From Paenibacillus sp. FSL H7-0331 (GTDB taxonomy: Bacteria > Bacillota > Bacilli > Paenibacillales > NBRC-103111): a stretch of DNA of 64,000 nt. A program made the translations under genes and the position numbers. The notes under the pieces are model-generated. The model saw nothing but the letters and a program-made list of their open reading frames with translations, had not been told where the DNA came from and made no database searches. Positions 1 to 64,000 of this stretch are shown here, piece after piece. Position 1 is the first letter of the stretch. Each line of letters starts with the position of its first letter. Location of the stretch: assembly GCF_001956045.1 (NCBI RefSeq), contig NZ_MRTH01000001.1, positions 310,001-374,000 on the forward strand, written 5' to 3'.

Positions 1-232
1 AATTCATATCACGCAGCTTTTCCAGTACGCCCAGACCGTCCAGATGCGGCATGATAATATCGAGGATAAGTACATCTGGAAGCCGATTGCCTTCTTCGAT
101 CAAACGAAGAACATCATTGCCATTATAGGCTATTCCCGAAACACGCATGTCATCCTGCTCATCAATATATTCAGACAGTAAGTTAGTAAATTCTCGGTTG
201 TCGTCAGCCAGCAATACTTCAATCGTTTGCAA
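1..232 (-). CDS. spo0A: Stage 0 sporulation response regulator Spo0A (N-terminal part, cut by window edge)
   Basis: Spo0A is the master phosphorelay output regulator that commits cells to sporulation; its C-terminal DNA-binding domain lies outside the window. The 77 visible residues are a receiver domain: the acidic pocket is Asp10-Asp11 and the phosphoacceptor is Asp58 in the segment LPDVLILDIIMPHLDG. The start is a TTG at 230-232, preceded by an AAGGAGG ribosome-binding site with about 8 bases of spacing; no ATG fits as well. The spoIVB neighbour upstream is the usual Bacillales arrangement and makes the assignment firm although the effector domain is not seen. Expression is probably autoregulated, judging by the 0A boxes and sigma-H-like promoter upstream. 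Confidence 0.95.
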   Translation of the reverse strand, partial: MQTIEVLLADDNREFTNLLSEYIDEQDDMRVSGIAYNGNDVLRLIEEGNRLPDVLILDIIMPHLDGLGVLEKLRDMN

Positions 233-290
233 AATTAGCTTCCTCCTTCAAAATGGGTAAAGATGGATGTTTAATTGTTTTCTTTAGTAT

Positions 291-319
291 ACTTTCGACA
301 TGATAAATAAAATTCCTTC
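291..319 (-). promoter_or_regulatory. Sigma-H-like promoter of spo0A
   Basis: On the minus strand GAAGGAATT (311-319) matches the sigma-H -35 consensus RnAGGAwWW. Eleven bases further on, GTCGAAAGT (291-299) resembles the -10 consensus RnnGAATww. This corresponds to the sporulation promoter Ps known upstream of Bacillus spo0A. The -10 element overlaps a 0A box. Identification is by consensus only. Confidence 0.6.
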
Positions 320-401
320 TGTCGAAATTTATTTTTCTGGATTTTTTTTTGTATTTATCATATAATTAATATTTTGTTTCAAGATAGCTGAACATTCGAC
401 A
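294..401 (-). promoter_or_regulatory. Three 0A boxes (TGTCGAA) upstream of spo0A
   Basis: Three exact copies of TGTCGAA, the Spo0A-P recognition heptamer, lie between spoIVB and spo0A: minus-strand copies at 294-300 and 395-401 and a plus-strand copy at 320-326. The first overlaps the -10 of the sigma-H-like promoter and the second abuts its -35, suggesting direct autoregulation as known in Bacillus. Three perfect heptamers within about 110 bases are unlikely by chance. Confidence 0.8.
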
Positions 402-410
402 GGTTTAGTC

Positions 411-440
411 AAAAAAACAAGTTCCCCCATGAGGGAGAAC
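411..440 (-). terminator. Intrinsic terminator after spoIVB
   Basis: On the minus strand an 8-bp stem (GTTCTCCC with GGGGGAAC, one G-U pair, loop TCAT) is followed by TTGTTTTTTTG. It starts two bases after the spoIVB stop and separates spoIVB from the spo0A control region. Confidence 0.85.
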
Positions 441-442
441 TT

Positions 443-1774
443 TTAAGATGCTTTCATCGTTTCATTCAAAGTCTGGCGAAGCATAATGCCTGCATCCTGC
501 AGCATCCACTCAATAAAACATCCGTAACCACTAGTCGGATCATTAACAAATACATGAGTGACAGCACCAATCACTTTACCATTCTGAATAATAGGACTCC
601 CGCTCATTCCTTGTACGATACCACCGGTCTTTTCCAGTAAGCGCGGGTCTGTGACTTTAATAACCATACCTTTGGTTGCCGGAAAGTCCTGCTTGGTCAC
701 GTGCATAACTTCGATATCGAACTTCTCAACCTTTTGCCCACTCACAACCGTATAAATCTGGGCTGGTCCTTCTTTTACTTCTTCTGAAAAGGCGACTGGT
801 AAAGCTTCCTTGGAAAAGCTGTGATCAGGCAGCTCATTCATTTGACCAAAAATTCCGAATGACGTGTTTTTCTCGATGTTGCCGAGCACTTTACTTTCCT
901 TGGAAAACTGTGCTCTTTTTTCTCCTGGCTCCCCATTTTGACTCTTGGAGATTGAGGTCACATTGGAATGAACAATTTCCCCGGTTCCTACAGCAATCGG
1001 TGTTTGTGTGTCCATATCCGTGATAACATGGCCCAATGCTCCATAAACACCTTGATCAGGTGCGTAGAAGGTCAGTGTCCCTACACCTGCCGCTGAGTCT
1101 CGAATATACAGCCCAAGTCGATATGTTTTATCCACAATATCGTAGGCTGGCTGCATACTCAGCTCAAGCTCTTCATTATTTCGCTTTACCGTCAAAATAA
1201 TGGGTTTCTTGCTTTCACCAGCCTCGGATACCAGCTCAGAAACCTTGGACACGTCAGTAATCGGCTTACCATTCAGCTTGACAATCAAATCGCCCAATTG
1301 AATTCGGGCATCTTCGCCTGGTGAAATCTTCTTCTCATCTGCTATCGTCACCAAATGATGACCGACAACCAGAACACCAGCTGACTTTAACTTCACTCCG
1401 ATGGTATGCCCACCTGGAATAACCTTGAGGTCAGGGACCACATTGACCTTGACGGTTTTGAGTGGAATCTTGCCAAAAAGTTTTAGCGTAAGCTCCGCTT
1501 GTCCTGCTTTGTAAGATTCCAAAGAAATGGGATGATGAAGATCCACTTGAAATGAGTGCTTGTTCGATCCATTAACTTTCACAATTTCCGGATCATTCAC
1601 GCTCACCTGGGCGCTAACAGGCATCGCCAACTGAAGACTGGTCTGCTGACCAGTGAACAGTCTTAGTTCTTCTGGAAATGAGGCAAAGCTTTGGAAGGGT
1701 GTGGATAGGCTACCCAGACAAACGAAGAAGATAAGCATCAATCCGATCAATCTTTTTCTCCGGTTGGAACTCAT
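443..1774 (-). CDS. spoIVB: SpoIVB intercompartmental signalling serine protease (peptidase S55)
   Basis: SpoIVB is made in the forespore, crosses into the intermembrane space and cleaves SpoIVFA, which allows pro-sigma-K processing in the mother cell. The 443-residue protein has an N-terminal membrane anchor (about 10-30), a PDZ domain (about 120-205, ending in the segment LGDLIVKLNGKPI) and the S55 protease domain. The likely catalytic residues are His249 in GALGHVITD and Ser393 in GMSGSPI, both intact. The ATG at 1774 follows a GGGAG site. It lies between recN and spo0A as in Bacillus, where forespore sigma factors transcribe it; I could not fix such a promoter in the 117-base gap before it. 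The length is close to the B. subtilis protein. Confidence 0.95.
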   Translation of the reverse strand: MSSNRRKRLIGLMLIFFVCLGSLSTPFQSFASFPEELRLFTGQQTSLQLAMPVSAQVSVNDPEIVKVNGSNKHSFQVDLHHPISLESYKAGQAELTLKLFGKIPLKTVKVNVVPDLKVIPGGHTIGVKLKSAGVLVVGHHLVTIADEKKISPGEDARIQLGDLIVKLNGKPITDVSKVSELVSEAGESKKPIILTVKRNNEELELSMQPAYDIVDKTYRLGLYIRDSAAGVGTLTFYAPDQGVYGALGHVITDMDTQTPIAVGTGEIVHSNVTSISKSQNGEPGEKRAQFSKESKVLGNIEKNTSFGIFGQMNELPDHSFSKEALPVAFSEEVKEGPAQIYTVVSGQKVEKFDIEVMHVTKQDFPATKGMVIKVTDPRLLEKTGGIVQGMSGSPIIQNGKVIGAVTHVFVNDPTSGYGCFIEWMLQDAGIMLRQTLNETMKAS

Positions 1775-1891
1775 GGTGTCACGCTCCCTTGCTTCCTGTG
1801 CACGAGCGGCAATGACTCACCGCTTAATGCGTACCCTTAAGGTATCCCCACACCATTCGTTTTATAAGTGAAAATGATCCCACACTTGGGG

Positions 1892-3586
1892 CTACAAACT
1901 TCCTTTCTTGACATCTGCCAGATCCAGCATTTCCTGAGCATGCTGTAAGGTCGTGCCGGTGACCTCTACCCCTCCGAGCATGCGTGCTAACTCGTGAGTA
2001 CGTCCTTCAGCAGATAAATCGTCTACATGGGTAAAGGTCCGCTTACCGTCGTTGGTTTTATGAATCAGGTAATGAGCATCAGCCATACATGCTACCTGGG
2101 GAAGGTGTGTAATTGAAAACACCTGACAATCACGGGACAGCCTGGACATTTTCTCGGCAATTGCCTGAGCTGCACGTCCGCTAACTCCAGTATCGACTTC
2201 ATCAAATACGAGTACCGGAATACGATCGACTCGGGCAAAAATCGATTTTAAGGCAAGCATCACTCTGGAAATCTCCCCACCTGAGGCGATTTTACTTAAG
2301 GATCGTAACGGTTCACCAGGATTGGCTGAAATCAGAAACTCCACTTCGTCCGCACCACTTGCACCGCAAGCTTCTTCATTAAATTTAATTTGAACCTTAA
2401 ATTGCGTTTTTTCCATATGTAGATCACGCAGCTCGGCCACGATTTCACCAGCCAGCTTGCCCGCTACCTGCTGTCTTTTCTCAGATAAACTTTTGGCGTG
2501 CTTGCGTAAATTTTGAACAGCTTGATTTTCCTGCTTCTGCAGTTCCTGCAGCTTTTCATCCTTATTCTCAATCATATCGAGCTCATGCTGTACTTTCTTT
2601 AAATATTCAAGAATGTCAGCGATACTTTCTCCATATTTTCGTCGAAGCCCAGCCATGGTATGTAAGCGTTGTTCGATAAATTCAAGCCTTGTCGGATTGA
2701 ATTCGATGTCATCACGATAATCACGGAGCTGATAAGCAGCATCTTCAAGCTGATAATAAGCATTTTGAACCTGCTCCAGAACAGATTGAAGCTTTATTGG
2801 GTCCAAAGCAGCAATATCTTCGATTTTTTGCATCACTTTACTAATCGTTGTAAGACCCGTTCCGGCTCCACTTAAAGAATCGTAAGAATCCGCAGCGTTC
2901 TGATATAACTTTTCCGCATTCGCTAGTATGCGTTTTTCTTCGAGTAATGATTCATCCTCGCCCACCTTTAATTGAGCCGAGCTGATTTCCTCAACCTGAA
3001 AACGATATAGATCCAACATTTGCAGAGACTTTTTACTGGTTGCCTCAAGCTCCTTCAAGCTTTTACGAATCCCGCTATACGTTAAATAAGCCTTCCCGTA
3101 TTCGCTTTTTAATGGGCCTATCTCCGCTTCCCCAAACAAATCGAGCCAATTGATATGCTCATCCACATGGAACAGCGATTGATGCTCATGCTGACCATGA
3201 ATGTTCACAAGCCAGGCACCTACGGATTTCAGTCCTGCCAGGTTAACCATTTGCCCATTAATACGGCTTGTGCTTTTACCTTGTGCTGTGATTTCACGAC
3301 GTATGATTAAATGCTCTTCCGAATCGGCTTCAATACCAAGCTCCTCCAAGGTTGTCCAAACCGGATGCCCCGACTCGATATGAAATAAAGCTTCAATGGA
3401 AGATTTATCGCTGCCGTATCGAACCAAATCGGCTGAGCTTCTTCCTCCAGCTACAAGGGTTAAAGCGTCAATAATTATGGATTTACCTGCACCTGTTTCT
3501 CCGGTAAGGACATGAAACCCTTTACGAAAGTGAAGGTGTACGAATTCTATAACAGCTAAATTGCGTATTGTCATTTCAAGCAGCAT
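1892..3586 (-). CDS. recN: DNA repair SMC-like ATPase RecN
   Basis: RecN is a cytoplasmic SMC-like ATPase recruited early to DNA double-strand breaks. The 564-residue product has Walker A (GETGAGKS, about 29-36), a long central coiled coil interrupted near the middle, the ABC signature SGGEISRVMLA and Walker B (VLVFDEVDTG, near residue 462) followed by the D-loop and the H-loop segment SITHLPQVA. The ATG at 3586 is chosen because GGGAG stands 6-8 bases before it; a TTG six bases upstream is the only other option. It lies 15 bases downstream of argR with no terminator between, so argR-recN are probably co-transcribed, as in Bacillus (ahrC-recN). Confidence 0.97.
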   Translation of the reverse strand: MLLEMTIRNLAVIEFVHLHFRKGFHVLTGETGAGKSIIIDALTLVAGGRSSADLVRYGSDKSSIEALFHIESGHPVWTTLEELGIEADSEEHLIIRREITAQGKSTSRINGQMVNLAGLKSVGAWLVNIHGQHEHQSLFHVDEHINWLDLFGEAEIGPLKSEYGKAYLTYSGIRKSLKELEATSKKSLQMLDLYRFQVEEISSAQLKVGEDESLLEEKRILANAEKLYQNAADSYDSLSGAGTGLTTISKVMQKIEDIAALDPIKLQSVLEQVQNAYYQLEDAAYQLRDYRDDIEFNPTRLEFIEQRLHTMAGLRRKYGESIADILEYLKKVQHELDMIENKDEKLQELQKQENQAVQNLRKHAKSLSEKRQQVAGKLAGEIVAELRDLHMEKTQFKVQIKFNEEACGASGADEVEFLISANPGEPLRSLSKIASGGEISRVMLALKSIFARVDRIPVLVFDEVDTGVSGRAAQAIAEKMSRLSRDCQVFSITHLPQVACMADAHYLIHKTNDGKRTFTHVDDLSAEGRTHELARMLGGVEVTGTTLQHAQEMLDLADVKKGSL

Positions 3587-3601
3587 CGTCAACTCTCCCT
3601 G

Positions 3602-4051
3602 TTAGCTAAGCATGGATAAAATCTGATTTACCACCTTGCTGCTTTGTTCTTTGCCGCGGCAAATCATCAGTATAGTATCATCGCCACAGATCGTTCCCAT
3701 AATTTCCGGCCATTCCAGACTGTCAATCAACGAACCTATGGCATTGGCCGTTCCTGGAAGGCTCTTTAATACGACCAGGTTATCGGTATAATCGATATGT
3801 ACAAAATGATCATTCAAGGCTCTCTTCAAACGGTGCAGAGGATTGTAGCGCTGATCGGCAGGAACCGAATATTTGTAGCGGCCATCATCCAATGGAACCT
3901 TGATTAAATGTAATTCCTTGATATCCCGTGAAATGGTTGCCTGAGTAACCGTATAACCCGCAGATTTCAATCGATCAACCAGCTCATCCTGAGTTTCAAT
4001 TTCATTATTCGTAATAATTTCGCGTATTTTGATATGTCGTTGGCCTTTCAT
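3602..4051 (-). CDS. argR: Arginine repressor/activator ArgR (AhrC)
   Basis: ArgR is a hexameric, arginine-dependent regulator that represses arginine biosynthesis and activates catabolism. The 149-residue protein begins [13 protein letters not shown], has the N-terminal winged helix with the recognition segment [14 protein letters not shown], and the C-terminal hexamerisation and arginine-binding domain with [14 protein letters not shown], whose two Asp residues contact arginine in the family. The start at 4051 has GAGG six bases upstream and lies one base after the stop of the preceding membrane-protein gene, implying translational coupling. The neighbours tlyA (upstream) and recN (downstream) match the Bacillales order, with one extra gene inserted. 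Confidence 0.95.
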
Positions 4052-4052
4052 T

Positions 4053-4526
4053 TTATACCTCATCCTCGTTGTCTATTTGAAATCGGATACACTGTATCCT
4101 CTGCTGCTGCGGATCTACATAAAGAATGCCTGAAGTTTGCGGATACAGTAAATGGAAGACAAGCAGATGATCACGTATCGAACTTCCTGTGGCTTCCATA
4201 GGCTTACGCTCTCTGGCAACCTTTACTGTATAATACAGACCGTCCTGCTCCACGAAGTAATCAATAAACAAACGGCTGTGCAAGGGCTCCCCCTCATTAA
4301 TCGTAATGTGAATGGGAATACGCTGTTTGCCGCTAATGACCTTGAATCCATTTTCCTCCAGTAACCGAGTAACTTCATCCGACGATACCGGGGTACCCTC
4401 CGGAAGTGGAAGTCCTTCCCCTTCACTTTCCATAGTGCCCTTCATTCGATTGCGAATATACAGGTATAACCAGAATCCCACGATCAAAATAATCAAAATT
4501 ATAACAAAGCCATCGCCACTTTGCAT
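4053..4526 (-). CDS. Small membrane-anchored protein of unknown function
   Basis: This 157-residue protein starts with a single hydrophobic segment (about 7-24, the segment [18 protein letters not shown]) followed by a charged, apparently cytosolic domain of about 130 residues without a motif I recognise. The domain is predicted alpha/beta and ends in an acidic tail (DNEDEV). The ATG at 4526 is preferred because GAGGTGA precedes it by six bases; a longer reading frame from 4625 would start inside tlyA and lacks a ribosome-binding site. The stop is one base from the argR start, so it is probably co-expressed with argR and recN. It sits where Bacillus has no gene between yqxC and ahrC. Function is not assigned. 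Confidence 0.75.
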
Positions 4527-4573
4527 CCCGTTCACCTCAATGGTAAGTATTCGAGAAGCTCGACCAATATCCT

Positions 4574-4610
4574 CCAAAAAAACAAAAAACTCATCCTCCA
4601 GATGAGTTTT
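4574..4610 (-). terminator. Intrinsic terminator overlapping the end of tlyA
   Basis: A perfect 10-bp stem (4586-4595 with 4601-4610, five-base loop) is followed on the minus strand by a T-rich run down to 4574. The stop codon of tlyA (4591-4593) lies inside the downstream arm, so the last codons of tlyA form the hairpin. It separates tlyA from the argR-recN group. Confidence 0.85.
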
Positions 4611-5427
4611 GAAGCTTTTGAGCATCGATGACTACTTGCTGAATCCACTCGTCTTTGAGTTGTGATGATACAATTGATTGAGGACTTGCTGATTGAAAAT
4701 AAGCTAGAAACTCAACGTTGCCTTCGCCGCCGCGTATCGGAGAAAAGGTAAGTCCCTGCAAATAAAATCCTGCTTCCTCCGCGAACCCCAGTACAGTTTG
4801 AAGTACTTCTGTGTGAACAGACGGATCACGTACAACCCCCGTCTTGGGAACCTTGTCGCGACCTGCCTCAAATTGCGGCTTGATCAATGCAACGACCGAT
4901 CCTTGCTCAGCCAAAATGCTTTTTAACGGAGGCAGGATCAGCTTTAGGGAAATAAAGGACACATCAATCGATGCAAAAGCAGGCTGCTGTCCTTCCAAAT
5001 CCTCCAGCTTCATAAAACGAAAGTTGGTTCGTTCCATTACCTTAACCTGAGGATGGCTACGCATCGACCAATCCAATTGATTATAACCCACATCCACTGC
5101 GTATACGTAAGCCGCCCCATGCTGTAGAGCACAATCCGTAAAACCTCCGGTGGAGGCTCCAATATCCAGCATGGTGATGCCGTTCAGATCAATATTGAAC
5201 AGCTTTAAAGCCTTCTCCAGCTTCAATCCACCTCTACTCACATAAGGATGGATTGCACCTTTAACAAGGATTCTGGAGCTTCTGAGCACCTTAGTACCGG
5301 CCTTGTCGATGGGTTCTTCATCCACCTGAACAAGTCCGGCCATGATGGATGCCTTCGCTTTTTCCCGTGTCAGGAAAAAGCCCTGCTCCACGAGTAATAT
5401 ATCTAATCGTTCTTTATCTGCTGCCAT
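4591..5427 (-). CDS. tlyA: TlyA/YqxC-type S4-domain rRNA 2'-O-methyltransferase
   Basis: TlyA-family proteins combine an S4 RNA-binding domain with a FtsJ/RrmJ-like SAM methyltransferase; mycobacterial members methylate 16S and 23S rRNA riboses, but the role of the Bacillus homologue YqxC is less clear. The 278-residue product has the S4 domain at 6-65 (RLDILLVEQGFF onward), SAM motif I DIGASTGGFTD at about 87-97 and a downstream ASIDVSFIS segment typical of the family. The start codon at 5427 follows only a weak GTGGG site. It lies 33 bases after dxs, so it is probably part of a dxs-tlyA transcript that ends at the terminator built into its own 3' end. Confidence 0.9.
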   Translation of the reverse strand: MAADKERLDILLVEQGFFLTREKAKASIMAGLVQVDEEPIDKAGTKVLRSSRILVKGAIHPYVSRGGLKLEKALKLFNIDLNGITMLDIGASTGGFTDCALQHGAAYVYAVDVGYNQLDWSMRSHPQVKVMERTNFRFMKLEDLEGQQPAFASIDVSFISLKLILPPLKSILAEQGSVVALIKPQFEAGRDKVPKTGVVRDPSVHTEVLQTVLGFAEEAGFYLQGLTFSPIRGGEGNVEFLAYFQSASPQSIVSSQLKDEWIQQVVIDAQKLQNSSGG

Positions 5428-5460
5428 GCTGAAGTTATTCCCACTTTCTGCCGAGATGAT

Positions 5461-7347
5461 TCAAGCATGCTGCCGTTTGCGCGGCATCAACGCTTTTACC
5501 TCGGATACAAGCCGTTCTGCAGTAAGTCCTACTTCCTGACGCTGCTCTTTTACCGATCCATGCTCGACAAAATAATCGGGGACACCGAGGATTTTGATTT
5601 GCAGACCATGACGATTCTGATTCGCATAAAACTCAAGCACTCCGCTGCCGAAGCCGCCCAATGTTGTGCCTTCCTCCAAAGTAATGATAGGCAGGTTTTC
5701 CTTGGAGATCTGAAGCAGCATAGCTTCATCCATCGGCTTAATAAATCGTGCGTTAACGACCCTAAGCTGTAATCCATCCTTATTTAACTGCTCAGCAGCC
5801 TCTAAGGCGATACCGATCATAGGTCCGACAGCCAGCACTACGGCACTATCACCCGGTCTCAGCACTTCCCATGTACCAATAGGAATCGATTTTAATGGTT
5901 CATCCATAGGTACACCGAGTCCATTGGTACGCGGGTAACGAACAGCGATTGGGCCTTCATCATAATCGACTGAAGTCTTAAGCATATGCCGCAGTTCATT
6001 TTCATCCTTTGGCATCATCAGCACCATGTTAGGAATACTCCGCAGATAGGCAATATCATACACACCATGATGGGTTTCACCATCTTCTCCGACAAAGCCT
6101 GCACGGTCGATAGCAAAGATCACATTCAGATTCGCACGACAAATATCATGAACAATCTGGTCATAAGCTCTCTGTAAAAATGTGGAGTACACAGCAAACA
6201 CAGGCTTCATACCCTCACTCGCAAGCCCCGCACAGAAGGTAGCTGCATGCTGCTCGGCGATTCCAACATCAACCATCCTTTTCGGAAATTGAGCTGCAAA
6301 TTTCAGCAAACCAGAACCACCTGGCATCGCAGGAGTAACTGCTATAATTCTTGAGTCCTGCTCAGCCAACTCGATTAACGTATTGCCAAAAACATCCGTA
6401 TACATAGGATGACCAACAGCCTTGAGCATTTTACCAGACTCTACCTTGTACGGACGTGCTCCATGCCAAGCAAAGGAATCCGCTTCAGCTGGCAAGTAGC
6501 CTTTTCCTTTTAATGTCAGCACATGAACCATAACCGGTCCTTCTACCTTCTCGGCCTGCTTAAGCGTCTCAAGCAGCAAAGGAAGATTGTGTCCGTCAAC
6601 CGGTCCCAAATAAGTAAAGCCCAGTTCCTCAAATATAACTCCAGATACCAGCATATATTTCAAGCTGTCTTTCAGCTTTTCCATTGTCTTGGCCAGCGTC
6701 CCGCCAATTGCCGGGATTTTCTTCAACAAATACTCGACTTCTTCTTTGGCCTTCACATAATGCTTATCCGAACGGATTTTCCCCAAATAATTATGCATCG
6801 CACCAACATTAGGAGCAATTGACATTTCATTATCGTTCAGAATGACCATCATGTTCTTTTTCTCATGCCCGATGTGGTTCATAGCTTCAAAGGCCATTCC
6901 GCCGGTCAAGGCGCCATCTCCGATAACAGCAATGATCTTGTTGTCCTCACCTTTGAGATCACGAGCTACTGCCATGCCCATGGCTGCCGATAACGAGGTA
7001 CTGCTGTGCCCGGCCTCCCAGACATCATGCTCGCTCTCCGAGCGCTTGACAAAGCCACATAGACCCTGGTACTTCCGCAGGGTATCGAACTGATTCATAC
7101 GTCCGGTAAACATTTTATGCACATAGGATTGATGTCCCACGTCAAAAATAAATTTGTCTACAGGGCTATTATAAAGATAATGAAGGGCTATGGTGAGCTC
7201 GACAACTCCCAGATTGGATGAAAGATGTCCACCGGTTAACGAAAGCTTTTCAACTAAAAACTGCCTCGTTTCCTCTGCAAGCAGTTCTAATTGTTCTATC
7301 GTCAGGTGCTTCAAGTCTTGTGGTTGATTGATATGTTCTAGCAGCAC
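5461..7347 (-). CDS. dxs: 1-deoxy-D-xylulose-5-phosphate synthase
   Basis: Dxs condenses pyruvate and glyceraldehyde 3-phosphate with thiamine diphosphate to DXP, the first step of the MEP isoprenoid pathway. The 628-residue enzyme has the N-terminal His motif (GGHLSSNLG), the TPP motif starting GDGALTGG and ending NDNEMSI, the transketolase pyrimidine domain ([10 protein letters not shown], then [15 protein letters not shown]) and a C-terminal transketolase domain. The GTG at 7347 is chosen since GCGGGGAA stands 6 bases before it; a TTG 17 codons upstream has no site and gives an atypical N terminus. It has its own promoter and is separated from ispA, which lies just upstream on the same strand, by a terminator. 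Confidence 0.96.
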
Positions 7348-7442
7348 GCGTGTTCCCCGCTTTCCTGTTTGGACTGTTGCGTATAACAAACACCCCAATC
7401 GCAGGAGTGAATAAGCAATCTATCCCACTAAACGTATGATTT

Positions 7443-7472
7443 ATTATAGCATAGTTGATGATAGGTGCTCAA
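7443..7472 (-). promoter_or_regulatory. Sigma-A promoter of dxs
   Basis: On the minus strand TTGAGC (7467-7472) and TATAAT (7443-7448) are 18 bases apart, and the -10 is extended by TGC. It lies about 95 bases upstream of the dxs start and downstream of the ispA terminator. Confidence 0.75.
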
Positions 7473-7488
7473 TTGTAAGATGATACGG

Positions 7489-7522
7489 AAAAATGCAGCT
7501 ATTGTGCGTGTTCGAATAGCTG
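7489..7522 (-). terminator. Intrinsic terminator after ispA
   Basis: Minus-strand CAGCTATT and AATAGCTG form a perfect 8-bp stem (7515-7522 with 7496-7503) followed by CATTTTTCC. It ends the nusB-folD-xseA-xseB-ispA transcript. Confidence 0.8.
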
Positions 7523-7547
7523 GCTTTTTGAATAGCCTCTACAAAGA

Positions 7548-8453
7548 TCACCTGTCTCTTTGTACAATAAAATCAGCAAGCTCCAAAAGTCTTGCTGAAT
7601 ACGGGAATCCAGCATTGATGATCGCCTGCTTGCCTTGTTCAACGAGCTCATTCATTTTGGCCTGTGAGGCTTCAATACCTACAAAATAAGGATAGGTAAC
7701 CTTTTGCTGCTTCTCATCACTTTTAACCGGCTTTCCAAGTTTCTTCTCATCCCCGACCAGATCGAGAATATCATCCTGAATTTGAAAGGCCAGACCGATA
7801 TTATAACCGAACTTCTCCAACGCTTGGAGCTGTTTCGGATTAGCACCCGCCAAATGACCCCCAGCCTTCAAAGAAAACACGATTAAATCGCTTGTCTTGT
7901 GTGTATGAATATATTCGAGTTCCTCCAAGCGAGTTAAGCCCTGTTCTCCCTGCATATCCGCTGCCTGGCCGCCAACCATCCCTGGAGCACCCGCCAGTCT
8001 GGATAAATCCTCAACGATGTCCAGCACCCGTTCAGCCGGAACCTCATAAATCCGATACGCCTGAACAACTGAATAAAATGCATGGGTAAGCAGTGCATCA
8101 CCGGACAAAATAGCCATCGCTTCACCATATACTTTATGGTTCGTCAGCTTGCCGCGGCGGTAATCATCATCATCCATCGCAGGCAAATCATCATGAATCA
8201 ATGAATAGGTGTGAATCATTTCAACTGCACACGCAACCGGGATTGCCGATTCCGTGCTTCCATTTAGTGCCTCTACTGCTGCAAGCATCAAAATTGGACG
8301 GAGACGTTTGCCCCCGGCCATTAGTGAATACATCATTGATTCCCTTAAGGTTTCAGGAATATTCCAGATACCCGGAATCGATTCAAGCAGTTCCGCTTCG
8401 ATCAGCTCGACTTTTTGGTCAAGGTATTGCTTTATCGTCGTTTCGGTGCTCAT
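7548..8453 (-). CDS. ispA: Farnesyl diphosphate synthase (geranyltranstransferase) IspA
   Basis: IspA is a cytoplasmic prenyltransferase that adds IPP to DMAPP and GPP to make farnesyl diphosphate. The 301-residue protein has the first Asp-rich motif DDLPAMDDDDYRRG and the second DDILD (in FQIQDDILDLVGD), plus GGKRLRP near residue 48, all typical of all-alpha trans-prenyl synthases. The ATG at 8453 begins one base after the xseB stop and follows a GGTGGGG site; a GTG four codons earlier would overlap xseB. It is the last gene of the nusB-folD-xseA-xseB-ispA operon. Short-chain specificity is inferred from context (next to xseB and dxs) and the motif type. Confidence 0.94.
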   Translation of the reverse strand: MSTETTIKQYLDQKVELIEAELLESIPGIWNIPETLRESMMYSLMAGGKRLRPILMLAAVEALNGSTESAIPVACAVEMIHTYSLIHDDLPAMDDDDYRRGKLTNHKVYGEAMAILSGDALLTHAFYSVVQAYRIYEVPAERVLDIVEDLSRLAGAPGMVGGQAADMQGEQGLTRLEELEYIHTHKTSDLIVFSLKAGGHLAGANPKQLQALEKFGYNIGLAFQIQDDILDLVGDEKKLGKPVKSDEKQQKVTYPYFVGIEASQAKMNELVEQGKQAIINAGFPYSARLLELADFIVQRDR

Positions 8454-8454
8454 G

Positions 8455-8709
8455 TTAAGCCCCACCCTTTTCGTCTGCTCCCGGATTGAATGGTTTTTTG
8501 ACCAATCCGCCCTCTTGCTCCATCAAAATTTCGATCTTGTGCTCTACCTGCTCCAGCTTGCTCCCACACAATTGGGACAGCTTCATACCTTCTTGAAACA
8601 ATTCAATCGCCTGCTCCAAGGGTACATCTCCACTCTCGAGAAGTGCTACGATCTGCTCCAATTTATCCATCGCCTCCTCAAAGCTAGGCGTCGTTTCCTG
8701 TTTTGACAT
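8455..8709 (-). CDS. xseB: Exodeoxyribonuclease VII small subunit
   Basis: XseB associates with XseA to form exonuclease VII, which degrades single-stranded DNA. The 84-residue product carries the family helical pair with FEEAMDKLEQIVALLESGD and LEQAIELFQEGMKLSQLC. The ATG at 8709, preceded by GGAGGG at 8 bases, lies inside the last codons of xseA (26-base overlap), so translation of the two subunits is probably coupled. Confidence 0.95.
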   Translation of the reverse strand: MSKQETTPSFEEAMDKLEQIVALLESGDVPLEQAIELFQEGMKLSQLCGSKLEQVEHKIEILMEQEGGLVKKPFNPGADEKGGA

Positions 8710-10060
8710 TTTCTTTTCCCTCCATTGACCACACATGGCAATCTACTTGCCCATCCGTCAATCTAAGCTTCAGTACATCACCGATCTGCACCTGCTGGAT
8801 GGATTTGATAAGCTGCTTTTGATTTTCATCATACACAAGACTGTAGCCTCGCTGCATGACTTTTAATGGACTAAGCGCATCCAGCTGACGGATAGCACTG
8901 ACCAGTTCTTGGCGCTTTTGGCTTTTGGCTGTCTGAATCGCTTGCTGTAATTGACGCACGGTTGAACCCAGACGACGCTTGGCAAACAGAACCTGTTCCT
9001 TCGGATTGTACGAAGACAACAGCTTGTCCAGCTTAAGCTGACGCTCCTGCAGCTTGGTCAGACGTCTGCGCATTTTGTATGCCAGCTGTTCCTTCGTCCG
9101 GTCCAACCGTTCCATCGGCTGAACAAGCAGCTGTCTACGGGGATTCAGAAATACCGGTGACCGCCGCGCTCTGCGCAAACGTTCTCGCCCACGCTCCAAC
9201 TGATTGGACAACCCACCGTTAAGCCTTTGATTATAATAGCTGAGCTGCTGCCTAAGCTCCAAATGATGAGGAACCGCCAGTTCTGCTGCCGCTGTTGGTG
9301 TTGCCGCTCTGAGATCAGCAACAAAGTCGGCAATTGTGAAATCCGTCTCATGACCTACTGCGGATATAATCGGTATCTGTGATGCATAAATCGATCGGGC
9401 TACTGCCTCTTCGTTAAATGCCCAAAGCTCCTCCAGGGAGCCTCCGCCTCTACCGACGATCATGACATCGACTTCATTTCTTGCATTCATCGTCTCGATC
9501 GCTTTCACAATAGAAGGTGCTGCCTGCGTTCCTTGCACCAGCACAGGATACAGCAGTATAGGCACATTCGGATAGCGCCGTTGAAGCGTAATCATAATAT
9601 CACGGACTGCTGCCCCCGTTGGCGAAGTAATCACCCCGATCGCCTTTGGAAAACGTGGAATCGATTGTTTCCGTTCAACTGCGAACAGTCCTTCATCCGC
9701 CAGCTTTTTCTTCAGCTGTTCAAAAGCCAGATATAGACTTCCGATGCCATCAGGCTGCATTTGAGATACATAGAATTGGTATTGACCATCACGCTCATAC
9801 ACGGAAATATTCCCGCAGGCTAACACCTTCGTGCCTTCACGCGGGATGAATCCGAGTCTCTGGTTGCTGGAGGCAAACATGATACTTTTCAACCTGCTGT
9901 CCGCATCTTTCAATGTAAAGTACATATGACCGCTGGAGTGATGGGTAAAATTGGAAATTTCCCCGCGGACCCATACGTCCTGCAGGGTATTGTCACTTTC
10001 GAGACGCATTTTAATATATCGGTTCAGGTCTTTGATCGAAAGAACTTTTTTTTCTTTCAT
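8684..10060 (-). CDS. xseA: Exodeoxyribonuclease VII large subunit
   Basis: XseA is the catalytic subunit of exonuclease VII, which trims single-stranded DNA from both ends. The 458-residue protein has an N-terminal OB-fold (about 1-100; VWVRGEISNFTHHSSGH), a central catalytic domain (about 120-310) with GVITSPTGAAVRD, a MIVGRGGGSLEELWAFNEE block and SAVGHETDFTI, and a coiled-coil C-terminal part that binds XseB. The start at 10060 is four bases after the folD stop, with only a weak GGA site, so it probably relies on coupling to folD. Confidence 0.96.
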   Translation of the reverse strand: MKEKKVLSIKDLNRYIKMRLESDNTLQDVWVRGEISNFTHHSSGHMYFTLKDADSRLKSIMFASSNQRLGFIPREGTKVLACGNISVYERDGQYQFYVSQMQPDGIGSLYLAFEQLKKKLADEGLFAVERKQSIPRFPKAIGVITSPTGAAVRDIMITLQRRYPNVPILLYPVLVQGTQAAPSIVKAIETMNARNEVDVMIVGRGGGSLEELWAFNEEAVARSIYASQIPIISAVGHETDFTIADFVADLRAATPTAAAELAVPHHLELRQQLSYYNQRLNGGLSNQLERGRERLRRARRSPVFLNPRRQLLVQPMERLDRTKEQLAYKMRRRLTKLQERQLKLDKLLSSYNPKEQVLFAKRRLGSTVRQLQQAIQTAKSQKRQELVSAIRQLDALSPLKVMQRGYSLVYDENQKQLIKSIQQVQIGDVLKLRLTDGQVDCHVWSMEGKENVKTGNDA

Positions 10061-10064
10061 ATGC

Positions 10065-10931
10065 TTATCCGTTCACTTGGGACTGTAAGGTACGCGCAGC
10101 CGCATCAAGCGTATTTCTAAGTAAAATCGTAATGGTCATCGGTCCTACACAACCCGGAACCGGAGTAATATAGCTCGCTGTATCCAATACATCATCGAAA
10201 TCAACATCTCCTGCCAGCTTGCCTGTATCGAGACGATTGATACCTACATCAATAACGATAGCGCCCGGCTTCACATGATGCTTTTTGACCATCTTTGGTT
10301 TGCCTACTGCTGCAATTAAGATATCCGCCTGGCGTGTGATTTCTTCCATATTGGCTGTTTTGGAATGGCATATAGTTACCGTTGCATGCTCTCTGAGCAT
10401 TAATATAGCCATCGGCTTGCCTACAATATTGCTTCTTCCAATAACCACTGCATGTTTACCCGCGATATCAACGCCAATATGCTTCAATATGGCAATAACA
10501 CCCGCAGGCGTACAAGGAGCCGGACCTTCCTTGCCAATCATTAAGTTACCGACATTGACTGGGTGGAAACAATCTGCATCCTTTTCAACCGCTATCGCTT
10601 CAACGATTTTATCCTCGGAAATATGTTTAGGAAGGGGAGATTGCACCAGAATGCCATGAATACGCGGATTGTGATTCAACTGCTCGATTAGTGCCAACAC
10701 ATCAGCCTCCGACGTGCTGCCCGCAAGCTTATGAACCTCGGAGTAGATCCCTGCTTCTTCACAAGCTTTGGCTTTATTACGTACATAAACCTGAGAAGCG
10801 GGGTCTTCGCCCACGATAATAACAGCCAGTCCGGGCTGTACACCCTTGGCTGTCAAATTGGCGACTTCCTCTTTAATTTGCGCACGGTAAGTGCTGACGA
10901 TTTCTTTTCCGTTAATGACTTGTGCGGACAT
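10065..10931 (-). CDS. folD: Bifunctional methylenetetrahydrofolate dehydrogenase/cyclohydrolase FolD
   Basis: FolD interconverts 5,10-methylene-THF and 10-formyl-THF in one-carbon metabolism. The 288-residue enzyme shows the catalytic Lys segment YVRNKAKACEEAGI, the loop GILVQSPLPKH, the NADP-binding segment AVVIGRSNIVGKPMA and the C-terminal signature PVPGCVGPMT. The length is standard. The ATG at 10931 follows an AAAGGGGA site. It lies between nusB and xseA, as in Bacillus. Confidence 0.97.
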   Translation of the reverse strand: MSAQVINGKEIVSTYRAQIKEEVANLTAKGVQPGLAVIIVGEDPASQVYVRNKAKACEEAGIYSEVHKLAGSTSEADVLALIEQLNHNPRIHGILVQSPLPKHISEDKIVEAIAVEKDADCFHPVNVGNLMIGKEGPAPCTPAGVIAILKHIGVDIAGKHAVVIGRSNIVGKPMAILMLREHATVTICHSKTANMEEITRQADILIAAVGKPKMVKKHHVKPGAIVIDVGINRLDTGKLAGDVDFDDVLDTASYITPVPGCVGPMTITILLRNTLDAAARTLQSQVNG

Positions 10932-10957
10932 GATTTGTCCCCTTTCCTGAATGTTTA

Positions 10958-11407
10958 TTAACGTTTGCTTTTGATTTCATCCAGTTCCTTGATCATTTTG
11001 CCGAGCACGCCATTTACGAACTTGCCGGACTCCTCCGTACCAAAATGCTTGGACAATTCAATCGCTTCATTGACAACAACCTTGGGCGGAACATCATCAC
11101 GGTATAGCATCTCATAAGAAGCCAATCGTAAGATTTCGCGGTCTACACGGGAAAGCCTGTCCATCTTCCAGCCCTTTAAATAGTCTTTAAGCAGCTCATC
11201 AATGCTCTCCTTGTGGGCAAGCGTCCCATCCACAAGCTCCTTGATTTCCTCTTCAGCAATGATATCCTTCGTTTTGATCAATTCAGACTCATCATCGTTT
11301 TGTGCTTCTTCTACAACATGAGTGATCGCCTCTATCACGCTCACCGTGTTCATTTCAACCTGATACAGGCTTTGGAGCGCTAGCTCTCTTGCCAATCTTC
11401 TTCTCAT
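10958..11407 (-). CDS. nusB: Transcription antitermination factor NusB
   Basis: NusB joins NusE/S10 on boxA RNA in rRNA antitermination complexes. The 149-residue all-helical protein begins MRRRLARELALQSLYQ and carries the C-terminal signature with DVPPKVVVNEAIELSKHFG followed by FVNGVLGK. The ATG at 11407 follows AGAAAGGA. It starts the folD-xse-ispA operon; the terminator after the DUF2273 gene lies upstream, so nusB should have its own promoter, although I see only a weak candidate. Confidence 0.95.
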   Translation of the reverse strand: MRRRLARELALQSLYQVEMNTVSVIEAITHVVEEAQNDDESELIKTKDIIAEEEIKELVDGTLAHKESIDELLKDYLKGWKMDRLSRVDREILRLASYEMLYRDDVPPKVVVNEAIELSKHFGTEESGKFVNGVLGKMIKELDEIKSKR

Positions 11408-11475
11408 CCGGTTTAATTCCTTTCTAAAGGCTTCCTGAGGGAAGCTCGCTTCATAAACAGCAACTTCGTAACATC

Positions 11476-11509
11476 AAACAAAAAAATCCTTGGCAAGAAC
11501 CAGGGATTT
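11476..11509 (-). terminator. Intrinsic terminator after the asp23-amaP-DUF2273 operon
   Basis: A 10-bp stem with one mismatch (minus strand AAATCCCTGG with CCAAGGATTT, six-base loop) is followed by TTTTTTTG. It begins at the stop codon of the DUF2273 gene. Confidence 0.8.
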
Positions 11510-11748
11510 CATCTAAACAATCTCCATTTGTCCATGATCCAGCGCCACGTCGTTTCAACGGGAATGGCGGGCTCACCCCGCTCTACACGATTCCCTATAT
11601 GATAACAAGTATATACGATTAGGGCGAAAATTAACATATCCCACAATCCGCAAATTAAATAGATGAGTCCCAATAGTACGCCACCGACTGACCCCAGGGT
11701 TTTCCCGCGATGACGTTCCCACAGCAGTTCCCACAGCCCATTCCACAT
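11509..11748 (-). CDS. DUF2273 small integral membrane protein
   Basis: This 79-residue protein has two hydrophobic segments (about 21-37 and 39-52) after a basic N-terminal stretch with WERHRGKTLGSVGG, which is typical of the DUF2273 family. Family members are usually encoded next to Asp23/Gls24 and AmaP genes, as here, and are thought to belong to a membrane-associated envelope-stress complex. The ATG at 11748 is preferred over a GTG 12 bases upstream because GAGGTGGGT is then well spaced. Confidence 0.85.
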   Translation of the reverse strand: MWNGLWELLWERHRGKTLGSVGGVLLGLIYLICGLWDMLIFALIVYTCYHIGNRVERGEPAIPVETTWRWIMDKWRLFR

Positions 11749-11762
11749 GGAAGAACCCACCT

Positions 11763-12323
11763 CTACTCTACCCGACTTTTAAATGTAGGTGTTGATTGTT
11801 GAATATTGGCGATAAATACGGTAACAACTGCAACCGGAATTCCCGTTATTTCCTCGATATGCTTTTTAACCCCTGCTTGCATCTCTTCGGTTAACTGCGG
11901 AATTGAGGTTTCCCCGTCTACGATCGCCCTGATGATAATTTCCAGACCCGCGGGACTTACCTTCACCCGAGCCTTTAAATCCTTCACACCGCGTGTACGC
12001 TGTGCTGCCTTCAAAGATAGATTTTCGACCGTTTCCATTGAGATTCGAATATCTCCAAACTCGGTCCGTTGATCTATGGACGGCACTACCGCACTGCTTC
12101 GCGGCAGAGATACTATCAGTAAACGAATACTGATCAGCATAATCACGACTGTCAAGGATATAAAGGTTAATGCCGTATGCAAATCAAAGTACACGTCACG
12201 GGCAAAATTAACAGCTTTATCGAAAGGAATCCAACCCAAAGCACACAATAACACCGAGCAGCCTACGATCAGAACAACGACGCTGAGAACGAAGAGAAGC
12301 AGTCTATCTATCACTTTTACCAC
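11763..12323 (-). CDS. amaP: Alkaline shock response membrane anchor protein AmaP
   Basis: AmaP tethers Asp23-type proteins to the cytoplasmic membrane in staphylococci. The 186-residue product has two transmembrane segments (about 8-30 and 50-72) and a C-terminal Asp23-like domain (about 90-180, containing DLKARVKVSPAGLEI). The start is a GTG at 12323 preceded by GGAAGGAG at 9 bases. It is followed 14 bases later by the DUF2273 gene and preceded by an asp23-type gene, the standard trio. A hairpin without a long U-run lies between it and asp23 and may lower its expression relative to asp23. Confidence 0.88.
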   Translation of the reverse strand: MVKVIDRLLLFVLSVVVLIVGCSVLLCALGWIPFDKAVNFARDVYFDLHTALTFISLTVVIMLISIRLLIVSLPRSSAVVPSIDQRTEFGDIRISMETVENLSLKAAQRTRGVKDLKARVKVSPAGLEIIIRAIVDGETSIPQLTEEMQAGVKKHIEEITGIPVAVVTVFIANIQQSTPTFKSRVE

Positions 12324-12350
12324 AAAACCGGACTCCTTCCGAATGAGAGC

Positions 12351-12378
12351 AAACCCCCTTACAGCTTGAAGGGGGTTT
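12351..12378 (-). terminator. Intercistronic hairpin between asp23 and amaP (weak terminator or attenuator)
   Basis: AAACCCCCTT and AAGGGGGTTT form a perfect 10-bp stem with an eight-base loop, followed on the minus strand by only three T. It probably causes partial termination or stabilises the asp23 message rather than ending transcription fully. Confidence 0.6.
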
Positions 12379-12412
12379 TCAAAATCGTTTTTTTCACCAT
12401 TTCAAAACTACA

Positions 12413-12823
12413 TTACTTGACTCGATGTGGAACAACTTCTGTCTCTTCCACTTTCTCAACAGTTTTAAAAATAACATCATGAATGTGTACATTAACTTCC
12501 TTAACACTCAGACCTGTCATGGATTCGATAGCGTTCTTGACATTGAGCTGAACACCTGAGGCTACTTCTGGGATACGTGTACCGAATTCGATAACGATGG
12601 ATACATCAACCGCTGCTTCACGCTGTCCGACCTCAACCTTAACGCCTTTAGATAAATTTTTGCGACCTAGCAGTTCGGCAATCCCGCCTGCAAAGCCACC
12701 ACTCATTCCTGCAACACCCGGAACTTCAATCGTAGCCATACCAGCTATGATCTCGATAACTTCCGGAGCTATCTGGATCGTACCCATTTCTGTTTTTTCG
12801 TAATCCGCAGCAATCATTGTCAT
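12413..12823 (-). CDS. Asp23/Gls24 family envelope stress protein (YqhY-like)
   Basis: Asp23/Gls24 proteins are cytosolic, membrane-peripheral proteins linked to cell-envelope stress; the B. subtilis homologue in the same position, YqhY, affects acetyl-CoA carboxylase activity. The 136-residue product has the family core IQIAPEVIEIIAGMATIEVPGV and later AAVDVSIVIEFGTRIPEVA. The ATG at 12823 follows AGGAGG. It is transcribed from the sigma-A promoter at 12924-12952 and is first of three genes with amaP and DUF2273. The location directly downstream of accBC fits a YqhY-type role. Confidence 0.92.
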   Translation of the reverse strand: MTMIAADYEKTEMGTIQIAPEVIEIIAGMATIEVPGVAGMSGGFAGGIAELLGRKNLSKGVKVEVGQREAAVDVSIVIEFGTRIPEVASGVQLNVKNAIESMTGLSVKEVNVHIHDVIFKTVEKVEETEVVPHRVK

Positions 12824-12923
12824 GATTTGGGGGCCTCCTAATTTTATAATCCGATTCCTAAGCGTCTATTTCTTCGATCTCTCTATATGTATGCGCGAAG
12901 TTAGCAAACTTGTCTTAACCCAT

Positions 12924-12952
12924 ACTATATCATCATCATATAGCCATGACAA
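12924..12952 (-). promoter_or_regulatory. Sigma-A promoter of the asp23-amaP-DUF2273 operon
   Basis: Minus-strand TTGTCA (12947-12952) and TATAGT (12924-12929) are spaced by 17 bases, about 100 bases before the asp23-type start. It is one of the best sigma-A matches in the window, so the operon probably does not depend on accC readthrough. Confidence 0.8.
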
Positions 12953-12961
12953 ATAAAAGCT

Positions 12962-14320
12962 TTACGATTCAGGGTCATTCACGTCATGATCTTCAAGAAA
13001 TTTGATGTCAAAATCCCCGGAAATAAATTTGTGGTGCTCCAGCAGCTTCAAATGAAAAGGGATCGTCGAGTGAATGCCTTCAACCGCAAATTCGGACAAC
13101 GCACGCTTCATGCGCTGAATCGCTTCATCACGGTCTCTCCCCCACACAATCAGCTTGGCAATCATCGAATCATAGTGCGGTGAAATCGTATATCCCGGAT
13201 ATGCAGCGCTGTCTACCCTGACTCCAAACCCTCCAGGTGGCAAATAAAATTGAATTTGTCCAGCGGAAGGCATGAAATTACGAGTGGAATCCTCAGCATT
13301 AATACGGCATTCAATCGCCCAGCCTTCGATTCTAACCTCATCTTGTGTGAAGGATAACGGGTCCCCTTCAGCAATCCGGATCATCTCTTTAATAATATCT
13401 ATACGGGTGATCATCTCTGTTACCGGATGCTCTACCTGAATACGCGTATTCATTTCCATAAAATAAAACTGGCCATCGGCTCCCAAAAGAAATTCTAGTG
13501 TCCCGGCTCCTGAATAATTAACAGCCTTGGCAGCACGAACGGCAGCTTCACCCATCCGTACACGCACTTCTTCAGTCAAAATTGGACAAGGCGCTTCCTC
13601 AACGAGCTTTTGGCGTCTGCGCTGAACCGAGCAATCCCGTTCACCCAAATGGACGACATTGCCATGCTTGTCTGCCAGTATTTGAATTTCGACGTGCTTC
13701 ATTCCTGTCAAATACTTTTCCAGATAAACGCCAGCGTTTCCGAAAGCTTTTTGAGCTTCCTGCTGGGCATTGGTAATCTGACTAATCAGCATCTCTTCAT
13801 CGTCGGCAATACGAATTCCCTTGCCTCCACCGCCTGCTGTTGCTTTAATGATGACCGGATATCCAATTTCCTTGGCGATCCTGACTGCATCATCCAAATC
13901 CTCAACAAGACCGTCAGAGCCAGGAATAATCGGAACATCCGCCTGCTTCATCGTAAGCTTGGCTACTGCTTTATCACCCATTCGATTGATCGCATCTGGC
14001 GAGGGACCGATAAAGGTAATGTTACAGCTCTCACAAATCTCGGCAAAATCGGCGTTTTCAGCCAAAAATCCATAACCCGGATGAATCGCATCGGTTTCAG
14101 TCAAGGTTGCTACACTCATAATATTGGTCAGATTCAGATAACTGTCCTTGGATAAAGTGGGGCCGATGCAATAAGCCTCGTCTGCGAGCCGGACATGCAG
14201 CGATTCACGATCCGCTTCCGAATATACGGCAACTGTGGATATACCCAACTCATGACAAGCGCGAATAATCCGTACGGCAATTTCGCCGCGGTTGGCAATT
14301 AAAATTTTTTGAAACTTCAT
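12962..14320 (-). CDS. accC: Acetyl-CoA carboxylase biotin carboxylase subunit
   Basis: AccC carboxylates the biotin on AccB with ATP and bicarbonate, the first half-reaction of malonyl-CoA synthesis. The 452-residue protein has the N-terminal fold ([22 protein letters not shown]), the Gly-rich ATP lid ([12 protein letters not shown]) and the active-site blocks [17 protein letters not shown] and [16 protein letters not shown] segments. The ATG at 14320 has an AGGAGGAG site that forms the 3' edge of a double-hairpin element filling the accB-accC gap. It follows accB on one transcript. Confidence 0.97.
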
Positions 14321-14326
14321 TCCGAT

Positions 14327-14412
14327 CTCCTCCTACAAGTTTTCCGAAGGAAAACTGACTTCATATGCGTAACCTTAAGTTTTCCGAAGAAAACTGACTT
14401 CGCACTTCGTTA
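14327..14412 (-). repeat. Tandem hairpin-Shine-Dalgarno intercistronic element, copy 1 (accB/accC)
   Basis: Reading the minus strand from the accB stop codon (14410-14412), two units of about 40 bases follow each other. Each has a TTACG/TAACG start, then GAAGTCAG, then a palindromic stem: AGTTTTC-TTCG-GAAAACT (14378-14395) and AGTTTTC-CTTCG-GAAAACT (14338-14356). The second unit runs into the AGGAGG that serves accC. The same architecture recurs at 19343-19418 and 25972-26058. The distal unit has a UUCG tetraloop closed by C-G, which is exceptionally stable in RNA. Confidence 0.8.
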
Positions 14413-14916
14413 CTCGGGTTTTACAAGGAACAAGGGTTGGCCGTATTCTACCAATTGGCCGTTCTCTACCAGTATCTCCACAATTTCACCTTTGATTTCT
14501 GCTTCGATCTCATTCATCAGCTTCATCGCTTCAATGATGCAGACAACGGACTTCTCTTTAACCTGGCTGCCTTTATTCACAAAATCAGCAGCACCTGGTG
14601 ATGATGCCGCATAGAACGTGCCGACCATAGGTGAAACAATTTTATGTAAGTTCGCGTTCGCCGCAGGTGCTATCACACCCTCCACCACTGGGTTATGACT
14701 TTCCGCCGGGGCATGGATTACCGTTTGTGGTAAGGATTGTTGAGGTGCTAAATGTTGAAATGAGTGCTGCGTTGGTGATGATGCAAATACAACAGATTCT
14801 GTTTTGGTAGGTTTGCGAATCAGCAAACGAGAGCCTTCATTTTCAATTTCCAATTCCTGCAGGGAACTTTGATCGATTAATTTAATTAATTCTTTAATTT
14901 CGCTAAGTTTAAACAC
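14410..14916 (-). CDS. accB: Acetyl-CoA carboxylase biotin carboxyl carrier protein
   Basis: AccB carries biotin between the carboxylase and carboxyltransferase of acetyl-CoA carboxylase. The 168-residue protein has an N-terminal segment [20 protein letters not shown], a Pro/Ala/Gln-rich linker (about 45-90) and the biotinyl domain with EAMKLMNEI, where Lys132 is the expected biotinylation site. The GTG at 14916 is preferred over the GTG at 14925 because AAGGAG is then 8 bases away. Transcription should start at the extended -10 promoter just upstream, and accC follows across the hairpin element. Confidence 0.96.
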
Positions 14917-14957
14917 TAGATTCACTCCTTCAACGATGGTGAAACAATAACGTTGCT

Positions 14958-14963
14958 ATTATA
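14958..14963 (-). promoter_or_regulatory. Extended -10 promoter of accBC
   Basis: Minus-strand TGGTATAAT gives a perfect -10 with the TGn extension, about 40 bases before the accB start. The -35 region is poor (TTTCTT at 16 bases), as is common for extended -10 promoters. No FapR-type operator is obvious. Confidence 0.65.
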
Positions 14964-14998
14964 CCACAATCCCTTAACAAAGAAAGAGTTTCCTCTGA

Positions 14999-17008
14999 CT
15001 ACAGCATAAGTGGAAGCGATATCACAAATTGAATTGTCCCTTTATCGGGCTGAACGACACGAATCTGTCCCCCATGCAAACGGACAATTTCACTGCAAAC
15101 CGCTAACCCGATACCTCTTCCACCCTCTTCAGGAACCTGTTGATAGAAGCGATCAAACATGCGGTCAAGTGTTTCATCCGTCAGTGCAGCAACTTCATTT
15201 TCAAAAATAATTTCCATCGATTCTTCCTTGTTCTCATAAGACAAACTTACATGGCCAGCAGGAAGCGCATATTTAAGCATGTTAGAGGCGATATTATCGA
15301 ACACTCGCTCCATTAAAAACAAATCCACCTTTACAAGCAGCGCGTCCGCTTCAAACAAATCGTCCAGCGATTTGTGCGACCACATGAATCCGCCTCCGCG
15401 TATGATAGGCTCGGTCCTTTTATAAAGAAACCTCAGCAAACCCTCTGAGCTCATCAGCGCAGGTTGAAAATTCATTTCGTTTTCCTGCAGTCGTGCCAAA
15501 TCATTCAGGTTCTGTGCCAACCGTACAGCCCATTCGGATTGTTGCCCGATAAGCTTTAAATGGTGAAGTCCATCTTCCTGAACATGGACCTGCAGAAGCT
15601 TCGATTGTTGACGAATCAATGCAATCGGTGCATTCAAGTCATGTGCGATATTATGTAATAAACGAGAATTGGACCGATGCGATTCTGTGAGCTGCCGCGT
15701 GCGCTGCATAACCTTTTGTTCCAACTGCTCATTGGACTCAGCCAAGCGTAGAGTGAGTGCCGCAGACTCCTGCTTAAGATGGATATAACGCCGGACGGTA
15801 ACTGCCATCTGCGTAAGTAAATAGATAAAGAAACCGGTATTGATAAGACCTTCCGATGTAAGTGGAATACACAGGTAATAAAAAGAATCACTCAATACAG
15901 CGAAAAATGCAATGATACCTGCTATCGCACCAGAACGTGCCCCAAGGCGACGCTGCCTGACTGCCCTTGGATAAACAATACATGAAGAATACAAAAGCGT
16001 GCAGGTAATCAACACCGTAAATACGGTAAGCCATTGAGTGAAAATAACAGGTGGTGTTAACAAAACAAATACAGCGAACAACCCAAAGATTAAATAAAGG
16101 AACTTCAGTACATATCTGGAAAAATGCTCAGGGAAGATCGAACTCAAGTATTGATTGAGAGCAAGAATGGCTGCAATCTCAACCAAATATTCCAGCTTTA
16201 CCTGCCATTCCCAGAGTAGGTCCGGAAGAAAGGAAATGACCAAAACTTCACCAAATAAGAATGTCCGCAGTCCTAATAAAATCGATAGAAGCCCCAGAAA
16301 TAAGGTTGAACGATCAGATATGTATAACGACGCAAATACTAAATAAAACAAACCCATCATCAATAAAGCGCCCGCACTCATGCAGTCTCTAACCAAAGGA
16401 GGAAGTGAATCCGATTGAATCGCCCGTTGGCTCCCAATATGAATTCCGCTCCAAATTCCACCTTTGCGCTGGGCGTAATTCGATACCTGTATATCCATTT
16501 GCAAGTTGCTGCTCTCAGGGACAAAGTAAACGTATTCAGGGGATTCGTAGGGTACTGATGTTAAGGCCGTTGTACCTACCGTGCCCAGTTCCATTAACAA
16601 TTGACCGTTGATCCACATCCGGTATGCTGAGGAAATCTGTCTCATATTTAAGCCAATTGTCTGCCCCACATCGTCAGGATGCAGTCGGATTTGTAATCGA
16701 TACGTTCCGAATTGACGATCCCATGCCTTGTCACCTATGTATGGCGCAAATTCCCAGCTTGCAGGAACATCCATATATCCGGTGTTTGCCTCCGGCCAGC
16801 TTTGCTTCGGGTCGACCAGCCTATCGGGAGCGAAGCTCCAATCCCCAGACAACACATAAGAACGGTTCGCACCTGACAATGAAAATCCACTGAAGTCCAC
16901 CTCTCCCTTGTTCACGCGCGGAATTGACTCCTCCTGGGAACATCCCGTGAGCATAATAACCCATACAAACATGATCACGACCAAGGTTCTCAACAATGTC
17001 CTCAACAA
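14999..17008 (-). CDS. 7TMR-DISM-type sensor histidine kinase with lipoprotein signal
   Basis: This 669-residue membrane kinase has a lipobox (LTGC, Cys23), an extracellular jelly-roll sensor of the 7TMR-DISM extracellular type (about 40-195), seven hydrophobic segments (about 210-405), a coiled coil (410-440), an H-box with His456 in HNIAHDLNAPI, and an ATPase domain with the N-box-like NIASNMLKYA and the G2 box GRGIGLAV. The usual D-box (DxGxG) is replaced by ENEVAALTD, so catalysis may be altered. The start is a TTG at 17008 or 17005 inside a 12-base tandem duplication that also repeats the GAGG site. It is divergent from a NarL-type regulator and likely partners it. Ligand unknown; DISM sensors often see carbohydrates. 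Confidence 0.85.
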   Translation of the reverse strand: MLRTLLRTLVVIMFVWVIMLTGCSQEESIPRVNKGEVDFSGFSLSGANRSYVLSGDWSFAPDRLVDPKQSWPEANTGYMDVPASWEFAPYIGDKAWDRQFGTYRLQIRLHPDDVGQTIGLNMRQISSAYRMWINGQLLMELGTVGTTALTSVPYESPEYVYFVPESSNLQMDIQVSNYAQRKGGIWSGIHIGSQRAIQSDSLPPLVRDCMSAGALLMMGLFYLVFASLYISDRSTLFLGLLSILLGLRTFLFGEVLVISFLPDLLWEWQVKLEYLVEIAAILALNQYLSSIFPEHFSRYVLKFLYLIFGLFAVFVLLTPPVIFTQWLTVFTVLITCTLLYSSCIVYPRAVRQRRLGARSGAIAGIIAFFAVLSDSFYYLCIPLTSEGLINTGFFIYLLTQMAVTVRRYIHLKQESAALTLRLAESNEQLEQKVMQRTRQLTESHRSNSRLLHNIAHDLNAPIALIRQQSKLLQVHVQEDGLHHLKLIGQQSEWAVRLAQNLNDLARLQENEMNFQPALMSSEGLLRFLYKRTEPIIRGGGFMWSHKSLDDLFEADALLVKVDLFLMERVFDNIASNMLKYALPAGHVSLSYENKEESMEIIFENEVAALTDETLDRMFDRFYQQVPEEGGRGIGLAVCSEIVRLHGGQIRVVQPDKGTIQFVISLPLML

Positions 17009-17034
17009 TGTCCTCCTTCAATTAACAAGCATGG

Positions 17035-17062
17035 TTGAAAATTTACAGCTGTTTACTATATT
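17035..17062 (+). promoter_or_regulatory. Candidate sigma-A promoter of the NarL-type regulator gene
   Basis: TTGAAA (17035-17040) and TATATT (17057-17062) are 16 bases apart, about 70 bases before the regulator start. The match is fair; an overlapping minus-strand promoter for the kinase should lie in the same 124-base divergent region but was not pinned down. Confidence 0.45.
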
Positions 17063-17132
17063 ACATGATACAATAACTTTGCATAGATTAAAAAGGAGAG
17101 CTGCATCCAGAAGGATCAAGCGCAAATGAGCC

Positions 17133-17819
17133 ATGATAAATCACACTATTAAAGTCCTGCTTGCCGAGGATCATTCACTGGTTCGCAGCAGCCTGCAGGA
17201 AATCCTGCAATCGAATTCGAAGTATGAGATTATAGCCTCTGTTGCGAGCAGTGAAGAGGCTCTGAGTGCTCTCCAGAACAGCATTATTGTGCCGGAGCTT
17301 TGTATTCTGGATATTCAAATGCCTGATATGGATGGAATTGAATGCACCAAAGCGATCAGAGAACTATATCCTCAAATGAAAATTATTTTGCTGACTGCTT
17401 TTGATCACGATACTTATATGGAGGAGGGTGCCATTGCCAGGATCAATGGGTATCTGCTCAAGGATATGAATGTCGAGTCCTTTTATCGATCGGTTGACAT
17501 GGTCATGGAGGGCCAGTTTGTGGCACCGCTCAAGCTGATCAACAACATATCCAGCAGACTCACCCAGCTTAGAGAACTTGAAAAAAACACAACCATCAAC
17601 GATCTGAGCAAGTTGTTATCCAAGCATAGCTCTTCACTCGATGACAAAGAGCTGGAAATAGTCAGGCTGATTTGGCAAGGCTGGAGTAACCGGATGATCG
17701 CTGAGGATCTGTATATTACCGAAGGCACTGTCAAAAATTATGTATCGCGCATGTACCGTAAGCTAAGCATCAACACACGTTCAGAGCTTTTACAAATATT
17801 AGCTGTAAAGCAGGAATAA
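17133..17819 (+). CDS. NarL/LuxR-family response regulator
   Basis: This 228-residue regulator has a receiver domain (5-125) with the acidic pocket AEDH, phosphoacceptor Asp60 in ILDIQMPDMDG and conserved Lys in YLLKDM, and a C-terminal LuxR-type helix-turn-helix (about 165-225) with LDDKELEIVRLIWQGWSNRMIAE. The ATG at 17133 is the first possible start after an in-frame stop, but its ribosome-binding site is poor (AAGGA 17 bases away), and the AAAAAGGAG farther upstream is too distant. It is divergent from the sensor kinase at 14999-17008, its probable partner. NarL-type regulators usually pair with HisKA_3 kinases, so the pairing is a little unusual. An acidic small protein follows on the same strand. 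Confidence 0.88.
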   Translation: MINHTIKVLLAEDHSLVRSSLQEILQSNSKYEIIASVASSEEALSALQNSIIVPELCILDIQMPDMDGIECTKAIRELYPQMKIILLTAFDHDTYMEEGAIARINGYLLKDMNVESFYRSVDMVMEGQFVAPLKLINNISSRLTQLRELEKNTTINDLSKLLSKHSSSLDDKELEIVRLIWQGWSNRMIAEDLYITEGTVKNYVSRMYRKLSINTRSELLQILAVKQE

Positions 17820-17911
17820 TCGCACTTGTAGATTTGGAACAAGCTGTAATCAGAATGTAATCCAAATTTAACAATCATACCCATATATCGACAGCTACTG
17901 CAGAACCTCCC

Positions 17912-17920
17912 TGCTATAGT
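17912..17920 (+). promoter_or_regulatory. Extended -10 promoter of the acidic small-protein gene
   Basis: TGCTATAGT is an extended -10 element 44 bases before the start codon; no good -35 is seen at 16-18 bases. Just downstream GCTTAG-CTCAG-CTAAGC (17930-17946) forms a hairpin in the 5' leader, close to the ribosome-binding site. Confidence 0.5.
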
Positions 17921-17963
17921 AGTAGTAGGCTTAGCTCAGCTAAGCACAATTGGAGGGATACAT

Positions 17964-18200
17964 ATGAGTGAAGTTGAAAACGAAGCGATTGTGGTTGACG
18001 AAGAGGCAACAGCTGCAGAGGCATCGGAGGAAGCAGTAGGCGAAGCCGAGGTTGAGGCAGAGGACGTCCAGGCTGAAGCTGAAGAGGAAGAGGCCGTTGA
18101 GGAGGAAGAATCAGACGACGAGGAGTCTGAGGAAGCGGATGGGGAAATTTCCGATTCAGCGGAAGAAGCTGACGATATCGTCACCGAGCCTGTGGAGTAG
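17964..18200 (+). CDS. Very acidic low-complexity small protein
   Basis: This 78-residue protein has 30 Glu and 8 Asp and no Lys, Arg, His, Cys, Phe, Tyr, Trp or Leu. The rest is mainly Ala, Val and Ser, so it should be disordered with a net charge near -38. It looks like a true gene: GGAGGG stands 7 bases before the ATG, an extended -10 promoter precedes it, and a strong intrinsic terminator follows 23 bases after the stop. It has no signal peptide or membrane segment. It lies between the response regulator and spoIIIAH and has no counterpart in the Bacillus order. A nucleic-acid mimic, a chaperone-like acidic tail or a metal-binding role are only guesses. No family recognised. Confidence 0.75.
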   Translation: MSEVENEAIVVDEEATAAEASEEAVGEAEVEAEDVQAEAEEEEAVEEEESDDEESEEADGEISDSAEEADDIVTEPVE

Positions 18201-18223
18201 CACTTATGTATTATTTTTACGCG

Positions 18224-18252
18224 AAGAGTCCGACCCGTCGGACTCTTTTTTT
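18224..18252 (+). terminator. Intrinsic terminator after the acidic small-protein gene
   Basis: AAGAGTCCG and CGGACTCTT form a perfect 9-bp stem with a six-base loop, running into TTTTTTT. It supports the preceding ORF as a separate transcription unit. Confidence 0.9.
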
Positions 18253-18349
18253 GCAACCGCTTCCTACAATTGAATTGGCTGGCTAAGATATGCGCTGAGT
18301 CAGCTTCTATATGAGCCTGATTATTTTATGCTCAGCACTTTTCAATCGA

Positions 18350-18407
18350 CAAAAAACCAACAAAGAAGCGAAGGATACGACAATCCTTTTCCGCTTCTTT
18401 GTGGTTT
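18350..18407 (-). terminator. Terminator of the spoIIIA operon
   Basis: On the minus strand a long, near-perfect stem (ACAAAGAAGCG paired with CGCTTCTTTGT, extended by AAGGAT/ATCCTT with a small bulge) is followed by TTGGTTTTTTG. It begins 41 bases after the spoIIIAH stop. Confidence 0.88.
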
Positions 18408-18447
18408 CTCATTGATCTAAATCGAGTTTGTAGTTGTCAGGATCCCC

Positions 18448-19335
18448 TTAAGGTACAAATTGCACAACTATTTTATCAGCCGCAACGTTCATTTCCTGCA
18501 TAACCTTATCAATAATGCTGACTGCCTGGCTTTTTTCCAACTTATTGCTTTGAACAGTGACCCTCCATTTACTGGCTTCCTCCGTAATCACGGCTTGCGG
18601 GAATTCCTTCATTAATGTATCTTCCAGGTTGGTCACCTTGGCCTCTTGATCTTGGAGCTTTCTCAGCTCTGCTTCTGCATTCGCTGCGGCTGTGGCGGTC
18701 TGCTTCGGATCAGCCAGAATCGTCATCCATTTCTCGGTCAGCTTGGCAAGCTCCTCATTACGTTTCAGCCCAAGACCTGCAAAATAGTCGCTGCCTGACT
18801 TGACCTGTGTCATGACCTGCTGCAGCACTTTAGCATCCTCTGCACTCACCGCTTCGTTTGCTTTGACAGTAGGCTGTGCAGTAGCTGCACTGGCTTGGGT
18901 TGTACTTTTTGGATCTTTGGCTGCTGCTCCGCTGCTTGCTTTAGGATCGGCAGCAGCTGGCGTCGTTGCTTTGGTTGTTGGCGCAGCTGGAGTTGCTGAA
19001 TTCGCTGTAGGTGCGGCTGGGGTTGCTGGATTGACCGTAGCGTTCGTCCCAGCACTTGGAGCTGTATCCGTTTTGGCAGCTGCCTGAGGCGTAGTTTTGG
19101 ATTCAACCGGCTTGACGTTCAGATCATTGGTGTTGATGACGATTTCCTTGGCGGAAAGTCCAGTTGTGCTGTCAGTTCCTTTGGCTGTACCATTTGTTGG
19201 AGTACCCGTTGTTGCTGCACCTGTTGATGTAAACTCAAGCTTGCTGACGTCTTCTGTAAACAAATAATAAGCAGATAACACGACCATCAGACTGAGCATG
19301 GATACCAACCAAATTGTTTGTCTTTTTGAGTTCAT
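18448..19335 (-). CDS. spoIIIAH: Stage III sporulation protein SpoIIIAH
   Basis: SpoIIIAH is the mother-cell half of the SpoIIIAH-SpoIIQ channel linking mother cell and forespore. The 295-residue product has one transmembrane segment (about 8-25), an extended extracytoplasmic linker (about 35-160) rich in Ala, Thr and Pro with repeated TPAAPT blocks, and a C-terminal ring-building domain (about 165-295) related to YscJ/FliF modules. B. subtilis SpoIIIAH has 218 residues, so the linker is roughly 75 residues longer. The ATG at 19335 has GGAGG 7 bases upstream, at the edge of a double-hairpin element that fills the gap to spoIIIAG. It is last in the operon, before a strong terminator. Confidence 0.94.
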   Translation of the reverse strand: MNSKRQTIWLVSMLSLMVVLSAYYLFTEDVSKLEFTSTGAATTGTPTNGTAKGTDSTTGLSAKEIVINTNDLNVKPVESKTTPQAAAKTDTAPSAGTNATVNPATPAAPTANSATPAAPTTKATTPAAADPKASSGAAAKDPKSTTQASAATAQPTVKANEAVSAEDAKVLQQVMTQVKSGSDYFAGLGLKRNEELAKLTEKWMTILADPKQTATAAANAEAELRKLQDQEAKVTNLEDTLMKEFPQAVITEEASKWRVTVQSNKLEKSQAVSIIDKVMQEMNVAADKIVVQFVP

Positions 19336-19342
19336 TGTTTTG

Positions 19343-19418
19343 CCTCCTAAAAGTTTTTGCGCCAGCAAAAACTGGCTTCGTAAGCTTTACTGAGTTTTCG
19401 TAGAAAACCTGACGTCTA
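19343..19418 (-). repeat. Tandem hairpin-Shine-Dalgarno intercistronic element, copy 2 (spoIIIAG/spoIIIAH)
   Basis: On the minus strand the element runs from the spoIIIAG stop (19416-19418) to the GGAGG of spoIIIAH. The first unit has a GTTTTC-GTA-GAAAAC type stem (19394-19408). The second has TTACGAAGCCAG followed by the stem AGTTTTTGC with GCAAAAACT (19352-19373). Compared with copy 1 the stem bases differ on both sides and pairing is kept. The first unit is the more degenerate, lacking a clear TTACGAAG start. Confidence 0.75.
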
Positions 19419-20048
19419 TTGTTTACGGGGGAGTATGGAAATACGGTTGGCAGGAACGTCCAGCCCTCTCTCCACAGCCTCGGTCATCATTTTTTTGACG
19501 GTCAGATTTTCGGCTCCCTTGGCCACAACGACAACGCCTCTGATTTTGGGCTTGATCGTTTTGGTCACAAGCGGCTGTTTCCCCCCTGAAACCTCGTAGA
19601 TGACCACTTCCCCACTTCGTGTGACATCACTGATATGGCGGGTTGCACCATGCTGATCCTTCTCATTTGTTACCTGCTGGGTATCCTTCGTATTGCGCTC
19701 GACAGCAATTTCCTCGGTAGAATCAATCGTTACCAATACCTCCACCTCACCCACACCGACAATTTTGCTCAACAACTCCTTCAGCTGTGATTGGTAGGCT
19801 TCCTCATATTCACGAAAGGTGCTCCGTTCCTTGCTTGAGGAACCAAATACAGGCTTGGCTGTCTCTGTAGGAGAAGCTCGGCCTTCCCCGATAGGATCCA
19901 CATCCTTGACATGAATAAAAGAATTAAGCACCATACACGCCGCTCCCACCAGCCCAAGCAGCAGCAGCCAGCGAAATGTCTGTATTCGTTTGGTTCCATT
20001 CGGCCCACCACCGAGCCATTTCTCGATCCATTTCATCAGACTTCCCAT
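19416..20048 (-). CDS. spoIIIAG: Stage III sporulation protein SpoIIIAG
   Basis: SpoIIIAG forms a large ring in the intermembrane space of the forespore channel complex. The 210-residue product has one transmembrane segment (about 27-47) and a C-terminal ring-building domain with YQSQLKELLSKIVGVGEVEV and, after an inserted Lys/Gln-rich segment, VVVAKGAENLTVKKMMTEAV. The ATG at 20048 follows GAGGAGGTGG; a longer frame from 20171 would overlap spoIIIAF and lacks a site. It lies 68 bases after spoIIIAF. Confidence 0.94.
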   Translation of the reverse strand: MGSLMKWIEKWLGGGPNGTKRIQTFRWLLLLGLVGAACMVLNSFIHVKDVDPIGEGRASPTETAKPVFGSSSKERSTFREYEEAYQSQLKELLSKIVGVGEVEVLVTIDSTEEIAVERNTKDTQQVTNEKDQHGATRHISDVTRSGEVVIYEVSGGKQPLVTKTIKPKIRGVVVVAKGAENLTVKKMMTEAVERGLDVPANRISILPRKQ

Positions 20049-20116
20049 CGGTTCCACCTCCTCCTGCACCCTTCCCTGATTGAATGAATGCCCGCCGTTC
20101 TGATTAACCTGATCAG

Positions 20117-20977
20117 CTAAAGCTTTTCCCCTGTAACCTCTACATCTATACGGTCCTCCTGAACCTGCCACGTCTTGCTGAGCAGCATGCGGATTTGTGA
20201 TTGCTGCTGCTCAAAGCCGGTACTTGGCTTCGGCTTCTGTTTATTCCCTGTAGAGCCGTTAGCTTTTACTGCTTTACTATCTGTCTGCCTGTTGTCTCCT
20301 CCTCCCAATGAGATACTATCGATCTGACCACTGCTCGCTTCTATCGAAATATCTACGGGCTTAACAGGTTCTACCTGAAAGGTGTTAACCGTCTGCGTCT
20401 GCATCTTGGATGGGACCGAAGCCGGTCGATAAGCGACTTGTAAACGGATGCTGCGGATTTGCATCTGTCCGTTTGCATCCTTACCGGTTTCCAGCTTCAA
20501 ATCCCCTACCTTAAAATCCGGCGTTTGTTCAATATTTTGTTTCATTAAAGTAATGATTTGCTGCTGCATCAGCTTCTGGGAGCGCTCCTCCTGCTGCATT
20601 TTCAGTGTTTCCGCCTGCTGTTGAATACTTCCGAGTGTCTGCATGCTGCCGGCCGACCCTTGTGTCTGTAACTGCTGCAATGTTTGTCCCGGACCTCCTG
20701 CTTGCGACGCTGGCGATGAAGCCTGGAAAACTGGCAAGGCCGCTCCCGATGCCGAATTGTCTTGAAAAAGCGATTGTGCATGGCTCAGCATGAGATCAAC
20801 GGAGGTCGACTTTTGAAACAAGGAAAAAAGCGGTTGAAGCAGGGTGAGCAAAATAAAAAGGCTGATGACTGTTTTCACATAACGCTGCATCGTCTGATTC
20901 GGCAGCAGGATGTCCACAAAAGTCGCGAGCAGGATCACCATAATGATCGATTTCAACCAATCGGAAAGCCAGCCCAT
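20117..20977 (-). CDS. spoIIIAF: Stage III sporulation protein SpoIIIAF
   Basis: SpoIIIAF is a membrane component of the SpoIIIA-SpoIIQ complex with a ring-building-like soluble domain. The 286-residue product has two N-terminal transmembrane segments (about 8-25 and 36-55), a Gln/Ser/Ala-rich stretch (about 75-140, with repeated QQ and a predicted coiled coil), and a C-terminal domain containing KVGDLKLETG and the end segment MLLSKTWQVQEDRIDVEV. The B. subtilis protein has 206 residues; the extra 80 are in the Gln-rich insert and a charged stretch before the C-terminal segment. The ATG at 20977 follows GGAGGGA. Confidence 0.93.
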   Translation of the reverse strand: MGWLSDWLKSIIMVILLATFVDILLPNQTMQRYVKTVISLFILLTLLQPLFSLFQKSTSVDLMLSHAQSLFQDNSASGAALPVFQASSPASQAGGPGQTLQQLQTQGSAGSMQTLGSIQQQAETLKMQQEERSQKLMQQQIITLMKQNIEQTPDFKVGDLKLETGKDANGQMQIRSIRLQVAYRPASVPSKMQTQTVNTFQVEPVKPVDISIEASSGQIDSISLGGGDNRQTDSKAVKANGSTGNKQKPKPSTGFEQQQSQIRMLLSKTWQVQEDRIDVEVTGEKL

Positions 20978-21016
20978 CCTATTCCCTCCTCTGTCATCCC
21001 TATCTGCGTGCGACGA

Positions 21017-22303
21017 TCATCGCATCATCACAGAAAGATTGCCTGCTGCTATAAGCATCGTAATTGCCAGAAAAAACATCAATCCAACCACGGCCAAGGC
21101 GGCAAAAACATAAATCAGGCTTTTTCCTATCGTATCCAGACAAGCAATGATAGGACTATCCCCAAGCGGCTGCATGACGGCTGCTGACAGGTTGTATATC
21201 AAGGCTAACGCCATTATTTTCAATGCAGGAAAAGCACACAAAATGAGCAGGATAACCAGTCCGACAAGTCCCACAGCATTCTTAACCAGTAGTGAAGCGC
21301 CTATTACCGTCTCCGAGGCGTCCGAGAACATTTTACCTACGACAGGTACGAAGTTCCCGGCAATATATTTGGCTGTGCGGATTGTGACTCCGTCCACGAT
21401 GGCGCTGCCTGCCCCACGAACTGAAATGACTCCGAGAAATACGGTAATAAAGACTCCAAGACACCCCACACTTATCATTCTGAGCAGGTTAGCCAGCTGG
21501 GTTACCTTGTATTTGTCAGACAAGGAGCTAACAATATGCAGCACGGCTGAAAAGAACAGCAGCGGGAATACAATCAGATAAATGCCCGTCCCAACTGCGT
21601 GGATCATAAATACGATTAACGGGTGCAGGACAGAAACGGAAACCATATTGCCCATCGAAGCCAGCAGTGTTAGCAGAAGCGGGACTATCGCGATCATAAA
21701 ATGGATCATCTCGCTGATTGCCGCATTCGCATAACCGATGGCAACCGTGAAGCTGTTAACAGCCATGATCATCAACACCATAAAAACGATCGCGTACGCC
21801 ACTTTACTGACGTTGTTTTTTTCAAAGGAGCTCTGCAGTGTCTCGAGCAGCATACTGAATATGGATAACACGACGATGGACGCCAGCAGCTTGCCATTAT
21901 ATACGAGCTCATGGAAGAAATAACGAAAAATACCGGATAAGATCGTACTCATCTGAAAATCCTTGGCCCCGGTCAACAGCTCGTTAAAGGTCGGTGTCTT
22001 GCTTTCCGGAAAGTAACCTCCATACGTTTGCATCAGCTTGGTCCAATACTGCTCAACGGGATCGGTTTGCAGCCGTTCGGCCTCTTCCTTGATGATTTGC
22101 TCGACCGGACCAGCAGCTTCAACTTGATCTGTACCTGCTGTCACATTCGTAAATCCAATGCCACCCAGCCCCCCTATGAACAGGTACAGGAAGCATACCA
22201 GCAGCAGCCAACCCCGTTTGATCCCCAATTTGTTTCTGTCTCCATAAAGGGTAGCTGTAAGCGGTGTGGAGGTATATCGTTTCCAAGTCTTGTAGGGCAT
22301 CAT
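21017..22303 (-). CDS. spoIIIAE: Stage III sporulation protein SpoIIIAE
   Basis: SpoIIIAE is the large polytopic membrane protein of the SpoIIIA complex. The 428-residue product has an N-terminal hydrophobic segment (about 30-50), an extracytoplasmic stretch with VEQYWTKLMQTYGGYFPES, and about seven membrane segments in the C-terminal two-thirds. The ATG at 22303 is preferred because the only ribosome-binding site (AGGAG) directly abuts an upstream ATG at 22312 and is 9 bases from this one. The preceding spoIIIAD stop is 33 bases away. Confidence 0.93.
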   Translation of the reverse strand: MMPYKTWKRYTSTPLTATLYGDRNKLGIKRGWLLLVCFLYLFIGGLGGIGFTNVTAGTDQVEAAGPVEQIIKEEAERLQTDPVEQYWTKLMQTYGGYFPESKTPTFNELLTGAKDFQMSTILSGIFRYFFHELVYNGKLLASIVVLSIFSMLLETLQSSFEKNNVSKVAYAIVFMVLMIMAVNSFTVAIGYANAAISEMIHFMIAIVPLLLTLLASMGNMVSVSVLHPLIVFMIHAVGTGIYLIVFPLLFFSAVLHIVSSLSDKYKVTQLANLLRMISVGCLGVFITVFLGVISVRGAGSAIVDGVTIRTAKYIAGNFVPVVGKMFSDASETVIGASLLVKNAVGLVGLVILLILCAFPALKIMALALIYNLSAAVMQPLGDSPIIACLDTIGKSLIYVFAALAVVGLMFFLAITMLIAAGNLSVMMR

Positions 22304-22336
22304 TAGCTTCATCTCCTGGAACCATGCGACTTTAAG

Positions 22337-22726
22337 TTAGGCTGGAAGCAGCTTCACGACCGTTTCTATAATGACGGATACGATGGGAATCGCCATCACC
22401 ATAATTAATACTTTGCCGGATAGCTCGATCTTGGAGGCAATCGATTCCTGACCCGCGTCTCTAACAATCTGGGCACCAAATTCGGCAATGTAGGCAATTC
22501 CTACAATTTTGAGAATAGTTTTAAGGAAAATCATATCTATGCTGGCTTTAGTCGCTAAATCCTCCAGTACCTGAATGACCGTTGATATTTTGCCGATAAG
22601 AAACAAAAAGATGGTGATGCCCGTAAACGCGACGATCAGAAAAGCAAACATCGGCTTTTGCTCCTTGATGATCAGAACGAGAACGGTGGCGAACAGGCTC
22701 AGGCCCACTATTTGTATGATCTCCAA
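22337..22726 (-). CDS. spoIIIAD: Stage III sporulation protein SpoIIIAD
   Basis: SpoIIIAD is a small polytopic membrane protein of the feeding-tube complex, paralogous to SpoIIIAC. The 129-residue product has about four hydrophobic segments (3-19, 27-47, 60-80, 105-125). It starts with TTG at 22726 after an AGGTGA site spaced six bases. It lies ten bases after spoIIIAC. Confidence 0.93.
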   Translation of the reverse strand: MEIIQIVGLSLFATVLVLIIKEQKPMFAFLIVAFTGITIFLFLIGKISTVIQVLEDLATKASIDMIFLKTILKIVGIAYIAEFGAQIVRDAGQESIASKIELSGKVLIMVMAIPIVSVIIETVVKLLPA

Positions 22727-22736
22727 GACGATTCAC

Positions 22737-22940
22737 CTACTGGAATAAGAAAATAGTTTTGATTTCCTTGAACAGGCTGTCCAGCATTCTGACAACCATA
22801 AACAGCACGACAACAAATCCGATTAATGTTACCCAATGCGCCATATCTTCTTTGCCCATTTGCTTCAGTACGGTGTGAATCATCGCGATAATAATTCCGA
22901 TTCCGGCTATCTGAAATATCGCACTCACGTCAACGTTCAT
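22737..22940 (-). CDS. spoIIIAC: Stage III sporulation protein SpoIIIAC
   Basis: SpoIIIAC has 67 residues and two transmembrane segments (about 5-25 and 36-54, the latter VTLIGFVVVLFMVVRML). It is paralogous to the first half of SpoIIIAD. ATG start at 22940 with GAGGTG upstream. Member of the spoIIIA operon required for sigma-G activity in the forespore. Confidence 0.93.
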   Translation of the reverse strand: MNVDVSAIFQIAGIGIIIAMIHTVLKQMGKEDMAHWVTLIGFVVVLFMVVRMLDSLFKEIKTIFLFQ

Positions 22941-22985
22941 TCACGGCACCTCACCTCTAACCTGTAAACCCTTGATCCCATCCCT

Positions 22986-23504
22986 CTAATACATCAATAT
23001 GACGACCAGCGCTCCCATCAGCAGCCCAAGGCTGCGCCACATTCCTTCATACCTTTTGCGTTCCTCCACTGCCGTTTCGAGTTCACCCTGCAGCTGTTGA
23101 ACCGCCAGTCGGATATGCTTGACCTGATCGGCGCTGTCCGATAGTCCTAGTGTGCTCCCCAGCTGACTGAGAATTTCCTGTTCACCCGTTTTTAACACCG
23201 TATATTGCCAATGTTCAGCTATCGCTTGCTGCCATATGTGCTGTACTGTCCGACCTGCAGCTACTTTCAATTGTTCTGCGGTATAGCGGAACAGATGACT
23301 GACTGGTTGCGGGCAGGCGTTTGCGACCTGCAGCAGTGCTTGAGGTAGCGGGGTCAAGCCATAGGTCATTTCTGTTTCCAACCGCTGCAAGGATCGGATC
23401 AGATCGGAAATTTGCCTGGGTCTTCGCGAAAATCGTTGTGCCTGATAAAAACCGAATAACGTTGCCGACAGCATAATCATCATGGCTCCCAGCAGCTTCA
23501 GCAT
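22986..23504 (-). CDS. spoIIIAB: Stage III sporulation protein SpoIIIAB
   Basis: SpoIIIAB resembles GspF/type II secretion inner-membrane proteins. The 172-residue product has N-terminal and C-terminal hydrophobic anchors (about 2-20 and 153-171) around a helical cytosolic domain with RRPRQISDLIRSLQRLETEM and TPLPQALLQVA. Its ATG overlaps the end of spoIIIAA by seven bases, implying coupled translation. Confidence 0.93.
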   Translation of the reverse strand: MLKLLGAMMIMLSATLFGFYQAQRFSRRPRQISDLIRSLQRLETEMTYGLTPLPQALLQVANACPQPVSHLFRYTAEQLKVAAGRTVQHIWQQAIAEHWQYTVLKTGEQEILSQLGSTLGLSDSADQVKHIRLAVQQLQGELETAVEERKRYEGMWRSLGLLMGALVVILMY

Positions 23505-24559
23505 AAGGTGATCCCTGACGGTTGACCTGAGCGTGTGGTCATTGTTCGTTCCTGATCAACAGCGACTGTGAGAGCATGACTGCCTTTGGTGGAAGTATTC
23601 AATCTTCGCCCTTGACCATCGTAGATACCTTCCAGTGCTCCTACACTCGATTGATTGCTCAGCACAACGATCCTCTTAAAAACCTGATCATGGAGCAATT
23701 CCTTTAATACGGGCCTTCTTGAAATATCGTCATAATTCAAACCATGTGCGGTGGCCATCACGGCGATACCGGCATGAATCGCTTCATGGATAGCTGCTGC
23801 ATCTTCAGGTCTGCCAATCTCGTCCACTATCAGCAGTTCTGGAGACATGGATCGAATCATCATCATCATCCCTTCTGCCTTTGGGCAGCCATCCAGCACA
23901 TCCGTACGCGGACCCAGTTCAAAGCGCGGCACTCCACGGACGCATGCGGCGATCTCAGATCGCTCGTCCACGATTCCTACCTTGTATCCCCGTCGAAGTG
24001 CCGAGCCGCTGCCAGTAACGGGACCCCTGCTGATAATCCTTGCCAAATCACGAATCAGGGTCGTTTTCCCCTGCTGAGGCGGGGATACGATCAAGGTATG
24101 AAGAATAGAGCCTTGTCCTGTTGAATCGGTCACATAAGGTAAAATTTGATCGCCGCAGCCCTTATGCTCCTTGGCAACCCGGATATTGAAAGAGCTGATG
24201 TCCTTCAGCAGCCTGACCTTGCCCTGCTCCAGCACTGTCCGCCCAGCCAACCCGATGCGGTGCCCACCCGCAACCGTAATAAAGCCTCTTCGCAGCTCCT
24301 CCTCAAAGGTATACAGCGAATGCTGCGTCAACATCTCCAGCAGCGCGGCGCAATCCTCTCGATTCGGCCTATAAGCCTCAGCTGGATCGTTAGTTAGTCC
24401 GCCTGTCTGTGAAACAAAGCTGTATTGCCTTCCCCAGCCAATCTCAAGAGGGCGCTGCTCGCGAACCCGAATTTCTTGCAAATCCTGTACAATTTGAGAG
24501 GGTAGCGCTGCTAGTCTTTGACGTAATGAAACTGAAAATAGCTGAAGTAGTGACTGCAT
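23498..24559 (-). CDS. spoIIIAA: Stage III sporulation ATPase SpoIIIAA
   Basis: SpoIIIAA is a secretion-type ATPase thought to drive the SpoIIIA-SpoIIQ channel. The 353-residue product has an N-terminal KH-like region with QDLQEIRVREQRPLEI, a Walker A segment SPPQQGKTTLIRDLA, the segment VGIVDERSEIAA, and a Walker B/Asp-box region LLIVDEIGRPEDAAAI followed by MATAHG. The ATG at 24559 follows AAGGGGAT; an alternative further upstream is not supported. At 353 residues it is longer than the 307 of B. subtilis, mostly by a C-terminal extension rich in Ser/Thr/Arg. Transcription is predicted from the sigma-E promoter at 24637-24664. Confidence 0.95.
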   Translation of the reverse strand: MQSLLQLFSVSLRQRLAALPSQIVQDLQEIRVREQRPLEIGWGRQYSFVSQTGGLTNDPAEAYRPNREDCAALLEMLTQHSLYTFEEELRRGFITVAGGHRIGLAGRTVLEQGKVRLLKDISSFNIRVAKEHKGCGDQILPYVTDSTGQGSILHTLIVSPPQQGKTTLIRDLARIISRGPVTGSGSALRRGYKVGIVDERSEIAACVRGVPRFELGPRTDVLDGCPKAEGMMMMIRSMSPELLIVDEIGRPEDAAAIHEAIHAGIAVMATAHGLNYDDISRRPVLKELLHDQVFKRIVVLSNQSSVGALEGIYDGQGRRLNTSTKGSHALTVAVDQERTMTTRSGQPSGITLC

Positions 24560-24636
24560 CCACCCATCCCCTTCATTTAAAATGCAGTGAACCCACACTG
24601 CTGTTCGGTCAGATTATTCTTCCGTTCACTAAATTA

Positions 24637-24664
24637 TGTGTATGCTTGGCCCACTCAAATATGA
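24637..24664 (-). promoter_or_regulatory. Sigma-E promoter of the spoIIIA operon
   Basis: Minus-strand TCATATT (24658-24664) and CATACACA (24637-24644) are spaced by 13 bases, close to the mother-cell sigma-E consensus (kmATATT and CATACAnT). The -10 lies about 80 bases upstream of the spoIIIAA start, and the -35 falls just downstream of the yqhV stop. This agrees with known sigma-E control of spoIIIA in Bacillus. Confidence 0.75.
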
Positions 24665-24668
24665 CCAG

Positions 24669-24935
24669 TTATTTTCTCAAAATCCCGATAAAGATGCAGC
24701 TGACACCAACAAGCACCCAGAGCATTTTGCCTACTGACAGCTTATCCGCAAGCCCTACTAGCCCTAGAGTGGTAGTCGTCAGCAGCACGAAGGGTCCTAC
24801 CATAGCCAGTCCGGTGTTAACCATCAAAGCTTTTTCAATCTGGTTATAACGGAGCATCAGAAGTGCGGCAATGATCTCGATACTACCTGACATCAAACGA
24901 AGTGCGGCCATACTTAATACAATTTTATTAATCAG
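24669..24935 (-). CDS. yqhV: YqhV-like DUF2619 small membrane protein
   Basis: YqhV homologues sit immediately upstream of spoIIIAA in many Bacillales; their function is unknown. The product has three hydrophobic segments and the family pattern VLSMAALRLMSGSIEIIAALLM then KALMVNTGLAMVGP (written in parts). An excellent ribosome-binding site (AAGGAGAGGGG, 24941-24951) lies inside the open frame, and no ATG, GTG or TTG follows it at normal spacing; the next in-frame codons are CTG (24935) and ATT (24932). Starting at CTG gives 88 residues, near the size expected for the family. In-frame ATGs at 24980 and 24995 have no ribosome-binding site. The start is therefore tentative. Confidence 0.75.
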   Translation of the reverse strand: MINKIVLSMAALRLMSGSIEIIAALLMLRYNQIEKALMVNTGLAMVGPFVLLTTTTLGLVGLADKLSVGKMLWVLVGVSCIFIGILRK

Positions 24936-25140
24936 CTTTCCCCTCTCCTTTCTTAGTGTGTTCAGATCATAAGGGGACATTTGGAACAATTGCATCTTGC
25001 TGTAAGGGAACTCTTCTATTTCAGCCTCTCATTCAACTCTATGCGGACATGTCTGCTTTTAGGCATAATGGGCACATCACTACCTCCTGATGCATATGAT
25101 GACGAAGTAATCAATCCAAGTAACAGCGAGGCGATAAAAC

Positions 25141-25974
25141 ATGGAAGCAACGACACAGGTAAAATGGCATCCACTGCTCAGCGATCCGTCAGGTAAACGG
25201 ACTGACAAACCAAGAATGCTCGGTAAAACCATGGTGATCGATAAAGGCCTGGGAATTCATGCGCTTGACGATTTGCTGCAAACGGCGGGTTCTTATGTCG
25301 ATATGCTCAAAATCGGATTTGGCACATCACCGCTGTATGAAACGGACATATTGAAGCGCAAAATCGAGATGGCCAAAAAGCACAATATTATCGTGTACCC
25401 TGGTGGTACGTTTTTGGAGGTTGCTATTCAGCAGGACGCGGTAGATGAGTTTTTCGATATGATCTCGATTATGGGCTTTAACGGTGTTGAAATTTCCGAT
25501 GGCACGATTGAGCTGGACAGGAATCTGCGCAGTCAGCTTATTACTCGCGCTGCAGAGGAAGGGTTCACAGTGATTACCGAATACGGCAAAAAACTGTGGG
25601 GCTCCTCTATCGAAATTGATGCATTGATTGAAACGGTTACTATAGATGCTGAGCTGGGTGCCAGCCTGATTACGATCGAGGGTCGGGAGTCAGGTAAAGG
25701 CGTCGGCATTTATGATGAGCATGGTGAGTGTAAGGAGCAGGACATCGTCAAGGTGCTGGAACGTGTGCCTTCCAAGCATCTGCTGCTGTGGGAAGCTCCT
25801 CAGAAGGAGCAGCAGGTCCATCTATTAAATCTTCTTGGAAGCGATATTCATTTGGGCAATGTAGCCCCACAGGATTTGATTTCTCTGGAGGCGCTGCGTA
25901 GAGGATTGCGTTCGGATACGATGCATTTTGGTCTGGAGGCACCTTGTGCCTACGTCGGAGATTGGGTTATATAA
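25141..25974 (+). CDS. comA: Phosphosulfolactate synthase ComA
   Basis: ComA adds sulfite to phosphoenolpyruvate to give (2R)-phospho-3-sulfolactate. In Bacillus the pathway (YitD/YitC) makes the sulfolactate stored in spores. The 277-residue protein is a TIM barrel with the family blocks GKTMVIDKGLGI, VDMLKIGFGTSPLY, VYPGGTFLEVA and FNGVEISDGTIEL. The ATG at 25141 follows GCGAGGCGA. It is divergent from yqhV-spoIIIA and 93 bases from comB across a double-hairpin element. Sporulation-specific expression is expected from function and position, but I did not find a convincing promoter in the 205-base divergent gap to the predicted yqhV start. Confidence 0.93.
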   Translation: MEATTQVKWHPLLSDPSGKRTDKPRMLGKTMVIDKGLGIHALDDLLQTAGSYVDMLKIGFGTSPLYETDILKRKIEMAKKHNIIVYPGGTFLEVAIQQDAVDEFFDMISIMGFNGVEISDGTIELDRNLRSQLITRAAEEGFTVITEYGKKLWGSSIEIDALIETVTIDAELGASLITIEGRESGKGVGIYDEHGECKEQDIVKVLERVPSKHLLLWEAPQKEQQVHLLNLLGSDIHLGNVAPQDLISLEALRRGLRSDTMHFGLEAPCAYVGDWVI

Positions 25975-26058
25975 GGAAGCTTACGAGGTCAGTTTTGCTT
26001 AGGCAAAACCGTAGTATCGCTTACGAAGCCAGTTTTGCTTAAGCAAAACTTTAGGAGG
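25972..26058 (+). repeat. Tandem hairpin-Shine-Dalgarno intercistronic element, copy 3 (comA/comB)
   Basis: From the comA stop codon (25972-25974) two units run to the AGGAGG of comB. Unit 1 is GCTTACGAGGTCAG followed by AGTTTTGC-TTAG-GCAAAACC (25991-26010). Unit 2 is GCTTACGAAGCCAG followed by AGTTTTGC-TTAA-GCAAAACT (26031-26050), then TTAGGAGG. This copy is the most regular of the three and lies on the opposite strand, in the same orientation relative to translation. Confidence 0.82.
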
Positions 26059-26067
26059 ATAGCATCA

Positions 26068-26808
26068 ATGGATATTACCGTCATTCCCAGTGTCAACGAG
26101 GCGCGTTCGGATGACCTAGTGAACAAAACCGTTATTGTCATTGATGTGCTGCGAGCTACCAGTACCATGCTGACAGCCTTGGCTCATGGGTGCGATGCAA
26201 TTTATCCGGTCGAAACGGTTCTGCAAGCCAAGCACCTTCTATTAGAACAACAGGACTGGCTAACCGGTGGGGAACGCTACTGTAAAAAAATCCCGGGTTT
26301 TGATCTTGGCAACTCCCCATTTGAGTATATGGATGACAAAGTTGCTGGTAAAACGATTATTCTTACGACCGCCAACGGTACACGTGCTATCCAGAAAGCT
26401 AACAGATCCGGTACCGTACTTATCGCTTCACTGCTTAACGGCAGAGCCTGCGCCATAGAAGCGGCAGCCTTAAATAAAGATATCGTCATCTTGTGCTCGG
26501 GTACGCAAGACATATTTGCATTCGAGGACGGCATCTGTGCGGGTCAACTTATCGAGGAATTACAAGGACTGTCAGGGCAAGGCAAGCCTGTGAATGTTGA
26601 TGATCTGGGCTTATGTCAGCTGCACGCATTCCGGCAAGTACAATCCGCCATGACAGAAGCTTTGTTAAAAAGCAGTAACGGTAAACGGCTGGATAAGCTT
26701 GGTTTCCGCGAGGATGTCATCTACTGCTCACGAATGAATCTCATCCCTCTCGTCCCTATCATGCAGGGTGGGCGTTTGACCTTATTGCCGGTTAAACAGC
26801 TGCATTAA
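26068..26808 (+). CDS. comB: 2-phosphosulfolactate phosphatase ComB
   Basis: ComB dephosphorylates phosphosulfolactate to sulfolactate. The 246-residue protein has the family segments VIDVLRATSTMLTALAHG (about 23-40), TGGERYCKKIPGFDLGNSP and IILTTANGTRAI. The ATG at 26068 follows AGGAGG by 9 bases; the longer frame from 26035 would start in the hairpin element. It is paired with comA, completing the two-step route from phosphoenolpyruvate and sulfite to sulfolactate. No comC-type dehydrogenase is present, which fits sulfolactate rather than coenzyme M as end product. Confidence 0.93.
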   Translation: MDITVIPSVNEARSDDLVNKTVIVIDVLRATSTMLTALAHGCDAIYPVETVLQAKHLLLEQQDWLTGGERYCKKIPGFDLGNSPFEYMDDKVAGKTIILTTANGTRAIQKANRSGTVLIASLLNGRACAIEAAALNKDIVILCSGTQDIFAFEDGICAGQLIEELQGLSGQGKPVNVDDLGLCQLHAFRQVQSAMTEALLKSSNGKRLDKLGFREDVIYCSRMNLIPLVPIMQGGRLTLLPVKQLH

Positions 26809-26887
26809 ACCTTTAATGAAATGAACATGAAATAGCTGCCTGTCTCATACAGTAAAAGTGAAATCCATGAGACAAGGAGTTCTTGCT

Positions 26888-27352
26888 ATGAATGGGGATA
26901 TATTACTGGTTGCGCTTATTATAATCGGCCTAATTGGACGCTCGAACATCATCACTACAGCAGCCTGCGTGCTATTGATTATCAAGCTGGTCAGCCTGGA
27001 TCGTTATTTACCGACCATTGAACGCAGAGGATTGGAGCTGGGGCTGTTATTTTTAACCATGGGCGTGCTGGTTCCGTTTGCCAGTGAGAAAATATCACTC
27101 AAAGACGTAGCCAGTATGTTTACGACATGGCCAGGTATACTGGCGCTGCTGGGCGGGGCCATCGCTACCTATATGAACGGAAAAGGATTAAGCTTATTAA
27201 AAATAGACCCACAATTAATTGTGGGTCTTGTCATCGGTTCGATTTTCGGTATTATTTTTTTGCGCGGCATTCCTGTCGGGCCCTTAATGGCTGCTGGAAT
27301 TACAGCTTTTTTGTTAAAGGTATTCACCTTTTTATTCGATAAGCTAAGATAA
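26888..27352 (+). CDS. DUF441 (UPF0756) membrane protein
   Basis: This 154-residue protein has four hydrophobic segments (about 4-34, 50-70, 80-100, 110-150) and the family's N-terminal pattern [25 protein letters not shown]0756 proteins such as YtwI and YeaL have no assigned function. The ATG at 26888 follows AAGGAG spaced by 10 bases. It contains a perfect 22-base DNA palindrome at 27206-27227 inside the coding sequence. It is convergent with lysC, whose stop lies 15 bases away. Confidence 0.9.
27206..27227. other. Perfect 22-base palindrome inside the DUF441 gene
   Basis: The arms GACCCACAATT and AATTGTGGGTC meet without a spacer and encode part of DPQLIVGL. In RNA this would form a stem with a minimal loop; on DNA it is dyad-symmetric and could be a protein-binding site. 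Confidence 0.9.
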
Positions 27353-27366
27353 GAGGAAGATCATAA

Positions 27367-28623
27367 TTAACGTCTGTCGGAAGGTCCTCCGACAAATGCC
27401 TGCTGCTCAGTGTCCAAGCCATAAGCAGTATGCAGCGCCTGAATCACTTCCGGCAAACGACTGTTGTCAATCACGCATGAGGTTTTAATTTCAGACGTAC
27501 TGACCATATTGATGCTTAGACCCAGATCCGAAATGACCTCGAACATTTTGGCAGCTACACCTGGCGTACTGACCATGCCGGCACCAACGATGGATACCTT
27601 CACCAGATTTTCCTGGGATGAGACTTCATGGAAGTTCACAGTGCTGCGAATGTCTTCAATGACTTTGACAGCTTTGTCCTTATCGGAAAGCGCTACGGTA
27701 AATGAGAAGTCAGCAACACCATTCAGAACACCACTTTGTACAATAATATCCACGTCAATCTGCTCTTTAGCCAGTGCAGTAAATACTTTGGCCAATTGAC
27801 CCGGTTTATCTTCCACACCAAGAATACTGATTCTTGCTACATTCTTATCGCTTGCGATTCCGCGTACTACGATACCTTGCTCCATTGCTGCTTCCTCCTT
27901 GACTTGGGTACCTTCATTATGGTTAAAGCTGGATCTGACGACCAGCGGCACATTGTAATTTTTGGCGTATTCCACAGCACGCGGATGCAGTACAGCAGCA
28001 CCCAGATTGGCGAGCTCCAGCATTTCATCATACGTAATTTCCGGAAGCTTGCGAGCACATTTGACCACACGTGGATCAGTGGAATAAATTCCATCCACAT
28101 CGGTGAAAATCTCACATACGTCAGCTTTAATCGCAGCAGCCAACGCTACAGCTGTCGTATCGGAGCCACCACGTCCCAAAGTTGTAATCTCGCCTTCCTG
28201 CGTCATACCTTGGAAGCCCGCAACAATGACTACATTCCCCTGCTCCAGTGCTTTAAATATACGTTCCGGTTGAATATCCGAAATTCTCGCTTTTCCATGA
28301 ACAGGCTCTGTGTACATCCCAGCCTGCCAGCCCGTATATGATATTGCCGGTTGACCCATGCTCTGAATCGTAATCGACAATAATGCTACCGATACCTGCT
28401 CACCCGTGCTCAGCAGCATATCCATTTCTCTGGCCGGAGGTGTCGACGAGCTGATTTGCTTCGTCAAGTCAATCAAATCATCTGTCGTATCTCCCATTGC
28501 TGAAACAACGACCACACATTGATGACCTTCGCGCTGTCTCTCTACGATACGACCCGCTACGCGCTTCATCCGTTCTGCGTCACCAACCGAACTTCCACCG
28601 AATTTCATTACTATAAGAGACAA
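27367..28623 (-). CDS. lysC: Aspartate kinase (LysC type)
   Basis: Aspartokinase phosphorylates aspartate as the first step towards lysine, threonine, methionine and diaminopimelate. The 418-residue protein has the kinase N terminus MKFGGSSVG, the segments AGFQGMTQEGEITTLGRGG and ELANLGAAVLHPRAVEYA, and two C-terminal ACT domains (about 265-415). The TTG at 28623 is chosen because GGGAG is 7 bases before it; a GTG three codons upstream would overlap the site. An internal start within the gene for a separate ACT (beta) subunit, as in B. subtilis LysC, is possible. No L-box lysine riboswitch is visible in the leader. An extended -10 promoter lies 43 bases upstream. Confidence 0.94.
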   Translation of the reverse strand: MSLIVMKFGGSSVGDAERMKRVAGRIVERQREGHQCVVVVSAMGDTTDDLIDLTKQISSSTPPAREMDMLLSTGEQVSVALLSITIQSMGQPAISYTGWQAGMYTEPVHGKARISDIQPERIFKALEQGNVVIVAGFQGMTQEGEITTLGRGGSDTTAVALAAAIKADVCEIFTDVDGIYSTDPRVVKCARKLPEITYDEMLELANLGAAVLHPRAVEYAKNYNVPLVVRSSFNHNEGTQVKEEAAMEQGIVVRGIASDKNVARISILGVEDKPGQLAKVFTALAKEQIDVDIIVQSGVLNGVADFSFTVALSDKDKAVKVIEDIRSTVNFHEVSSQENLVKVSIVGAGMVSTPGVAAKMFEVISDLGLSINMVSTSEIKTSCVIDNSRLPEVIQALHTAYGLDTEQQAFVGGPSDRR

Positions 28624-28665
28624 ACTGTTCACTCCCTAACCGAAACTTTTACATCACAATGTATT

Positions 28666-28674
28666 ATTATAGCA
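28666..28674 (-). promoter_or_regulatory. Extended -10 promoter of lysC
   Basis: Minus-strand TGCTATAAT (TATAAT at 28666-28671) is a perfect extended -10, with TTCATC as a poor -35 at 17 bases. The short leader (about 40 bases) leaves no room for a riboswitch. Confidence 0.65.
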
Positions 28675-28801
28675 TATCAGCAGTAAAGGATGAAGCACAA
28701 AAATGCTCCTCTCCCTGCGGTGTATATTTGAACATGCAGCGATGACGGAGCTGTCTTGGGCCGCTTCCACACTTTCCTACCTGAAAGCGGGAAATCGCCC
28801 A

Positions 28802-29389
28802 TCAAACTTTTTGGTAAGAGGACACCGGAATCCATCCTGCATCAGGCAGCAGATCTCTGCGAGTCAGCTTTGTTCCGGTTATCAGCTGCATATACGAGGC
28901 TATCGTTCCATCGTGAGAAACGATGTAAAGTGTATCCTTCTCCAGTTTTCTACACCAGTTTATAAATTGCTCGGCCCATTTCTCAAACAGCAGATTAGGC
29001 AGTGTATTGATGCCTTGCAGCCACATATAGGGCGGTACATCCTGAGGCAGCGAAAAGTCACTATAGCAATTGGATAAGCAGGAAGGCTCCAGCATTTCAT
29101 CGCAAGGCAAGGTTTGGAAATCAAAGCGCTGCGGAAATTGTCGAGGACCCGCAGCCGGATGAACATAACGAAGCGCGTGCGAACCTTTACACCAAAGCTG
29201 CGCGGTTTGCAGCGTGCGTCTTGTTGGGCTCGCTATGACGGCATGGCGTTCTGTCAGAGGCATGATCGTTCTCAGGCGCTCAGCCTGATGCTTACCGTAA
29301 TCTGTTAGTCCGGGATTCTCCATTTTGTAGCTTTCTGGTATTTGCTGTGTGTGCTCGCCTTGACCATGACATACAAAAACGATCTCCAT
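28802..29389 (-). CDS. Histidine-phosphatase-fold protein with altered RHG motif
   Basis: The 195-residue product has the phosphoglycerate-mutase-like fold: an N-terminal catalytic segment FVCHGQGEHT, the ASPTRRTLQTAQ block and a second catalytic His in IVSHDGTI. The hallmark RHG is CHG here, with Cys7 in place of the phosphate-binding Arg, while both catalytic His residues remain. That may weaken or change phosphatase activity. The ATG at 29389 follows GAGGGTGA. It lies between lysC and the MATE gene; substrate unknown. Confidence 0.8.
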   Translation of the reverse strand: MEIVFVCHGQGEHTQQIPESYKMENPGLTDYGKHQAERLRTIMPLTERHAVIASPTRRTLQTAQLWCKGSHALRYVHPAAGPRQFPQRFDFQTLPCDEMLEPSCLSNCYSDFSLPQDVPPYMWLQGINTLPNLLFEKWAEQFINWCRKLEKDTLYIVSHDGTIASYMQLITGTKLTRRDLLPDAGWIPVSSYQKV

Positions 29390-29551
29390 CCGGGATCACC
29401 CTCTCTGGTTGTTATCTTATTTTATGCAGGCTCAGCCTGCCTCATATCCATGATTCGACGGAATCTTGATGCTTAGGCTCCAATCTTTTTGCATGCATCC
29501 AGCTATTTACTATATACCCAGGTCCCTATGCTGCAGAATCGCTACGAATGA

Positions 29552-29580
29552 CAAAAAAACCTCCTCTCAAGGAAGGTTCT
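29552..29580 (-). terminator. Intrinsic terminator downstream of a putative 28-codon ORF
   Basis: Minus-strand AACCTTCC and GGAGGTT form a stem with one bulge followed by TTTTTTTG. It begins nine bases after the stop of the short ORF at 29589-29675 and could also end the MATE transcript. Confidence 0.7.
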
Positions 29581-29588
29581 GCAGCCAT

Positions 29589-29675
29589 TCAATTCAACAT
29601 CATCGACATGTAGTTGTATGACTGTAACTTGGGCAAGTCTGGAAGTGCCGTGAATAAGTCCCGCTGTGCGGCCAA
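29589..29675 (-). CDS. Possible 28-residue small protein
   Basis: A TTG at 29675 preceded by GGAGGG (five bases away) opens 28 codons beginning MAAQRDLFTALPDL and ending with a Met-rich YNYMSMMLN, then a stop and, nine bases on, an intrinsic terminator. A longer ORF in another frame (29542-29751, 69 codons) reads through the terminator and has no good ribosome-binding site, so the short frame fits the signals better. No family recognised. Could be a leader peptide or a chance ORF. Confidence 0.35.
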   Translation of the reverse strand: MAAQRDLFTALPDLPKLQSYNYMSMMLN

Positions 29676-29812
29676 ATATCCCTCCGATCGCTGTTGTTTC
29701 CGTATTTTTATTCATTTTATAAGTTATTTTGCGGTAAAAGTACGGAAACAAAGGCGAACGCTAACGCTTCTCCAGGATCATTTGGCCGCTCCGCTCTTTA
29801 TTCACCGCACTT

Positions 29813-31267
29813 CTAAACAGCCGCCATTTTCCACTTACCGCTCTTGTAACGGAAGTAAATAATGGCAGTTCGGACAACCTGATCGACCGCAATCGATAAA
29901 TAGGCACCGATAATCCCCCAGTGAAAAACGAGCACAAACAACAGGCTGAGCATACCCCGAAATATAAACACACCAACAAAAGTCGAAATCAAGGGAAACC
30001 GGGTATCGCCAGCCCCGCGGAGCGCGCCTGCCAGGATGAACTGCGACGCCTGAAAGGTTTGGATCAGCCCAATAATACGTAGTGCACTCGCCCCCGCGCT
30101 AATAACAGCCGCATCATGGGTGTACAGCATCATAATGTAAGGTGCGAACACAATAAACACGACGCCCATAATACCGGCAAAAATGCGTCCGAACCTGCTG
30201 GTCTCCCAGCCGAATTTTTCCGCAAGCTCGGGCTTTCCCGCTCCCAACCCTTGACCCACCAACGTGCTGGCCGCAAGCGAAAAAGCCATCCCCGGCATAA
30301 AGGTAAGCCCCATTATGTTGAAGCAAATCGTATGCGCCGCGAACACTGCCGTACCCAAACCGCTCAGTACCAAAGTAAATACAAGCTGCCCTGCTCGGAG
30401 AGCAAGCTGCTCCCCCGCTGATGGCAGGCCGATTTTGACAATTCTACGGATCATCGGGTAATCGACAACCATCAGCTTCCTCCAGGAAAGCTTAATAATT
30501 GACCCTTTTCCAAATAACACGAAGACTACCCACAAGGTAGAAATAGCCCGCGCTACCACCGTAGCCACAGCAGCACCGATCAGTCCCATGCCCGGAATGG
30601 AGCCAATTCCATAGATAAGCGGATATCCAAGAATGACAACGAGAATATTCGACAATACATTGATTTTCATTGGGGTTCTGGTGTCCCCGGCTCCGCGTAA
30701 AATGGCTGACAGGCTTGTCGAAATGACCGTAAAGCTGAGCGACACAAACATCATTTTCGCATAGCTCAGTCCCTCGGCAAGAACATCGCTGGTCGCACCG
30801 AGCAGCACGAGAATATTTTCGGCGTATATGTAGCTAAGCGAGATGACCACAACACTCAGCAGTAAGCTGAGCATAAACGTCTGCTGAGCCGTTAGTGTAG
30901 CCTCTTCCACATTACCTGCTCCCATAGCTCTTGCAATAATCGCAGTCGTACCTATGTTCAATGCCATAAAGATCGCCAATGCAAAAAACACAGGTTGATT
31001 CGTCAAGCCAACCGCCGTGACTGCCTCCGCACCCACATGCCCGACCATGATCATCACAATCATTTGAAGCAGATTCATCATCATGTTTTCAACGAGTGAA
31101 GGTCCCGCCAGCTGCAAAATCACTTTACGGATTTCCTTCTTCCCGCCTGTCTCCAGCTTTAACAGCACTTGTGGATCGAGCAAACGTTTGTACTTGCGTG
31201 GCTCAGGCGGCGTCGCTGAAACGCTCTCATTATCGATTTGCTGCGGCAAACGTGTTCCTTCTTTCAT
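29813..31267 (-). CDS. MATE family multidrug/cation antiporter
   Basis: MATE transporters export cationic drugs and other compounds with a Na+ or H+ gradient. The 484-residue protein has twelve predicted membrane segments in two MatE repeats (about 45-210 and 270-430), with blocks such as AGPSLVENMMMNLLQMIVMIMVG (given in part), ARAMGAGN and ILRGAGDTRTPMK, and the C-terminal copy GALRGAGDTRFPL. A hydrophilic N-terminal 45 residues is longer than usual. The ATG at 31267 follows GGAAAATG-type weak sites. Substrate not predictable from sequence. Confidence 0.92.
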   Translation of the reverse strand: MKEGTRLPQQIDNESVSATPPEPRKYKRLLDPQVLLKLETGGKKEIRKVILQLAGPSLVENMMMNLLQMIVMIMVGHVGAEAVTAVGLTNQPVFFALAIFMALNIGTTAIIARAMGAGNVEEATLTAQQTFMLSLLLSVVVISLSYIYAENILVLLGATSDVLAEGLSYAKMMFVSLSFTVISTSLSAILRGAGDTRTPMKINVLSNILVVILGYPLIYGIGSIPGMGLIGAAVATVVARAISTLWVVFVLFGKGSIIKLSWRKLMVVDYPMIRRIVKIGLPSAGEQLALRAGQLVFTLVLSGLGTAVFAAHTICFNIMGLTFMPGMAFSLAASTLVGQGLGAGKPELAEKFGWETSRFGRIFAGIMGVVFIVFAPYIMMLYTHDAAVISAGASALRIIGLIQTFQASQFILAGALRGAGDTRFPLISTFVGVFIFRGMLSLLFVLVFHWGIIGAYLSIAVDQVVRTAIIYFRYKSGKWKMAAV

Positions 31268-31299
31268 TTTCCGTCATCAGGCATTATACAGCTTATGCT

Positions 31300-31761
31300 T
31301 CATCTCTTATTCAAACGACGAACTCTTTGCAGCATGGCAAATCCGATCAATCCGCCGATTATATTCAACAAAATATCATCAACATCAAAGCTGCCAACAT
31401 GGAATAACCACTGGATCGATTCGACAGCCAGCAGCGCCAGAAAAAACCGGGTAATGATTTGTAGGTAGCTCCGAACGCCCGGGAAAACCAGTGGCACCAA
31501 AAAACCAAACGGAACAAAAGCTGCCACATTTCCAAACAGGTTAATAACCCACGTATCCAAATTGTAATGATGAAATCCTGTAATATAATTGGAAATCGTT
31601 TTAAAAGGAACCAGGTTCATCATTCTTTCCGTTCTGGCAGCTCTGGAGAATCCGAAAAACAATAAATAACACATAAATAGACCATATCCTGTAAAAATAA
31701 AGATTGCCAAACTCCTGTACAGCTTGTTTTTAAACCTTAGTGATGTCAATCTGTCCCGCAT
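31300..31761 (-). CDS. VanZ-like membrane protein
   Basis: The 153-residue protein has four hydrophobic segments and the VanZ-family pattern NLFGNVAAFVPFGFLVPLVFP followed later by VESIQWLFHVGSFDVDDILLN (shown in parts), with the conserved FDVDD motif. VanZ homologues are widespread; a few modestly raise teicoplanin resistance. The ATG at 31761 has AAAGG directly adjacent, so a TTG five codons later is possible. It lies between the MATE gene and an APH-like gene. Confidence 0.85.
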   Translation of the reverse strand: MRDRLTSLRFKNKLYRSLAIFIFTGYGLFMCYLLFFGFSRAARTERMMNLVPFKTISNYITGFHHYNLDTWVINLFGNVAAFVPFGFLVPLVFPGVRSYLQIITRFFLALLAVESIQWLFHVGSFDVDDILLNIIGGLIGFAMLQRVRRLNKR

Positions 31762-31818
31762 CCTTTATTATTCAATCAGCAGAGCATGCCCTTAATAGAC
31801 TGGACTAGTACGCGCATC

Positions 31819-32736
31819 TTATGCTTTTTCTTCCAATAACTTCTCAAAAACAGCGGCCAGCTCCAGTGATTTCAGGGGGTCGCCAACCTGATCCTCCACA
31901 CACCACCAGGCAGAAAGTACCGTATGGCAGTAGCCCCAAGTCATTACTCTTACTGGATCTAATGTCAACTCTGTACTAAACAGCTCAATTCTTCGTCTCA
32001 TGATGTCGATTGGGTGCTTCTCTGGCAAGTTGTTCATTAAAAAAGAAATGACGCCATATTCAAGCTCGCCAATCAGACCCTTAGGGTCGATAGCGATATA
32101 AGGCTCACGTTCGGCTGACAGCAGATTCTCATGGTGAAGATCACCATGCAGCAGCTGTGGATTTCTCCAAGTCTTGTGAAGCTTCGCAAACCATTCCTCC
32201 GCTTTACGCACCATGCGTTCCGGCAAGGGTCCTGTGGAGCCATGGTAACGGGTACGGAGCTTGTCGAAGCCTTTGGCCCAATCTGCTGTCGATGGAAACA
32301 AAGGGCGCAGCGGCGGGGGTACTTGCAGCTTCCTCATTACGGCTGAGGCCAGTCGTACCGCCTCATCATCATCTACGACTGTTTTCAGGGTGTGCCCTGG
32401 GGTGGCTTTTTCCAGAATCAAAATACCTTTATCGGTATCCGCATCCCAGAGTCTGGCACAACCATTCCCCTTGTACATGCGCAGTGCTTCCGCTTCCGTG
32501 ATTAATTCCTTGTTGGGAACTCCCAGCTTGAGTACAGCTTCCGTACCATTGTGAAAAAGCACAGGCGCAACAAAGTTGAAAGAAAGCGGATAAGCCGCCT
32601 GTACTTGAAAAGACCATCGGTTCTCGCAGTATTGGATAAGCTCTTCAAAATGCTCCAGCCACAAAGTGCCTTTTTCCTGATGTACGCCCATTATGGTATG
32701 AATAAATTTCTCGGGTAGCTGAATCAATCTGTTCAT
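31819..32736 (-). CDS. Aminoglycoside/streptomycin 6-kinase-like phosphotransferase (APH fold)
   Basis: The 305-residue protein shows the APH(6)/hydroxyurea-resistance kinase pattern: an ATP-binding N lobe (about 60-110, with FVAPVLFHNGTEAVLKLG), ILILEKATPGHTL as hinge, the catalytic loop LLHGDLHHENLL and the metal-binding AIDPKGLIGE. Family members phosphorylate streptomycin at the 6-hydroxyl, but chromosomal homologues often have other or unknown substrates. The ATG at 32736 abuts an AAAGGGG site; the TTG three codons later has better spacing. Resistance should not be assumed. Confidence 0.85.
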   Translation of the reverse strand: MNRLIQLPEKFIHTIMGVHQEKGTLWLEHFEELIQYCENRWSFQVQAAYPLSFNFVAPVLFHNGTEAVLKLGVPNKELITEAEALRMYKGNGCARLWDADTDKGILILEKATPGHTLKTVVDDDEAVRLASAVMRKLQVPPPLRPLFPSTADWAKGFDKLRTRYHGSTGPLPERMVRKAEEWFAKLHKTWRNPQLLHGDLHHENLLSAEREPYIAIDPKGLIGELEYGVISFLMNNLPEKHPIDIMRRRIELFSTELTLDPVRVMTWGYCHTVLSAWWCVEDQVGDPLKSLELAAVFEKLLEEKA

Positions 32737-32783
32737 CCCCTTTATTTGGCGTGAAATTCACATATCGATTAACGGTTCAGATC

Positions 32784-32820
32784 AAAAAGCCTCTTGACCG
32801 CTAACGGAAACGAGGCCTTC
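32784..32820 (-). terminator. Terminator downstream of the sugar isomerase gene (end of cluster A)
   Basis: Minus-strand GGCCTC and GAGGC arms flank an inner CCG-TTAG-CGG hairpin, followed by TTTTTGAT. It lies 40 bases after the isomerase stop. Confidence 0.75.
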
Positions 32821-32859
32821 TTGTCTAGTCACTTACATACTATGATTGCTTCTTTCTAA

Positions 32860-33630
32860 TTATAAACGCTTATCTAACTGCGCAAGACAAGCTCTCAAAC
32901 CATCCTCCGGTGTCCCTGTAGGAATAAACTCCAGTCCCACATAGCCGGTATATCCAAGCTCTCGCAGCTTGTTCATAACAAAAGGATAGGCAATTTCTCC
33001 TGTTCCCAGCTCATGCCTCCCGGGATGATCAGCGACGTGAATATATCCGATCTGCCCGATATTGGCGCTAATTGTTGGCGTCAGATCACCCTCGGTAATT
33101 TGCTGGTGATACACATCGTAAAGCAGCTTTACGTTAGGGCTGCCAACCTCGGCAATGATAGCCAACGCTTCTGCAGAGGTTTCAAGAAAATATCCCGGAT
33201 GATTGACCTTCGTATTCAGCGGCTCCAGAACCAGAATAACGCCTGCCGCTTCCAGCAAGGGAACACAAGCCTTTAATCCGTCGATGATACTTTGGTGCTG
33301 TTCTGCTCGTGAAACCCCATCAAGCGTATTCCCCGTTACTGCAATCAAATACTTGCAGTTCAACCGCTTGGCAATCACCAATGTTTCCTCCAGCCCTATT
33401 ACAAATGAATCGCGAAGCGCTGGATCAAGCAGTGAAATTGACTTGGTACAAAAGGAACCTACATGCAGGTCCAGCTCCTGAACCAACTTCTCCATCAAAT
33501 CGATATCCCGATTTCCCCAGCCCCAAAATTCAAAAGCCGTAAAACCAAGCTCCTTGACTGTTCGCAAAATCTTGTCCAGATCATAACCGCTGTTCCTGAA
33601 CACAGCATCAATTGATGGCGAGTAGATCAT
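32860..33630 (-). CDS. Sugar phosphate isomerase/epimerase (hydroxypyruvate-isomerase-like TIM barrel)
   Basis: The 256-residue product is an AP-endonuclease-2-type TIM barrel with the metal-site blocks LVLEPLNTKVNHPGYFL, LLYDVYHQQITEGDL, IGYIHVADHPGRHELGTGEI and GYVGLEFIPTGT, close to hydroxypyruvate isomerase (Hyi) patterns. The ATG at 33630 follows a perfect AGGAGGT. It is the last gene of cluster A, next to glycosidases, so it probably isomerises or epimerises a released sugar or keto-sugar. The exact substrate is not clear. Confidence 0.88.
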   Translation of the reverse strand: MIYSPSIDAVFRNSGYDLDKILRTVKELGFTAFEFWGWGNRDIDLMEKLVQELDLHVGSFCTKSISLLDPALRDSFVIGLEETLVIAKRLNCKYLIAVTGNTLDGVSRAEQHQSIIDGLKACVPLLEAAGVILVLEPLNTKVNHPGYFLETSAEALAIIAEVGSPNVKLLYDVYHQQITEGDLTPTISANIGQIGYIHVADHPGRHELGTGEIAYPFVMNKLRELGYTGYVGLEFIPTGTPEDGLRACLAQLDKRL

Positions 33631-33701
33631 TGTGTACCTCCTGATTTTGTAAGCCTTTTCTCGTTTTCGCATAAAGGTTTCAAGGTTACTTGCGCAAGCT
33701 T

Positions 33702-35108
33702 TTATTTCGATCCGATTTGAATCTCAAAGTCGCCGCGAATGGCATACAGCTCTCCCGAAGTTACCTCCACTTCAATATGCGTCCGAATTCCATGCAGCGC
33801 CGATGGGAGCCTGCCTGATTTCCATACTGGACTATACGCAGTAGTGTCACCACAGAACGGTACACAATCGTCAAAGGCGAAGCCATCATGCGGCTTGCCC
33901 TGCGCTTCGGACAACTGCACCCTGATCCTTCCATACGGTGCACGGACATTAAGATTCAGACCATTCCCGCCAAAATCAACGCAGCGTGTCATGACCCTGC
34001 CTATCATGGCATGGCTTTCCATATAAAAAAAACCGTCCTTGCGCAGCTCATGCAGCAGCAGGGCCGCATCGTCGAGATTTTGATCCTGAAAATGCTCCGC
34101 CTTTGACCCACCCGAATAAAAACGCAGATGACCATCTGGAGCTTGCAGCATCGTACTCGTATATATACTGCCGCCGCCGTGCTCACCGCGCTCATTTCGT
34201 GGGATAAAGGGTTCATGTAGCGCACGAAAAAAATGCCGGCCGTCCATGCTGTACGCCAGCGAGCAATCAATCGGACCAAAATCCTTGTGGTACTCGATTT
34301 CTCCCGGATTCGTATGAAACATCCAGAGTAGCCCCATAAACAAATGCTCGTATTTATAAACGGGCATTCCATAGAACTGGACCAATGGAGGATCATGCGG
34401 CTCGGGATGAATCACAATTTCCGGTTGAGTAAAAGTGCGAAAATCCATGGTTTCAAACAGCGCAATACGTCTGTCTCCGTTATGAACACGGCGGGAAAGC
34501 ACATAAGTACCTTTAACATCATTATAGAAGCACGTGATCGGTGAATCAAGCGTTACCTCGTCAAGAGGAATAGCCTCCACCTTCCAATGGATAGCATCAG
34601 GCGAAACAGCCAGAAACTGCTTGCGATGGCTGGCAAAAAAGTATTTCCACCGGCGCTCAGGATCACGCTCATGAAGATCATAAAATACTGGTGCACCATC
34701 ACAGTGTTCATCAAGACCAAATACCTGATTAGCTGCATACCGCTTACCCGGAAATGATGCTTGGTCGCTTACGTCCTTTTTCACCCAGTGCACCCCGTCC
34801 GAACTCTCGGCATACAGCAGGATCTGATTGCGCAGAAAACGGTTTTTGTTAGCTCTTACGGGTTCAAAATCAACTGCACCGCAGTAAACTGCCTTCCACA
34901 GCTGCAAATCCGGCTCATAGACGACAAGTGGAAAGTTCCATGTGCCTTCCGTCAATCCATCGACCAGCGTCCCTTCCCGAATCCATTTGGGTTTGCCAAC
35001 CTTGCGATCCATATTCGTAATACTGCTTAGCTGCCAATCGTCCAGGAACAAAATCGTTGTATGGGTGCCACTATTCGTTATGCTTGAATTCACAGGCTCC
35101 AGACTCAT
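33702..35108 (-). CDS. Five-bladed beta-propeller glycoside-hydrolase-like protein
   Basis: The 468-residue protein has no signal peptide and carries repeated propeller blades with the pattern WKAVYCG, ILLYAESSDGVHW, KYFFASHRKQFLAVSPDAIHW and LAYSMDGRHFFRALHEPFIP, as in GH32/GH43/GH130-like enzymes, plus a C-terminal beta domain (about 370-465). Acid candidates such as Asp23, Asp24 and Glu321 cannot be assigned with confidence. The ATG overlaps the stop codon of a zinc-dehydrogenase fragment (ATGA), so it is probably translationally coupled. It is cytoplasmic in a glycan locus and probably acts on imported oligosaccharides. Confidence 0.72.
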   Translation of the reverse strand: MSLEPVNSSITNSGTHTTILFLDDWQLSSITNMDRKVGKPKWIREGTLVDGLTEGTWNFPLVVYEPDLQLWKAVYCGAVDFEPVRANKNRFLRNQILLYAESSDGVHWVKKDVSDQASFPGKRYAANQVFGLDEHCDGAPVFYDLHERDPERRWKYFFASHRKQFLAVSPDAIHWKVEAIPLDEVTLDSPITCFYNDVKGTYVLSRRVHNGDRRIALFETMDFRTFTQPEIVIHPEPHDPPLVQFYGMPVYKYEHLFMGLLWMFHTNPGEIEYHKDFGPIDCSLAYSMDGRHFFRALHEPFIPRNERGEHGGGSIYTSTMLQAPDGHLRFYSGGSKAEHFQDQNLDDAALLLHELRKDGFFYMESHAMIGRVMTRCVDFGGNGLNLNVRAPYGRIRVQLSEAQGKPHDGFAFDDCVPFCGDTTAYSPVWKSGRLPSALHGIRTHIEVEVTSGELYAIRGDFEIQIGSK

Positions 35109-35260
35109 GCTTCATGACCGCTTTCCTGTACGAAGCTAACGCCCATCTTCGGCGATGCGTATTCAGTAAGTACCCTCACTTCATTGACAAGCAGCGGACG
35201 GTCTTCATAAGTTTCACACGTGCATATTCTCGGTTCTTGGGCAATAAGCTTTTGCGGCAT
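35105..35260 (-). pseudogene. N-terminal remnant of a zinc-type alcohol dehydrogenase
   Basis: A 51-codon frame starting ATG at 35260, with GGAGAGG 9 bases before it, encodes MPQKLIAQEP and then TYEDRPLLVNEVRVLTEYA, the start of a GroES-like zinc dehydrogenase of the kind found in full at 60073-61026. After about 42 residues similarity stops and the frame ends in TGA overlapping the ATG of the next gene. The catalytic and NAD-binding domains (around 270 residues) are missing, so an internal deletion is likely. It has no stop or frameshift and could still be translated as a leader that delivers ribosomes to the next gene. Confidence 0.6.
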
Positions 35261-35430
35261 ATCCATCATCCTCTCCGAATTTAAATTCAGATCACAGCAA
35301 ACCCATCCCTGCGATCACATTTATCATAACGAAGTGCACCCTAAAAAAAGATAGGTGTCAGTTAAGCTTTTATACGCCTTAGTTATCTTTTTTTCAGAAG
35401 CAGTCCCGTCTGACCATTCGGGGATATACA

Positions 35431-35463
35431 AATAAAAGCAAGGCCGAATTTCCCGACCTTGCC
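35431..35463 (-). terminator. Terminator after the GH38 gene
   Basis: Minus-strand GCAAGG and CCTTGC arms, extended inwards by a CG pair, are followed by TTTTATTTG. It lies 65 bases after the GH38 stop, so the downstream propeller and isomerase genes may have reduced or separate expression. The rest of 35261-35527 shows only A/T-rich sequence with no further gene. Confidence 0.7.
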
Positions 35464-35527
35464 GCTTAATTTATTAATTGGGATAACCAAGTCTCCCACC
35501 ACATAATTGGCCGAATTCGTTATGCCC

Positions 35528-38212
35528 TCATGTCCAGGGCAGTTCAATAAAATTCGTCTCGACTACAGGCAAGTCGGAAGCATCCGGAATGTAAAAGGTT
35601 TTAATCTCGCAGCGTCCGAACCTAGACTGCCATGAGCGTCCAAGCATCGGCAGCTCGATTGTCACATCCGTCTCCAAACCATGCGCTTCATAGCAGCGCA
35701 ATATGTATCCATTACCTTCCTCTGCCCTTTTAAAAACAGTGGCTGCAATCTGGTCTGTAGACAAATGTATGCCACTCCACTTTTGTGGCAAAGACCCTTC
35801 ATGATATGTTTCTACAATGTGAACCGGAGGGACATTCCACTCATAGGCTTTGCGGATAATACTCGCCTCCTGCCAAGTTCCGGCATGCAGCACCAGGGCA
35901 TAGGCGAACTCCTGAACACCCTGATCCATATATTCGCATAGATCATCCCGCTTACCATAATGGTCGGCAAAAATTGCTCCGCGCACAATCGTCATACGCA
36001 GGTCGGCATTCTTTACATCAAAGCTGTATTTACTATCATTCAGCAGCGTTAACCCGTAGCTGCAGCCTGCTGCCGCAGTTTCCATAGGCGAATTCGTTGA
36101 AGCCGCTCTGCTGGATACAAGCCATCCGCTCACATCGACCCACTGCTGACCCGGCTCTTCCTCGCCATTTACCGGGCGCTCCAGATAGCCATAAGGAATT
36201 TCATACGTTGCTTTCGGTTCGTGAATACGGGTCGGGAAAGACAGCTTCAACAGCTTGTGCTTCTCCTGCCAGTCGAGCTTGGCTTTTACCTGGATATCCG
36301 GGCTATCCTTATATAACATGAAGTCCTGTCTAAGCGTGGAATTCCCGTACCGGCTTGTTACTCTTAATGTAGCCCGCAGCGGTCCCGATTCAACGACCTT
36401 CACCGTGGCATCGGTAAAACGCCCGATTTCATTGCGGAACTCCAGCTTGCCGTGCCCCCACGTATCGCAGTCATGCTCATCCATGACAAGAGGCACAGCC
36501 AAGCGGCCATCTACGATTTCGATTCTGGCTCTTTTATCAAACAAGCTTTTCACGTAACCGGTATGCGGATCGAATTCAAGACGCACCCATGCATTTTCGA
36601 GAAAAGCTTCCGCCCCCTGCGAAGAGACTAGTAGTGCATCCTTTGGCGTTTGCTCGTACGGGGTCTGAGATGCAGCGTTTCCGCTATTCGGATCTGTACC
36701 CACACCGGCTTCCGGATCGGTGACAGTAAACGTTTGATTGCGGAAAATCCAGTACACCCGGTAGCCGAAGGCCGGAATCACTCCCCTGAAGAGCGTGTCG
36801 TATTTATCTCCCCCGTTCGTTCGCGAGGCGCGTACATGCTGAATGACAACGGGATTCCCCTCTTCGTCGGTGATGCCCTTCATCTGTTGGGTAACGACCA
36901 CCGGTGCCTCCACGTCCCAGGACAAGGGATTGAACACGACAACCGGAATCCCGCTGTCGTTTTGTTCCCACAAGGTGCGGTCTTTATTTTTATCCAGAAA
37001 GGTAATGCCCGGGCGCATCGTATTGATCGACCACGATATCCTTTGCAGGGCCGCATTGGACGAAATGGAAGCGATATGCTGCGCATAACCGTAAGCTTCT
37101 CGCGCATCGTCATAAGCTTCCTTGATGCTGCAGCCGCCCATAATGTCATGGAACTGATTAAACATCACACATTCCCAGGCTTTTTGAAATTGTGCGGAGT
37201 CATAATCGTGTCCGAGCAGACGGTACGCCAAGGCAGACAGCTTCTCCGCCGTCATCAGCCTGTGCTCTGTCTTACGATTGCTAGCCTTGGTCTCCGAATG
37301 GGTAGAGTAGCAGCCGCTGGCATGATGCTGCAGTTCACCCGTGACGACCGGCAAGATCGGACCATGCGCTTGCATGCGCTCAAAATAAGCGTCCGGTGAG
37401 CTGAGCAGGATCGCTTCGCCACCAGGCCTTTCCTTGACGGCGCGGATTTCATGCAAATTGGCAATAGTCGGTCCGCCTCCATGATTGCCAACCCCGTAGA
37501 AGCACATTTGGTCGGTCTGCTGCTGCTCGGCGATTTCCCGCACCTTCATGATTTTGGGCTCCGAGGTTTCAAATTGATGCGTATTGTAACCGCATGGAAT
37601 CCGGTACGTCATGACTCTGCTGCCATCCATGCTTTCCCACCAATACAGATTGGCCGGAATGTGCTGCTCATGCTCCTCGGGCCGCATATATACATAGCTG
37701 TCCATACCGCTCAGCTTGAGAATCTGCGGCAGCATGGCATGATGGCCAAAGGAATCGACATTGTAGCCGACCTTCGCCGACATGCCAAAACGCTCCAGAA
37801 AGTAGCGCTGACCATAGAGTGAATGCCTTGCAAACGACTCTCCTGCCGGAATATTGCAATCCGGCTGAACCCACCAGCCGCCGACAATGACCCACCGCCC
37901 TTCGGCTACCCGCTTCACAATTTCTGCAAACATACGGGGTTCATTTTCTTCTATCCATTTGTAGCAGGAGGCTCCCGCGCACGTAAACACAAATTCGGGA
38001 AATTCCACCATCCGGTCGAGTGCAGAGCGGAACGTCGCCTTGATCTCGGCAAAGCCCTCCTGCCAGCGCCAGAGCCATACCGGGTCCAGATGCGCGTTGC
38101 CAATCATATGCACGACCGGCTTCAGTGCATTGTCGGAAGCCGCTGCATCGGATGCATAGTGTTCCATGTTATTAAGGGTTGCGGTTTCCTGCTTACCTTC
38201 GGGCTTTTTCAC
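35528..38212 (-). CDS. GH38 alpha-mannosidase
   Basis: GH38 enzymes remove alpha-mannose from N-glycans or mannans, retaining configuration. The 894-residue protein has the zinc-binding NAHLDPVWLWRW (His41, Asp43), the nucleophile Asp153 in GYNVDSFGH, a three-helix middle domain with the segment FNQFHDIMGGCSI and a C-terminal beta-sandwich domain. It lacks a signal peptide, so it acts inside the cell on imported oligosaccharides. The start is GTG at 38212 behind AAGGGAG. It lies 35 bases after an oligogalacturonate-lyase-like gene, in the cluster A operon. Similar length to bacterial cytosolic GH38 proteins. Confidence 0.95.
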   Translation of the reverse strand: MKKPEGKQETATLNNMEHYASDAAASDNALKPVVHMIGNAHLDPVWLWRWQEGFAEIKATFRSALDRMVEFPEFVFTCAGASCYKWIEENEPRMFAEIVKRVAEGRWVIVGGWWVQPDCNIPAGESFARHSLYGQRYFLERFGMSAKVGYNVDSFGHHAMLPQILKLSGMDSYVYMRPEEHEQHIPANLYWWESMDGSRVMTYRIPCGYNTHQFETSEPKIMKVREIAEQQQTDQMCFYGVGNHGGGPTIANLHEIRAVKERPGGEAILLSSPDAYFERMQAHGPILPVVTGELQHHASGCYSTHSETKASNRKTEHRLMTAEKLSALAYRLLGHDYDSAQFQKAWECVMFNQFHDIMGGCSIKEAYDDAREAYGYAQHIASISSNAALQRISWSINTMRPGITFLDKNKDRTLWEQNDSGIPVVVFNPLSWDVEAPVVVTQQMKGITDEEGNPVVIQHVRASRTNGGDKYDTLFRGVIPAFGYRVYWIFRNQTFTVTDPEAGVGTDPNSGNAASQTPYEQTPKDALLVSSQGAEAFLENAWVRLEFDPHTGYVKSLFDKRARIEIVDGRLAVPLVMDEHDCDTWGHGKLEFRNEIGRFTDATVKVVESGPLRATLRVTSRYGNSTLRQDFMLYKDSPDIQVKAKLDWQEKHKLLKLSFPTRIHEPKATYEIPYGYLERPVNGEEEPGQQWVDVSGWLVSSRAASTNSPMETAAAGCSYGLTLLNDSKYSFDVKNADLRMTIVRGAIFADHYGKRDDLCEYMDQGVQEFAYALVLHAGTWQEASIIRKAYEWNVPPVHIVETYHEGSLPQKWSGIHLSTDQIAATVFKRAEEGNGYILRCYEAHGLETDVTIELPMLGRSWQSRFGRCEIKTFYIPDASDLPVVETNFIELPWT

Positions 38213-38247
38213 AATCGTTGCTCCCTTCCTTGACTGCTGGTCAACTT

Positions 38248-39312
38248 TTAGGTCTTTGTTTCAAGCTCTTCATAAATATCGATAATGCCGATCCATAAAT
38301 GATTCTCATCATCGGCAAATGTATAGGTTACCTTACGGCTGTCCGGACTGAACGAAGGATGGGGATGCCCTGGATGGTTCCACCATAACCGTACTTCGGT
38401 TAGCACTCTGGACGAATGATCGCGAAGGTCAATCAGCACGAGTTTGGACGGCTGCTCATGTGTATCCGCAACGATCCAATTGCCGTCAGGACTAGCAGCA
38501 GCGTGCCAATAGCCATAATCCCCGTTTATAAATACCCCCTGGCTCCGGTGCCTATCCACATAATAAATGCCGGTTGGCGTGATCGGACTGGATGTATACC
38601 TGACAAAATAAGCGCCCTCCCCATCAGCCGCCCACATCTCATGCCCTATATATTCACCGAGGCTACCGTCCTGCTGCTGCTGTTCATATATATTGCTCAG
38701 TTTAGAGGCCACGGTATCGTAGAGCCACAAGCGGTCAGGGATGTGCTCCGTCTTTCCCTCATGGGCGAACAAGACCAAATGATCGTAAACGGGATTAACC
38801 ATCGCATGGTTAGCGATCTCATAGGGTTGGGCGAACCCGGGCGCTATCTGATGAGTCAGCTTTCCGGCAGCCACATCCACAGTTCCGATAAACGATTGTC
38901 CGCCGAGCATTCCATACACGCCGAGAACTGTGGCATCATCAGACACGGAAAGCGGCTCCCCGAAATAATCTCCAGATGGCAGCTCGCACACGGTCCAGGA
39001 TTTCAACGTGTTTAAATCGATGCCTTGGACCGAATTGTCACGTGGAAAGTACAGCTTGTCATCCGAGGAAACAACGCCGCCCGCCCACTGCTCCCCATTC
39101 GCAATAACCGTTGAATGACCGGTTTCTGTGTCAATCAGCACGTAGCTGCATTTCTTGTCAGCGTCGATTTGGGTGCTGGCAATCAATCTTCGACTGTCTG
39201 CCAGCCAGGTCATAGCCGTAAAATAATAATGACTCGTATCGGTACCTGACTGTCCGATTGTCTGAATCCGGCAGCCTGTCATCGAATCTTTATACGTGTT
39301 CATGGTAAGCAT
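38248..39312 (-). CDS. Oligogalacturonate-lyase-like seven-bladed propeller (PL22-type)
   Basis: The 354-residue protein has TolB/oligogalacturonate lyase propeller repeats (WLADSRRLIAST, LVLFAHEGKTEHIPDRLW, IGHEMWAADGEGAYFVRY) and the C-terminal HPGHPHPSFSPDSRKVTYTF, matching the PL22 family pattern with its metal-binding His residues. Family enzymes cleave unsaturated or saturated galacturonate dimers in the cytosol. No pectin-specific genes such as kdgK or uxaC are in view, and the presence with GH38 suggests it could instead act on another uronic-acid-containing oligosaccharide. The ATG at 39312 gives good spacing from AAGGAG; ATGs at 39318 and 39303 are alternatives. It almost touches the regulator stop at 39319. 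Confidence 0.8.
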   Translation of the reverse strand: MLTMNTYKDSMTGCRIQTIGQSGTDTSHYYFTAMTWLADSRRLIASTQIDADKKCSYVLIDTETGHSTVIANGEQWAGGVVSSDDKLYFPRDNSVQGIDLNTLKSWTVCELPSGDYFGEPLSVSDDATVLGVYGMLGGQSFIGTVDVAAGKLTHQIAPGFAQPYEIANHAMVNPVYDHLVLFAHEGKTEHIPDRLWLYDTVASKLSNIYEQQQQDGSLGEYIGHEMWAADGEGAYFVRYTSSPITPTGIYYVDRHRSQGVFINGDYGYWHAAASPDGNWIVADTHEQPSKLVLIDLRDHSSRVLTEVRLWWNHPGHPHPSFSPDSRKVTYTFADDENHLWIGIIDIYEELETKT

Positions 39313-39318
39313 TAGCAT

Positions 39319-41652
39319 TCACTCCTTTTTAGCGGCAAAGGTTTCAGCGCTTGATGTCTCCTGCTGCTCCGCTGCCCGTTTGGATTTGCTGTGAAACAAC
39401 TCCCGATATTGACCGGGTGTAATCTGCTCCATTTTACGGAAATACCTGATAAAATTTTGTGGCTTGTTGTACATCAATCTCTCAGATATCTCCGTTACGG
39501 TCATATCCGTCTCAACCAACCACTTCTTCGCTATTTGCAGACGATATCCAGACAAATATTCACCGAAGGCAAAGCCCGTCTCCTTGCGGAAGACACGACC
39601 CACATATTCCGGGTGGTAGCTCAGCCTCGCACCGCACAACTCCAGTGTTAACGGGGTATCATACTCGCTGTGAATGATGGTTAGAATTTGATCAGATATG
39701 CTGGTATACAGCGAATCCCTGCGCTGCTCGATGTGGGCGATTAACGGTCTGATGACGGACATTTGAAACCAGACCACGATTTCTTTATTGGACTTCAACA
39801 GAAACATTTCGCTTACAACTGCTTTTTCATTGAGCACGAGGTCCTGCATCTGCCCGCCATTGTCTTGATACAAACGCAGCAGCTCGACCAGAAGCCGCAT
39901 CAGATAAAGCTGAAACTCCTGATGACTGATGGATTTATCGGCCACCACCGCCATAAACTCCTCAATCAGCAGATTAGCCTTTCCTTCGTCCAGCAGCCTG
40001 ATCTGTTCCGTTAGCTCGCTGACGATATGCTGTGGAAACGTAACCGGTACAGTCATCAAGGGAGAGTGCATATCCTCAAGAAACAGGATCGATTCGTATC
40101 CAAGTCGAACCCCATACGCCAACGCTTCCTTGGCCTCCAGAAATGCGCCAGGCATATCGGCCGGATGCGTAATTGCAGAGCTGATGCCCATGCTGACGGA
40201 CAGCTTCAAATAGTCTTGAATCGCCGTTTGAATCGCTTTCCCCTGTTCATAGGCCTCTGCCTTGGATTCCCCCGGATGCTCGGCATGGCTTCCTATAACC
40301 GTAACCTGAAATTCATTGATCACGACAGGTGGCAGGCGCAGCTCTGCTGCAATGAGCTCGCTTGTAATATTGTGTATAGCGAACAACAGCAAATCCCGAT
40401 CCCATTCATTGTAATTCGTGCTTTCCATCGTATCGATCCTCACGCACAGGACTCTCATGGACTTCCAGGAAGACAGCCCCAGTGAATCGGATCTTTCCAT
40501 AATCTCATTCGCACCGACCGCGCCCTGCAGCAGCTTATGCACAAAAAACTCCTTTAGCTGATGGCTCATTTGAGCCTGATTGCTAAGCAGCATGTGCAGC
40601 TTGGATTCAATCCAGGACAGCTCATCTTTTCTGGGCGATAATTTGGGCGTATCCGGTGCCTTTAAGACGATGTCATACAGCCTGCGAATAGGTCGGTACA
40701 GCTGTCGAGACCCTTGAAAGGATAACAGGAGCAGAAAAAGCAGCAGGCTTAAACAGATCGCGATGGTCAGCCAGCCAATAGCTCTTGATTCTTGCTTGAT
40801 ATCCCTAATATGAATTTTATTCACATACGTCCAGCTATTGTAACTGGATTTTCGATAAGTGATCCCATAGGCCTCATTTCCAATATCCGTCTGAAATTGG
40901 TTAGCCTCCAGCTGCTCGCCTTGAATTTGACCGATCACGGGATCCTTCGAAAGATCGATGCCGACCTGCTCAGGATGGGCGGAAGCAATTACCCTCAGCT
41001 TATCGTCCAGCACATAAAACTCGCCGGGCTCACCGCCCTGAGGCAGCATCTTGTTCAATTCTATGCAGGGAAGGATGGCTACAAGCAACCCCATCGGTTT
41101 GATCGAATTGTTAGGAATCTTTTTGACAAGAGCCATATTCCATTGGAGCGGGTTGCCGTCCTCATACCAGGGCAGCTTCATGGAAGCCCAGAAGGAAGCT
41201 TTCGGAATGCCCACATACGCGTCAATCGACTTTGCCAGATAATGCTGCTCAAACGAGCTTTGACCTCGGCTATCCAAAATCCAATCCTGATAAAGGTTAA
41301 CCAGATACACCTCCGCCAAACCGAACTCATACGTTTGCAGACGATGAATCGATTGAATCAAGTCCTCATACAACAAATAATTACTGCTATCCAGCCGCTG
41401 TTCCATCGCCGAGATGACTGCAGATGCACCAATGAATTGAGTTTGTGTATTATCAACCATTTTCATTTTTTGCTCGAATCGCAGCCGCGTCTGCTCTACC
41501 GACTCCGCACTGCTTCTGTTCGCTTTGTCGAGCAAAAGCGCAGAGGACTTGGCATAAGAGAAATAGCCCAATGTAATCACAGGCACAATCCCTATGCAGA
41601 AGCAAAATAAAAATAATTTTTTGAAAAAGTTGATGCGATGATGATTATTCAT
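39319..41652 (-). CDS. Membrane-sensor AraC family transcriptional regulator
   Basis: The 777-residue protein has an N-terminal transmembrane segment (about 12-31), an extracytoplasmic Cache-like sensor (about 35-290), a second transmembrane segment (about 293-313), a cytosolic helical/GGDEF-like middle portion and a C-terminal AraC helix-turn-helix pair (about 660-755) with TLELCGARLSYHPEYVGRVFRKETG and MYNKPQNFIRYFRKM (given in pieces). One-piece sensors of this build are common beside Paenibacillus LplA/YtcQ-type transporters. It lies 91 bases after the solute-binding protein gene and probably controls cluster A. The C terminus ends in a Glu/Ala/Lys-rich tail. Confidence 0.88.
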   Translation of the reverse strand: MNNHHRINFFKKLFLFCFCIGIVPVITLGYFSYAKSSALLLDKANRSSAESVEQTRLRFEQKMKMVDNTQTQFIGASAVISAMEQRLDSSNYLLYEDLIQSIHRLQTYEFGLAEVYLVNLYQDWILDSRGQSSFEQHYLAKSIDAYVGIPKASFWASMKLPWYEDGNPLQWNMALVKKIPNNSIKPMGLLVAILPCIELNKMLPQGGEPGEFYVLDDKLRVIASAHPEQVGIDLSKDPVIGQIQGEQLEANQFQTDIGNEAYGITYRKSSYNSWTYVNKIHIRDIKQESRAIGWLTIAICLSLLLFLLLLSFQGSRQLYRPIRRLYDIVLKAPDTPKLSPRKDELSWIESKLHMLLSNQAQMSHQLKEFFVHKLLQGAVGANEIMERSDSLGLSSWKSMRVLCVRIDTMESTNYNEWDRDLLLFAIHNITSELIAAELRLPPVVINEFQVTVIGSHAEHPGESKAEAYEQGKAIQTAIQDYLKLSVSMGISSAITHPADMPGAFLEAKEALAYGVRLGYESILFLEDMHSPLMTVPVTFPQHIVSELTEQIRLLDEGKANLLIEEFMAVVADKSISHQEFQLYLMRLLVELLRLYQDNGGQMQDLVLNEKAVVSEMFLLKSNKEIVVWFQMSVIRPLIAHIEQRRDSLYTSISDQILTIIHSEYDTPLTLELCGARLSYHPEYVGRVFRKETGFAFGEYLSGYRLQIAKKWLVETDMTVTEISERLMYNKPQNFIRYFRKMEQITPGQYRELFHSKSKRAAEQQETSSAETFAAKKE

Positions 41653-41707
41653 CCGGTCCCTCCCCAGCAGCGATTTCGTGCAGCACCGGACTTGTATGAA
41701 ACATTGG

Positions 41708-41735
41708 AAAGGGAAAAGACATGCTTCTCCCTTGG
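41708..41735 (-). terminator. Hairpin between the solute-binding protein and regulator genes
   Basis: Minus-strand AAGGGAGAAG and TCTTTTCCCTT form an imperfect stem with loop CATG but only a short T-run. It probably attenuates transcription into the regulator and stabilises the abundant solute-binding protein message. Confidence 0.45.
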
Positions 41736-41743
41736 ACCACCGG

Positions 41744-43270
41744 TTATTTGGTTTGTGACTTCTTTAGGCTTTCAGCCAGTTCCGTCATGACCTTATCGCC
41801 GCCGGCCTTGATCCAATCCTCGACCGCCTTATTCCAGCCTGCTTCGTCCAGCTTGCCTGTAATAAACTTAATTTTGGCATCATTGATGATTTTATTTAAT
41901 TCAGTGCCTTTCTGAACCAGAGTTTCCGATTCCAGCCCCAGCGACGGGTTGAGAACGGCTTTCTTCTCGTTGTCCTGCATTGCTTTTTTCGCTTTTTTGG
42001 TGATGGCGTCCTCGCCCTTGAGCGGCAGCTCCTTCGCCTTGTCATCGATGCGCAGCTCATCAAGACCAAGTAAGTCGCTCGTAAACTTCTCGTTATCCAG
42101 CAGCTTCTCCACTTGCCCATCAACCAGCTTGTATTGCTTGCCTTCCATACCCCATGCTAACAAGTTAACGGCATCCGGCTCGAGCAGCTTATCGAAAAAG
42201 GACAAAATCTTTTTAAGCTCGGCTTCCGTTTTTACCGAGGATTTGGGGAATAGATAGACACCGGTATAGCCTTGCTGCGCCATATTCCGTTCTCCCTTCG
42301 GACCGGCAATGCCGCCCATCAGCTCCACCTTGGCATCAGGAAGGTTTTTGCGCAGCTCATTCTGCATCGAGCCTGCACCATCGGCGTTGCCAAGCACAAT
42401 CCCTGTTTTTCCCTGATAAAACATCGTGCTGCGCTGCAGCTCTTCGGTCACGACAAAATCCTGGTTCATCAGCTTTTCGTCATACAGCCGTTTTATGAAT
42501 TTGAGCGCATCCAAATATTCTTTTGTCATGAACTCGGCCGTAAACGCTCCCTTGTCCTCATTCCATTTGTTCGGCGCTCCGAAAATGGCTGCCATATGCG
42601 GCATTAAATACGATTCAATATCCTTGTATTCCGCCATGCCTAATGTATCGTTCTTGCCATTGCGGTCAGGATCGTCATGTGTAAAGGCTTTCAACACAGT
42701 ATATAATTCCTCGGGTGTTTTCGGCTCCTTCAAGCCCAGATTATCCAGCCAATCCTTGCGGAAAATGATACCATGGCGGGATATGGGTCGCGGCCTGTAC
42801 AAACCATAGATTTTGCCGTCAATCTTGGTATTGTTGAATGGTATGGGATTCATCGCGTTCAGGTTTTTATAATCCTTTAGATACGGTCCGATTTCCCAGA
42901 ACACACCCGATTTAATTGCGTTAACCAAAGGTGCCGCATTATATTTCAAGGCCAGCATCACCTTCGGGAGGTCATTGGAGGCAATCGACACACTCACCTT
43001 ATCATCAAAAGCCGAGCGGGGTACCCAGGTCATATCAATAGAAGTACCGGTCAGCTCCTGCAGCTTTTTCCATGCTTCATTCTGAGCATTCGGCGGCTGT
43101 GGCGTGTAATAGGTAGCCATAATACTAAGCTTCAGAGGCTCGGATCCCGCTGCAGGCGTTGTAGCCGCATTCCCCTTTTCCTGATTCGCGCACCCCGCTG
43201 CCATAGTCACTACCGTAGATAGAACACATATTAAAGAAATAGTTCGTTTATTGCTTGTTATAGACTTCAT
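41744..43270 (-). CDS. Extracellular solute-binding lipoprotein, cluster A (LplA/YtcQ type)
   Basis: The 508-residue protein has a lipoprotein signal (basic N terminus, hydrophobic core, then AAGC) and a large bacterial solute-binding domain with the family pattern FDDKVSVSIASNDLPKVML, RHGIIFRKDWLDNLGLKEP and QNMAQQGYTGVYLFP-like blocks. It is the binding component for the permeases just upstream. The ATG at 43270 is the first Met with a signal peptide and has GGGGA in front; the frame extends far upstream without support. Proteins of this family bind complex oligosaccharides. An ATPase gene is absent. Confidence 0.92.
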   Translation of the reverse strand: MKSITSNKRTISLICVLSTVVTMAAGCANQEKGNAATTPAAGSEPLKLSIMATYYTPQPPNAQNEAWKKLQELTGTSIDMTWVPRSAFDDKVSVSIASNDLPKVMLALKYNAAPLVNAIKSGVFWEIGPYLKDYKNLNAMNPIPFNNTKIDGKIYGLYRPRPISRHGIIFRKDWLDNLGLKEPKTPEELYTVLKAFTHDDPDRNGKNDTLGMAEYKDIESYLMPHMAAIFGAPNKWNEDKGAFTAEFMTKEYLDALKFIKRLYDEKLMNQDFVVTEELQRSTMFYQGKTGIVLGNADGAGSMQNELRKNLPDAKVELMGGIAGPKGERNMAQQGYTGVYLFPKSSVKTEAELKKILSFFDKLLEPDAVNLLAWGMEGKQYKLVDGQVEKLLDNEKFTSDLLGLDELRIDDKAKELPLKGEDAITKKAKKAMQDNEKKAVLNPSLGLESETLVQKGTELNKIINDAKIKFITGKLDEAGWNKAVEDWIKAGGDKVMTELAESLKKSQTK

Positions 43271-43338
43271 ATTTCCCCTACCCCTCATCATTATTATATA
43301 GCATAAATTGCTGCGTGGACGCTCAATTATGTGATGAA

Positions 43339-44226
43339 TTAACCTTTGATCGATCCGACCAGCACGCCTTTCGTAAAATGCTTTTGCAAAAATGGATAAA
43401 CAACAATAATCGGCAGTGTGGACACGACAATAACGGCCATTTTCACTGTCTGGGGCGGTACCTGAATCGTCGTTTCGCTGCTGAAGCTGGCATCCCCGAT
43501 CCCGCCGGAGGACATGATCACAATTTGCCGCAGCAGCACCTGAATCGGCCATCTGGAAGCGTCATTGATATAGATCAATGCCTGGAAAAATGTATTCCAA
43601 TGCGCAATCGCATAAAAAAGCGAAAACGTTGCCATCACCGGCATCGATAAAGGCAATATAATACTCCACAAAATTCGCGGGTCACTACAGCCGTCGATTT
43701 TGGCCGATTCCTCGAATTCAACAGGCAGCTGCTTGAAGAAATTAATAATAATGATCAAATAAAACGGGCTGATCGCACCGGGAAGCCACAACGCCCCATA
43801 GGAATTCAACAAGCCGAGTGATTTCACCACAAGAAAGGAAGGAATCATCCCTCCGCTGAACAGCAAGGTGAACACAATCAGCAGCATAATCGGCCGCTTC
43901 CCCTTAATGTTACGGGATAATGGATACGCCATCAACGAAGTCATCGCCATATTCACAAAAGTACCCACAACAGTAATATATACGGTCGTCGCCAGACTGC
44001 GGGAGAGAGTGCTTTCCGAAAATATGAATCGGTACGCCTCCAGTGAGAACTCCCTAGGGAACAAAATGAAGCGGCTGTTCAACACCTCGCGGGCGGAAGC
44101 AAGCGAACCGGCCACAATATGCAGAAACGGAAGCAATGTAATCAACGCAATTCCAATCAGAAAAATGTAATTGGCTGTGTCGAATAGAACTCCTGCCGGT
44201 GAGCGTTTGTGCAGCATACGTTTCAA
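43339..44226 (-). CDS. ABC sugar transporter permease, cluster A (YtcP/LplC type)
   Basis: The 295-residue protein has six membrane segments and the ABC permease EAA-type loop EFEESAKIDGCSDPRILWSI with the conserved downstream Gly-type pattern. Its C terminus ends GVLVGSIKG, typical of the YtcP family. It overlaps the first permease gene by four bases (ATGA-type junction), so the two are coupled. Confidence 0.92.
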   Translation of the reverse strand: MKRMLHKRSPAGVLFDTANYIFLIGIALITLLPFLHIVAGSLASAREVLNSRFILFPREFSLEAYRFIFSESTLSRSLATTVYITVVGTFVNMAMTSLMAYPLSRNIKGKRPIMLLIVFTLLFSGGMIPSFLVVKSLGLLNSYGALWLPGAISPFYLIIIINFFKQLPVEFEESAKIDGCSDPRILWSIILPLSMPVMATFSLFYAIAHWNTFFQALIYINDASRWPIQVLLRQIVIMSSGGIGDASFSSETTIQVPPQTVKMAVIVVSTLPIIVVYPFLQKHFTKGVLVGSIKG

Positions 44227-45155
44227 TACACCCCCTCTTCACCTAATTTTCTGGCAATCCGATTGGCAATTACTACAAGAACAAGGCCAACAATGGATTT
44301 GAACAAACCCACCGTGGTTGAATAGCTGAACTGGCCTTCCAGAATACCGCTGGTATACACATACGTATCAAATACCTCGCCTACGTCACGGTTCAATGCG
44401 TTGATCATCAACAGCATCTGTTCGAAGCCAGTATCCAGAAAGTGTCCCAGCCGAAGGATCAGCAAAATGACAATCGTACTCCGAATCGCTGGCAGCGTTA
44501 TATGGCAGAGCTGGTGCCAACGATTGGCTCCGTCTATTTTGGCCGCTTCGTACAATTGCGGATCAACGCCCGCCAGTGCGGCCAGAAAAATGATCGTCCC
44601 AAACCCGGTTTCCTTCCAGACCACCTGTAAGGTTACCATCGGCCTGAACCACTCGGGCTCTGTCAAAAAGTTAACCTTCTCGCCGCCGATCCCCACTATC
44701 ATTTCATTGATAATCCCACCCTCTGTTGTGAACAGCACGTAGGAAATCGCCACAACGACAACAATTGAGAAAAAATGCGGGATGTAGATTAACGTTTGTA
44801 TCGAACGCTTGAACCACTGCACCCGAAGCTCGTTCAACAGCAGCGCAACGATAATTGGCATGGGGAAAAAGATCACGATGCTGTACACGGCCAGCAACGT
44901 CGTATTGCGAAACAGCATCCAAAAGGAAGGGTCAGAAAAAAAACGTTTATAATGAGCCAGTCCTACCCATTCGCTTCCCCACAGTCCGAGAGCCGGCTGA
45001 TAGTTTTGGAGTGAAATCAATACGCCCCACATCGGTAAATATTTGAACAAAATAAAGAACAATAGTCCGGGCAGCAGCATCAGGTAAAGCCATCCATCCC
45101 TTGAACGAATGGAGAATTGCCGCATTTGTTTGTGCTTGTGTATGATTCTTTTCAC
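44223..45155 (-). CDS. ABC sugar transporter permease, cluster A (LplB/YteP type)
   Basis: The 310-residue protein has six membrane segments and the EAA loop PQLYEAAKIDGANRWHQLCHI, the usual LplB pattern. The exact start is uncertain: the GTG at 45155 overlaps the strong GGGGAGG site, and the next in-frame codons with proper spacing are ATC or ATA; the first in-frame ATG (45125) lacks a site. It is first in the cluster A operon, downstream of a 250-base region holding the terminator of the oxidoreductase gene and related GGTTC sites. Confidence 0.9.
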   Translation of the reverse strand: MKRIIHKHKQMRQFSIRSRDGWLYLMLLPGLLFFILFKYLPMWGVLISLQNYQPALGLWGSEWVGLAHYKRFFSDPSFWMLFRNTTLLAVYSIVIFFPMPIIVALLLNELRVQWFKRSIQTLIYIPHFFSIVVVVAISYVLFTTEGGIINEMIVGIGGEKVNFLTEPEWFRPMVTLQVVWKETGFGTIIFLAALAGVDPQLYEAAKIDGANRWHQLCHITLPAIRSTIVILLILRLGHFLDTGFEQMLLMINALNRDVGEVFDTYVYTSGILEGQFSYSTTVGLFKSIVGLVLVVIANRIARKLGEEGVY

Positions 45156-45179
45156 CTCCCCGAGCTGTATGATCTGTAT

Positions 45180-45267
45180 GGTTCGAACACGGAAGCTCTA
45201 ATCCGCATTCCGAATGTAGCAGGTTAAGAATGGTTCAGGATATAATCAACAGCCAACCAGTTGAACC
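45180..45267. promoter_or_regulatory. Candidate operator half-sites upstream of cluster A
   Basis: GGTTCGAAC (45180-45188), GGTTCA (45232-45237) and its inverse TGAACC (45262-45267) lie in the leader region of the first permease gene. They could be binding sites for the AraC-type regulator, but three short matches are weak evidence. Confidence 0.3.
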
Positions 45268-45350
45268 GGACAGCTGTCTAAAGCGTTGAGACACCGGGAT
45301 AATCATTTGACAAACTCGATAATCTTTAGCCAATCTCCGGTGATTGAACG

Positions 45351-45391
45351 ACAAAAAACCATGCCTTCCAGTGTTAACGGAGGACACGGTT
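45351..45391 (-). terminator. Terminator after the Gfo/Idh oxidoreductase gene
   Basis: A 13-base imperfect stem (two G-U pairs, one mismatch; 45379-45391 with 45357-45369) is followed by TTTTTTG on the minus strand. It separates cluster B from cluster A. Confidence 0.75.
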
Positions 45392-45405
45392 ATTAGCAAA
45401 TTTAT

Positions 45406-46479
45406 TTAGTTCACCTTTAAGCGTTCCATGATCCATCCAAACAGCACCAAATCCTGCCTGGCATCCTCCGGTGTCGTTTTGAGTGGAACCGATCCCGTTA
45501 TGACCTCATGCAGATGCTCAAGCTCCAGGGTATAGGGATCTTTATAGGTAGGTCTGATCTCACGCGTTTCCAGTGCTTCCCCCTGGGTCTCCTGGATATG
45601 CAGAAGAGTCGGCAGATGGCGGATATAAGGGGTATCATACTGAACCTTCACCTGCTTGGAGGCTCCAAACACTTCGAGATGGCCGTCAAACCTTCTCAAT
45701 CCGTCCGTACCCGTTTCAAAAGTGGCGTAATATCCGTCATAGGCGAATACGGCTTGAATAAAGCTGCCGCCTTTCCAGGTGACAGCCGAAGCGACATGCT
45801 GCGGAAATCCGAGCATTTCCCTCATGGCGGACAAGCTGTGGCTGCTTAGCCCGTTCAGCAATCCATAAGCTCTCGTTAAATCTACCGGGACACATCCGAT
45901 CGCATCCCTCAGAAGGCTGTTTCTGCGTTCCGTACGATCGGCGATAGCCGCAGGAGGAATATCATCGTATTTACTCACAACACTCGACTGCTGGATAAAC
46001 AACCGGTTTTGGCCGATGATATCCCGAATTTTGGCGTAATGGATGACATCCATCGCCTTCACTTCCTCCACCGCCTGCAGAAATGCGGGAGCGTATCTCC
46101 GCATATATCCGACCATAACATGCTTCCCCGCTTCATCCCGCGCTTGAATGATCGCATCCGCTTCCGGTAGTGTCATACACATCGGCTTTTCGATCAGTAC
46201 ATGCTTTCCATGCTGCAGGGCGGCAAGCGTGCAATCTGTATGGTATTCATTGCTGTTCAGCACGAAAATGACATCGAGGTCCGGCTCCCTGACGAGCTGG
46301 AGATAATCCTCGTAAAGTCGTGTTACCCTGTATCTCGCACCTATGGCCTGCAGCACGCCGGGAGAAACATCACAGAGCGCCGCAATTTCAAACCGCTCCA
46401 CCAGCGCTTCCAGCACAGGCAGGTGAATAATTTGCGCAACCTCTCCGAGTCCGATCAGACCCACCTTTAACCGTGTCAT
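45406..46479 (-). CDS. Gfo/Idh/MocA family oxidoreductase
   Basis: The 357-residue protein has an N-terminal Rossmann fold with GLIGLGEVAQ (7-16), the family EKP motif at 97-99 (LIEKPM) and a C-terminal alpha/beta domain. Family members oxidise or reduce sugars and inositols with NAD(P). The ATG at 46479 follows AAAGGAGG. It lies 33 bases after the cluster B solute-binding gene and is its last member. Substrate unknown. Confidence 0.93.
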   Translation of the reverse strand: MTRLKVGLIGLGEVAQIIHLPVLEALVERFEIAALCDVSPGVLQAIGARYRVTRLYEDYLQLVREPDLDVIFVLNSNEYHTDCTLAALQHGKHVLIEKPMCMTLPEADAIIQARDEAGKHVMVGYMRRYAPAFLQAVEEVKAMDVIHYAKIRDIIGQNRLFIQQSSVVSKYDDIPPAAIADRTERRNSLLRDAIGCVPVDLTRAYGLLNGLSSHSLSAMREMLGFPQHVASAVTWKGGSFIQAVFAYDGYYATFETGTDGLRRFDGHLEVFGASKQVKVQYDTPYIRHLPTLLHIQETQGEALETREIRPTYKDPYTLELEHLHEVITGSVPLKTTPEDARQDLVLFGWIMERLKVN

Positions 46480-46512
46480 CGAAATATCCCTCCTTTCTCG
46501 ATTCGATATCGG

Positions 46513-48147
46513 CTATTTCAAGGTTTTGTATTTCTCGTTATACATTTTGGTGAGCTCCTCATATCTCAACTTCTTGAAGCCGTCAGTGAAAGCATCCCAT
46601 TCCGTCATTGGCTTTTGACCGAGAATAAACTTGGTCACGTTCTCACTGATATAGGTTTTCATCGCTGTGCTGATTTCGGATATTTTGGAGGATTCTTCCT
46701 TGTTCCAATTTAATGCCGGTTCAGGATCACGCAGCGCCCCCAGTTCCTTCAGCTTTTTCATCCGATCAGGAACCAGCTGCGCTTCCTTTTCCTGCCCTTC
46801 CTTGTAGCTCCATGTGCTGTAACGAGCAGCGGCAGGAATCACTCCAGTCAGCCACCAGGTGCCGTAACCGTAATCCGTACCCTTTTTCAATCCGTCCGGG
46901 AACTTTCCGTCTGTGCCAACCGTCCAAGCGCTTTGCGTTTTGTCGAATTTGTAGCCTGACGGAGTCTTAGGGTCCTTTGAAAAGGTCTCCCCCTCAACGC
47001 CCAGCATCAAAAGCTCAATACCTGCATCGCTGTACGTATAATCCATCGCTTTGATGATTTCATCTATGTGTTTGGATTTCTTGTTAATGACAAGCGGTGA
47101 GCGGTAATGGATATTGTAATGCGGATCGAGATTTTGCGACTGGATCTTCCCATCGATCTTGAAAGGATAGATCGGCTGTACTTCCTTGGCTGGATCATCC
47201 GTCATATTGAGGTTTTTCATCGCCGTTTGCTCCAGCATCAGCGGGAAATCGTCACTCGCGTAGCCTGCGAACAACTCCTGGTCCTTCATCGTCAGAAAGT
47301 TCGGGTGCAGTAGCTTCTCGGCGTACATCCAGCGCATAAGCTCAACCCACTGCTTGTAACGATCCTTGTAATCAACCGGGGCAAACATGAATTTTTTCTG
47401 CTCCGGATCGAACATCATTCCGTTATTCGGACCGTTGTTGACATTAACTCCAAAATACACCTGCGACCGTTCGGCAAAATAATCAAAGCCGAGCCGCGAG
47501 GAGGTGATATAGTCTCCGGTCTGCTTTTTCAGCGCCAGCATAGCCTTTTTCAAATCGTCGACGCTCTGGATCTGGCTCGCGTCCAGTCCTTCCTTCTTCA
47601 GGAGATCGTTGCGCACCTGCCACAGCGTCGTTGCAAAATCAAAATCCTGGACAAGCGGGAAGCCGTACAGCTTGCCATCCTCGGGACGGCGCATCGCCTT
47701 TTCAATTTCCGGGTATTTCTTCAGCCAGCGTTCCAGATTGGGCAGCTTGCCGGCTTTCATGTAATCATCCAATGCTACAAACAGCTGCGGACCGTATTCC
47801 TTTTGCGTCGTTTCGTCCTGAAAAAATTTCATCATATCCGGTAGTTGGCCCGAGGTGAGCACAATGTTTATTTTTTCCTTGAATGCATCCCTTGGCGGGC
47901 TGTTGACGTTGAATTTGATCCCTGTCCGCTTACCCCATTCTACGAACACGGGCAGATCGCTGCTGATTGGCAGCCCCGGGTCCCAGGCCGTCATAATTTC
48001 GACTGTCGGGATTTCCTTCGCAGATTTCCCATCCCCTGCTGCGGCAGGCGCGGTCGAAGCGGCTTTCTCCCCGCTCTGACACCCGGCCAAAATCGTCATA
48101 CAGATCGCCATGACGGCAGCAGCCGTTCTTGTTGTAGCTTTGTTCAC
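46513..48147 (-). CDS. Extracellular solute-binding lipoprotein, cluster B
   Basis: The 544-residue protein has a lipoprotein signal ending LAGC and the large LplA/YtcQ-type binding domain (blocks AWDPGLPISSDLPVFVEWG, FKEKINIVLTSGQLPDMMKF, KYPEIEKAMRRPEDGKLYGF). The start is GTG at 48147, 5 bases after GGAGGGG; the frame continues upstream without a site. It follows the two cluster B permeases. It is clearly paralogous to, but different from, the cluster A protein, suggesting a different ligand. Confidence 0.92.
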   Translation of the reverse strand: MNKATTRTAAAVMAICMTILAGCQSGEKAASTAPAAAGDGKSAKEIPTVEIMTAWDPGLPISSDLPVFVEWGKRTGIKFNVNSPPRDAFKEKINIVLTSGQLPDMMKFFQDETTQKEYGPQLFVALDDYMKAGKLPNLERWLKKYPEIEKAMRRPEDGKLYGFPLVQDFDFATTLWQVRNDLLKKEGLDASQIQSVDDLKKAMLALKKQTGDYITSSRLGFDYFAERSQVYFGVNVNNGPNNGMMFDPEQKKFMFAPVDYKDRYKQWVELMRWMYAEKLLHPNFLTMKDQELFAGYASDDFPLMLEQTAMKNLNMTDDPAKEVQPIYPFKIDGKIQSQNLDPHYNIHYRSPLVINKKSKHIDEIIKAMDYTYSDAGIELLMLGVEGETFSKDPKTPSGYKFDKTQSAWTVGTDGKFPDGLKKGTDYGYGTWWLTGVIPAAARYSTWSYKEGQEKEAQLVPDRMKKLKELGALRDPEPALNWNKEESSKISEISTAMKTYISENVTKFILGQKPMTEWDAFTDGFKKLRYEELTKMYNEKYKTLK

Positions 48148-48259
48148 ATAAACCCCTCCATTGTTTGTATTTTGCAAATGGCTTCACCTTACACCACCAG
48201 AATGCAGACTGATAGATCCATAAACACGCAGCAGCTAATCCTTCCACTCCGCAACCCGC

Positions 48260-49156
48260 TCAGCCTTTAACCGAACCAACGAGAACACCCTGCACGAAAT
48301 ATTTTTGTACAAACGGATAAATCAGCACGATCGGGCCAATCGTGACAAAGATCGTCGCCATCCGAATACTCATCATCCGTCCTGCTGAGGCGACCGGGTC
48401 GATCTCCATGCTGTTGGCCTGATCCAGCGCGCCCTGTGACAACACCTCATTGGCCAGCAAAATGCGTCGAAGAATAATCGTCAGAGGCTGCATTTCAGGC
48501 GAGGTCAGATACATTAATGGGCCGAAATAGGCATTCCACAGCCCGACAGAGGCAAACAGCGCAATCGTCGCCAGAATCGCTTTCGACAAGGGCAGCACGA
48601 TGCGGAACAAAATCTGCCAGTCATTGGCACCGTCGATAAAGGCCGATTCATACAGCTCCTGCGGCATTGCCTGAAAATTGGTACGCAGAATGACGATATT
48701 CCAGAAGCTGAATGCAGCGGGCAGCGTTATTGCCCAAATCGTGTCAAGCAGGCTCAAATTTTTGAGCAGCATAAAGGACGGAATCAAGCCGCCGCTGAAA
48801 AACATCGTAAACGTAAACAGTATCGATAAGGGTCTGCGCGCCTTGAACCGATTAACAGACAGCGGATATGCCGTCATGCAGCCGATCAGCAGCACCAGCA
48901 CAGTGCCCAGCATCGTATAACGCACGCTGTTCCAGTACGACAGCAGAATCTGATTATCCTGAAAAACTGTTTCGTACGACTTCCAGTTGAACCCGTGTGG
49001 TATCAGTCCCACCTGATAAAGCCCCACTTGTACCGGATTGCTTAAGGAAATCGATAGCATATACACAAATGGCAGTACGATGGAGAGCGATAAGAGCATG
49101 AGTACGGTGAAATTGGATATATCAAACAGCCGATTGGCCAAGCCTGTATTTTTCAA
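48260..49156 (-). CDS. ABC sugar transporter permease, cluster B (YtcP/LplC type)
   Basis: The 298-residue protein has six membrane segments, the EAA loop QELYESAFIDGANDWQILFRI and the C-terminal FVQGVLVGSVKG of the YtcP family. It lies 12 bases after the first permease. The 112-base gap to the solute-binding gene holds no clear terminator. Confidence 0.92.
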   Translation of the reverse strand: MKNTGLANRLFDISNFTVLMLLSLSIVLPFVYMLSISLSNPVQVGLYQVGLIPHGFNWKSYETVFQDNQILLSYWNSVRYTMLGTVLVLLIGCMTAYPLSVNRFKARRPLSILFTFTMFFSGGLIPSFMLLKNLSLLDTIWAITLPAAFSFWNIVILRTNFQAMPQELYESAFIDGANDWQILFRIVLPLSKAILATIALFASVGLWNAYFGPLMYLTSPEMQPLTIILRRILLANEVLSQGALDQANSMEIDPVASAGRMMSIRMATIFVTIGPIVLIYPFVQKYFVQGVLVGSVKG

Positions 49157-49168
49157 ATGGGGTTCCTC

Positions 49169-50143
49169 CTACCACAACGAATTTTGCTTCAGCGCCCTGC
49201 TCGCTTTGTTGGCCGTATACAGAATCAGGAAGGCGGCAGCGCTGTTGAGCAAACCAACTGCAGTCGCATAGCTGAAATTGCGGTCTACAATACCTCTTCG
49301 GTACACATACGTCTGGATCACATCGCCCACCTCATAAATCGCGGGATTGGTCATCAGGTATACTTTCTCGAAGCCGATATTGATAATATCGCTGGCATGC
49401 AGGATCAGTAGAATCGTAATCGTCGGCAGCATGCCCGGAAGGCTGATATGCCAAATGCGCTGCAGGCGGCTGGCGCCATCGATATAGCTGGCCTCGTATT
49501 GCTCCGGGTCGATGCCGGTCAGAGCCGCCAAATACAGAATTGATCCCCACCCGATACCCTGCCAAATACCGCTGCCGATGTACAGGCTGCGAAAGTAGCC
49601 CGATTCATTAAAAAAGGCTATTTTGTCAAAACCCATTGAAAGCAGGATCGAGTTCACCACACCATTAATGCTCAGAAAGTCCATCATCATCCCAACCACG
49701 ACAACCATCGCGATAAAATGCGGCAGGTAGCTGATCGACTGGAAAAATTTTTTCCACCTTTTCCAGGTAAGCTCATTCAGCAGCAGCGCCAAAATAATCG
49801 GTGGCCAAAAGCCGATCAGCAGGCTGTAAAAGCCTAACAGCAGCGTATTTTTAATGACCCGGACCGCATAAGGATCGTTAAAAAAGCTTTGAAAGTGCTT
49901 GAAGCCGACCCATGGACTTTCCATAAATCCGAGGACCAGATCATACTGTTTAAAAGCAATGATGATGCCGTACATCGGTATGTAATGGAACACGATAAAC
50001 CCGATAAGTCCCGGCAGCACCATCAGATACAGGTTAGTGTTTCTACGGAGATCGTAAAGCCAGCCGGATTTATTCTGTGTGCCCGACCGTTTGACGGTAG
50101 CACTGGCGATAACGCTCTCATTATGTTCGATATTCATTTTCAT
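49169..50143 (-). CDS. ABC sugar transporter permease, cluster B (LplB/YteP type)
   Basis: The 324-residue protein has six membrane segments and the EAA loop PEQYEASYIDGASRLQRIW, with a charged N-terminal 30 residues. The ATG at 50143 follows a perfect GGAGGTGA. It is first in cluster B, and a near-perfect cre box lies 54 bases upstream. Confidence 0.92.
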   Translation of the reverse strand: MKMNIEHNESVIASATVKRSGTQNKSGWLYDLRRNTNLYLMVLPGLIGFIVFHYIPMYGIIIAFKQYDLVLGFMESPWVGFKHFQSFFNDPYAVRVIKNTLLLGFYSLLIGFWPPIILALLLNELTWKRWKKFFQSISYLPHFIAMVVVVGMMMDFLSINGVVNSILLSMGFDKIAFFNESGYFRSLYIGSGIWQGIGWGSILYLAALTGIDPEQYEASYIDGASRLQRIWHISLPGMLPTITILLILHASDIINIGFEKVYLMTNPAIYEVGDVIQTYVYRRGIVDRNFSYATAVGLLNSAAAFLILYTANKASRALKQNSLW

Positions 50144-50196
50144 TCTCACCTCCATGCTACTTCTAGTTTTCTTGCTGAATAGCGCGCTCCCTGCTT

Positions 50197-50210
50197 TGTT
50201 TGCGCTTACA
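50197..50210 (-). promoter_or_regulatory. Candidate cre box upstream of the cluster B transporter
   Basis: Minus-strand TGTAAGCGCAAACA matches the catabolite-responsive-element consensus TGWAANCGNTNWCA at 13 of 14 positions. It lies 54 bases before the first permease start, so CcpA would be expected to act on transcription here. A dyad (ACATAGA-CGGA-TCTATGT, 50242-50259) stands further upstream and could bind another regulator. Confidence 0.6.
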
Positions 50211-50292
50211 GGATAAGTGTAACAGCCTCGCCAGACGGCTTACATAGACGGATCTATGTTGTATATGGATAAACAGTAGTTGTTACATGGGA

Positions 50293-50321
50293 AAGCCCGG
50301 AGCCTTACATTCTCCGGGCTT
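50293..50321 (-). terminator. Hairpin terminator after the large secreted protein gene
   Basis: AAGCCCGGAG and CTCCGGGCTT form a perfect 10-bp stem with a nine-base loop; the T-run is short on both strands. It lies 46 bases after the stop of the large gene. Confidence 0.65.
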
Positions 50322-50367
50322 GATTCTTAGTTACATCATATAGCTGCATGAGCTGACAGACTGCTTA

Positions 50368-53300
50368 TCAGGAAGAAATGTGCACATTGTTCCAGAAGGC
50401 CGACGTTTCCACTCCGTTGGAGCTTCCGCCCACCTGTATTTTGGAAATCGTATCGACTGCGTTGCGGAAGTTCCCCTGATCCACAACCTTCACTCCATCA
50501 ATATACAGATCCATTTTTCTTGTTGCTGGATTCAGATCAATACGAATCGCATACCATTGATTTTCCACAACTGGAGCCACTACAACCGTCGTCGATCCAT
50601 CCAGATACCAGAAGCCGTCGTCTTCAACCAGCAGCGAGATACCATTAGTTCCACTTGGCGACTGCATATAAGCGACGATCGCACCGCCGTTGCTTTTCAC
50701 CGTACCGAAACTTACCTTGAAATCGAATTGGACGGAGAACGGACCGGCTTGCTGTTCAAAGCTGGCTGTTGCCGATGGGAATCCACCCGGCGAGTTATCA
50801 TAAATATTCAGGCTTTTATCCGATACGGACGGAGTCTCCGAAATTTGGATGTAAGAGCCTCCCACTGTAGTGGGACTGTATACCCAGCTTGCCGGCAGCT
50901 CTGATACGTCATAGGAATCAAACGTTTCGTCAAGCAGTACGGAATTCGGAGGCACGACCGTGATCGCTGCCGTTCCCGTTGCGGTCACGCCGTTAGCGGT
51001 GAATGACGCCGTTAGGGTTGCCGTTCCTGGTGCGATCCCGCTTACGATCCCGCTGGAGCTGATTATCGCTACAGACGGGTCGGATGATGTATATTGAATC
51101 TGCTCGCCTGTAATATCCAGCTTCGTTTCCACTCCTGAATTGTAGATGCTGGCGGTCACCGTTGCCTGCGCTGTCTTGCTTACCGACAGCTGCTGTGGCA
51201 GGCCGCCTATAGTCAGGTGATCCAGCTGACCGGACGGAAGAACCACCTCACCATACGTAATGGCGGTAGAATCAAACGAAGCCGTATGGGATGCATTTCC
51301 TTTGCCGGCTGCAGTGAAGACGCCTCCCAGCGTAGTGCGCAGTGAAATATCATGCGTACCGATAGCAGCTCCCCATTGAATGCCGTCCGAGGAATAATAA
51401 GCCGAATATGTCCCGGAATGCCTTACCAGCTTTACATACCCTGGAAGCGCCGGCTGACCGAGTGACAAGGAGCCGACTTCGCTATTGTCTGCATCACGCC
51501 AGAACAGCCTCAGCCCGTTCCCTGCAACGTTAGCAATAGCAACAAACTTGGCGTTGGAGGCCGGAGTCTCGCGCAGCATAAGACCCGTCAATGCACCGTT
51601 CGGAGCCCCTGTGGAGTCCGCAAGCCTCGTGCTTACGCTGTAATCCTGAAGCGGTGTCGCATGGATTTGCTCATATACATATGAGAATTGATCCGAGGAC
51701 CCCATATCCCCCTTGGACGGCACATGCAGGCCTGCACCGGAGCTCGTGACGGTAACGGTGCTTCCGCTGGAAGATGCCGAACCTGTGGGAGCGGGATTGC
51801 CAATCGCGATACCCGACCATGGCGCCGATACGTTGAACACATCTCCGGACGTTATCGAGCTGCCGCTGCCGACACGAACGATTCCCCATTCCTCCAGGGA
51901 AGGAACCGTAACCTTATGCTTGCCGCTTGCTGCATTTGTTACAGTAAGCTCAAGCGGATTATGGCCCGGCCGGTAAAGCACGGCCTGAAGGTTGGAGCCT
52001 CCAAAAAATGCCGAATCCGCCAACGTAAGCTCGATATCCTCTGCCGTTAGCCCGGTACGGTTCAGCAGGTGGATGACTTTCGGAGCGTGAGTGTTCTCAG
52101 GCGAGCGAACGGTGGCATACAACTGTTCTCCGCCGCTGACAGACACCTGGCTTCTGGCAGCGAGCCAGGATGAATCGACATAGGTGGCACCGAGAACAGT
52201 GGCGCCGCTATTGCTGATCAGCAGTTGGTCGGCCGCGCTGAAGGAAGCTGTCGGAGCATATTCGATCAGCGTGTCTAGACCTTCAAATGATTGCTCGCGC
52301 AGCGCATAAGCCGGCAGACTGTCATTGGCAGCAAGTATTCTGAAAGGTACACCGGCTTTAAACAATTTCATCGACAAGCTGCTGAGCGTCGCAAAATTCA
52401 TATCGCTCCATTTGACAAGTATGCCTACCTTGGCGGGAGGCTCCTGCCCATCGAACAGGAACGGATATTGCCTGATAAAATGGAATAAATCACCGTACTG
52501 CTCGACGGTTCCGAAGTAGCGCGTCGAGCCCTGCAGCCAGGCATCCCACGGTACGAGCATATACTGCCCGAGCGCATAGGATGCGGCGATGCCTTCACGA
52601 ATTTTGGCCTCGTGATAAGGCAGCGGCGATATGATATGCGGCTTGCCGAGGCCTGAGGACAAGGAGCCGTTCGTTACCATATTATCGATGGTCATGGAGT
52701 CCTCATCATTCTCACCCATGCCATAATTGAACGCATCATGCAGAAAATGCTTGCTTGCCACGGAATCCTTAATGAAGGGAGCATTATTGGAATACTCTAT
52801 CGTTGTACCCGCATAAGCCTCCAGATCATGTTTCATCCGGGTATGAAAACCAATGGCAGCCTTGTAGTTGAAATCACTAAAAGCACCGTCCAAGGGTGAT
52901 AGTATTTTTTTATTGATATAATCGCCGTTGGTCTGAACATTAAGTGTCGTCTGCAAATACGTCTTATAGTTGAAGGCTGATATATCGGAAACTCCCCAGC
53001 CACTCAGCTGTGTATCCGAATAGTTGTCATCCAGATACTGGCGGAACTGCTCCATGCACGGATCGCAGAAATCTCCGCCGAACTTGTAGGCATCCACGCT
53101 GCCACGCCAATCGTCAAACTGGAAGGAAGCCGCTCCCGCGTCGATGCTCTGCTTGCCGACATTCAGCACAGCCTGGTAGTATAACGGATCGCTCATGCTG
53201 CCCCAGGTCGCTCCCCAGGTCATCCATGGCGCTACAATCGGAGTTCCGTCGAAGTATTTGGCTCTGCCAACCGATCCCATATTCATATTCAAGGTGCCCT

Positions 53301-55161
53301 GAAAGCCGACTCCCTGCCGTACGATATTGGAAATCTGGTTTTTGTCGGTTATATAAGACCACTTGTCATCGGTAGCCATAAAACGTTTCAACACATCCAG
53401 TGTTCCCAACTGTCCATCCATGCCGTCGGTACGCCACCACCTGGAGGAAAGGAATACGCTGGAGTAGCTGTCGAAGGAATTTTTCTCAACACCGGGTGCC
53501 GGCGGCGTAACAAGGTCTGGTGCAGGAAACTTTGGCTCGCCCACGTAAATATGGACATTGTCCAGGTTCACGATGCGGATGTAATTGGCATCATCTGCAT
53601 AGGAAGCTCCGCTGACCTTCAGCTTTGCTATATTGGCGGCATCATCGTACCGGAACGGAACAGCCGTTGACTTCAATTCGCCGTCGAGATAGAAGTCGAA
53701 GGTTTTGGCTGCGAAATCAGCAGCCACCGTGATGCTTCTCCAGCCATGAAGCGGAAGTCCTGTGACCAGATTCGTTGTCGTTGTTGTTGTTCCCACGGTT
53801 CGAAACGAAGTTATTTTATCAGGTGTGACGCTCAATGCAATTGCAGCCTTACCCGCTGAATCCAGCATATAGAACAGCGCATTTTCCTTGCCAGCAGTTG
53901 CCCCCGTCGGCAGCTGGACATCAGCCTGTATCGTCAGCTTGCCTGTCTGTGAGGCAAAGCTCTTGTTAATGCCTTCCGTAGTCATTTTACTGGCATCGTA
54001 AATTTGTAAATATCGGTCTCCATCAGGCTTCTCTTTCACCTGCACATATGAGCTGCCTGTCGTCTGGGCTCCCCATTGGGAAGGGGTCGTTCCCACCGTG
54101 ATCGAATTAAAGCTTTCATACACGAGATCGGTTACCGTCGCTGCATAGACCTGCTGTGTAACGGCTGCATTCACGTATCCGGCGGCTTTCACAACGATCT
54201 GATACGATTTGGCGGTTGGAAAAGCGGCTGCCCCGATATGTAGATTGCCGGAACCCACTGTATACGTTGAACCGCTGACTGTCGCTCCGTCAATCGCAAC
54301 GCCGCTGATCGCCGCACGCCATGAAGCGCTATCCGTAAAAGCAAGATCAACCGGCTGACCCACTGTGGCATTCGTCACGTCAGGAGCAAGCACAGGAGGC
54401 TGCAGCAATCTGACCGCCCCGCTGTACACGGCTACCTGATCCAGATTAACGATACGGATATAGTTCGCATTATCCGCATAGTAGGCTCCAGCTACCTGGA
54501 GCTTGCTCAGGTTCACGGCATCATCGTAACGGAAAGGTACACCGCTTTGAATGAGTGAGCCGTCCAGGTAGAAATCATACGTTTTGCTGCTATAATCCGC
54601 TGCAACAATCAGGCTTCTCCAGCCGTTCAGGGGCAGACCCGTGGCCAGTGTCGTGCTCGTCGTGACACCGCTGACTGTGCGATAGGTAATAATTTTGTCC
54701 GGCTGCAGATTGAGCGCAATTGCCGGTTTGTTAGCTGAATCGAGGATATAGAACAGCATGTTTTCCTTGCCGGCTGTAGCCCCTGCGGGCAGCTGCACAT
54801 CCGCTTGAACGGTCAGCTTGCCCGTCTGTGAGGTGAAGGTTTTGGTGATTCCCTGTGTCGCCTGCTTGCTTGCATCGTAAATTTGCAGAAAACGTCCGCC
54901 CTCAGGCCGTTCAGCCACTTTAACATAAGAGCTTCCGGTCACCGACACTCCCCAGTTAGCTGGTGTCGATCCCGTTGCCATCCCGTCAAATGACTCATTG
55001 ATCAGATCGCTTTCCGGCAGCGGATCGGCATTGACAACTGCAGCGCCGAAACCGCTAATTGGTAATAATGCCGTGAACAATAAAGCTAAACTTAATAACA
55101 TACATAAGTACCGCCGCCTTTCCCGTCCCCAACGCTGTAAACCCGATGAATGAACCTTCAA
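50368..55161 (-). CDS. Large secreted multidomain protein, probable glycoside hydrolase with three concanavalin-like modules
   Basis: The 1597-residue protein has a long signal peptide (about 1-45), a LamG/concanavalin-like module (about 55-255), a small beta domain of the DUF1533 type (about 263-345), a second, near-duplicate module (about 350-555), a central domain (about 565-1125), a DUF1349-like module (about 1150-1300), a bacterial Ig-like Big_2 domain (about 1310-1395) and a third concanavalin-like module (1400-1597). The central domain has FQFDDWRG and CDPCMEQFRQYLDDNY, reminiscent of the Cys-rich region of GH42-like enzymes, so a TIM-barrel glycosidase is likely but not certain. No SLH or sortase signal is seen. 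The TTG at 55161 has AGGAG 8 bases upstream; a GTG three codons earlier overlaps it. Confidence 0.8.
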   Translation of the reverse strand: MKVHSSGLQRWGRERRRYLCMLLSLALLFTALLPISGFGAAVVNADPLPESDLINESFDGMATGSTPANWGVSVTGSSYVKVAERPEGGRFLQIYDASKQATQGITKTFTSQTGKLTVQADVQLPAGATAGKENMLFYILDSANKPAIALNLQPDKIITYRTVSGVTTSTTLATGLPLNGWRSLIVAADYSSKTYDFYLDGSLIQSGVPFRYDDAVNLSKLQVAGAYYADNANYIRIVNLDQVAVYSGAVRLLQPPVLAPDVTNATVGQPVDLAFTDSASWRAAISGVAIDGATVSGSTYTVGSGNLHIGAAAFPTAKSYQIVVKAAGYVNAAVTQQVYAATVTDLVYESFNSITVGTTPSQWGAQTTGSSYVQVKEKPDGDRYLQIYDASKMTTEGINKSFASQTGKLTIQADVQLPTGATAGKENALFYMLDSAGKAAIALSVTPDKITSFRTVGTTTTTTNLVTGLPLHGWRSITVAADFAAKTFDFYLDGELKSTAVPFRYDDAANIAKLKVSGASYADDANYIRIVNLDNVHIYVGEPKFPAPDLVTPPAPGVEKNSFDSYSSVFLSSRWWRTDGMDGQLGTLDVLKRFMATDDKWSYITDKNQISNIVRQGVGFQGTLNMNMGSVGRAKYFDGTPIVAPWMTWGATWGSMSDPLYYQAVLNVGKQSIDAGAASFQFDDWRGSVDAYKFGGDFCDPCMEQFRQYLDDNYSDTQLSGWGVSDISAFNYKTYLQTTLNVQTNGDYINKKILSPLDGAFSDFNYKAAIGFHTRMKHDLEAYAGTTIEYSNNAPFIKDSVASKHFLHDAFNYGMGENDEDSMTIDNMVTNGSLSSGLGKPHIISPLPYHEAKIREGIAASYALGQYMLVPWDAWLQGSTRYFGTVEQYGDLFHFIRQYPFLFDGQEPPAKVGILVKWSDMNFATLSSLSMKLFKAGVPFRILAANDSLPAYALREQSFEGLDTLIEYAPTASFSAADQLLISNSGATVLGATYVDSSWLAARSQVSVSGGEQLYATVRSPENTHAPKVIHLLNRTGLTAEDIELTLADSAFFGGSNLQAVLYRPGHNPLELTVTNAASGKHKVTVPSLEEWGIVRVGSGSSITSGDVFNVSAPWSGIAIGNPAPTGSASSSGSTVTVTSSGAGLHVPSKGDMGSSDQFSYVYEQIHATPLQDYSVSTRLADSTGAPNGALTGLMLRETPASNAKFVAIANVAGNGLRLFWRDADNSEVGSLSLGQPALPGYVKLVRHSGTYSAYYSSDGIQWGAAIGTHDISLRTTLGGVFTAAGKGNASHTASFDSTAITYGEVVLPSGQLDHLTIGGLPQQLSVSKTAQATVTASIYNSGVETKLDITGEQIQYTSSDPSVAIISSSGIVSGIAPGTATLTASFTANGVTATGTAAITVVPPNSVLLDETFDSYDVSELPASWVYSPTTVGGSYIQISETPSVSDKSLNIYDNSPGGFPSATASFEQQAGPFSVQFDFKVSFGTVKSNGGAIVAYMQSPSGTNGISLLVEDDGFWYLDGSTTVVVAPVVENQWYAIRIDLNPATRKMDLYIDGVKVVDQGNFRNAVDTISKIQVGGSSNGVETSAFWNNVHISS

Positions 55162-55224
55162 TGTCTTCACTCCTTGAACTGATTTTTTATGAAACTAGGA
55201 TAATCGTCAAAGCATTACAGCAAA

Positions 55225-55238
55225 TGAGATCGCTTTCA
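55225..55238 (-). promoter_or_regulatory. Perfect cre box upstream of the large secreted protein gene
   Basis: Minus-strand TGAAAGCGATCTCA matches TGWAANCGNTNWCA at all 14 positions. It lies 64 bases before the start codon, with a possible -35 (TTGACG) just downstream, which suggests CcpA repression in rich sugar. Confidence 0.7.
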
Positions 55239-55344
55239 TGAAAAAGTATACGCTTAAGCCTTGCGCCAAAGGAATGGACGAATCAGAGCCGCTTATGGAC
55301 ATATCTCATTTGTTGCGACTTCCGCCCGACATCAGGGATTAGAC

Positions 55345-56859
55345 TTACTTCATATAGTCCGAGGGTGCCAAGCCCGTAACCTTTTTGAAGACGCGGCTGA
55401 AATACAAAGGATCGGAATAACCTACTCGATCCGCTATATCCTTCAACAGTAAGCCAGATGAATCGCTCATCAGCTTCTTAGCCTGATGAACTCGCCATTG
55501 GGTTAAATATTCACCGGGCGTAACCCCACGGAATTTTTTGAACATGGCGCTTAAATAATTGGGTACCAGATTAAACCGCCTGGACAAATCCTGAAGGGTA
55601 ATAGGCAGCGAGTAGTTGGCCTGCAAATACTGCTCGATTTGTACAATGATTTCCTCTTGATGATCACTGATTCGGGTACCGGAAGCTGCACTGTCCATCA
55701 AGGTGCTATATGTATATTCAGCTCCGGCCAGCAGCTCCGGATAGGTCAAGGAATGGAGCAGAAGCGAATCCAGCTCCATCCCTGCAAGGATGAACTGCTC
55801 ATCCGAAATCAATTTAAAATGCTCTGGAAACATAAAAAGAATTTGCTTCAAGCCATTTTCGATAGTGATTTGGCTGGCTTCCTGTCGCTCCCAGCCGTGT
55901 ACGATGTCAAAGATCGCATCGAGGATCGGCTGCTTCTGCCGCAGCTCCATCGCCTGAAGGAGCGTACGATAATAGGGCTGCATAGGCGCAGGCTTGCGGT
56001 CAGCACATTCATCCATTACGCTGGATCGGCCGAACAGCAGACCAAGCCGCATCCTTTTGCCTGTAGTTTGCAGCACCTGCCTGAGTCCTGACAATTCGGT
56101 CACGGGTTGCTGCACAATGGTCAGGGGGATGGCTAACCGGTCCGCCCTGTGCAGCAGTTCCTGAATCAATCCCTGCGCAGCCTGAAGTACTGATTCTATG
56201 GATTCCTTGCTTCCTACCAGCAGAAAGCGTTCATTTTCTTTCTCTGTATCCAGTATCCAGCAGCCATAGGGTTCAGCTATCATCTTCCGTATAATGGCCT
56301 CCGCGTAATCCGACTGCCAAAATAACTTGCCCGGATGCATATGATCCTCATAAGCTTGGCCCATAGAGCCTGCGCACAGCATGTAGACAACGTAATGAGC
56401 ATATCTCATCGAATTGGGCAGCCGATCAACGGCTCCCTGCTCCACAACAGCTGCCCACAGCCCCTTCTCCCGTCTTCTCACTTGCTCGTTGACGCCCGCC
56501 TCGACCCGCTTAAGCAGTTCCTGCAAATCCGGAATCGTCACCGGCTTCAGCAGATAATCCTCGGCCTGCAGTTGGATCGCCTTGCGCGTATAATGGAAAT
56601 CGTCATACGAGCTTACAATGACAGTAGCGATATCCGGCCGCTGCCGCTTGGCTTCAGCGATAAGCTGAAGTCCATCCATCACCGGCATACGAATATCGGT
56701 AAACAGTACATCAGGCCGTAATTGTGCGAGCATGTCGAGTGCCTGCTCCCCGTTAAAGGCTTCCCCCAGCACCTGAAAACGCGGACCAGCCTCCTCTATC
56801 ATTTTTCTTAATGCCCGGCAATACGGCGCTTCATCGTCCACGACGACAACTGTCGGCAT
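55345..56859 (-). CDS. YesN-type response regulator (receiver plus AraC helix-turn-helix)
   Basis: The 504-residue protein begins with a receiver domain (3-125): acidic pocket VVDDEAPY, phosphoacceptor Asp55 in FTDIRMPVMDG and Lys in YLLKPV. A long middle region follows, then a C-terminal AraC-type DNA-binding domain (about 405-500) with LQDLSRRFNLVPNYLSAMFKK and DIADRVGYSDPLYFSRVFKK. The ATG at 56859 is chosen from the family N terminus and a GGGAG site; the open frame extends into the kinase gene. It is 68 bases after the kinase, its partner, and upstream of the large secreted protein, its likely target. Confidence 0.93.
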   Translation of the reverse strand: MPTVVVVDDEAPYCRALRKMIEEAGPRFQVLGEAFNGEQALDMLAQLRPDVLFTDIRMPVMDGLQLIAEAKRQRPDIATVIVSSYDDFHYTRKAIQLQAEDYLLKPVTIPDLQELLKRVEAGVNEQVRRREKGLWAAVVEQGAVDRLPNSMRYAHYVVYMLCAGSMGQAYEDHMHPGKLFWQSDYAEAIIRKMIAEPYGCWILDTEKENERFLLVGSKESIESVLQAAQGLIQELLHRADRLAIPLTIVQQPVTELSGLRQVLQTTGKRMRLGLLFGRSSVMDECADRKPAPMQPYYRTLLQAMELRQKQPILDAIFDIVHGWERQEASQITIENGLKQILFMFPEHFKLISDEQFILAGMELDSLLLHSLTYPELLAGAEYTYSTLMDSAASGTRISDHQEEIIVQIEQYLQANYSLPITLQDLSRRFNLVPNYLSAMFKKFRGVTPGEYLTQWRVHQAKKLMSDSSGLLLKDIADRVGYSDPLYFSRVFKKVTGLAPSDYMK

Positions 56860-56927
56860 TGGCCCCAGCTCCCTCTTAATCAGCTTTGAATGCTGTACGC
56901 TATTGCAGCATGTACATAAAAGATCGT

Positions 56928-58835
56928 TCACTGCGCCGCATGTAGCTGTGTCCCCTTCCACCAGCCGATGCGCACGATGGCTCCCTGGTCCTCCCCATTC
57001 AGCAGCTCTAAGCAAACCCGACTGCCAAAATGGTAGTACAGCCGTGCATACGTGTTGATCGTACCCGCTCCGCTCTCCTCCTTCCATTCATCAGGAGTCC
57101 CGCTATCCTTCTGTGCGCGAGATGTTGGTGAATAAACACTGAATGTACCTGCCGCAACCTCGGCAGCCTGTTCGGCAAAATCAACTAAATAGGACTCCGA
57201 AAATCCACAACCGTCATCCCGAATTTCAATAAACTGCCTTTGATCCCTTTCATACCCTGTAATCGTGATTTTCCAGGGATAATTGGTATTGGCAAAGCCG
57301 TGCTTGAAGCAGTTTTCCACAAACGGCTGGAGCGTAATCTTGGGAAGGGATTGTTCCAGCAGCCGCTCATCAACATCAATTACAAAGTCGAGATGGTCCT
57401 CGTAACGGATTTTCATAATATTCAGGTAGTTCAGCGTATGCCTGATTTCCTCCCGCAGCGTGACCGGCTGCCCACCCGCATAAGTGATATAGCGAAACAT
57501 CCCGACCAGCATCGTTGATAGCTGATTGATGCTGCTATTGCCCGTTTCATAGCCCAAAGCGCCGATCAAGGAAAGCGTATTGTACAAAAAGTGTGGATTG
57601 ATTTGTGCCTGGAGAGCTGCAAAATGAGACCTGAGCTCACGTGAGCGAGCCTCGATGGACTGCTCCTTCGATTCCTCCAGTCGCTCCAGCATTTTACGAA
57701 AGGATTGGTACAAGTGATGCAGCTCATTGTGCGTATTTTGCAGCTCCACGCCCCTGAACAATTTCGATTCACGCATATCCGGAATTGCATCCAGATGCAC
57801 TTGATTCATCGTGTCACGCAGCTGCCGAAGCGGCTTCAGGAGACGCTTTGTGGAGAAATACAAGGTTAACAGTGTTAATAAAATAATCAGAAAAGCCGTG
57901 ATGCTGAATATATATCCGGCTTGGCGGGTTGGTGCCAGCAGTTCCTGCTCCGGCTCTGCGATCATAACGGTCCAGTCCGAATAAGGGGCATGCTGATAAA
58001 TAAGCAAATCCCGGGAGCCGTCCGGCATATCAATCCAGGCAAATTCATTCCCGGATGGCAAGGATGGAGATGCAGCGGAATTCTGTAAAAAAGCCTGACG
58101 ATGCGGCTCAAAACGTTCTGTAAGTATGGGATTACGGGGAAATATCCATTCTCCGGTGCGGCTGATCATCATCACCTGCTTGCTGCCGGTTTGTCCGGAA
58201 GAGCTGATCTTATCCAGGTATTCGGCCGGCAGCTGGATCTCGACTAACGTATTGGGGGTCAAATCCTCTCCCAGCTTGCGAATAACCGAAATCACCTCAC
58301 GGTTCGATTCGCGATCCCAATCGTCCCTGTGCGGCGGAAGCAGCAGGCGGTATTCCGATTTGCTGCTCAGTTGATTGAACCAGGGCGATTCTCTTGCTTG
58401 CTTCGACGCCCGTGCCTTGTCATAATAGGCACCCGTTCCGAAGAAAGCGCCGGAGCGGCTCAAAATCGATACCCGATTAAAAATTTGCGGGTCCAGGCCG
58501 ACAATGGAGGTAATCAGCTCTCTCATTTTGTAGGCTGCCTCCAGGTTATTCTCGAAGTAGCTTTCGGCATTCTCCTGATAAGGCATATAAAAAAACGTGT
58601 TGGCAATCGTGGGATTGTATTTGATTTGCATAACCAGCCTGTCCATCGTATACAGCGAATTATCGAGCTGCTGGGTAATACTTGCCGCTTCTCCCCGATA
58701 AGTACGAATAATCGTCTCTACATTTACCTTCTGGTAATACCAATAAAAGACGCTGAATGCAATCGCGATGATCATCGTAACGAGCAACGAAAACGTAATA
58801 AACAGCTTCGTCTGAAAGCTGAACGGTCGTCTCAT
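56928..58835 (-). CDS. YesM-type sensor histidine kinase
   Basis: The 635-residue kinase has two transmembrane segments (about 12-34 and 308-327) around an extracytoplasmic Cache-like sensor, a HAMP domain (about 328-385), the His_kinase motif with His415 in QINPHFLYNTL and a HATPase domain with ENCFKHGFAN and RDDGCGFSE. It ends with a non-conserved stretch (AQKDSGTPDEWKEESGAG) inserted before the last strand, which keeps INTYARLYYHFG. Typical sensor for extracellular glycan breakdown products. The ATG at 58835 has no strong site. Confidence 0.93.
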   Translation of the reverse strand: MRRPFSFQTKLFITFSLLVTMIIAIAFSVFYWYYQKVNVETIIRTYRGEAASITQQLDNSLYTMDRLVMQIKYNPTIANTFFYMPYQENAESYFENNLEAAYKMRELITSIVGLDPQIFNRVSILSRSGAFFGTGAYYDKARASKQARESPWFNQLSSKSEYRLLLPPHRDDWDRESNREVISVIRKLGEDLTPNTLVEIQLPAEYLDKISSSGQTGSKQVMMISRTGEWIFPRNPILTERFEPHRQAFLQNSAASPSLPSGNEFAWIDMPDGSRDLLIYQHAPYSDWTVMIAEPEQELLAPTRQAGYIFSITAFLIILLTLLTLYFSTKRLLKPLRQLRDTMNQVHLDAIPDMRESKLFRGVELQNTHNELHHLYQSFRKMLERLEESKEQSIEARSRELRSHFAALQAQINPHFLYNTLSLIGALGYETGNSSINQLSTMLVGMFRYITYAGGQPVTLREEIRHTLNYLNIMKIRYEDHLDFVIDVDERLLEQSLPKITLQPFVENCFKHGFANTNYPWKITITGYERDQRQFIEIRDDGCGFSESYLVDFAEQAAEVAAGTFSVYSPTSRAQKDSGTPDEWKEESGAGTINTYARLYYHFGSRVCLELLNGEDQGAIVRIGWWKGTQLHAAQ

Positions 58836-59024
58836 AGCCCCAACTGCAGATCATCCCCTGCCAGCGTCCTTGCATAAGGAAGTATTTCTTCCCATTTTAC
58901 ATTCTGCAACCATTGTCTTTGGTTCATCTCGACACTCACCCCACTCCGGTTTTATTTCCAATATAACGGATATAGGCCCAGGATAAGATAGGTCTCACTT
59001 AAGGTTTAACCCGCTTCATTTAAG

Positions 59025-59933
59025 TTATTGGTTTGTGAGGGGCAGGCCGCTCCTGTAAGCATGCGGGGACAAGGTCTTTTGTTTCTTAAAAGCCAGATAA
59101 AACGCCTTATAGTCCGCATACCCGACCTCCAATGCAATCTGCGCAATTTTTTTGTCCGGGTCCCGCATCATTTCGCAGGCTCTATCAATCCGGACAAGCT
59201 GAGTATACTGGGAAACCGTCAGGCCTGTTGCCTCTTTAAAGAGGTGTGAAAAATAATTTTTGCTGAAAAAGGTTTTTTTGGCTAGCTCGGCAAGCTGAAT
59301 TGGTTCGTGAAAATGGGTGTCCAGATAAAGCAGTGCCGCTTCGATTTCCGAAGCCTTTTTGTGCTGACGCTCATTGCCTGTGCTGCGCTTCTGAAAGCCC
59401 CTCATCATCATAACAATCAGCTCAATCGTATAAGCTCTTAGAATCGCACTATGTCCGGGCATACGTTGATTGTATTCCATGTCCATTTTATGAATAAGCT
59501 GATCAAACTCACGCTGCTCGTCGAGGCTTAATCTCAGGTCCTCGCGGAACGGTTCGTCCGCCCAGCTATCTTTGAATAAATAGGAAAGCGTCAAGCTTGT
59601 AAAATCGTGAAACAAACGCAGGCTGTCATCCAAAAATCCCGGTTTGAACAAAATGTTGTAGGTTACCAGCTCCTGCTGCTCAGCTGTACGGTAAAACGTA
59701 TGTGTCACCTCATAATTAATGAGAAACAAATCCCCTTTTGCCACCTCATATATCTGTTCTCCGACAACATGGTAACCAGAACCCGAATAGACATAACAAA
59801 TTTCCACGAAATCGTGAGAATGGAAACTTCTGTCCTCCATCATCGATTCCGAATGCTTGACAATACTGAAGCTCTCGCCTTCTCTGAAAAATCGGTTGCC
59901 CTGAAACACAACACTTGCTTTCGATTCACCCAT
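59025..59933 (-). CDS. AraC family transcriptional regulator, cluster D
   Basis: The 302-residue protein has an N-terminal cupin-like sensing domain (about 20-150; HSHDFVEICYVYSGSGYHVVG) and a C-terminal AraC DNA-binding domain (about 200-298; FFSKNYFSHLFKEATG and QIALEVGYADYKAFYLAFKK). The ATG at 59933 follows CGGAGGGAG; the longer frame from 60107 would overlap the divergent gene. It is divergent from the zinc dehydrogenase-epimerase pair and probably regulates it. Confidence 0.9.
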   Translation of the reverse strand: MGESKASVVFQGNRFFREGESFSIVKHSESMMEDRSFHSHDFVEICYVYSGSGYHVVGEQIYEVAKGDLFLINYEVTHTFYRTAEQQELVTYNILFKPGFLDDSLRLFHDFTSLTLSYLFKDSWADEPFREDLRLSLDEQREFDQLIHKMDMEYNQRMPGHSAILRAYTIELIVMMMRGFQKRSTGNERQHKKASEIEAALLYLDTHFHEPIQLAELAKKTFFSKNYFSHLFKEATGLTVSQYTQLVRIDRACEMMRDPDKKIAQIALEVGYADYKAFYLAFKKQKTLSPHAYRSGLPLTNQ

Positions 59934-60072
59934 GTACTTGTCTCCCTCCGATAATCGGAATATGTACCATACGAAGTCTGACTTTACACCATCCTCATCC
60001 ATCCACAATCCCTTTACGATAGAACTGTTAGAACTTTCCTCTAACCATACAACGAAAAAGGTGGCAAAATCC

Positions 60073-61026
60073 ATGATCAAAGCGTTAGCCGTAACGGAGC
60101 TTGGCAAAAAAGCGGAAATTATCGAAATCGCGTATCCTCAGCTTGACGATGATTCGATTATTATTAAAACAGCTTATTCGGGCATAAGCATAGGTACTGA
60201 AATGTGGATTGCAGAAGGAAAAAGAGCGGATTACGGTCCACCTCCGTTTGTAAATGGCTATCAGGCCAGCGGGCAAGTTGTGGAAGTGGGACAACACGCA
60301 GTCGGGATGTTCCAACCGGGAGATTGGGTGACGGTGTTTTGCAGCGGAGCGCATGCACAATATGTGAAGGCTAGCAGGCATCTTGCCCACAAACTGACCT
60401 CGCCAGAATCGCTAAAAGCATGCGCCATGTTCGTTCAACCGAGTGTTGCGGCTAACGCCTGGAACAAGGCCGGGATCCGTACAGGAGATGTTGTTTATAT
60501 CGTCGGGCAAGGGTTGATCGGGCAATGTGCAGCCATGCTTGCTAAGCTCCGTGGCGCTTATGTCATCACCTCGGATATTGCGACAGATCGTCTTCAGCGC
60601 TCCCGTGAGCTATGTGCGGATTGGGTGATCGATTCCAACGAGCAGCGGGCAGTGGCAGCGATCAAAGAACGATTCCTCGGGGGTGTTGACATCGTTGCGG
60701 AATCGACAGGCTTTGAAGCTTTGCTCGACGATGCCTTGGATACATGCAAAAACAAAGGAACCTTCGTTTTCCTCGGCTGGTACCCCGATCGGGTCAGCTT
60801 CCATTTTAATATCCCTCACAGCAAACAACTGGATGCCGTGTTTCCTTGCTTCATCGGGGATTATCCGGTTCGTGAAGGGGTTATACGCCTTATCGAATCC
60901 GGTACTCTGAATATGGCAAAGCTCATATCCCACGAGCTGAACTGGGATGCTTCAGCCGATGTGTACAACCAGCTGTTTACCAGCAAGCGCAATTCTTATA
61001 ATGGCATCGTTATTCGATGGGAATAG
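60073..61026 (+). CDS. Zinc-type medium-chain alcohol/sugar dehydrogenase
   Basis: The 317-residue protein has a GroES-like N-terminal domain (TAYSGISIGTEMW, about 36-48) and a Rossmann domain with VYIVGQGLIGQCAA (about 141-154). It is short compared with classical zinc dehydrogenases (about 340-350) and lacks the structural four-Cys zinc lobe; the catalytic-site His/Cys pattern is also not the classic GHE. It resembles the bi-domain oxidoreductase type in sugar loci. The ATG at 60073 follows AAAGGTGG. Ten bases separate it from the epimerase gene, one operon. Confidence 0.85.
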   Translation: MIKALAVTELGKKAEIIEIAYPQLDDDSIIIKTAYSGISIGTEMWIAEGKRADYGPPPFVNGYQASGQVVEVGQHAVGMFQPGDWVTVFCSGAHAQYVKASRHLAHKLTSPESLKACAMFVQPSVAANAWNKAGIRTGDVVYIVGQGLIGQCAAMLAKLRGAYVITSDIATDRLQRSRELCADWVIDSNEQRAVAAIKERFLGGVDIVAESTGFEALLDDALDTCKNKGTFVFLGWYPDRVSFHFNIPHSKQLDAVFPCFIGDYPVREGVIRLIESGTLNMAKLISHELNWDASADVYNQLFTSKRNSYNGIVIRWE

Positions 61027-61035
61027 GAGATCTAT

Positions 61036-61887
61036 ATGACGATATTACTAACTGGAGCAAGCGGATTTATCGGACAAAGGCTGCTCGAACGACTATCGAC
61101 AGATGCTCATGAGGATGTCGTCTGCCTGTCGCGAAGTCCTGTCAATCCTTCCGTCGCTGTTATCCGCGGGAACTATGACCGATTTGAAGATTTGCGGCTT
61201 CTGGACGAATTCAGCATCGACACCGTTGTACATCTCGCCGCGGTTACCGGGGGCTGCAGCGAAGAAGACGGACTATCGATCAACCTACTTGGCACAAGAA
61301 GACTATACCGTTATTTGCTCGATCGGGGAGCGACCCGTTTTGTTGGAGCCAGCTCGATCGCAGCAGTGGGCTGCCTGGATAACGAATTTCTTCCACAGCA
61401 GCTCCCTATTCCTGATGATCACATCTGTCTGGCCAAAGATGCCTATGGTTTAAGCAAATTCATGCTGGAGCAGCTAACGTATTACTTTCAGCGAAACCAC
61501 ACAGATGCTACCTTTATTAACCTGCGATTGGGTAGTGTCGTGTCCGATGACAGCTGGACACCTCCCGTCGTGACAGCAGCTACGAAATTAACCATACCGT
61601 TTGTCCGCTTAAGCCATATTTATGCCAGCGATGTTGTCGAAGCCATCGTTCATGCCATCCATGCCCCCCTTCAAGCAGGAGCCTATACATGGAACATGGT
61701 TGGTCCTGAAAGCAGCTGCAGCATTCCTACAATAGCTATGCTGAGCGCCATATTGGGAGAACGTGCGGAGCAATTCGATCTATCCTATTATGAACAGCCG
61801 GGCCATGCATACAAGCCTATTTTTTCAATGGAAAATGTGCAACGGGAGCTCGGCTTTGCACCGGGGAAATCGACAAGAGCTCAGTAG
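61036..61887 (+). CDS. NAD-dependent epimerase/dehydratase (extended SDR)
   Basis: The 283-residue protein has the cofactor motif TGASGFIG (6-13), the YGLSK catalytic pair Tyr137/Lys141 and Ser106/Ser107 in GASS, typical of extended short-chain dehydrogenases acting on nucleotide or free sugars. The ATG at 61036 follows AATAGGAGA. Paired with the dehydrogenase, it could form a sugar oxidation/epimerisation route. Substrate unknown. Confidence 0.9.
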   Translation: MTILLTGASGFIGQRLLERLSTDAHEDVVCLSRSPVNPSVAVIRGNYDRFEDLRLLDEFSIDTVVHLAAVTGGCSEEDGLSINLLGTRRLYRYLLDRGATRFVGASSIAAVGCLDNEFLPQQLPIPDDHICLAKDAYGLSKFMLEQLTYYFQRNHTDATFINLRLGSVVSDDSWTPPVVTAATKLTIPFVRLSHIYASDVVEAIVHAIHAPLQAGAYTWNMVGPESSCSIPTIAMLSAILGERAEQFDLSYYEQPGHAYKPIFSMENVQRELGFAPGKSTRAQ

Positions 61888-61955
61888 CCTATTCATGCTG
61901 CAATTCTATCTGATACAATTCGACTACGATCCGAACCTATAGTTGGCTACAAGAC

Positions 61956-62000
61956 AAATGCGGCTTGGCTCAGAGTAATGACTCTGTGCGGGCCGCATTT
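61956..62000. terminator. Bidirectional terminator between cluster D genes
   Basis: AAATGCGGC and GCCGCATTT (9-bp stem) enclose an inner hairpin CAGAGT-AATG-ACTCTG. It lies between the convergent epimerase and sialidase-fold genes and can serve both, although the T-runs are short. Confidence 0.7.
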
Positions 62001-62015
62001 GCCGTTTAGAGAAAC

Positions 62016-63269
62016 CTAATCGAGCCCATTCTCCAGCCAGGCTTCTGTCACATATTTCCCTAACAAATAGTATTTGCGGTCGGGGTACCAGAGCACCGTT
62101 TTCCCATTAAATTGCGTCAAGCTGGGGTAAGTGGCAATCTCGCTTGTACCCTTGGGTCCTATCGTTAAACCGTCTGTATCCACAAACAGTTTAGGTTTCC
62201 CGAACCAGAGCGGCTGACGGGCTCCTTCAACATAACGTCCGCAGCTTAGGTAAGCGGGACGGCGGTTATGAAGCGCATGATGCGGCCCGTATTCCCCCAG
62301 ATTTCCATCATTATTGTGAAATACAAGCACGAACCGGCCATCCTGGAGCGGATATACGGGACATGAAGCAATAGGTTGGCGAATGGGCTCCCCATCATCA
62401 CGATAACGAAGCATTTGTGGAGGGGTCCAGTTCTCTCCATCATCACTCGAAACCGAATACCAGATAAATCCTGTAAACGTTCGCATCACGCAAAATAAAC
62501 GACCATCGGGAAGCAGTACAAGGCTTGGCTCCTGTGCGACGGACAGCTCGGGATTCCCGGGAAAAGGCACTGCAAGTCCCTCGCTGCCTTGGGGAAGCCA
62601 GGTGATCTTCAACCGTTCGGGGTCCGGTCCTTCGTCGATATTGTCGAATCGCATGAACAGGGATCGAGAATCCTTGCTGTACCAGCCAACCTTGGGGACA
62701 TCGTAGACTTCACGGCTGCTCCACTGTGTATAACCTGTCATCCAGCGGCCCTGACTGTCGCGAATCGGCTTCTGCCAACCGATCCAGTTACGTGGCACCT
62801 TAGGATCAGGGTGATCATACCGGTTCCGATCCATCGGAATATCAGTGCCCGGTATCCATGTATATCCATCATCATCTGAATACACGCAGCCCATCGTACC
62901 GGTCGTCTGTGAATCCAAGTCATGAATGCCGATATCTTTCGTATAAAAGATATACATACGCCCCTGCTCCGATACAACAGGAAAACCCCAGCTTGCCTGT
63001 CCGCCTCTCTCGCCCCGACGCGCTCCGGCTACATAAACTGGCTCCGACCATTCAAGCTGATCCTTACTCCGTGACAGAACCAGATGGTTGTCACCGTGTC
63101 CCTCCACAGAGCTTTGTGTCCATAATGCCAGCCATTCGCCCTTGGGACTTTCAAATACGAGAAAATGCTCATTATCTCCGGTATACGCATCCTCCTTGGG
63201 CACAAAAACCGTTATATCGGGATTGCTTCTTTTCCATTCATCCACTTGTATCGCAGGTTTCATCGTCAT
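62016..63269 (-). CDS. BNR/sialidase-fold glycosidase-like protein
   Basis: The 417-residue protein is a six-bladed propeller with several Asp-box-like repeats (SRSKDQLEW, YSDDDGYTW, VSSDDGENW) and the block QEPSLVLLPDGRLFCVMRT, typical of sialidase/neuraminidase-fold proteins. The classical Arg triad and FRIP motif are not clear, so sialidase activity should not be assumed; other exo-glycosidases and lyases share the fold. No signal peptide, so cytosolic. The ATG at 63269 follows GGAAGG at 11 bases. It lies 33 bases after the solute-binding gene. Confidence 0.78.
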   Translation of the reverse strand: MTMKPAIQVDEWKRSNPDITVFVPKEDAYTGDNEHFLVFESPKGEWLALWTQSSVEGHGDNHLVLSRSKDQLEWSEPVYVAGARRGERGGQASWGFPVVSEQGRMYIFYTKDIGIHDLDSQTTGTMGCVYSDDDGYTWIPGTDIPMDRNRYDHPDPKVPRNWIGWQKPIRDSQGRWMTGYTQWSSREVYDVPKVGWYSKDSRSLFMRFDNIDEGPDPERLKITWLPQGSEGLAVPFPGNPELSVAQEPSLVLLPDGRLFCVMRTFTGFIWYSVSSDDGENWTPPQMLRYRDDGEPIRQPIASCPVYPLQDGRFVLVFHNNDGNLGEYGPHHALHNRRPAYLSCGRYVEGARQPLWFGKPKLFVDTDGLTIGPKGTSEIATYPSLTQFNGKTVLWYPDRKYYLLGKYVTEAWLENGLD

Positions 63270-63302
63270 CTTCTTGTGTTCCTTCCTTTCCACAGAAAAC
63301 CT

Positions 63303-64000
63303 CTAGGGTTTTCGCATATAGGTGAAGCTGGGTTCCGACTTATCCTTCTGCAAACGATTGACTTCCTCGGTGACCTGATCGCCTCCGGACTTTTTCCATT
63401 TGCCGACCATTTCATCAAATGTTGTATCCACGTCCAGCTTCGATTCCAAAAGCATTCGTGTATACCCTTCTTCAATAATTTGACGAAGAAGCGCTGATTT
63501 CTCCTGAAGTGACGGGATCACCACATTAGGACGAAGGTAATCATACATAATGTTCTTCTCGTACGTGTCGAGCTTGTGCATCATGTAATCAGCCATATCC
63601 CTGGGTACGAATTTGGTATATTTCTCCGGATCGGTAAACAGCCATTCGGGCTGCAGCAGCTCAAGTCCGACGTTCGTGCTGTATTGGGGATCTTTTTTTT
63701 CATTGTCAAAAGGAAGTTTGACCCCGTTATCAATCCGATACGTTTTGCCCTCCACGCCGTATTGAATAAGGTCATATCCACCTGTAATCTGATACTCCAG
63801 ATAACGAAGCGCAGCCTCCGGGTTCTTGGAACGACTGGAAATTTGATTTGTCCGGTTAATCGGCGTGGCCGGAAGATTAATACTCAGGACATTCCCCTTA
63901 TGATGGATCGGGTCCAAAATCTCTGTCTTCAATGACGGCATCACGGCAAGCTGCCGATAATCGCCAATATTCAGAATAAGCACACCCACCTTGCCTGACT
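63303..64000 (-). CDS. Extracellular solute-binding protein, cluster D (C-terminal part, cut by window edge)
   Basis: About 232 C-terminal residues are visible, and the frame is open to the end of the window. It matches the LplA/YtcQ-type family: EAALRYLEYQITGGYDLIQYGVEGKTYRID is close (given here only as key stretches AALRYLEYQ and QYGVEGKTY) and a C-terminal helical block with FDEMVGKWKKSGGDQVTEEV. It is the third binding protein of this kind in the window, so a third permease pair probably lies just beyond the edge. Confidence 0.9.
   Translation of the reverse strand, partial: SGKVGVLILNIGDYRQLAVMPSLKTEILDPIHHKGNVLSINLPATPINRTNQISSRSKNPEAALRYLEYQITGGYDLIQYGVEGKTYRIDNGVKLPFDNEKKDPQYSTNVGLELLQPEWLFTDPEKYTKFVPRDMADYMMHKLDTYEKNIMYDYLRPNVVIPSLQEKSALLRQIIEEGYTRMLLESKLDVDTTFDEMVGKWKKSGGDQVTEEVNRLQKDKSEPSFTYMRKP

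Follow-up and report, generated by a model that had tools for sequence, protein, structure and literature searches.

ERIC and Correia repeats are longer, MITE-like inverted repeats that give rise to cleavage sites for RNase E or RNase III where they lie in transcribed regions, and we know of no tie between them and ribosome-binding sites (RBSs) or 5S rRNA genes. Together with BOX and REP/RAYT, they are the nearest kinds of element to the one described here, a 40-base RNA hairpin repeat of Paenibacillus relatives that is apparently without earlier description and likewise lies in transcribed regions. The source that describes BOX of Streptococcus pneumoniae as a composite A-B-C element, judged parasitic by its authors, also names ERIC and Correia and finds BOX, RUP and SPRITE over-represented between convergent genes (PMC3049150). 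With BOX, the present element shares the character of a dispersed intergenic repeat that folds as RNA, a tandem module of variable copy number (boxB in BOX) and, if our reading holds, an effect on downstream genes (PMC3049150). Unlike BOX, it abuts an RBS or a 5S rRNA gene in one orientation and occupies old orthologous sites, and it appears to be built from a single 40-nt unit, the arrays that we read consisting of one unit type. A short conserved tag beside a hairpin and a high copy number are shared with REP/BIME and RAYT (PMC3733652), whereas the tag here is TGCTTACGAAG and the orientation is gene-sense. PF01797, the Y1 transposase family of RAYT, had no match in four of the six genomes tested (G012, G011, G182 and G026), and REP/RAYT mobility is not supported on that result; G001 and G091 carry 6 and 15 matches, respectively.

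In Bacillus subtilis, RNase Y sites favour G|A, with U preferred at positions -2 and -3, and a hairpin behind the cut blocks RNase J1 from the product and does not direct the cut; according to the same source, the consensus of RNase Y sites is weak, and cutting can do without the downstream hairpin (PMC11780869). The B. subtilis cggR-gapA and glnR-glnA sites have in common with our element an intergenic cut just 5' of a protecting hairpin, known there and proposed here (PMC11780869), but those are individual sites, whereas here a many-copy sequence family is concerned. In a Firmicute, the intergenic stem-loops of cip-cel mRNA are cut signals and stabilizers that set operon stoichiometry (PMC10311766). 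Unlike the present case, that system comprises one operon and two structural stem-loop types, and the excerpted text names no shared dispersed motif (PMC10311766).

We rate the unit among the dispersed RNA-folding repeats, its lock on place being unusual for them. Open-licence literature searches returned no description of it, and a transcriptome study that lists Rfam motifs and an aGGaGg RBS for P. riograndensis mentions no such element in the part of the article available (PMC5670726). The anatomy, position, pairing, distribution and turnover of the units, set out below, were established by sequence comparison.

Unit anatomy and pairing

The window, that is, the whole stretch of 64,000 nucleotides analysed, holds five units matched by our covariance model R1 and two poorer ones, of which one is degenerate and the other, before nusB, is decayed. 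From 5' to 3', a unit is built as T-GCTTACGAAG-T-N, a hairpin of 7–10 bp with a loop of 3–4 nt in most cases, and 2–3 bases, after which the RBS follows. The conserved 5' motif, TGCTTACGAAG, is unpaired, and the hairpin sequence drifts while its pairing stays. The shared tail is about CTTAG, and the remainder comes from the downstream gene. Forty-three units of mixed length were aligned with MAFFT; the right arm was misaligned, and the left columns were kept for motif counts, in which G8 and A9 are invariant (43/43) and C7 and A6 occur in at least 90%. The pre-stem consensus across these 43 units is TGCTTACGAAGTC, and a GTAG- or CGTC-type REP tag (PMC3733652) is absent from their hairpin foot.

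Because of the misaligned right arm, R1 was built on 15 equal-length units, 13 from G001, the nearest genome compared, and two from the window (25978 and 26018), which therefore match it by construction. The model favours AGTTTTGC-type stems and scored at most 150 candidates per genome (at most 22 in the run on 296 genomes), and its match counts are rough, some hairpin-only mirror matches being included. Arrays and loci were read with a heuristic unit finder made for this analysis.

The layout given in the preliminary description was recovered at all three of its places in the window (accB/accC, 19343–19418 and 25972–26058). Between accB and accC, on the minus strand, unit 1 (14370..14404; R1 22.2 bits) has a degenerate motif part (GTGCGAAGTCAG) and a 7-bp hairpin with a UUCG-type loop, a loop type previously taken as characteristic that is right for this gap, the loops elsewhere being variable. 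The terminal unit 2 (14330..14369; 34.8 bits) has an 8-bp hairpin and continues into the AGGAGG of accC (14329..14334), which we read as the gene's own RBS, ahead of the start ATG at 14320–14318 of the accC open frame (12962–14320; TIGR00514). In the spoIIIAG/spoIIIAH array, also on the minus strand, the first unit (approximately 19387..19418) is degenerate, with its hairpin retained and the GCTTACG motif gone, and is not an R1 match; the terminal unit (19344..19386; 40.7 bits) has a 9-bp hairpin and leads to the AGGAGG (19343..19348) and start ATG (19335–19333) of the gene 3' of spoIIIAG. The comA/comB array lies on the plus strand and consists of the two training units, unit 1 at 25978..26016 (44.2 bits) and the terminal unit 2 at 26018..26058 (59.1 bits), whose match spans the AGGAGG at 26053–26058, with the start ATG at 26068. 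The decayed unit before nusB (11420..11459, minus strand) is a weak R1 match (13.6 bits, E 0.06) with a GCTTCC/GGAAGC stem. Among the neighbouring genes, accB, accC, spoIIIAG, ComA (phosphosulfolactate synthase) and NusB are named from NCBIfam; the ComB-type phosphatase matched NCBIfam below its models' own cut-offs, and the gene after spoIIIAG, with no NCBIfam match, is named spoIIIAH here by position. Rfam 15 gave no match at or above a family gathering cut-off over the window.

When terminal units were picked by the motif GCTTACGA-N-G plus AGGAGG, with pairing not required, 168 were obtained, 51 of them 42 nt long and 47 of these distinct. In the 47 distinct 42-mers, whose motif and RBS columns are fixed by selection and many of whose loci were fetched by the structure-aware model or by a TTTT...AAAACT pattern, 96.5% of cells are paired and both-side changes occur in six of eight pairs; each of five measures was reached by 0 of 500 shuffles, and pairing fell to 31–56% when the partner column was displaced by one, two or three positions. 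Among a later 49 such 42-mers, nine come solely from pattern-fetched loci and 19 were seen in loci fetched by neither route. Alignments A3 and A4, which contain hairpin-only mirror matches, were left out of the covariation analysis.

Two further tests avoid this selection caveat. The 11-base motif alone, compared with its reversed form, occurs at 38 vs 13 places in G011, 120 vs 8 in G009 and 43 vs 7 in G006, and 21 of 30 sampled motif-only sites from these genomes are accompanied by a perfect stem 6 bp or more in length, as against 190 of 1500 shuffles. About four of the nine sites without a perfect stem are hairpin-less, some of them probably chance motif matches, and the others are imperfect or truncated. 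The atpG site, fetched by protein, gave 11 distinct rows, some trimmed by one base for equal length and with identical copies and two loci of other stem or loop lengths (L446, L455) dropped, in which 99 of 99 cells are paired and double changes occur in three of nine pairs. Cells paired, cells with a double change and the covariation score were each reached by 0 of 500 shuffles, while the count of double-change pairs (211/500) and the pair types (500/500) are not above shuffles. The earlier observation that stem bases change while pairing is kept thus extends to compensatory changes in the 42-mers and at atpG.

Placement at gene starts and at 5S rRNA genes

Placement was analysed in G012, a single contig with 113 R1 matches at E 0.01. 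Five of these were mirror matches to the hairpin alone and one covered just model positions 7–41; without these six, 107 full-length matches remained, in 77 arrays, 58 of a single unit and the others of two to five. In 59 of the 77, the stem is followed immediately, in gene orientation, by an RBS core and by a start codon whose frame stays open for 50 codons or more, compared with 0/77 when the mirror orientation was put to the same test and 459 of 20000 random positions. These counts support what had been noted for the window, namely that units point one way with respect to the gene and stop at its RBS. In 55 of the 59 arrays, 2–3 nt separate the nominal end of the stem from the RBS. Arrays track gene direction even where that direction is the rarer one in its chromosome half (for example L163, L170, L180, L181 and L202). 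Six of the 77 adjoin a 5S rRNA gene. The leftover 12 were read by eye: L198 precedes rpmJ, which at 37 codons is too short for the frame threshold; sequence resembling an RBS also follows L365, L171 and the second L167 match; L205, L218 and the first L167 match belong to the inside of longer arrays; L370 and L215 stand roughly 15–20 nt 5' of an RBS; and L168, L201 and L204 have no recognisable gene start ahead. Upstream, on the same strand, an open frame that spans 80 codons or more from stop to stop (a putative gene at most) ends within 60 nt in 27 of the 59 arrays and within 150 nt in 40, and by these counts both intercistronic and leader positions seem to occur.

Units at 5S rRNA genes were first seen at three G012 loci, in which a unit is followed by an Rfam-confirmed 5S gene. 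In this genome, a unit ends at the first 5S base in 8 of 11 5S genes, with three kinds of hairpin among the eight; three genes lack a unit, one of them with sequence masked from 26 bases upstream. Among 30 5S loci from 20 genomes, an abutting unit was found in three (G009, G012 and G001) and a mid-spacer unit in one (G026), and no unit was seen in the others, although several of these lie at the end of a contig and offer little sequence 5' of the gene. By coordinates, R1 matches in G026 abut three of seven 5S genes and two are mid-spacer, and four motif sites in G011 lie 36 nt before 5S genes, among its 12 (two of these sites were read). The rrn copies of G001 also differ, L248 having a unit and L228 none. 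Given that most 5S loci are without a unit and that presence varies among the rrn copies of one genome, the unit is not essential at 5S; since 5S rRNA is untranslated, translation is ruled out as its role there.

Two side observations concern the spacers. The G026 loci L371 and L372 have units in spacer sequence like that of the 5S locus L237, with no 5S match nearby, and the spacer of L371 continues into tRNA-like sequence. In 23S-5S spacers of several genomes (L161, L176 and others), a recurrent varied insert around GGATATTTTCTCGCAGCGATTTCGAAGAAGTAACGCTTCGAAAA looks like a separate, second spacer element.

The AGGAGG had been regarded as a Shine-Dalgarno sequence built into the unit, a view that the wider comparison does not support. 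Units before atpG lead into AAGGTGG or GAGGTGG, and the same AAGGTGG is found in unit-less loci (L460, L461 and L464 of family f8, L454 of f1 and L450 of f10). Because the atpG RBS is also present in unit-less genomes and 5S has no RBS, AGGAGG is not part of the element.

Distribution, orthologous sites and turnover

A strict pattern of the unit occurs at 37 places in G001, an assembly listed with 10% contamination, and its reversed form at none, and the repeat family is therefore not a product of chance. Of 40 genomes comprising G001 and its relatives, 24 had R1 matches at E 0.001. Within the nearest genus, the number of matches is roughly 36–147 in 12 of the 13 genomes, and the thirteenth, the 4.4-Mb G008, has three. 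Across the order, 219 of 296 genomes, from 26 of 48 genera, were matched at 1e-5, many of these genomes just once or twice. A scan for terminal units gave 99 stretches, and every one of the 80 listed was titled Paenibacillus. In family f10, the motif and RBS position recur, and part of the matches are about 22–30 nt longer because of a long apical part. Seven such units (L336, L342, L346, L356, L051, L338 and L354) give matches of 62–70 nt with base and RBS position unchanged, and the long variable apical part holds additional CGAAGT-like stretches. At L462, 5' of atpG in G017, a genome with no R1 matches, a GCTTACGATG motif and a long-apex hairpin stand before AGGTGG; genomes without an R1 match may thus harbour diverged copies. 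The multi-copy family of the preliminary description is real, with many arrays per genome in place of its three copies, and the outcomes that it named as fatal, no further copies or copies in both orientations and inside genes without conserved pairing, did not appear in the genome searches.

Several sites recur between genomes. At rpmJ (58 genomes matched), 30 loci were read and 21 have a terminal unit, some with a diverged motif; these 21 belong to families f1, f2 and f10, and the rpmJ loci read from f4, f6 and f7 have no unit. A motif-less hairpin precedes the rpmJ RBS in the f9 locus L408, and another, with a long apex (GTTTTGCCC...GGGCAAAAC), ends just 5' of the RBS in the f6 locus L413 of G042; in the f1 locus L424, the last unit has the motif and no hairpin. 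At atpG (60 genomes matched), 17 of 30 loci read have a terminal unit, all in f10, with CTTACGA in 16 of the 17. In the accB-accC gap, a hairpin lies directly 5' of the RBS in 11 of 13 genomes of the genus (by eye, some motifs and stems being imperfect); in G009 (L268), an intact unit is followed by a hairpin-less remnant, with GCTTGCGAAG directly joined to TTAGGAGG, and G008 has a decayed unit alone.

Other gaps vary. Before comB, there are two units in the window and one each in G001 and G013, whereas G008 retains a remnant and G009 and G007 have no unit, in agreement with the expectation that related species would lack some copies. The spoIIIAH gap has two units in the window and four in G001, G009 has units, and the other three genomes have none intact; before nusB, units are clear in G007, G008, G013 and G012 (L173) and decayed in the window, G001 and G009. 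Tandem number, a variable trait in BOX, is variable here too, with one to five R1 units per array in G012 and up to 11 in G091; the two units per array reported from the window were thus too few. The longest array read, L376 of G091, has eleven nearly identical tandem units before one gene. Hairpin identity over 38 arrays is 0.923 within arrays and 0.698 between them, 55 of the 146 within-array pairs coming from the 11-unit array; when that array is omitted (37 arrays), identity is 0.876 within vs 0.684 between, and 40% vs less than 1% are identical. Array-mates thus resemble each other more than units of different arrays do, and, taken together, sites last while their units are replaced and multiplied locally. 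In G025 and G091, several R1 matches of equal score stand at separate places (scores alone compared).

Candidate functions

What RBSs and 5S genes share, as the two places that the unit adjoins, is that a functional RNA has its 5' end there, and processing with stabilization is therefore favoured. The unit looks like a general cut-and-protect or translation-setting signal. We tentatively prefer, with some doubt, to see in it a cis-acting RNA module that serves the 5' end of the RNA directly downstream, probably by endonucleolytic cutting and hairpin protection; a reader, a cut, protection and dose control are what we infer. A trans-acting factor, most likely an endoribonuclease, with RNase Y as the obvious candidate, would read UGCUUACGAAG and cut in or near the motif (ACG-AAG). 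The hairpin would then form the new 5' end and shield the downstream RNA from 5' exonuclease, the RBS being left free. Additional units may act as more cut sites or protection, so that copy number could set gene dose in an operon. Judged from the motif, the fit to RNase Y is partial: the G|A context with a downstream hairpin is present (G8/A9 in 43/43 units), and the preferred U at -2 and -3 is not, C7 and A6 being found in at least 90%. A loose RNase Y site would also not require so sharply conserved a motif, a hint that something else may read it. Against processing we count the mid-spacer units in G026, the three G012 arrays without a gene start (L168, L201 and L204) and the absence of a unit from most of the 30 5S loci read.

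The main rival to processing is control of translation by a dedicated RNA-binding protein. Such a protein, or the 30S subunit, would read UGCUUACGAAG and the hairpin by the RBS and raise or lower initiation, with tandem units tuning the effect and no cutting. The fixed distance between stem and RBS (2–3 nt in 55/59 G012 arrays, with the stem end three bases 5' of AGGAGG in aligned units) fits this account, as does the sharp conservation of the unpaired motif across several families, including CTTACGA in 16/17 atpG terminal units. Units adjoining untranslated 5S rRNA in several genomes argue against it. The genes downstream of the 20 arrays scanned out of the 59 in G012 are functionally mixed, with no obvious regulon, and predicted RBS accessibility over the 59 arrays was 0.438 vs 0.404 for shuffled arrays (p 0.15) and vs 0.378 with arrays omitted (p 0.007). 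We regard translation control as possible, if somewhat unlikely. Insulation of the RBS by the hairpin was rejected because the predicted gain in accessibility over shuffled arrays lacked significance. Pairing between the motif and rRNA was likewise rejected, exact complements of at least nine bases being found solely at the units' own places (rrn stretches L357 and L161), and an upstream open reading frame starting at ATGCTTACG was dropped because the base before GCTTACG is also C, A or G.

The preliminary description had left the choice between a mobile repeat and an RNA element. A non-autonomous mobile or self-duplicating DNA repeat, spreading between genes, tolerated just where its hairpin does no harm ahead of an RBS or 5S gene and affecting expression as a by-product, as argued for BOX, would agree with the comB gap (two units in the window, one in G001, none in G009 or G007), with 5S units in just 8 of 11 G012 rrn copies, with the equal-score matches at separate places in G025 and G091, and with tandem homogenization, which persists (0.876 vs 0.684) when the 11-unit array is omitted. 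It is at odds with the lock of orientation and place to the RBS (mirror control 0/77), with orthologous recurrence at rpmJ and atpG and compensatory change at atpG, with the lack of a Y1 transposase match in four of six unit-bearing genomes, and with phage and plasmid collections that held no near-full match to one 42-nt unit. Carriage by phages or plasmids was itself rejected, as this unit had no plasmid match and its sole phage match was 20 nt long (E 0.2, a Streptococcus phage). Local duplication and loss of units are plain, but a purely selfish repeat is insufficient because it leaves the orientation lock and the old orthologous sites unexplained, and we consider it distinctly unlikely. 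Recurrence at rpmJ and atpG favours a cis RNA element, and gain and loss at comB, spoIIIAH and 5S indicate that copies come and go. As weak intrinsic terminators or attenuators between genes, the units would offer a hairpin and then a short U-containing tail; yet the tail has few U before the RBS begins, the stems are mostly A+U-rich, no terminator-like match (a G+C-containing stem plus a U run) was found at the three window arrays, and 59 of 77 G012 arrays lie directly 5' of a gene start, making this very improbable.

A bolder reading, which we think fairly unlikely, is an order-wide RNA punctuation, in which one motif-and-hairpin code, recognized by one dedicated factor, would mark the starts of functional RNAs (operon genes and 5S) and tandem number would be an evolvable dose dial. 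As a small, modular and tandem-expandable unit, the element can be tested directly and could be a useful genetic part, and whatever reads UGCUUACGAAG presents a well-defined object of search. The family also offers a natural experiment in how a regulatory RNA motif multiplies within a genome. If processing occurs as proposed, much of a bacterial order would define 5' ends post-transcriptionally by a portable, repeated RNA tag, which would help to explain how unrelated genes of an operon reach separate expression levels.
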